Virus record (IMG/VR): IMGVR_UViG_3300025759_000748
Span: 1-22,871 of that record
Reading direction: 5' to 3' (one strand)
Source of the DNA: a virus
Length of the DNA stretch: 22,871 nucleotides
Part shown: piece by piece, positions 1-22,871 of the stretch
How positions within the stretch are numbered: position 1 is the stretch's first letter
Layout of the letters: each line of letters opens with the position of its first letter
The notes under the pieces: model-generated
Database searches by the model: none
Told to the model about the DNA's origin: nothing
Seen by the model: the letters and a program-made list of their open reading frames with translations, nothing else
Made by a program: the position numbers and the translations under genes

Positions 1-114
1 ATCTTTAACTTCAAAAAATTGAAAGAAAGCAATATACAAAAAAGTTATTTGAATTAATGCACTAACTAAAGGGCACATTAATTTATCTTTTGTTTTTCTA
101 ACAATTTTCATCAT
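1..114 (-). CDS. Small membrane protein, truncated by window edge; possible holin
   Basis: An open frame of 38 codons begins with two consecutive ATGs (114 and 111), two bases after the stop of the putative hydrolase gene, and runs off the left edge. The visible N-terminus is basic (MMKIVRKTKDK). It is followed by a hydrophobic stretch at about residues 13-34 that could form one transmembrane helix. A small membrane protein directly behind a peptidoglycan-hydrolase-like gene is a usual setting for a holin or another lysis protein, but this is inferred from position. The rest of the gene is outside the window, so neither its length nor further membrane segments can be judged. Confidence 0.5.
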   Translation of the reverse strand, partial: MMKIVRKTKDKLMCPLVSALIQITFLYIAFFQFFEVKD

Positions 115-116
115 AA

Positions 117-743
117 TTATCTCTTAAATAAAATTCTTTTGTTTCCTAAATTACCATTAAATAAATCAACAGGAGTTATTTCTAATGGATTTCCTTGCTC
201 AATATGGCTAATATCAATTCCTTGATCTATTAAAAATAAAGCTTCAAGCCATGAACAAAAACCCCCATCAGTTTTAGGTTGCTTTATTTTTTTATCTAAA
301 GAATCAATATCAATTCCTGACATAGCAGCCAATTCTTTAGAATATGGAACTCCATAATATTTATTTTCAAAAGCTTTAGCTTTAACTTTATCAACTTTTT
401 TGTCAATAGTTTCAATATAGCAAATACCTTGAAAAGATTTTAATTTATCAAATAAATCATTTTGTTCCATACCTCTTTCCATTGTTGCTTCGAAAACTTT
501 CGCAACCCATTTATTATCTTCTTCATCAAACCTAAAACGAGCAATATGATTAACATGATCAATTGATTTATTACCATTTATTAAATTTAACAACTTAGTT
601 AATAATAACAAAGGATTTTGCCAAATATTATGAAAATTACAATAGTATGAAAAATACATAGTATGGATTTTATCTTTGTCTAAAAGATTAATCTTATCTT
701 GTATTTGTTCTTTTATATAAATTATGTTTAAATCTTTAGCCAC
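117..743 (-). CDS. Putative permuted papain-like (YiiX/NlpC-P60-type) cysteine hydrolase
   Basis: A 208-aa protein with the residue order of circularly permuted papain-fold enzymes. A His in 'DHVNHIARF' (H63 or H66) comes first, then an acidic site in 'KVFEAT' (E85), a 'YYGVPYS' segment (129-135), and a late Cys in 'GFCSWLEALFL' (C163). The end, with 'LEITPVDLF' (187-195), matches the closing part of YiiX/YebB-like proteins. Enzymes of this fold are amidases or peptidases, and phage members are thought to act on cell-wall peptide bonds or lipid-linked substrates. Its place after the tail-fibre genes and before a small membrane protein suggests a lysis or wall-degrading role. The family assignment is from pattern recognition and the substrate is unknown. 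It starts one base after the stop of the upstream gene. Confidence 0.55.
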   Translation of the reverse strand: MAKDLNIIYIKEQIQDKINLLDKDKIHTMYFSYYCNFHNIWQNPLLLLTKLLNLINGNKSIDHVNHIARFRFDEEDNKWVAKVFEATMERGMEQNDLFDKLKSFQGICYIETIDKKVDKVKAKAFENKYYGVPYSKELAAMSGIDIDSLDKKIKQPKTDGGFCSWLEALFLIDQGIDISHIEQGNPLEITPVDLFNGNLGNKRILFKR

Positions 744-744
744 T

Positions 745-1230
745 TTATTCTATATCTAAATTTTTGTTTTTTAAATAATTAGCTGTAAAATCATAATTTT
801 CTACAGCATCAATAGTTGTTAAAGCATTAATAGCATGAACATGAGCTTTATAAACACCATGATTAGTATTTACAGTATTTATCATAAAGATATAAAGCCC
901 TCTTAATTGCGCAAGACTTATTTCAACAGAACCACCATTATAAAAATATTCAAAAGAAGCATCAGCTTCTTCAATAATTCCTAATTTTATTTGTTGTTCT
1001 AAACCTTGAATTTGTTCAGCAATTAAATTTCTACCTTCAGAAGATAATGACAAAATAAAATAATCATTAATTGTCATTTGCCTTAATTCTAATGAATTAA
1101 AATGATAATTTTCTAATTCTTTTAACTTATTTTCAATATTAAATTGTAATATTTCATTTTCATTAGCTAATTCTGCCCCAGGTTGTAAAATAGGGCTTTC
1201 AAATATACTGTTATTTATTTTCTGTAACAT
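745..1230 (-). CDS. DUF4376-like tail-fibre-associated protein
   Basis: A 161-aa protein just after the tail fibre gene. The central and C-terminal part (about residues 65-150) has the pattern of DUF4376 proteins: 'SSEGRNLIAEQIQGLEQQI', a short beta stretch with 'NGGSVEISLAQLRGLYIFM', then a helix with His residues ('YKAHVHAINAL') and an ending near 'DAVENYDF'. DUF4376 proteins commonly sit beside tail fibre genes and are taken as fibre assembly or fibre-associated factors; their biochemical role is not established. The gene has no Shine-Dalgarno sequence; the start is preceded by an AT-only leader. It could instead be a virion component of the fibre. Confidence 0.55.
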   Translation of the reverse strand: MLQKINNSIFESPILQPGAELANENEILQFNIENKLKELENYHFNSLELRQMTINDYFILSLSSEGRNLIAEQIQGLEQQIKLGIIEEADASFEYFYNGGSVEISLAQLRGLYIFMINTVNTNHGVYKAHVHAINALTTIDAVENYDFTANYLKNKNLDIE

Positions 1231-1241
1231 AATATTTTTAT

Positions 1242-2537
1242 TTATAAATCATAATCAAGATAACTGTCTAAATAAACAACAACCGAAGATGAGCCAAGCG
1301 AGACATCGTGGGAGTGTTGAATAGTGTTAGAAGTATCAGTTAAAATTGGTTTTGGTGGGCAAATGTGACTTCTCGAACTTGCCACATTACCAATCGCACC
1401 AACATAAAGCTGTCCACCTTCAACTTTTGAATTCATTTTATACCAACAAGCGGCCCCGGAGTGACCCATTACTCCGCTCAAAATAGCTCCCATTTGTAAA
1501 CCTGACGGAATTTGTAAAGTTAAATCAACTGGAGTTGTTGAAGGAGTAGCTCCTGAAAATGCAACAATAGAAGAATCAAATGTAAAACTCGCTTGACTTT
1601 CAGCAGTTTTTTTCATATTAAATCCGAGAATATTATTGCTTCCATTTGTTCTAAGGCTACCTACTCTTTTTACTTTTGTCAACCCGGCAGCAACAACTGC
1701 AGTTGAAGCAAGCAATGTTGCTCCGGTAGAATCTGTTGAACTAAACCCTGCATCTGTTAAAGTTCCATCATCATTAGTAAGCTCAAAACAATGTAAAGTT
1801 CCTGTAGCAGGTAAAGATTCTGAATCAGCCATTCCTCCATTTCCTGTTCCACTAGCCCAAGCAGCATCAGCTCTTTTTGTAATAGCCGGCATATAAGCTT
1901 TACCAGAATTATCTGAAAAACTAATAACCCCTTCTGAAAAATCTATATCATGATCAGGATCTGAACCGTTATTAGATAGTATTACCATTTGATCTAATAA
2001 CGTTAGACCTTTAGATTTATTAGTAGCATAATTTTCTAATACTTTCCAACTATTAGAGCCATCACATATTAATTTCAATATACCATAAGCATTATTTATA
2101 ACTTTTTCTGTTAATCCATCAATAGTATCAGCTCCGTTTCTTTGAACAGTAATTTTATTTGTAGAGGTAACAGTTCCTGATTCATCAATAATAAGTAATT
2201 CGCCGCCTGCAGGAAATGTAGAAGCAGCAGGTAATGACCAAATTCTTGCTGCTGACATAGTTCCAACTTGAGCAACAACTTTATCTGTAGCTAAAATTGT
2301 ATAAATTGCATCAGAAACAGTTGTTCTTCTATCAATTCCTAGATTTGCTCTTGCTTCAGCATTATCTGCAGAACCTAAAAAAGTAACAATATTTGCTGAA
2401 TATTGAGCTGATATTTTAGAAAGCAATTGTGCTATTGTAACTTTTTTATCTACACTTGATTCATTCAAATGTAAATAAGCAGCGTCACTAATTGTTCCTG
2501 TTTTGGCTGGTAAGCCCGGTATTGTAATATTTGCCAT
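1242..2537 (-). CDS. Tail fibre / receptor-binding protein
   Basis: A 431-aa protein whose N-terminus (starting MANITIPGLPAKTGTIS) resembles attachment domains of phage fibres: a short 'I-P-G-L-P' motif, a 'DAAYLHLNE' segment, and 'ARANLGI' at about residue 62, a motif typical of fibre repeats. The middle (about 95-170) looks like a beta-rich shaft module ('GGELLIIDESGTV', 'ITVQRNGADTIDG'). The C-terminal half is Ser/Thr/Gly-rich and ends in a segment containing 'QHSHDVSLG' close to the C-terminus. It is presumed to recognise the host surface at the baseplate periphery. Base composition changes sharply in the codons for the C-terminal tip, which is much richer in G+C than the rest of the window and suggests domain exchange. 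The receptor cannot be predicted. Confidence 0.7.
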   Translation of the reverse strand: MANITIPGLPAKTGTISDAAYLHLNESSVDKKVTIAQLLSKISAQYSANIVTFLGSADNAEARANLGIDRRTTVSDAIYTILATDKVVAQVGTMSAARIWSLPAASTFPAGGELLIIDESGTVTSTNKITVQRNGADTIDGLTEKVINNAYGILKLICDGSNSWKVLENYATNKSKGLTLLDQMVILSNNGSDPDHDIDFSEGVISFSDNSGKAYMPAITKRADAAWASGTGNGGMADSESLPATGTLHCFELTNDDGTLTDAGFSSTDSTGATLLASTAVVAAGLTKVKRVGSLRTNGSNNILGFNMKKTAESQASFTFDSSIVAFSGATPSTTPVDLTLQIPSGLQMGAILSGVMGHSGAACWYKMNSKVEGGQLYVGAIGNVASSRSHICPPKPILTDTSNTIQHSHDVSLGSSSVVVYLDSYLDYDL

Positions 2538-2542
2538 AATTT

Positions 2543-2995
2543 TTAACTAATTTTAAAATTCATACTAAAAGCCTTAACATTTGCTGCTGTTGCACCAGAA
2601 ATAGGAATATCCCCATTTGCATCTGGCGTTCCAAAAGTCAAAGTATTATTACTAATTATCTTTGTAGTTCCTGCAGAAGCACCTGGCTTATCAGCAAAAC
2701 CTAAAACATAATCATCTAAATTCGTGCTATCAAAAGCAACAATAAATGAAAAATGGCCATCTTTTGTCAATCCTGTTCCAAGTCCAGTTGTAGCTTCAAC
2801 TAAATCATTAGTAAAACTACTCCACAATCCTAATATATTAAACATAAAATTTAAATGATTTAATGAATAATTTCCATCTAAACTTCCATTTTGTTTAAGT
2901 TCATCAGTTGGTTCTAGTTTATTAGAGCCTCCTTGTCTTGTTTCTGTAGCGTCATCTGTCGCCCACTCAATTATATTTTCTGGTTTTATTGACAT
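2543..2995 (-). CDS. Tail fibre base / baseplate-proximal fibre protein
   Basis: A 150-aa protein with an N-terminus of the kind found on proteins that link fibres to baseplates: 'IIEWATDDATETRQGGSNK' followed by 'EPTDELKQNGSLDG' and 'NHLNFMFNILGLWSSF' (about residues 8-61). Many phage fibre genes begin with such a 'W-A-T-D...G-N-K...P...G' stretch followed by a helix ending near 'N-L'. The rest is beta-rich with Gly/Ala/Asp-rich loops. It lies between the DUF2612 baseplate gene and the longer fibre gene, which fits an adaptor or short fibre. No enzymatic motif is visible. Confidence 0.55.
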   Translation of the reverse strand: MSIKPENIIEWATDDATETRQGGSNKLEPTDELKQNGSLDGNYSLNHLNFMFNILGLWSSFTNDLVEATTGLGTGLTKDGHFSFIVAFDSTNLDDYVLGFADKPGASAGTTKIISNNTLTFGTPDANGDIPISGATAANVKAFSMNFKIS

Positions 2996-3013
2996 AATAT
3001 TTTATTTATTAAA

Positions 3014-3766
3014 TTATTGGTAAGCTAAATTTGCTTTTCCACCATCGATAATATCTTGATCAGCATCATAACAACCCATTATGGCGCCTGTATCTGTAAC
3101 AATAGTATCTCCGGTATCAGTTATTAAATCTAAATTTTCTACAACTCCAAATTCTCGACCTTCAAAAATTTCTTGTAAACGATCATCTAAAGCTGTTCCT
3201 TCATAATTAGCAACAAACTGAGAACCTGCATCATCAACTAAATCATCTCCTGTATCAGTTTGTAAATTAGCTTCTGTTGTAGCAACTTCTGTTGCAATAA
3301 AAGGAACTTCACCTACAGAAGCATAAATTAAAACAGCAACACCTGCTGCTGATAATTTATCCATTACTGAATGAATATTTAAAGGTAAAGTTGGCCCATT
3401 AGTATAAATAGTATAAGCTGCTGGTGGATTATCAGAATAAACAACTTTAGTTGCTTCAGTTATAACTGTTAAAATCTCAACAACATCTTCTACAAATCCT
3501 CGAGAAGTATTTTTAAAAATTTTAAGGGTAATAGCTGAACGATAATCAGCATCACTTCTTCCTTCTCTTTTTTCTACAACAATAGCCCCAATTAAATCTA
3601 ATTGCTTTCCTGAGGCATTAGCAATATTTAAAATAGCTTTAAGATCAGCAAAAACAGTATCTAATTCATCAAAAGTTGTTGCTGCAACCTCTAAAACTTT
3701 ATTAAAGTTGCTAGATGATTTAAATTGTTCAATATTTAACTGTTTTATAGTATCGTAAATGCTCAT
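3014..3766 (-). CDS. DUF2612 baseplate wedge-type protein
   Basis: A 250-aa protein. The N-terminal ~110 residues have the DUF2612 / gpI-like pattern: a helical start, 'NASGKQLDLIGAIVVEKREGRSD' split by a turn near residues 50-72, then 'YRSAITLKIFKNTSRG' (75-90) and a helix leading to 'VEILTVITEATKV'. These proteins join the baseplate J protein in the wedge or carry the fibres. The start codon overlaps the J stop by one base (TAATG), so translation is probably coupled. The C-terminal ~75 residues contain two similar acidic segments ('LQTDTGDDLVDDAGS' and 'LITDTGDTIVTDTGA'), an apparent internal duplication not needed for the core domain. Confidence 0.7.
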   Translation of the reverse strand: MSIYDTIKQLNIEQFKSSSNFNKVLEVAATTFDELDTVFADLKAILNIANASGKQLDLIGAIVVEKREGRSDADYRSAITLKIFKNTSRGFVEDVVEILTVITEATKVVYSDNPPAAYTIYTNGPTLPLNIHSVMDKLSAAGVAVLIYASVGEVPFIATEVATTEANLQTDTGDDLVDDAGSQFVANYEGTALDDRLQEIFEGREFGVVENLDLITDTGDTIVTDTGAIMGCYDADQDIIDGGKANLAYQ

Positions 3767-5211
3767 TATAATGTTACAACCATTCTACTTAAATCAAAAT
3801 TAGGTTTTTCCCTAATTGTGCAATTAATATTACTAGAACCATAAGTCGGGGTTCCACCAGCTGTTGAAGTTGAAGCAATAGTTATTGTTGCTGAACCAAT
3901 ACCTGGAATTTCATAAACAGGTTTATAAAATTTTTGTAAAACAATAACATCACCAATATTAAAATAATCTTCAGCAAATTTTAATAAAGCAGCTTTAATT
4001 GCTGCTTCGCCATCTGCCGGAAAAGTTTCTTCAGTATTATAAGAATCAATAACAACCTTAACCCAAAAATATAAATTAGTAGGTCTTGAGAATTTAATAT
4101 TATGAGGCGTATTTTGTGCATCAGTTACTTCAACTGTTACATCTCCATCTGATTTCATTCCTGCAACTTTCATCTGGAATAACTTTGCAGCAATATTTGT
4201 ATTAGAACCACCTTCAATAACTGTTTCAAAAGATTTAGCAGCTATTCCATTTGCATCTTCTGTTAATTCATCATTTTCATAAACTCTACAATAACTAGTT
4301 CCAGGAACTTCATTTAATAATTTTGCTCTAATAGCATCAACAAAATTAAATCCTGCAACTGCTATATCTTGTTGAGTTCTTAATCTTAATTCTTGTGTAT
4401 TTTCAATTGCTCTTCCTGTTTCTCCTGCATAATAATTTAAAACAGAATCTAAACCGGCTAAAGCTTCAGAAATTTCATTTATTGTTTCAGCAGCAACTTC
4501 ATTAACTCCTGTTTCTAAAGCTTGAACTTCGATTACTGTTTGAACTTTACCTACAGTTAATTTTGAATCACCTGTAATATCATAAATATCATTTTTATCA
4601 GTAGCTTCAATAGTCATTAAACCGCTACCTTCATCAGTTATAGTTAAACCAATAACAGCACCTTCAACAACAGCTTTTAATCCTGCAACAATTTCATCAG
4701 CAGTTGCTGTTCCGTCTGAAACATAAGAATAAGTATTACCATCAATATAAAAATGATAAGTAGCATTATCAGTTACAGTTGAAACTGTAAATTGAATATA
4801 ATTACAAGCGCCTTGAGTTATAAAGGCTTCAACAAGAGTTTTAAATACTAATTCGGTTGAGGATTGTTTTACTTGAGTATTAAGAGGAATTAAAGTTGCA
4901 TTATCACCTTTAAAACTTACATTTGCTGTAGAAGCAGAAGCATCTTTTTTATTAATTCCAACTAATGAAACTGCATTTTCTAAAGGAACTCCTGAAGCAG
5001 CATTTCTATTTAATGAATTATAAGTATCTTCTGCAGTTTGCCATAATGAGTCTGACATACTACCAATAAGCCCAATTATAATAGAATTAGGAGAATCTTT
5101 ACTTAGATCTGAATCTTGTCCGAACTCATTTTTCCAAGCAGTTTCTAAGTCATCTATAATTTGTTCATTTGTCTTTCTAACAAACCCGTTGCTAGTTACG
5201 CCGTATGACAT
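3766..5211 (-). CDS. Baseplate J-like wedge protein
   Basis: A 481-aa protein. Its N-terminus (residues 8-90) has the classic baseplate J sequence: 'NGFVRKTNEQIIDDLE', 'SPNSIIIGLIGSMSDSLWQ', 'AASGVPLENAVSLVGI'. The middle and C-terminus contain 'ENTQELRLRTQQDI' and 'PGTSYCRVYEN', typical of the conserved J core, and a final 'PGIGSATITIAST' segment. J proteins form the baseplate wedge around the hub and trigger sheath contraction. Residues ~138-230 look like an inserted alpha/beta module ('YHFYIDGNTYSYVSDGTAT') that interrupts the usual J core. A 53-bp spacer upstream contains a good extended -10 element. Confidence 0.85.
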   Translation of the reverse strand: MSYGVTSNGFVRKTNEQIIDDLETAWKNEFGQDSDLSKDSPNSIIIGLIGSMSDSLWQTAEDTYNSLNRNAASGVPLENAVSLVGINKKDASASTANVSFKGDNATLIPLNTQVKQSSTELVFKTLVEAFITQGACNYIQFTVSTVTDNATYHFYIDGNTYSYVSDGTATADEIVAGLKAVVEGAVIGLTITDEGSGLMTIEATDKNDIYDITGDSKLTVGKVQTVIEVQALETGVNEVAAETINEISEALAGLDSVLNYYAGETGRAIENTQELRLRTQQDIAVAGFNFVDAIRAKLLNEVPGTSYCRVYENDELTEDANGIAAKSFETVIEGGSNTNIAAKLFQMKVAGMKSDGDVTVEVTDAQNTPHNIKFSRPTNLYFWVKVVIDSYNTEETFPADGEAAIKAALLKFAEDYFNIGDVIVLQKFYKPVYEIPGIGSATITIASTSTAGGTPTYGSSNINCTIREKPNFDLSRMVVTL

Positions 5212-5230
5212 ATTTTAAATAATATTTTAA

Positions 5231-5239
5231 ATTATAACA
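5231..5239 (-). promoter_or_regulatory. Candidate extended -10 promoter element upstream of baseplate J gene
   Basis: On the minus strand the spacer between the gp25-like and J genes reads TGTTATAAT, a perfect TGn plus TATAAT extended -10 element. No good -35 hexamer is seen 17 bases upstream (TTATTT). A start of transcription would fall about 25 bases before the J ATG. In DNA this AT-rich chance matches occur; one identical 9-mer also lies inside the baseplate plug gene. Confidence 0.3.
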
Positions 5240-5264
5240 GATTTAATTTTAATAAATAATTTTG

Positions 5265-5636
5265 TTAAAGTACAATCAAATTATCAGTTATAACCGTGTT
5301 GTTAATAGAAGTAGCACTAAAAGAATAAATAACCTGGCGCTCATTTTCATTGTAATCAACTGAGCTTTCAGTTATTTCTTTAACACCTTCAATAGCTAAT
5401 AATTGCTCTCTAAATATACTTTCAAGAATATTTAGATCAATATTTTTAGTTCCTAATATATTCTCAAAGTAAGGCAATCCATGTTCTGAATTTAAATACC
5501 ACTCATTTTTAAAGAATTTAAGTCTGACCTTCATTCTTTGTAAAATTTCTTCATCAGTATTAGAACCTGATAAAATAGTTATTCTATTATTTGTAAAATA
5601 TAGATCATTTTCTGAATTTAATGCTAAAGTGCTCAT
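5265..5636 (-). CDS. gp25-like baseplate wedge protein
   Basis: A 123-aa protein with the T4 gp25 / P2 gpW fold signature. An N-terminal variable strand is followed by 'DEEILQRMKVRLKFFKNEWYL' across residues 28-48 (helix then 'EWYL'), then 'EHGLPYFENILG' (51-62), 'LESIFREQLLAIEGVKEI' (71-88) and a final beta hairpin. The E-W-x-L...G-x-P-Y-x-E pattern is the diagnostic core. These proteins sit in the wedge ring and nucleate sheath assembly with the J protein encoded next. The length matches the family. It lies 13 bases after the spike gene, with an AT-only leader and no Shine-Dalgarno sequence. Confidence 0.85.
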   Translation of the reverse strand: MSTLALNSENDLYFTNNRITILSGSNTDEEILQRMKVRLKFFKNEWYLNSEHGLPYFENILGTKNIDLNILESIFREQLLAIEGVKEITESSVDYNENERQVIYSFSATSINNTVITDNLIVL

Positions 5637-5649
5637 AATATATTTTTAA

Positions 5650-6330
5650 TTAAGTTACTGGCCCTGAAGTTCCACCACCTGGCGTAACTCCTGTATGAGT
5701 ATGAGTTGCAAAGTCTTTTCCACCAATTAAAGCCGTAGCTCCTTTTAATTCTGATGTTGCTTCTACATTTGCAGCTGTTAAATCTCCTGATATTGTAACA
5801 TTTCCGGTAATATCAACATCACCTGTAATATTTAAATTAGGGGTAGTTATATTTGCCTCTGTAGCATTAATATCAATAACTCCAGAAGGTTTTAATTTAA
5901 TTTCTGAACCATCATATTTTACTAATAAATCTGTATTATTTGCAGCAGGAGAAGGGGTTCCAAAATCTCTAAAACCTAAATGAGCTACAGCATCTGTTAA
6001 ACTATTTTGTCTAGGATCATCGGGGGTAACTTGATTTCCATTTTGTAACCATTCTTCTAAACTTTTTTCAGAAAATACTAATAAAACCTTATCACCAACA
6101 TTAACAGGAAATGTAATAGAAGCACCACCAGAAGCAGGATGAATAACTGGAACATTAAAAATAGCCGGTAATTTTACAACTTCACCATCATTATATTTTT
6201 GATTTAGAGCGGGTTGAACCTTTGCTTTTTGTTTTGTATAGTCATATTCTAATATTTTTGCAGGCATACAAATGTGCATATCAGCAATTTTATTAGCAAT
6301 AATTATATTTAATAATTCTGTTTTATTCAT
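5650..6330 (-). CDS. Baseplate central spike protein (Gp138-type N-terminus)
   Basis: A 226-aa protein. Residues 18-125 look like the Gp138 N-terminal OB-fold domain of phage spikes: 'MPAKILEYDYTKQKAKVQP', 'LPAIFNVPVIHPASGGASI', 'GDKVLLVFSEKSLEEWLQNG', then 'DAVAHLGFRDFG'. Residues ~150-200 form short repeated beta-helix-like strands ('NITGDVDITGNVTISGDLTA'). The C-terminal tip carries H210-T-H212, the HxH motif used in P2 gpV-like spikes to bind an iron ion at the apex. The protein would form the membrane-piercing trimer at the end of the tail tube. Its start overlaps the hub stop by four bases (ATGA). Confidence 0.85.
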   Translation of the reverse strand: MNKTELLNIIIANKIADMHICMPAKILEYDYTKQKAKVQPALNQKYNDGEVVKLPAIFNVPVIHPASGGASITFPVNVGDKVLLVFSEKSLEEWLQNGNQVTPDDPRQNSLTDAVAHLGFRDFGTPSPAANNTDLLVKYDGSEIKLKPSGVIDINATEANITTPNLNITGDVDITGNVTISGDLTAANVEATSELKGATALIGGKDFATHTHTGVTPGGGTSGPVT

Positions 6331-7175
6331 TTCTGTATAGCATCAATTTGGCAAAGCCAGTTATTATCTTCAGTATCACCATTAAATTTAACTTTCTTAA
6401 CTAAAAAAGTTCCTTCTATAGTTGAACTTTTAACCCTTATTAAATTTTTAGGTTGAATAGAAGGAATTATTAAACAATTAATTTTCCAACCATCGATTAA
6501 TTTATTACTTTTAGTTTTAGTTTTAACAGCTTTTTCTTTAAATCTTTTAGGTTTATCAATTAAACCTGTTTCAGGTGATAAATATTGAGCTATTGTTTGT
6601 TTATCTAACTCGTTTGGCTTAGTTATTATTAAAACATTGTTTGCGATTGTCCATTGATAGCCTATTCTTGCTAAAATAATATCTAAAGCATTTCCGGGGG
6701 CTCCTATAAAAGAAAAACCTTGTTTATAAACATAATTAGGTAATAATGAATAATCACCTTTAGCTAAATTTAATTCACCTACGATCTTTTCAAGTATTTG
6801 TTTTGTGTTTGAATCAGGGGCAAAAGATAAAGCTAATTTTTTGCTAGTTAAAGCAATATATCCATCTTTAACTGTAATTTTAGTAATAACATCAAAGCCA
6901 TTAAAATCATGCTCATATTCAACCACATTTCCAATAAATAATGTGCTTAATTCTTCACCATCATATCCTACTTTTAATATTAATGAAGTATCTTTTTCTT
7001 CTAATAAACCTACTGTTTCTTCCGAAAGATTATAAATATTAATCTTACCTGTATTAGTTTCCTTATTATCTTCCATATCAATATCAAAAGAAATACGCAC
7101 ACCATCAAGCAAACGACCTACTGAACCTAGCTTTCCTATTAAAACTTGTGCTTTTCTTTTAAATAATCTACTCAT
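6327..7175 (-). CDS. Baseplate hub protein
   Basis: A 282-aa protein between the plug and spike genes, the usual hub position in Pam3/E217-type myophages. The N-terminus contains 'LLDGVRISFDIDMEDNKETN' (22-41) and 'GKINIYNLSEETVGLLE' (43-59), a pattern common in hub proteins of the gp27/gp44-like fold. A 'LFIGNVVEYEHDF' strand follows, and later 'PGNALDIILARIGYQW', a helix seen in this family before the LysM-like part. The C-terminus ends in beta strands with 'GTFLVKKVKFNGDTED'. Hub proteins join tube and spike. No lysozyme or peptidase motif is visible, so it appears purely structural. The stop overlaps the spike start. Confidence 0.75.
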   Translation of the reverse strand: MSRLFKRKAQVLIGKLGSVGRLLDGVRISFDIDMEDNKETNTGKINIYNLSEETVGLLEEKDTSLILKVGYDGEELSTLFIGNVVEYEHDFNGFDVITKITVKDGYIALTSKKLALSFAPDSNTKQILEKIVGELNLAKGDYSLLPNYVYKQGFSFIGAPGNALDIILARIGYQWTIANNVLIITKPNELDKQTIAQYLSPETGLIDKPKRFKEKAVKTKTKSNKLIDGWKINCLIIPSIQPKNLIRVKSSTIEGTFLVKKVKFNGDTEDNNWLCQIDAIQK

Positions 7176-7177
7176 AA

Positions 7178-7507
7178 TTAAATAGTTTCAATTTCACTTT
7201 GAGTTAAATATAATAATTTAGCTTCACCTGATGAAAAAGCAGTTCTATTTATTGAAGCACTTTTATCTGATATTTCGCAATAAAAATCACCATCTGGTAA
7301 TGAACTTTTTTTATAAGAAAATAATAAAGGATAATTTGCAACAATTTTTATTCCTGCAATTATAACAGAATCATTTTCATCCCATATAGTCATTGCCCAA
7401 AAAGCACCTTGTACGTTATATTGAAAACCTAATTTATAAATTATTGATTCTAATTCAATAACCAAAGTATGATTAGGATTATTTTTTATCGGTATTATTA
7501 CAGCCAT
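7178..7507 (-). CDS. Baseplate plug protein (Pam3 gp18-like)
   Basis: A 109-aa all-beta protein: 'NNPNHTLVIELESIIYKLGFQYNV' broken around residues 9-32, 'GAFWAMTIWDENDSVIIAGIKI' spread over 34-55, 'ANYPLLFSYKKS' and a final 'AKLLYLTQSEIE'. The W-x-M-x-I-x-D pattern followed by 'I-I-A-G' is typical of the small baseplate plug family described for the minimal myophage Pam3, which closes the hub. Its position between a Dit/LysM-like protein and the hub supports the call. It starts five bases after the preceding stop, without a Shine-Dalgarno sequence. Confidence 0.7.
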   Translation of the reverse strand: MAVIIPIKNNPNHTLVIELESIIYKLGFQYNVQGAFWAMTIWDENDSVIIAGIKIVANYPLLFSYKKSSLPDGDFYCEISDKSASINRTAFSSGEAKLLYLTQSEIETI

Positions 7508-7512
7508 AATTT

Positions 7513-8109
7513 TTAAAATAATGATCTTACAAATTGTACTAAAGTAATTTTAGGTTTAGGAGTAAAAGATTTTTGTTCTCCTACTTGTCTTCCAAAACTA
7601 CTTGCCTTTTTAGCGCTATCAGTTTTTATTCTTGAATTATCAAGACTAACTAACTGACTTTCTACTATTCTAGCTTCTTTAAATATTGCAGTAAATCTAA
7701 AACTTTCCCCATCTGTAGCATCATTTGGCATGTCTAAATTAGTCATAACCATACTGTCATAATATTTAAACTTCATTAGCAACCTTATAGGCTCTTTAGC
7801 CATAAATATTCTATATAATTCATCATGAGCTTCTTTTAATCTATTAGGAATATTACCTTTAGCTAAAGTTGTAAGTTGTGATATTTTAGAATTTTTTAAT
7901 GAAAATTTACTAATAATTCCACTAATGGTAATTTCAGTTGGTTCATCTTTAGCATTATCTGTATTAAACCCGCCTTCAATTGGATTATTAGTTAAAGATA
8001 CTTTTTCAGATATACTTCTTGAACTAGTAATATCAACCTCTAACTTGCCAATTTTTTGGCTAAAAGGTTCTTTAAATATTATTGCTGCTGCATTTGTAAA
8101 AAAACTCAT
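7513..8109 (-). CDS. Dit-like / baseplate-tail junction protein
   Basis: A 198-aa protein directly behind the tape measure gene. The N-terminal ~140 residues resemble the Dit-like N-terminal domain: 'ITSSRSISEKVSLTNNPIEG' (27-46), 'DEPTEITISGII' (55-66), then 'LLMKFKYYDSMVMTNLDMP' (109-127) and 'DGESFRFTAIFKEARIV' (132-148). In related myophages this protein carries a C-terminal peptidoglycan-binding LysM-like part or simply an adaptor tail; here the last 40 residues are short and basic. It probably links the tube to the hub. The start overlaps the tape measure stop (ATGA), and a good Shine-Dalgarno AGGAG sits six bases upstream, within the tape measure gene. Confidence 0.7.
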   Translation of the reverse strand: MSFFTNAAAIIFKEPFSQKIGKLEVDITSSRSISEKVSLTNNPIEGGFNTDNAKDEPTEITISGIISKFSLKNSKISQLTTLAKGNIPNRLKEAHDELYRIFMAKEPIRLLMKFKYYDSMVMTNLDMPNDATDGESFRFTAIFKEARIVESQLVSLDNSRIKTDSAKKASSFGRQVGEQKSFTPKPKITLVQFVRSLF

Positions 8110-9617
8110 TGTGCTCCTAATTCAATATATGTTTGTCTATTTTCTTCTTGCAGGGCTTGTTTAATAGCCGATTTAATACTTGTAGCATCACCGGCACCCA
8201 TTCCAGAAGGAATATTAACTGTTAAACTATTATTTACTGTTCTTTGATTAGTAAGAGGGGAACTGTTTACTCCACCTGATAAAAAGCTATCTGGTAACAA
8301 ATCTCTTTGAGCTAAAAAATTATTAAAACTACCAACCATATTATTTATTCCAGAACCTACAGCAGAAAATAAAGGTTTATAATCCGTAGGACTATAATCT
8401 ATATTTTTTTGACTTTCTTTAATCTCTGAAAAACTAGGAATAAACTTACCTACAAACTTTCCCGCTTTTTTAAATAATTCTATTATTTCTTTCCAATAAA
8501 TTATTACAGTGGCTGTTGCAGCAATAAAAGCGCCTAAGGGATTTGCAGCCATTACAATTCCTAATAATCTAAACCCTGCAATTATTTTTGGTAAAAAATT
8601 GACTAATAAAACTATAGGTTTTACTAAAAGATTAAATCCTAAGACTGCAAAGCTCAATATTCTAGCTATTGCACCTAAAGCAATTAATAAAGGACCTACC
8701 ACGGCTAAAAATAAGCCTATTGATAGTATCACTTTCTTTCCACTCTCATCTAAACGCGCAAAATTATTACTAACTTTGATTAACCATTCAGCAAAAGCTG
8801 CCATTTTATCATTAATCTTAAATGTTTCGTCCATTCCTCGACCAACATTTACTCTTAACATATAAAAAGCATTAGCAATTCTATTAGCATTTGCTCTAAT
8901 TGTTTTAGAACCTTTATCAATAGCTGCACCATATTTTTTATCAATAGTATCAGCAACTTTTGATAATACATCAGAAGTAACTTCTCCTTGTTCCATCATT
9001 TTAAGTAATTGCTCGGTACTTACACCCATTGCTTCAGCGAACAAACCAACAGCACCTGGAACTGCATCACCTAATTGTAATTTCAATTCTTCAGCCATTA
9101 CTTTGCCTTTTGACTGCATTTGTTCAAGAGCTCTAATAACTCTATCAACATCTGTTGTTGTCAAACCTAAACCGGCTGACAATCCTAAGAATGATTTTAT
9201 TACTTTTCTATTGGTTTCTAAACTATCTTTTGAGGCTGCTAAATATCTTGTATAAGGCTTAACTGAGGCGCTAAAAGATACACCTAATTCATCAGTTACC
9301 TTTTTTAAATATTCTATTTCTGTTGATACAGCTTGTTCAATAGGAAGGCCGGTATCAAATTTAGCTAATACTGAGGTTAATGAGGCTTCTAAGGATTGAA
9401 TATCGGCAGCGGCTTTAATTGAAGCACCACCTAAAGCGGCTAAAGGAAGAGAAAGGGTTAATCCAATTTCTCTTCCTAATCTTGTAAAAGAATCACCTGT
9501 TGATCTTAAAGATTTGGCTGTATGTTGTAATTTAGCATCGATTTGATTTAAAGCAACGACTACAGGCCTAGCATTAGCTTGAAATGTTACTATTAATTCT
9601 TTAAGACTTGTCGCCAT
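8106..9617 (-). CDS. Tape measure protein
   Basis: A 503-aa protein. The N-terminal half (about 70-235) has the tape measure domain common in Mu-like and P2-like phages: 'AADIQSLEASLTSVL', 'TDVDRVIRALEQMQSKGKVM', 'EELKLQLGDAVPGAVGLFAE', 'AMGVSTEQLLKMMEQGEVTS'. Residues ~305-385 form a long hydrophobic tract with several potential membrane helices ('LSIGLFLAVVGPLLIALGAI'), as expected for a protein that may enter the host membrane during DNA delivery. The C-terminus is Asn/Ser-rich. It sets tail length; with about 0.15 nm per residue the tail would be near 75 nm, short for a myovirus. The start overlaps the frameshifted chaperone product. Confidence 0.9.
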   Translation of the reverse strand: MATSLKELIVTFQANARPVVVALNQIDAKLQHTAKSLRSTGDSFTRLGREIGLTLSLPLAALGGASIKAAADIQSLEASLTSVLAKFDTGLPIEQAVSTEIEYLKKVTDELGVSFSASVKPYTRYLAASKDSLETNRKVIKSFLGLSAGLGLTTTDVDRVIRALEQMQSKGKVMAEELKLQLGDAVPGAVGLFAEAMGVSTEQLLKMMEQGEVTSDVLSKVADTIDKKYGAAIDKGSKTIRANANRIANAFYMLRVNVGRGMDETFKINDKMAAFAEWLIKVSNNFARLDESGKKVILSIGLFLAVVGPLLIALGAIARILSFAVLGFNLLVKPIVLLVNFLPKIIAGFRLLGIVMAANPLGAFIAATATVIIYWKEIIELFKKAGKFVGKFIPSFSEIKESQKNIDYSPTDYKPLFSAVGSGINNMVGSFNNFLAQRDLLPDSFLSGGVNSSPLTNQRTVNNSLTVNIPSGMGAGDATSIKSAIKQALQEENRQTYIELGAQ

Positions 9618-9810
9618 TTTTTTCTCTATTAGTTTCTAATTCTTGTTGCTCTTTTTCTAAACGCGCTCTAAAATCTAAGATTGCATTCATTTTTAAAGTG
9701 TCAATAAAATTTAGATTCTCTATTTCAGAATATGTTATAGCTTTATCTAATACAAGTCTCCATACTAATATTTCATCTAAAATTTCAGAATCTAATAATT
9801 TTATTAACTC
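9601..9810 (-). CDS. -1 frame extension of the tail assembly chaperone (GT product)
   Basis: In the -1 frame relative to the upstream chaperone gene, 69 codons run open from the slippery site to a TAA at 9603-9601, overlapping the tape measure start by 17 bases. The frame has no initiator near its beginning (the first Met is residue 41) and no ribosome binding site, so it is most simply expressed by frameshifting, giving a 146+69 = 215-aa fusion. The peptide is helical and charged ('LDSEILDEILVWRLVLDKA' early, 'RARLEKEQQELETNREKNG' late), like the T parts of GT chaperones that bind tape measure protein. This matches the conserved G/GT arrangement of long-tailed phages. Confidence 0.8.
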   Translation of the reverse strand, partial: ELIKLLDSEILDEILVWRLVLDKAITYSEIENLNFIDTLKMNAILDFRARLEKEQQELETNREKNGDKS

Positions 9811-10247
9811 TTTTTTACGTCTTTCAAAGCTTCCATAATTGCAGTCTCCATCGGAGCTAACATCGGAATCTTCTTTACCAGGATCGAAACTATATTTAGA
9901 GAAAAAAAACCATTGTGATCTAAAACCTCCATTGCAAGTTCAATTGGACCATCTAAATTATTCTCAAAAACTTCATTAAAAGCTTTTTGATTATCTAAAC
10001 CGCCAATATCAATTGCAGAACAATTTTTAAATAATTTTAAAAACATTTCTGAAGGAATTTCATAAACCAATCCGGCAACAGCTTTTAAAATATTAGCTGA
10101 ATTTTCACCAAATGAAATATCATCACCTACCTGTTTTTTAACACTTTCAATTAATTCTTTTCTTAATTTTAAAGCTTCGAACGCATTAAATTGGATTATA
10201 TTAACTTCGTATTCACCAATTTTTACTGATTTTGTTTTAAGAGCCAT
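9804..10247 (-). CDS. Tail assembly chaperone (G product)
   Basis: A 147-aa protein between the tail tube and tape measure genes, the universal chaperone position. The N-terminus is a short beta part ('SVKIGEYEVNIIQFNAFEAL'), followed by helices ('KLRKELIESVKKQVG', 'SANILKAVAGLVYEIPSE'). It ends with 'MEALKDVKKS'. Sequence similarity to named chaperone families is weak to the eye, so the call rests on position, size and the frameshift site at the last codons. Chaperones G and GT coat the tape measure during tail tube assembly and are not retained in the virion. It starts after an AT-only leader. Confidence 0.75.
   Translation of the reverse strand: MALKTKSVKIGEYEVNIIQFNAFEALKLRKELIESVKKQVGDDISFGENSANILKAVAGLVYEIPSEMFLKLFKNCSAIDIGGLDNQKAFNEVFENNLDGPIELAMEVLDHNGFFSLNIVSILVKKIPMLAPMETAIMEALKDVKKS
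9810..9816 (-). promoter_or_regulatory. Programmed -1 ribosomal frameshift site (A AAA AAG)
   Basis: The minus strand reads GTA AAA AAG AGT TAA in the chaperone frame. The heptamer A AAA AAG is the canonical slippery sequence of E. coli dnaX. Slipping back one base at AAA AAG continues in GAG TTA ATA, the open 69-codon extension, and avoids the TAA two codons downstream. No strong stem-loop is obvious in the AT-rich sequence that follows. Confidence 0.85.
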
Positions 10248-10266
10248 AATATTTTTTTATTAATTA

Positions 10267-10698
10267 TTATTCGTTTCCTGCTAAGTTAACTACATAATCA
10301 GAACCAGTTTTAATCATCCATTCCCTTTGTTTTGCTTCAGTTCCAAAAGCAATAGTTGGATTTTTAACAATCCAAGCAGCTTTTGCAGCAACTAAAGTAT
10401 TTCCTGATCTATCTTTAATTAGAATAGGAAGAACAGCACTTGCAACTCTATCAGCATTATGTAAGCCAGATAAAACTTGATTAGTAGGAGAAGTTTGTCT
10501 GATTCTTAAAGTAATATTTAAAAAATTAGCATTATTTTTAACTCTATCAACACCACCATCAGCACCGCCAACAGAATTAAAAGCGTCATTTTCTTCTGTA
10601 ATTTCAACAGCATCACCTTCAGAAAAACCTGAAATTTGAGCCACGCCGAAAATAACGTTTAGTTTTTTAAAATCGAATGTTCCTATATTATTTGCCAT
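10267..10698 (-). CDS. Tail tube protein (DUF3277)
   Basis: A 143-aa protein that closely follows the DUF3277 tail tube pattern: 'IGTFDFKKLNVIFGVAQISG' (5-24), 'FSEGDAVEITEENDAFNSVG' (25-44) then 'GADGGVDRVKNN', 'ITLRIRQTSPTNQVLSGLHN', 'PILIKDRSGNTLVAAKAAWI' and 'REWMIKTGSDYVVNL'. The 'G-A-D-G-x-V-x-R' and 'Q-T-S-x-x-N-x-x-L' motifs are diagnostic. Stacked hexamers form the inner tube through which DNA passes. It lies between the sheath and chaperone genes, as in other phages with DUF3383 sheaths. Confidence 0.9.
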   Translation of the reverse strand: MANNIGTFDFKKLNVIFGVAQISGFSEGDAVEITEENDAFNSVGGADGGVDRVKNNANFLNITLRIRQTSPTNQVLSGLHNADRVASAVLPILIKDRSGNTLVAAKAAWIVKNPTIAFGTEAKQREWMIKTGSDYVVNLAGNE

Positions 10699-10720
10699 GA
10701 TATTATTTTATTTAAAGTTA

Positions 10721-12010
10721 TTATACAGAAAGGTTACCTGTTATTGAAATTTTGTTAACTGCACCAGCAAGAGTAGCTGTAAAATTAACACCAGAAAATA
10801 GTCTAGCTAATCTATCAGCTGAAGCAATTGAAGAAACATCAGGAACAGTAATAGTATATTGACCAACGCCATCAGCATCAGCAGCAATTAAACCATTTTC
10901 AACACCTTGATCTAATATTTCTCTAATTTTATTTTCGATAATATCACCACCAGCATCAGTATAAGGAATTTTTTCAACATTAATTAATGTTGAATATAAA
11001 TTTTCTTGAAGTCTTGCTTGTAACCAATCAGCTCCGCGAATAACATCGATATACTCACCAGAAGCAACATAACCTAATCTTGTAATACTTTGACTAGCAA
11101 AATTTTCATAAGTGTTTCCTTTGTTTATAAATACAGCTGAAGATTGAGAAGATATTAAATCATCTGGTAAAATTCCAACTAAGTTTTTAAAGGCCCAGTT
11201 AGATGAACCTGGAACAGTTGGTAACATTCTTCCAAGCCAAGCAGCATCAGCAAAATAATTTGCAGTATCACCATTATAAATGGTGGCTGTTCTGTCATAA
11301 GACAAAGCATTTAATTGATATAAAATACTTCCGGTATCAGCTGAATCTAAGTTATCAGCATCAGAAGATCTTGCAAGAAAGAATCTTTTTAATGATTCAA
11401 TTTTTCCTGCAGCACTTAAAATATCGGCTTCAACAGCAGAAGTAATTGCTAAAGCATACCAAGTAGAATTGAAATTGTAGCAATATTGAATTGCATTTGC
11501 CCAAGTTTCACTTAAAACATAAGTTCCTGAACCGGTTGCAGGAGTTGCTGAAGGGGTAGAAGCAGCTGTAAATCTAATATTATCATCATCAATAACATCA
11601 GTAATTGTAAATGTTCCATTATATTCAGCTTGATCAAATCCTAAAGTAGTTATTGACGCACCAACTTCAGCTTCAATACCAATACCGGCTAATTCTATAT
11701 TAACAATATCACCTGATGGATTAGTTGCTTCAGTGATTGCAGTAGAAGCTTTAACAACTTTTTTACCAATCATTATTGCAGCCGGAGTTTTTTCTTGTGA
11801 GAAGGCTGCTGTAGCCATTTTATATTCTGGATCAGTAGAAGCAAAATCAACTGCAACTTCTGTCATATTAGCATAACTTTTAACTCTTGTATTTGCACCT
11901 AATTTCATTGACTCACCTAAAAACATAGGAGTTCCGAATCCGGCTTGAGTAATTGTTTTTGTTGAAAGACTAATTGAAATATCAATTATCTGATCTAATT
12001 TATTTGACAT
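10721..12010 (-). CDS. Tail sheath protein (DUF3383)
   Basis: A 429-aa DUF3383 protein. Visible hallmarks are the N-terminal strand 'IIDISISLSTKTITQAGFG' (8-26) with 'TPMFLG', then 'YANMTEVAVDFASTDPEYKM' (46-65), 'TAAFSQEKTPAAIMIGKK', 'YDRTATIYNGD', 'ADAAWLGRMLPTVPGSSNWA' and 'KGNTYENFASQSITRLGYVA'. These form the contractile sheath of the tail. Residues ~85-170 hold a beta-rich insertion ('GSGTYVLSETW' near its end) that probably decorates the outer sheath surface. A length near 430 aa fits the family. The gene shows that the particle has a contractile tail. Confidence 0.9.
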   Translation of the reverse strand: MSNKLDQIIDISISLSTKTITQAGFGTPMFLGESMKLGANTRVKSYANMTEVAVDFASTDPEYKMATAAFSQEKTPAAIMIGKKVVKASTAITEATNPSGDIVNIELAGIGIEAEVGASITTLGFDQAEYNGTFTITDVIDDDNIRFTAASTPSATPATGSGTYVLSETWANAIQYCYNFNSTWYALAITSAVEADILSAAGKIESLKRFFLARSSDADNLDSADTGSILYQLNALSYDRTATIYNGDTANYFADAAWLGRMLPTVPGSSNWAFKNLVGILPDDLISSQSSAVFINKGNTYENFASQSITRLGYVASGEYIDVIRGADWLQARLQENLYSTLINVEKIPYTDAGGDIIENKIREILDQGVENGLIAADADGVGQYTITVPDVSSIASADRLARLFSGVNFTATLAGAVNKISITGNLSV

Positions 12011-12040
12011 ATTTTGTTTTTATTTAAAAATTATTAAAAA

Positions 12041-12586
12041 TTATTCTGCCACCGTTATATTAATGGCAAAAGGATCTTCGACTTGATCACCATCGACCTC
12101 GCCTGCAATCCCAATACTTGTAACTGCTGCAACAGCATCTTCTGTAGCAGAAGAATAATTTTTAGAAATTCTAAAAACCATTTCAGCACTTGACCTTGAT
12201 TCAAAACTATTATTAATAATAGTTGTAATATCAACTGGTTCACTTTCTAATCCAACGTATGCTACTTTATTTTGACACAATAATTCTAAATTGGAATATA
12301 AATTTAACTTATCTACTAAATTAAGTAAAATTTCTAGTGACGTTTCACTAACAGCAATTAAAGATAAAAGAACTTCACGATCTCCTTGAGTTGTTGCAAC
12401 TTCATCACCATCAGGCTTAGACTCATAGTCGGTAGCACCTAAGACTCTTATTGATGATATTTTTAATACAATATAATCACCATTTGGAGTAGGAGCATTC
12501 TGATCACCCCAAATAACAGCCTTTGTTGTTAAAGTATTTATAATTGTTGCTAAAGCTGTTTTTAATCCTAAAGTATTTATACTCAT
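12041..12586 (-). CDS. Phage neck/tail terminator protein
   Basis: A 181-aa protein between the head-tail stopper and sheath genes. It has the layout of neck/tail terminator proteins of this phage group: 'KAVIWGDQNAPTPNGDYIVL' (22-41) early, the 'QN-x-P-x-P' motif being typical, then 'EVATTQGDREVLLSLIAVS', a helix 'LEILLNLVDKLN', and 'FESRSSAEMVFRI' (the 'ER/SR-x-x-x-E-x-x-F' part). The C-terminal 'INITVAE' resembles strands seen at the end of such proteins. It would cap the finished tail tube and join the head. It starts four bases from the preceding stop. Confidence 0.7.
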   Translation of the reverse strand: MSINTLGLKTALATIINTLTTKAVIWGDQNAPTPNGDYIVLKISSIRVLGATDYESKPDGDEVATTQGDREVLLSLIAVSETSLEILLNLVDKLNLYSNLELLCQNKVAYVGLESEPVDITTIINNSFESRSSAEMVFRISKNYSSATEDAVAAVTSIGIAGEVDGDQVEDPFAINITVAE

Positions 12587-12589
12587 AAT

Positions 12590-12964
12590 CTAACTTGATT
12601 CAGGTGGAACACTATTATTTGTTGTTCTTTTAGCAACAAAAACTTTATAGTGATTAATAACTTGGTTACGCCATGGATAAACTTTAATAACTTCATAATC
12701 TGAACCATCAATAGTTACCAAATCAGCATTTACACCATTTCCTTTTTCAATACCATATAATTCAGTATCTGTAAATAATTTTATTGTTTCTTGTTCTCTT
12801 CTATTTTCTGGTAGCAACAACATTTCACTACCTGTTAAAGGTTGAACGCTTGCGGTTATAGTAAATTCAGTATCTGGACCAGATACTTCAAAAAAACCTG
12901 AGGCATTATAACTTCCTGAGGCTCTTCTTTTTACTGTCAATGTATGTTTCCTAAAGCTGCTCAT
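12590..12964 (-). CDS. Head-tail stopper / adaptor-like protein
   Basis: A 124-aa beta-barrel-like protein: 'HTLTVKRRASGSYNASGFF' (7-25), 'FTITASVQPLTGSEMLLLPE' (34-53) with 'NRREQETIKLFTDTELYGI', then 'DLVTIDGSDYEVIKVYPWRN' and 'HYKVFVAKR'. The 'ASVQPLTGSE...LPENRR...T' and 'D-Y-E-V-x-x-V-x-x-W' patterns are typical of head completion (stopper) proteins that close the portal channel. The ATG overlaps the upstream stop by four bases, and an AAGG Shine-Dalgarno lies just upstream inside that gene. Confidence 0.7.
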   Translation of the reverse strand: MSSFRKHTLTVKRRASGSYNASGFFEVSGPDTEFTITASVQPLTGSEMLLLPENRREQETIKLFTDTELYGIEKGNGVNADLVTIDGSDYEVIKVYPWRNQVINHYKVFVAKRTTNNSVPPESS

Positions 12965-13419
12965 TTTGACCTTAATTCACTTGAAATTTTTGTTCTTAAT
13001 TCTCCAGTATCAATCAAAGGATTGCTAGATTTCTTTTTTCTTATAGTTGATTCAGCATTAGCAGGAGTTTTTATTTCAACTATTGTTTTTTTAACAGCTG
13101 CTTCTTGCTCTAAACCTATTAATTTTAATTTCTTTTTAACTTGATAATCGCCATTAGAAATAGATTTAGCTATTTTAGTAAATCTCCCGGCTACTTTTTT
13201 GTAGTTTTTATTGTAAGTAGATCTTAAAAAAGATCTTTCCGGTATAACAATATTATGATTTTTACCGGCCCTATTTGTTCCAAATTCGTTTACAATTCCT
13301 TTAGTTAAAACTTGATCGCCAACACTAGCAAATAATCCTACAACAACTTTTTCAGCATCTAGGCCTATAAAAGCTTCTTTGTAATTCTTAAATCCTTTGT
13401 CAACAATTTTAACTGCCAC
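12961..13419 (-). CDS. HK97 gp10-like / minor neck protein
   Basis: A basic protein with 'GLFASVGDQVLTKGIVNEFG' followed by 'TNRAG', 'IPERSFLRSTYNKN', 'EQEAAVKKTIVEIKTP', and at the end 'SNPLIDTGELRTKISSELRS'. The order 'VG-x..N-E-F-G...I-P-x-R-S-F-L-R...P-L-I-D-T-G-x-L' is the signature of gp10-like / virion morphogenesis proteins at the head-tail interface. The start is uncertain: an upstream GTG at 13443 is in frame, but the GTG at 13419 gives the usual N-terminus (V/MAVKIVDKGFKNY) and a shorter overlap (11 bases) with the DUF4054 gene, so it is preferred. Length from here is 152 aa. Confidence 0.7.
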   Translation of the reverse strand: MAVKIVDKGFKNYKEAFIGLDAEKVVVGLFASVGDQVLTKGIVNEFGTNRAGKNHNIVIPERSFLRSTYNKNYKKVAGRFTKIAKSISNGDYQVKKKLKLIGLEQEAAVKKTIVEIKTPANAESTIRKKKSSNPLIDTGELRTKISSELRSK

Positions 13420-13768
13420 TTTGCATATAGAAATTAGGAACACGCGCTTTTATTAATCTGTTGAAGGAATCTAAATATTGAGTCGTGTTCATTTCAACAT
13501 TTGGATTATTTCCTCCACCATAACCTCTACTTAAATCACCTTCTTTTTCAGAAGTTAGAACTCCGCGAGAATTACCATCTCGATCGCTAAGCTCCAACAA
13601 ATGAGCGGCATAATAAGCCACGGCCATATTATATTTACTGGTATTATCAAATAAAGTAGAATCTACTTCATCTTGAGCCATACTTATAAATCTATTTTTT
13701 TTATCCGTGGTATTATTAGCATCAATTGTCGGAGCAATGTCTGCCAACCACTCAAGAGCAGTTGTCAT
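13409..13768 (-). CDS. Head-tail connector protein (DUF4054)
   Basis: A 119-aa helical protein with the DUF4054 pattern: 'FISMAQDEVDSTLFDNTSKY' (27-46), 'AVAYYAAHLLELS' (49-61), then 'GVLTSEKEGDLSRGYGGG' (69-86) and a C-terminal 'YLDSFNRLIKARVPNFYMQS'. The 'Y-x-x-x-H-L-L...G-x-x-T-S-E-K-x-G-D-L-S' motif is diagnostic. These proteins form a ring under the portal (gp6/gp15-like connector). The ATG overlaps the stop of the acidic protein gene as TAATG, implying coupled translation. Confidence 0.85.
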   Translation of the reverse strand: MTTALEWLADIAPTIDANNTTDKKNRFISMAQDEVDSTLFDNTSKYNMAVAYYAAHLLELSDRDGNSRGVLTSEKEGDLSRGYGGGNNPNVEMNTTQYLDSFNRLIKARVPNFYMQSGS

Positions 13769-14313
13769 TATTTTTTAGCTTCAATTAATTCAATAATTTG
13801 TTCTTTATTTTTACCTTTAGTCTCAATTTCTAAAGCTTCAGCAATTTCTACTAAAGTTTTTTTATCTTGAGCCACAAGATCGATATTTGAAAGATCAATT
13901 CCATCTTCACCAGAATCTTTTTCTGAATCATCTTCAGAAACTTTTTCTGAATCATCTTCATTAAAATCTTCATCAATATCAGCTTCACCTGCTTTAGAAT
14001 CAGCTTCACCTGCTTTAGAATCAGCTTCAATTTTAGCTTTTTCTGCTTGAGCAGCAAGTTTAGCATCTTCTTCAGCTTTTTTAGCAGCTTTTTTAGCTTC
14101 TCTTTCTTCATTTTTAATTTGAGAAGGAGTTTTTGCAGTATTTTCAGCAACTAAAACTAAACCTGAAGTTTTAACCATAGCTTCATACATAGGATGAGCT
14201 TTTATTAATTTAAATTCTTTATCAGATAATTCATTAACACCATCTTTTAAAGCAATAGTGCCTTCAGTAGTTCTAAATCTCAATAAACCTTTAGTTCTTT
14301 TCAATATTTTCAT
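13768..14313 (-). CDS. Acidic repeat-containing protein with C-terminal HeH/SAP-like segment
   Basis: A 181-aa protein of unknown role between the capsid and connector genes. Residues 1-58 form a small basic-to-mixed domain ('LLRFRTTEGTIALKDGVNEL'). Residues 65-98 are a charged Lys/Ala/Glu helix, 97-111 contain two copies of ADSKAGE, and 112-140 are very acidic with repeated 'DDSEK'. Residues 149-181 ('DKKTLVEIAEALEIETKGKN' onward) resemble a HeH/LEM or Rho-N-like helix-extended-loop-helix motif, common at the ends of phage head proteins. Position suggests a head or connector accessory protein. It is the first gene after the terminator behind the capsid gene, so its expression depends on readthrough or an unseen promoter. 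Confidence 0.65.
   Translation of the reverse strand: MKILKRTKGLLRFRTTEGTIALKDGVNELSDKEFKLIKAHPMYEAMVKTSGLVLVAENTAKTPSQIKNEEREAKKAAKKAEEDAKLAAQAEKAKIEADSKAGEADSKAGEADIDEDFNEDDSEKVSEDDSEKDSGEDGIDLSNIDLVAQDKKTLVEIAEALEIETKGKNKEQIIELIEAKK
13917..13960. repeat. Imperfect 24-bp tandem repeat in the acidic protein gene
   Basis: A 24-base unit beginning ctttttctgaatcatcttca occurs at 13917-13940 and again from 13941, where the first 20 bases are identical. It encodes the repeated 'DDSEK' segment and probably arose by slippage. Confidence 0.75.
13981..14029. repeat. 21-bp tandem repeat in the acidic protein gene
   Basis: A 21-base unit starting agcttcacctgctttagaat occurs at 13981-14001 and 14002-14022 without a mismatch, plus seven bases of a third copy. 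It encodes the ADSKAGE repeat, keeps frame, and suggests recent duplication with possible copy-number variation between relatives. Confidence 0.9.
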
Positions 14314-14336
14314 TGGAATACTTTTTTTAATTAATA

Positions 14337-14374
14337 AATATAAAATAGCTAGGAGAATAATATCCTCCTAGCTA
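14337..14374 (-). terminator. Rho-independent terminator after the major capsid gene
   Basis: On the minus strand TAGCTAGGAG and CTCCTAGCTA form a perfect 10-bp stem with a 9-base loop (arms at 14365-14374 and 14346-14355). A T-rich run TTTTATATTT follows. It begins 11 bases past the capsid stop codon. It would end or reduce transcripts after the capsid gene, allowing high capsid mRNA and lower tail-gene mRNA. Confidence 0.8.
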
Positions 14375-14384
14375 AGTCTAATTA

Positions 14385-15413
14385 TTATATACCAGTTGTA
14401 TATGATAATGAATAAGGCATGAAAACTCTAGTTCCACCACATCTTGCTTCAATAATATTTTTTGTAGCAAGATTTTTAACTTGAGGAGCATGAGGCATTA
14501 ATCTAATTGGAAGAACACCTTCTAATTTTTCTTCAGATTTGTTATAAAGAACAAAACCTGATTTAGTGTTTCCAACAAAACTATTTTTCAATTGAGACAT
14601 TTTCTCAACTTTCAAACCAAATTCTTTTTCGACGTATTTTAAAATAGTCATTCCAGAATAATTGGTAGTGTCAAGAGCTTTGTTTCTAATCAAAGAATAG
14701 TTGGTATGATCAACAAGCATGTGAGTTGGTTCTTCAACACCATTACTAATATCCATCATATCATTAATTGCTTCTTCAATATCCGCAAGAATATTTGCAG
14801 CAGTTTTGGTTGACCAAGTTGTGGTTGAACCAGAACCAGTTGCAGCAGCAGCTGTTGAAGGAACGTTAGAGTTATTGAACATTCCAGTAATTCCAAAAGC
14901 AGAATCACCAAAACCTAAAAGTTTCTCTAGTTTTTGATCAACAGAACGTCTAGCAGCTAAAGCTTTATTAGTTACAACTGAATGACCAATATTTCCTAAC
15001 ATTCTATCGCGTCTCATATCTTGAACTGAATAGATATAAGAATCAGCAACAGATTTAATTTTGTTAGTGTATTGATCACCAAAAACTTCAACTGTTGGAA
15101 TGTCGTCACCAAAATCAGAAATGATTTTAGCTTCGCCAGTAGAATCAAGAACATCATAAGTATCTTCTTCGGCTCCTTCTGGAATTGAAGTATTAAGCGG
15201 GATTAAACCACCGTTTAATAATTTCAATTCAGCATAAGTAGGTCTGAAAATCTTTTGACGAATGAACTCTAAGTTTCTTGCGAAGAAAAAGCTCTCATCT
15301 TTTTTGTTCACGCCGATAAGTTTAGCAGCATGCTCATAAGATTGAAATTCTGGTGATTGAGTATCAATTTTGAACTCTTCACCATTATCTAGTTTAAATG
15401 TTTGAATAGGCAT
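14385..15413 (-). CDS. Major capsid protein (DUF2184)
   Basis: A 342-aa protein with the DUF2184 capsid pattern: 'FFFARNLEFIRQKIFRPTYA' (42-61), 'GGLIPLNTSIPEGAEEDTYD' (68-87), 'GEAKIISDFGDDIPTVEVFG' (93-112), then 'YIYSVQDMRRDRM', 'LAARRSVDQKLEKLLGFGDS' and 'GITGMFNNSNVP'. These match the HK97-fold capsid family used by many myophages with DUF1073 portals. It is expected to be the most abundant virion protein. It follows the cement gene and is directly followed by a strong terminator, consistent with a special need for high expression. The length fits the family and no cleavable delta domain is obvious. Confidence 0.9.
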   Translation of the reverse strand: MPIQTFKLDNGEEFKIDTQSPEFQSYEHAAKLIGVNKKDESFFFARNLEFIRQKIFRPTYAELKLLNGGLIPLNTSIPEGAEEDTYDVLDSTGEAKIISDFGDDIPTVEVFGDQYTNKIKSVADSYIYSVQDMRRDRMLGNIGHSVVTNKALAARRSVDQKLEKLLGFGDSAFGITGMFNNSNVPSTAAAATGSGSTTTWSTKTAANILADIEEAINDMMDISNGVEEPTHMLVDHTNYSLIRNKALDTTNYSGMTILKYVEKEFGLKVEKMSQLKNSFVGNTKSGFVLYNKSEEKLEGVLPIRLMPHAPQVKNLATKNIIEARCGGTRVFMPYSLSYTTGI

Positions 15414-15440
15414 ATTTTTACTATATTTTTAAGTTATTAA

Positions 15441-16205
15441 TTACGGTTGGTTAATTTCTACTTTTGCTAAAGCAGGAGTTCCAGTTGTTCCCGCAGCAGC
15501 ACTTACAAATCTAGCAGAAGAAACAGCTAAGTTTCCAGAAGAAGAGTTTGTAAATTTACCTTGGTTAGCAGAATCTGATTTGTCATTATAAACATAAACA
15601 GAATCATTAACAGCAACTGTAGCAACAACCCATACATAAATAACGCCTTTTGTAAGAACGTTAACTGCATCATTAATTGCATATTGATCATTTCCACCAA
15701 TAGAAGCTGGTTGGCCATGTCTTAGAGCAGTAATTCCATCAAATACATCTGATGAAGTATAAACAACAGTTCCTGCAGCTTGTCCAGCTCCACCAGTTAC
15801 AGTATAATCAGAAAGAGTAATGTTTGAAACAGCATTATCAATTGTGATTATAATTTCACGGCCAGTACCAGCAACAGCACTTACACCATCAAGAGCATCA
15901 ATTGCAGCAATTAAAGCAGCAAAAGTTGCAGCATGAGAAGTTGCATAAACAACAGGAGTAATTGCAACGCCATTAACTGACATTGGAATTGAGTTAGAGG
16001 CTACAAAGTCTCCATCATAAGTGATTGCAGCAGTATCTTTATAGATTGCTTTAACATCAGTTCCAGGAGTAATACCTTGAACAGCAGCTACACCAAAAGC
16101 AAGAGCTTGTTCAGCATTTCTTGTTTTGATATTGCTATCTTCCAAAGTTGCAACTTGACCAGCTTGGCCAACGTCGTAGTAATTTTGATATTTTGTAATA
16201 GGCAT
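15441..16205 (-). CDS. Capsid cement / decoration protein
   Basis: A 254-aa protein. The N-terminus ('MPITKYQNYYDVGQAGQVA', then 'DSNIKTRNAEQALAFGVAAV') and C-terminus ('LTKGVIYVWVVATVAVNDSV', 'YVYNDKSDSANQGKFTN', 'SSARFVSAAAGTTG', 'ALAKVEINQP') match the phage cement protein family that stabilises capsids at local threefold sites. Residues ~65-148 appear to be an inserted module ('SIPMSVNGVAITPVVY' then a helix and strands) between the two halves, making the protein longer than the usual ~130-150 aa. The insert probably projects from the capsid surface. The gene sits between the protease-scaffold and capsid genes. Confidence 0.8.
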   Translation of the reverse strand: MPITKYQNYYDVGQAGQVATLEDSNIKTRNAEQALAFGVAAVQGITPGTDVKAIYKDTAAITYDGDFVASNSIPMSVNGVAITPVVYATSHAATFAALIAAIDALDGVSAVAGTGREIIITIDNAVSNITLSDYTVTGGAGQAAGTVVYTSSDVFDGITALRHGQPASIGGNDQYAINDAVNVLTKGVIYVWVVATVAVNDSVYVYNDKSDSANQGKFTNSSSGNLAVSSARFVSAAAGTTGTPALAKVEINQP

Positions 16206-16215
16206 AATTATTTAC

Positions 16216-17370
16216 TTATTGATTGTTAGTAGATTTTTTAATTAAGTCTCTTTGTAAGTCTTGGTTGCTAATTGTAACTTCAGAATCACCAGAATCTTTT
16301 TTGTTACTTGCTACTTTAATATTAGCAGCTAATTTTGAATCTTTTCTTAAATTCAAAATAGTATCAAAGCAAGCTGAAACATATTCTTCACTTTTTTCAT
16401 CAGCTTTAAATTCTGGAGAAACAGTTTGAATTACTTTAGTCTTGATTTCTGAATCAGAAAGAGAAGATAAATCTTCATCTTCTTTTAAAACTTCAGAAGC
16501 TCTTTTTTCTAAAGAAATACGAGCTTTAACTTTTTCTGCTATTTCATCAGAATTATCTTTTTTATTTGATAATTCTTCAACTTTAGAAGTAAGAGCTAAT
16601 TTTTCGCCTTCCAAAGAATCTGCTTTACTTTTTAATTCTTTTTCAGTGTTTTTTAGATTAGAAATTTCTGTTTCAAGAGTATCAAGTCTTGAAAAGACTT
16701 CCTCTGAAACTTCAACTTCCTTTCCATCTATTTTATATTTTTTCATAATTAGATTTTCGTTATTGTTATTGAAGTTATTAAAAACACAAATAGCTTCTTG
16801 TCCATCAAGTCTAAGTTTAGCTTTGTCGCCAGCTCGTCCTTGATAAACAATGGCCAGATGATTCCCTTTTATATCCGTTTGAATATAATCATATCTTTCT
16901 CCTTTGTAAACACCTTCTTTTTTAACTAAGTTAACTTTATATCCATAACTTAGTCCGCGCTTACCAGAATTTATTTGATCAATAGTAGCTTTATCAGTTA
17001 TTTTTAATTTAGTCATTAAATAACTGTCAAGCTTTTTTATTTCTTCACCAGTATAACCAACAGCTAATTCTTTAGCATTATCTGAGTTAACTTCTTGTAA
17101 AGGATGATCGTTTGTTATTGGTAGTAATTTGAATGAGTTAATTGCATCTTCTTTAAATACTTCTTCTGGAAGTCTTAACTCTCTTTGAATTGAGCCATCA
17201 GCTCTCATATATTTGAAAACTCCGGTTCGAGTAGCAATAGCAAAGCCCTCTAGGTAACCTTCATCGGTTTTAGTTAATTTTGTATCATCTAAATGGATAT
17301 TATCATATCTTGTAGCTGCTACAGTTTCAACGCTATCAGTTTTAATTTGCTCGTTTATATTTTTTGACAC
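16216..17370 (-). CDS. DUF2213 prohead protease with C-terminal scaffold domain
   Basis: A 384-aa protein. Residues ~20-190 are DUF2213: 'GYLEGFAIATRTGVFKYMR' (38-56), 'LLPITNDHP' with His89, 'GKRGLSYGYK' with Ser141, and 'GNHLAIVYQGRAGDKAKLRL'. His and Ser in these contexts are the likely catalytic pair of the assemblin-type prohead protease fold. Residues ~220-300 form a Glu/Lys/Leu-rich coiled coil ('LETEISNLKNTEKELKSKAD') and the remainder is helical and charged, as in scaffold domains. An internal ATG at residue 209 (position 16746) could give a separate 176-aa scaffold. The start is a GTG three bases after the lipoprotein stop; an N-terminus nearer residue 20 would match most relatives, but no better start is seen. 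Confidence 0.8.
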   Translation of the reverse strand: MSKNINEQIKTDSVETVAATRYDNIHLDDTKLTKTDEGYLEGFAIATRTGVFKYMRADGSIQRELRLPEEVFKEDAINSFKLLPITNDHPLQEVNSDNAKELAVGYTGEEIKKLDSYLMTKLKITDKATIDQINSGKRGLSYGYKVNLVKKEGVYKGERYDYIQTDIKGNHLAIVYQGRAGDKAKLRLDGQEAICVFNNFNNNNENLIMKKYKIDGKEVEVSEEVFSRLDTLETEISNLKNTEKELKSKADSLEGEKLALTSKVEELSNKKDNSDEIAEKVKARISLEKRASEVLKEDEDLSSLSDSEIKTKVIQTVSPEFKADEKSEEYVSACFDTILNLRKDSKLAANIKVASNKKDSGDSEVTISNQDLQRDLIKKSTNNQ

Positions 17371-17373
17371 AAT

Positions 17374-17856
17374 CTAATTAATATCAATTTTAATTTTCCT
17401 ATCTAATTCAACCTTTGAAAATAGAAAGGCGTTAAATAATGTCGTTCCTTTTCTTTCTATTACTTTTAGCGTTTTATTATCATTATATAAATTATACCTT
17501 AATACATCTTTTGCTGAAATGTAAACTATTAAATTACAATTCTTTGATCTTGCAAAATCCTTTAAGCTTTCTTCATTCACAACAAATAATTCATCAGTAG
17601 AAAATTTAGTAATATGTGTAACTGCATATCCTTCTAAATCAACTGATAAAGCTACTAAAGTTGAAGGTATATCTTTTATCTCTTCTAATTTAATAACTTT
17701 TACTTCTGTTACTTTTTCATTAGTCTTTCTCAAAGAAAGATCTGAATCAAAAGTATTTTCTTTTAATCTTTGCTCAAAATCAACTTTGTTAGCAAAGTTG
17801 TTCATTGAAGCACAAGAAACAGTAAATAGTAAAATTACAATTGTAAATATTTTCAT
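17374..17856 (-). CDS. Phage-encoded lipoprotein (moron-like)
   Basis: A 160-aa protein beginning with a short basic start and hydrophobic stretch ending in a lipobox-like 'FTVSC' with Cys15, indicating export and lipidation. The rest is hydrophilic, with beta-like segments ('STLVALSVDLEGYAVTHITK', 'NCNLIVYISAKDVLRYNLY') and no recognised domain. The -3 position is Thr rather than Leu, so the lipobox is not ideal. A secreted lipoprotein has no obvious part in head assembly, yet the gene sits between the MuF-like and protease genes. It has its own extended -10 promoter and, unlike most neighbours, a strong Shine-Dalgarno (AAGGAT, six bases before ATG). Phage lipoproteins often block superinfection or alter the host surface; that role is inference here. 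Confidence 0.75.
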   Translation of the reverse strand: MKIFTIVILLFTVSCASMNNFANKVDFEQRLKENTFDSDLSLRKTNEKVTEVKVIKLEEIKDIPSTLVALSVDLEGYAVTHITKFSTDELFVVNEESLKDFARSKNCNLIVYISAKDVLRYNLYNDNKTLKVIERKGTTLFNAFLFSKVELDRKIKIDIN

Positions 17857-17862
17857 GATTTT

Positions 17863-17868
17863 ATCCTT
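17863..17868 (-). promoter_or_regulatory. Strong Shine-Dalgarno of the lipoprotein gene
   Basis: AAGGAT lies six bases before the ATG on the minus strand. Most intergenic starts in this window have only A/T leaders, so this site is unusual and suggests independent translation. Confidence 0.7.
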
Positions 17869-17893
17869 TTAAGTTTTTAAAGTACACAATTTA

Positions 17894-17902
17894 ATTATAA
17901 CA
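17894..17902 (-). promoter_or_regulatory. Extended -10 promoter for the lipoprotein gene
   Basis: The 77-bp gap upstream of the lipoprotein gene contains TGTTATAAT on the minus strand: a perfect TATAAT with the extended TGn. The -35 region is weak (TGTATT with 17-base spacing). Transcription would start near 17887, about 30 bases before the ATG. This is one of the longer gaps in the head operon. Confidence 0.55.
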
Positions 17903-17933
17903 CGTTTCTATTTAAAAATACATAAGATTTATT

Positions 17934-18794
17934 TTACTCAAACATTTCATCAGTAATTATAGGTTGAGCTGTGCATCTACATCTAATTTGAGAACCAGGG
18001 TGACCAGTTATTGATGATGGATTATTCCAATTAAATATTTTTCCTTCATTAGCTAAATGGGTTGCACGTTCTCTTTCATCTAATGAACCTGACCACCAAT
18101 ATTCACCAATTCCTAATTCTTGTTGTCTTAATTGAGCTAAATTACCGTTAAATTTATTGGTTTGATCTCTAGCAATTAATCTTGCACGCCTTTCACTAAT
18201 ACCAAAGTTTTTAGCAATTTCTTCTCTTATAACCTTTGCACCATTACCTGCAGCAAGATTTCTATAAAGAGTATTTTGCATTCTATCAGCTTGTTCTACT
18301 GATAATTTAGTTATTAATGCTGAATTTTCAGCTTGAAAAGCTTTAATTTGTGGGCCAAGATAAGGTTCAGCAATAATTGGATTTACTTGAACGGCCGAAT
18401 GAACTACCTTAACAAGCTGCTCTTTATTGTAAGTTGATATTCTTTCAGCTTGATCAGCTGTTAAATTATTAACATTTGCAGAAACAATAATAGAATTTAA
18501 ATCTATTGTTGTTGCTTTAACTAATTCATTTATAGTATCAACCCAACCTAAATCTAATTTTCTATTAACATCGTCGGGCCTATCTTGTTTAGCCTGACTA
18601 ACTAAAAAATCTAATTCAGGATAGAGTTTATCTCTAATAGCAAAACTGAGTTTTCTATTTAAAGCAACTAATTCTTTTTCATAAGTTCTTTGAGCATTAT
18701 GTGGATATAACCACTTTTTAATTCTCTTCTTAACTTTTACCTTACCACCATGGGCAATAAGAACTTGTTGTTTAAATATTGGATTTAAAGCCAT
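17934..18794 (-). CDS. MuF-like minor head (head morphogenesis) protein
   Basis: A 286-aa protein. The N-terminal two thirds are helical. Residues ~200-280 are the Mu gpF / SPP1 gp7 domain: 'ISERRARLIARDQTNKFNG' (199-217), 'EYWWSGSLDERERATHLANE' (231-250) with His246, then 'GKIFNWNNP', 'GHPGSQIRCRC' with Cys272 and Cys274. The 'W-x-x-S-x-D-x-R-x-R-x-x-H' and 'P-G...CRC' motifs are diagnostic. Such proteins bind the portal and enter the head, and may be ejected with DNA. No toxin domain is fused to the C-terminus. The start lies eight bases after the Acb2/Tad1-like stop. Confidence 0.85.
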   Translation of the reverse strand: MALNPIFKQQVLIAHGGKVKVKKRIKKWLYPHNAQRTYEKELVALNRKLSFAIRDKLYPELDFLVSQAKQDRPDDVNRKLDLGWVDTINELVKATTIDLNSIIVSANVNNLTADQAERISTYNKEQLVKVVHSAVQVNPIIAEPYLGPQIKAFQAENSALITKLSVEQADRMQNTLYRNLAAGNGAKVIREEIAKNFGISERRARLIARDQTNKFNGNLAQLRQQELGIGEYWWSGSLDERERATHLANEGKIFNWNNPSSITGHPGSQIRCRCTAQPIITDEMFE

Positions 18795-18802
18795 ATTTAA
18801 AA

Positions 18803-19033
18803 TTATTTATTAGTAGTTAAAGCTTTAACTGCCCACATTGCTGCTTCTTCATAAGCAGTTTGAGCTAATTTTATTAATCTAATTTTTTCTTTATCTTCTG
18901 GTAATTCTTCACCAACATAATCTATTAAATTAATTAATTTAGCTGTATTTTGTTTAACAGTATCAATAGTTTCAACATGAGAGGGATTAAAATCAGTTCT
19001 TACACGTTGTTCGCCTAATGTTTTATTTTTCAT
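18803..19033 (-). CDS. Acb2/Tad1-like cyclic-nucleotide sponge family protein (candidate)
   Basis: A 76-aa protein starting at ATG 19033, overlapping the portal end by 11 bases. An in-frame ATG at 19075 would lie deep in the portal gene and give an atypical basic extension, so it is not used. It begins 'LGEQRVRTDFNPS' (residues 6-18), continues with one helix ('TIDTVKQNTAKLINLIDYV', 22-40), a short acidic turn, and a second helix ending 'LAQTAYEEAAMWAVKAL' (56-72). This two-helix hairpin with R-V-R-x-x-F-N-P-S and a final E-E-A-x-M-W-A-V-K-A matches, to my recollection, small phage proteins grouped with the Acb2/Tad1 hairpin domain. Studied family members bind cyclic di- and trinucleotides or gcADPR and so block CBASS or Thoeris. 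The activity of this protein is not shown by the sequence. Confidence 0.6.
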   Translation of the reverse strand: MKNKTLGEQRVRTDFNPSHVETIDTVKQNTAKLINLIDYVGEELPEDKEKIRLIKLAQTAYEEAAMWAVKALTTNK

Positions 19034-20378
19034 TTTCTTTTTTATTTGAGTTAATCTTTTTAGTATCATCTTCAAAACTACCTAAATCAACTTCACCTTC
19101 AACATCAGTTTCAATTGAATATTTACCGTTGGCAAATCTTGATTCTCTTACTTCTTCAGGACTATAAACACCATTTCCAATATAAATCTGATCAGTTTCA
19201 GCTTGGACTTTTCTCATATTAACTTTTTCAGAATCTGTTTGTTGCCATAAAGAACCTAATTCAATATTATATTCTTGATCAAAACTCAAACCCGCATCTT
19301 TAGCATAAGAAATATATTCTGTTAGTTTTTCAGCATTAGGTAATAACTCTTCTTCTTGATCAGATTTAATTTTATCATAATAAACTCTAACTTCATTATC
19401 ACCTGTTGCATTTAATCCACCGGCAGATTTACCCCAGAAAATACTTACAGGAACGCCTGTTATTCCAGTTAGCGCTTCTTGAGTTTTAGTAAAGACTTCA
19501 GCAACCCCTGTTAATGTTTGAGAAACGGCTTCAAATGATTCTTTAGAATCTAATAATAAAGTTGTTGAAACTGATTTAGCTAAGTCAAAGCTAGAGGCTC
19601 TAGCTGCTAATTGTTTTTGTCCATCAGGGTTTTTCAAAAGCTGCATTAAATTTTCAATCTTCAAAACATCAATATTAGATTTAGAAAGCAATCTCATTAA
19701 TGATTGATGGGCAATCCCATATTCTTCTAAATCTTCATAAATAGCTTGAAGAATAGACAAACCCCAATATTTTTCATAGTTTGGTTGCATTCCTAATTCT
19801 TCTGATGGATAATATTCACCTTGAAAAACTAAACATCTTGATTCATGAACAGTTGTTGGAATACCACCTTCTGGATATAACTCAAAATATTCTGGTTCAC
19901 CAAACATTTCAGTAGTTGGATCAGAATAATAATTAGTATCATTGATCACAACATTTTTTCTACTGAAAAACTTAAGCTTCTTGATTGATTTAATATTTTT
20001 AATATCAACAGGCTCATTTGGTTCTCTTCCATCATCAATAACCATAAAAATAACAGCACCACCAAAAAGCTTAGCTGCTCTAATAGCTTTTTTAAATTCT
20101 GATTTAGCTTTTAAATTTTTAAGATAGTTTAACATTTTTCCTTCAGTATCTTCTGGAATTGTAAACCACTGGCGCACCATATCATCACTTAAAAGATCGA
20201 TATATCTTTTAGTTAAACCATTTCCGGTATATAAAGCAGCAAATAAAGCATCATCAGCTAAAGTTAATGAAAAGCCTGTATTACCCGCCGTTTTAGTTCC
20301 TATCTTTTTGGCTATATCAACATAACCATCTTCATTAAAAGAATCTATTCTTTTAGTTGTTTGTTTTTTGTTTGTCAT
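19023..20378 (-). CDS. Portal protein (DUF1073)
   Basis: A 451-aa portal. Key stretches are 'LYTGNGLTKRYIDLLSDDMV' (49-68), 'RAAKLFGGAVIFMVIDDG' (100-117), 'HESRCLVFQGEYYP' (178-191), 'WGLSILQAIYEDLEEYGIAH' (205-224) and 'LTGITGVPVSIFWGKSAGGL' (303-322), then 'NATGDNEVRVYYDKIKSDQE'. These match DUF1073 portals, the dodecameric ring through which DNA enters the head. Some databases label this family after the anti-CBASS enzyme Acb1, but no paired 2H-phosphoesterase domain follows here, so the portal role is the right reading. The start overlaps the terL stop as ATGA. Confidence 0.9.
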   Translation of the reverse strand: MTNKKQTTKRIDSFNEDGYVDIAKKIGTKTAGNTGFSLTLADDALFAALYTGNGLTKRYIDLLSDDMVRQWFTIPEDTEGKMLNYLKNLKAKSEFKKAIRAAKLFGGAVIFMVIDDGREPNEPVDIKNIKSIKKLKFFSRKNVVINDTNYYSDPTTEMFGEPEYFELYPEGGIPTTVHESRCLVFQGEYYPSEELGMQPNYEKYWGLSILQAIYEDLEEYGIAHQSLMRLLSKSNIDVLKIENLMQLLKNPDGQKQLAARASSFDLAKSVSTTLLLDSKESFEAVSQTLTGVAEVFTKTQEALTGITGVPVSIFWGKSAGGLNATGDNEVRVYYDKIKSDQEEELLPNAEKLTEYISYAKDAGLSFDQEYNIELGSLWQQTDSEKVNMRKVQAETDQIYIGNGVYSPEEVRESRFANGKYSIETDVEGEVDLGSFEDDTKKINSNKKENEK

Positions 20379-21940
20379 AATGTATTCATTTCATTTATTA
20401 AACTAGAATAATCAGGTGGTCTAAGTTTATCATCTTCTATATCAAAAAGTAAATCTTTAATAGCATAAGTTAAAGTATCGACCTGATCTTTTTTATTATT
20501 ATTCTTTTTTGATGAAAAAAGAAGTAATTCTTTTTCTAATTGAGTTAAGAAAGGAGCATCTTTAGGAAATAATACTTGACCTGATTCCATTCTAGGTAAA
20601 ATATCATTAGCTCTTGCCACTTTGTCTTTATCTGGTAATAATTTTGTTACTGGAATATTTGTTGTTTCTTCTAAACTTTGAATTAATCCTGAACCTGAAT
20701 TTTTCTTTTCAATTGCAAACTTGATCAAATTACTATCTTCATTCAAAGTATACATATTAGGAATCCAATCACTAACATATTTGTAAGGGTGGCTTAAATC
20801 TTTAGAATGCTTATCCCAAAACTCTTGAGCAGCTACTAAAAGCTTAGGGCTGCTTAGTTTATCACGCATTATATCAATCAAATAAATATATTTTCTACCA
20901 TTGATAAATCTAACTCCGAAGCACATAAAAACGGTATAATCATGTTGTCTTCCTTCTTCTTGAGCAGTATCAGCATACAAACATTTATAATCCATTTTAG
21001 GAAGATAAGTATAATATTTGAACCATTTCCTTTTAAATACTTCGCCATCATCTGGCTGAGTAGCTTGAAAGAATTGAGCCTCTACCGTTTTTGTTCCCAT
21101 TAATCTAATATCTTCTTCTAATTCTTTTTCACCATATCTTCTAGGTTCTAAAAACTCACCTTTCTTATAAACTTTTGTAAAATTACCAAAGCTATAAATC
21201 TTTGTTTGTCTTGCTTTAATTGGAATAATAACATTTTCCCATTTATCATCAACAAAGCTTCCTGTAAAATCTTCATCACATAATCTTTGCTGAATATTAA
21301 GCTTTTGGCCTGTTTTTCTATTATTAAACCTAGAAAAAGCAGTTCCTTTAGTCCAATCTAAAGCGGAAGTTCTTTGAGTTAAAGATAAAGCCTCTTCAGG
21401 GTTCATTAAATCATCAAATATCAATATTTTAGCACCTTCACCTGTAATAGCACCATTTGTTGACGCAGCTATCCTAAAACCTCCCTCTGTTGTAATAAAC
21501 TGACTTTGAGTATTTTTAGTTTCTGTTTCGTCTGTTTTTAAAAACTTTGCTGAATTATCAATTTTGAAATGTGGAAAAGCCCTTTTATACCATTTTGTAT
21601 TTGAAATAGCTCGGCCATAACCATGAAGTTTTTGTGATAAAGTTGCACCGTAAGAAATACTGATAAGCTTCATTTTAGGATCTTGACCTAAAAGCCACAT
21701 TGAAAAAGCAACATTACATAAAGCTGATTTACCAAATCTAGGAGGAATATTTATATTTAAATTTTGAATTTCACCTCTTCCAAAAGCTTCTAAATATTCA
21801 CAAAGCAATTCAATATACCAATTATCTAAATAAGTTTCTCCAGCATCAAATTTAGAAAAAGCTTGTTCGTAGAAGCAACTTAATTTAGTTTGAACTAAAT
21901 GATCTAATGTATCTGTATTGTAAATATCATTATTCATCAT
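20375..21940 (-). CDS. terL: Terminase large subunit
   Basis: A 521-aa packaging motor. The N-terminal ATPase shows Walker A 'PPRFGKS' (66-72), Walker B 'ILIFDD' (172-177) and a likely coupling region near 'SRFNNRKTGQKLNIQQRLCD' (203-222). The C-terminal RNase H-like nuclease has D324 ('LYADTAQEEG'), E411 ('AIEKKNSGSGLIQSL') and D488 ('DQVDTLTYAIKDLL'), the expected acidic metal-binding residues. It cuts and translocates phage DNA into the prohead through the portal. It overlaps the small-subunit gene by 11 bases. The full set of motifs and length suggest an intact enzyme. The packaging mode (cos or headful) cannot be told. Confidence 0.95.
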   Translation of the reverse strand: MMNNDIYNTDTLDHLVQTKLSCFYEQAFSKFDAGETYLDNWYIELLCEYLEAFGRGEIQNLNINIPPRFGKSALCNVAFSMWLLGQDPKMKLISISYGATLSQKLHGYGRAISNTKWYKRAFPHFKIDNSAKFLKTDETETKNTQSQFITTEGGFRIAASTNGAITGEGAKILIFDDLMNPEEALSLTQRTSALDWTKGTAFSRFNNRKTGQKLNIQQRLCDEDFTGSFVDDKWENVIIPIKARQTKIYSFGNFTKVYKKGEFLEPRRYGEKELEEDIRLMGTKTVEAQFFQATQPDDGEVFKRKWFKYYTYLPKMDYKCLYADTAQEEGRQHDYTVFMCFGVRFINGRKYIYLIDIMRDKLSSPKLLVAAQEFWDKHSKDLSHPYKYVSDWIPNMYTLNEDSNLIKFAIEKKNSGSGLIQSLEETTNIPVTKLLPDKDKVARANDILPRMESGQVLFPKDAPFLTQLEKELLLFSSKKNNNKKDQVDTLTYAIKDLLFDIEDDKLRPPDYSSLINEMNTL

Positions 21941-22370
21941 TTAGTTTTTTAGCATGTTTTTCTATTTGGCGATTAATCAACTCTCTTTCTTTTTCTGACA
22001 ATTCAGTTGTATCTGTAACTGTTGCATCAAGAATATTTTTCTGAACAGGTTTGCCTTCTGTTCTGTCCATAATATCATTCCAGGCAGATAAAGCTGTTTT
22101 TTCATCAGTTAAAGCTCCATTAGCAATTTCAAGCATAGAATAAACTTCTAATCCTATTTCTTCTACTAATTGAGCTTTATCAGTCTGACCTGCTTTTTTA
22201 AGAGCAGCAGCCTTTTCTTTTGCCATAAATTCAAGAGCAATTTTAAACCTTTCTTTTAAGTCTTTTTTCTTTCTTCTAACCTCACCAGATTTTTTTCCTC
22301 CAGCCCTAGCTATCTGCTGTTGTTCTTCTGTTGTTCGATCAGCTAAAGAAATTAAATCTTTTTTAGCCAT
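21930..22370 (-). CDS. Terminase small subunit (putative)
   Basis: A 146-aa helical protein with 'RTTEEQQQIARAGGKKSGEV' (12-31), then a run of Arg/Lys ('RRKKKDLKERFKIAL'), and 'AWNDIMDRTEGKPVQKN' (100-116). The 'A-R-x-G-G-K-K-S-G-E-V-R-R-x-K-K' opening and the 'R-x-E-G-K-P-x-Q' motif are typical of small terminase proteins encoded directly upstream of terL. It would recognise the packaging site and load TerL. The basic N-terminus fits DNA binding. It starts 11 bases after the stop of the small upstream ORF. Confidence 0.75.
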   Translation of the reverse strand: MAKKDLISLADRTTEEQQQIARAGGKKSGEVRRKKKDLKERFKIALEFMAKEKAAALKKAGQTDKAQLVEEIGLEVYSMLEIANGALTDEKTALSAWNDIMDRTEGKPVQKNILDATVTDTTELSEKERELINRQIEKHAKKLNDE

Positions 22371-22381
22371 TTTTTAAGTTT

Positions 22382-22585
22382 TTATTCTTTATTGTTTAAA
22401 GATATTGATTTATTTAAATAAAAATTAGCTTCTTCAAGTTTCTGCTTCATTATATCAAACTCTCTTCCTCCTTCAGAATCTAAAGCTGCTATATCATTCA
22501 TTAAAGTGCTAAAAATTTGTTTAGATTGTTTAATTCTATCAATTCCTTCTTTAGTTATTGGAAAACTTTCAAATAATTTATTCAT
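22382..22585 (-). CDS. Small hypothetical protein, first gene of the operon
   Basis: A 67-aa protein of unknown function. It is helical and mixed in charge ('IKQSKQIFSTLMNDIAALDS', then 'DIMKQKLEEANFYLNKSIS'), with no membrane segment. No domain is recognised. It is the first gene after the ~285-bp leader and lies just before terS. The 'EEANFYLNKSI' ending resembles the short helical hairpin proteins found in phage genomes, but this is not enough for a call. Confidence 0.6.
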   Translation of the reverse strand: MNKLFESFPITKEGIDRIKQSKQIFSTLMNDIAALDSEGGREFDIMKQKLEEANFYLNKSISLNNKE

Positions 22586-22616
22586 GATAATAAATAAGTT
22601 TGGTTAATATTAAATG

Positions 22617-22650
22617 TTAAGATAATATAATTGAACTTACATTATCTTAA
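22617..22650. repeat. 10-bp perfect inverted repeat near the operon start
   Basis: TTAAGATAAT (22617-22626) and ATTATCTTAA (22641-22650) are separated by 14 bases. With one mismatch the pairing extends to 14 bp. It could be an operator or a 5' leader hairpin of the first transcript. Confidence 0.6.
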
Positions 22651-22700
22651 TATTCATAAATTATATTTTATAAATCAAAAAAGTACATGATATTTATAAA

Positions 22701-22788
22701 GGTTTTAAGAAAGTTTCAACAGGTTTTAAGCCTTGAAACCTCCACCAAGCCAATGTTTATATATCTCCGGGAGGCTAAAAGTTTTAAG
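22701..22788. repeat. Three GTTTTAAG direct repeats
   Basis: GGTTTTAAG occurs at 22701-22709 and 22722-22730, exactly 21 bases apart, and GTTTTAAG again at 22781-22788. Two helical turns between the first two would place them on the same face of DNA. Within the same segment, GTTTCAA/TTGAAAC (22713-22719, 22733-22739) and GCTAAAA/TTTTAGC (22774-22780, 22798-22804) form inverted pairs. Confidence 0.55.
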
Positions 22789-22835
22789 TTTTGAGGTTTT
22801 TAGCAAGTAGATCCCTTATATACATATTATTATTT

Positions 22836-22871
22836 ATATTTTTTATATTTTTTATATTTTTTATATTTTTT
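22836..22871. repeat. 9-bp AT tandem repeat at window edge
   Basis: The unit atatttttt is repeated four times without mismatch and runs to the right edge, so its full length is unknown. It gives phased A-tracts on the minus strand, which may bend DNA. Confidence 0.85.

Follow-up and report, generated by a model that had tools for sequence, protein, structure and literature searches.

A candidate signal sponge of the Acb2/Tad1 hairpin family encoded between the portal and MuF genes of a virus

HP76, a protein of 76 aa encoded among the head genes of a virus, is a member of the Acb2/Tad1 hairpin family (PF24729) and is not classed as Acb2 proper or as Tad1. The family is known, and those of its members that have been studied bind and withhold alarm molecules produced by bacteria under infection; HP76 belongs to a branch of it that lacks the key dinucleotide-binding Tyr. 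On balance, HP76 is probably a sponge of this family that holds a host cyclic oligonucleotide and is made together with the virion proteins. The window, i.e. the whole stretch of DNA that was analysed, is 22,871 nt long and represents positions 1 to 22,871 of IMG/VR record IMGVR_UViG_3300025759_000748.

Gene, head operon and virus

The genes of the window that are considered here are the following.

22382..22585, minus strand: hp2, a 67-aa hairpin-like protein directly before the terS-like gene
21930..22370, minus strand: probable terminase small subunit (terS-like), from phrog_2538 (E 1e-4) and its position before terL
20375..21940, minus strand: terminase large subunit (terL), phrog_38 with 279.1 bits, PF17289 and PF03237
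19023..20378, minus strand: portal protein (Phage_portal_3), PF06381 with 256.5 bits, phrog_146
18803..19033, minus strand: HP76, a 76-aa PF24729 (Acb2/Tad1 hairpin) protein and candidate cyclic-oligonucleotide sponge
17934..18794, minus strand: MuF head morphogenesis protein, PF04233 with 72.4 bits, phrog_324

The minus-strand translation of 18803-19033 is MKNKTLGEQRVRTDFNPSHVETIDTVKQNTAKLINLIDYVGEELPEDKEKIRLIKLAQTAYEEAAMWAVKALTTNK (76 aa) and contains RVRTDFNPS and AQTAYEEAAMWAVKA; the RVR opening and the AQTAYEEAAMWAVKA ending that a preliminary description had read in the product are both present. The same description had placed the gene between the portal and MuF genes, overlapping the former, and the coordinates agree: on the minus strand the portal ORF and HP76 overlap by 11 nt, and 8 nt separate the HP76 stop from the start of the MuF ORF (18794). 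The ATG at 19033 is preceded by the A/G-rich stretch AAAAAGAAAATG, a modest ribosome site. The order of the operon is terS-like gene, terL, portal, HP76, MuF, a small lipoprotein-like gene, DUF2213 protease, cement protein and major capsid protein. The match of the terS-like gene to phrog_2538 (E 1e-4) is weaker than that to phrog_2412, which is of unknown function (3.1e-10). A promoter scan of 17300-22871 was uninformative (29 sites versus 31.4 in shuffles), and the three terminator-like sites in the same region (1.4 in shuffles) all lie within the portal ORF.

Between MuF and the head maturation protease, a 160-aa protein (17374-17856, minus strand) carries a lipoprotein-type signal, LLFTVSCAS, recognized by eye, and has weak PHROG matches only; it is possibly another cargo gene of the head operon. 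A second contig of the same virus species, IMG/VR 3300006916_000102 (41,760 nt), shows 14 differences from the window over 10,846 aligned nt, none of which falls in HP76 or hp2. Among the isolated phages listed, the best share about 31% identity with the window in the terminase and about 31% in the capsid protein.

Family membership and predicted fold

The preliminary description had associated the product with the Acb2/Tad1 hairpin, and a profile search bears this out: HP76 matches Pfam PF24729 with 41.7 bits (E 1.4e-10) against a curated cut-off of 27. The same profile gives 66.1 bits for PaMx33 Acb2 and 71.4 bits for T4 Vs.4. In one scan of IMG/VR contigs, 168 relatives of HP76 had E values of 1e-3 or lower; the top 80 were retained, and 56 of these were aligned with HP76 (n = 57). 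PF24729 is matched at 0.001 by all 57 aligned members of the clade, across which 16 columns are invariant. Among isolated phages, tblastn with a threshold of E 0.01 returned 150 records, of which 146 are Flavobacterium phages, many of them near-identical. If HP76 is a sponge, many phage genes, counting the relatives from this one scan and those in the Flavobacterium phage records, would be signal sponges.

Comparison of profiles with hhalign matched the HP76 clade to the PaMx33 Acb2 clade (PaMx33 and 39 of the best 80 loci from 308 relatives) at 93.9%, E 1.5e-7, over 54 columns, and to T4 Vs.4 at 76.1%, E 2.3e-5. The HP76-clade profile gave no useful alignment with the single PaMx33 sequence. 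Against PDB sequences, the sole phmmer match of HP76 was a designed TIM barrel, and the clade profile recovered T4 Vs.4 at E 0.0072, behind that same designed protein at 0.0015. PADLOC returned no match for HP76, a null that is uninformative because PaMx33 Acb2 was also missed. DinI (PF06183; 14 bits, cut-off 24.2) and NCBIfam PRK11413 (10.9 bits, cut-off 641) were rejected as candidates, both scores being far under the cut-off. HP76 also matches the C-terminal part of phrog_717, a much longer family of unknown function (profile positions 211-282 of 289), which may point to hairpin domains fused to a larger partner.

AlphaFold2 models HP76 with a mean pLDDT of 94.8 as helices at residues 6-11, 21-43 and 48-73 and no strand. 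The model, a short first helix followed by two long helices that form a hairpin, has the arrangement that a review gives for the Acb2 protomer (PMC12043709), and is of the hairpin kind proposed beforehand. Among predicted viral structures, the top three matches all carry the name Acb2/Tad1 hairpin protein (E 3.1e-4, 1.1e-3 and 0.15). When the PDB was searched with HP76 by Foldseek, no match reached E 0.001, and Acb2 chains were absent from the best 50 of 59 matches. Upon realignment of the Foldseek candidates, T4 Vs.4 (7UQ2) ranked third (Z 7.0, rmsd 2.5, 61 residues, 23% identity), tied with unrelated helical proteins; Acb2 8H2X scored lower than T4 Vs.4 (Z 5.6, rmsd 3.2, 61 residues) and was likewise tied with unrelated helical proteins. 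The predicted fold agrees with Acb2 without proving it, and for this reason the family assignment rests on sequence evidence.

Scores of this kind could also arise if a generic helical hairpin resembled the family by chance, given that short helical proteins readily match and that the PDB structure searches give unrelated hairpins at similar scores. This explanation is nevertheless very improbable in view of the 41.7 bits against a curated cut-off of 27, the match of 57 of 57 relatives, the profile-profile E of 1.5e-7, and the same Lys and Met that are invariant in both clades. A search of the open-licence literature, to which subscription papers mostly do not belong, returned no binding, oligomer or infection data for the HP76 clade, and no residue studies or accounts of Acb2 among structural genes for that clade. 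In a Microbacterium phage announcement (PMC13348362), an Acb2 gene is named by annotation only.

Binding-site residues and comparison with known members

Residues were compared in a joint alignment of 57 HP76-clade rows, 40 PaMx33-type rows and T4 Acb2. The rows of both clades are best-scoring relatives, and invariance among them may be overstated. Three codons were located from this alignment.

18953..18955, minus strand: codon of K27
18878..18880, minus strand: codon of R52
18857..18859, minus strand: codon of T59

K27 of HP76 aligns with PaMx33 K26 and T4 K23, the column being Lys in 57/57 and 40/40 rows; K26 of PaMx33 Acb2 reportedly matters for binding. R52 aligns with PaMx33 R67 (57/57; 36/40) and with an Asp in T4, and T59 aligns with PaMx33 T74 and T4 T68 (55/57; 34/40). 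R67 and T74 are said to be part of the trinucleotide pocket. M66 aligns with PaMx33 M81 and T4 M75 (57/57 and 40/40), and K70 with PaMx33 R85 and T4 R79. For T4 Acb2, the T68M substitution lowers binding affinity according to PMC12657230.

The column of the dinucleotide-binding Tyr (T4 Y8, PaMx33 Y11) holds Tyr in 40/40 PaMx33-type rows and is a gap in 57/57 HP76-clade rows. According to two reports, Y8A disrupts dinucleotide binding by T4 Acb2 (PMC12657218, PMC12657230) and F82 stacks on the base (PMC12657218). In the F82 column HP76 has T73, with Thr in all 57 clade rows, and PaMx33 has Ala. The likeness to Acb2 claimed for HP76 holds in part, for homology to the PaMx33 Acb2 clade by hhalign but not for the dinucleotide-binding Tyr. 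Since this Tyr is absent from 57 clade members, likeness to Acb2 does not have to extend to the ligand pocket, and because the hairpin residues are kept while the Tyr is gone, HP76 may, judging from its residues, prefer cyclic trinucleotides. If HP76 is a sponge, the specificity of such sponges could not be read from T4 or PaMx33 Acb2.

G7, R10, R12, F15 and the YEEAAMWA block are invariant in 57/57 HP76-clade rows. Together with the loss of the known dinucleotide-pocket Tyr, this clade-specific set favors a reading in which HP76 keeps the sponge fold and binds a different signal (gcADPR-type Thoeris, histidine-ADPR or an undescribed nucleotide), or is a decoy or regulator, and is not a CBASS sponge. 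A new N-terminus that is conserved throughout points to a distinct and defined ligand, and Tad1, which goes under the same family name, is described in a review as binding both gcADPR and cyclic nucleotides (PMC12043709). The same review, however, has the gcADPR pocket of Tad1 built from loops of the N-terminal part and the C-terminal tail besides the helices, the HP76 model has no strand, and the kept K, T and M positions and the basic K70/R85 position match Acb2. We regard a different signal or role of this kind as unlikely, though it is the strongest of the rival explanations.

T4 Acb2 (Vs.4, PDB 7UQ2) is, like HP76, a PF24729 hairpin, and the motif T-x-x-x-E-A-x-M-W-A is common to both; T4 Acb2 has Y8 and F82 in its dinucleotide pocket, whereas HP76 has neither. 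In T4 the neighbors of vs.4 are small genes near regB and vs and not head genes, in contrast to HP76. Acb2 of Pseudomonas phage PaMx33 (ORF24), into whose clade PDB 8H2J/8H2X fall, shares with HP76 the hairpin homology and the aligned pairs K26/K27, R67/R52, T74/T59, M81/M66 and R85/K70. It opens with GYR-L, including an invariant Tyr, whereas HP76 opens with RVR-FNPS, and ORF24 lies on the strand opposite to the preceding structural genes, whereas HP76 is on the same strand as the head operon. Tad1 shares the name of the PF24729 hairpin family with HP76 and is described as a hexamer with trinucleotide sites in the same review (PMC12043709). It has an N-terminal antiparallel beta-sheet, whereas HP76, with 76 aa, is all helix in the model; a Tad1 identity was set aside, as the model has no beta domain. 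Gp60 of Flavobacterium phage FCL-2 belongs to the same clade as HP76 (49.3% identity over residues 5-71), and the FCV-1 copy of this relative matches PF24729 with 51.4 bits. FCL-2 gp60 lies shortly after RusA and about 32 kb from the FCL-2 portal gene, whereas HP76 adjoins the portal gene; gp60 and its relatives are annotated only as hypothetical.

Genomic contexts and proposed function

Neighbors were surveyed at 64 of the best 80 loci, 16 having been dropped by eye (identical contig, near copies), and were counted as the nearest same-strand proteins of at least 140 aa within 3 kb, which gave 111 proteins. Terminase and portal families were frequent in the tally of these neighbors. Thirty proteins, comprising 29 of the 111 and one terminase farther away, were scanned singly. 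At least 18 of the 64 distinct relative loci have a neighbor verified as a terminase, portal or major head protein (L017, L022, L024, L028, L030, L041, L042, L048, L051, L054, L055, L057, L059, L060, L073, L076, L081 and L082), a lower bound because 82 of the 111 neighbors were only tallied. At L048 and L051 the head-type neighbor is more than 1 kb away, and at L042, L054, L057, L059 and L073 an unnamed PHROG outscores the terminase PHROG. Six singly scanned neighbors (L016, L036, L039, L040, L044 and L065) had no match at 1e-10. At L017, L028, L081 and L082 the clade gene lies between terminase and portal.

The same arrangement occurs in the PaMx33-type clade, where acb2 is flanked by verified TerL and portal genes in L108 (5001-5282) and L172 (5001-5267), the terminase beside it being phrog_15 in both. 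In lambda, this place is taken by gpW. Placement among head genes is thus compatible with a sponge. The contrast tally of PaMx33-type loci (87 neighbors, 54 loci) also includes terminase and portal families, and a head-gene neighborhood is therefore not claimed to be special to the HP76 clade or commoner than chance; what the tallies show is that the arrangement recurs. Ten PaMx33-type neighbors at six loci were checked singly: tail sheath and tape measure proteins were found at L158 and nucleotide metabolism proteins at L110 and L115, and nothing matched the neighbor at L174.

HP76 could alternatively be an assembly factor of the head module (scaffold, connector or packaging helper) whose resemblance to sponges is structural only. 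Its place in the portal-MuF interval, overlapping the portal gene, and the at least 18 of 64 relative loci with a verified TerL, portal or major head neighbor speak for such a role, as does L022, a Mu-like contig with a portal gene (4280-5674), a 103-aa gene, the hairpin gene (5965-6195) and then an ORF (6200-7003) with a MuF match. The L022 portal (phrog_113) and the window portal (phrog_146) belong to unrelated families, and phmmer found no similarity between the MuF proteins of L022 and the window. A search of 49 records with the MuF profile found MuF in six, and among these the hairpin gene directly precedes MuF only in the species of the window and in L022; in L024 it precedes portal and MuF, and in the other three MuF lies several kb or more away. 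We take the likeness of L022 and the window to mean that the gene was inserted repeatedly where the late genes tolerate it, although a structural link with MuF or portal could also explain it.

A part that docks to portal or capsid should follow one lineage, but the terminase and portal genes next to the relatives of HP76 belong to unrelated families (phrog_2, phrog_9, phrog_38, phrog_12, phrog_113, phrog_12082 and others). Relatives also occur in replication regions: that of L020 has a DNA polymerase gene about 1 kb away, and that of an elemo phage is near an Erf annealing protein gene. Relatives in such unrelated contexts, replication genes included, have about 50-60% identity. In L084, which has a portal 35% identical to that of the window and a MuF gene, an unrelated 151-aa protein (8355-8807) fills the portal-MuF slot. 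The structural role offered as an alternative in the preliminary description is weakened by the unrelated contexts, while the unrelated phage L022 repeats the portal-hairpin-MuF order of the window; because the placement is position-independent, a structural head role is ranked low and is decidedly unlikely. The unrelated contexts suit a protein that acts on a diffusible host molecule. A scan of bacterial genomes with one short pattern found eight loci, and a CD-NTase (SMODS) was present in 2/8 host genomes carrying a clade member, too few for inference. Contig L053 carries the clade gene twice in inverted orientation, at 1036-1248 (plus strand) and 4971-5189 (minus strand); the copies are near-identical, the latter differing near its end as if frame-shifted, and the pair may be an assembly palindrome.

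As a sponge, HP76 would be translated from the head operon alongside the portal and MuF proteins, presumably late. Its two long helices would assemble the protein into a hexamer, which would hold a host cyclic oligonucleotide alarm signal (CBASS or related) intact and thereby keep the suicide effector off while virions are built. The likeliest ligand would be a cyclic trinucleotide in a three-fold pocket. Counted in favor of the sponge were the PF24729 match, the fold, the hhalign match to the PaMx33 clade, the Acb2/Tad1-named matches among predicted viral structures, the kept K27, M66 and T59, the unrelated contexts, the L084 slot and the place of PaMx33-type acb2 in L108 and L172. Counted against it were the Tyr gap, the replacement of F82 by T73, the lack of a significant PDB Foldseek match, the tied Vs.4 alignment, the null with the single PaMx33 sequence, the L022 interval, the CD-NTase count of 2/8 and the null outcome of the literature search.

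A Frontiers review has Acb2 acting in prophage induction and not in maintenance (PMC12043709), which fits expression in the lytic phase and might account for the placement of HP76. A sponge made with head proteins would pose a question of timing. Acb2 can trigger Panoptes defence according to two reports (PMC12657218, PMC12657230), and because of this the phage could gain from making the sponge at no other time than with its head proteins. More tentatively, and with less confidence than the sponge function itself, the RVR-FNPS...YEEAAMWAVKA clade is conceivable as a separate, widely mobile sponge lineage that lacks the dinucleotide-binding Tyr and is specialised on another signal, a trinucleotide or one undescribed. 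It would have been installed repeatedly in the terminase-portal and portal-MuF intervals of unrelated phages and so be made with virion proteins, here perhaps paired with an hp2 of different specificity.

The hp2 protein scores 26.7 bits with PF24729, just under the cut-off of 27, and is modelled, without its first Met, as a helical hairpin (pLDDT 80.6). In the joint alignment it keeps the Lys (K19), the Arg (R41) and K59, and its residue in the Tyr column is Phe. Profile comparison with the HP76 clade gave a weak match (11.6%, E 0.0026), a scan for relatives returned the same species only, and structural realignment had three chains to align, none of them Acb2. The phage may thus carry two genes of the sponge family, HP76 and hp2. 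In Pasteurella phage Pmp11, a PF24729 protein (L096:5995-6219; 42.5 bits) is encoded between the lysis genes and terS, directly before the latter and hence in the same place as hp2.
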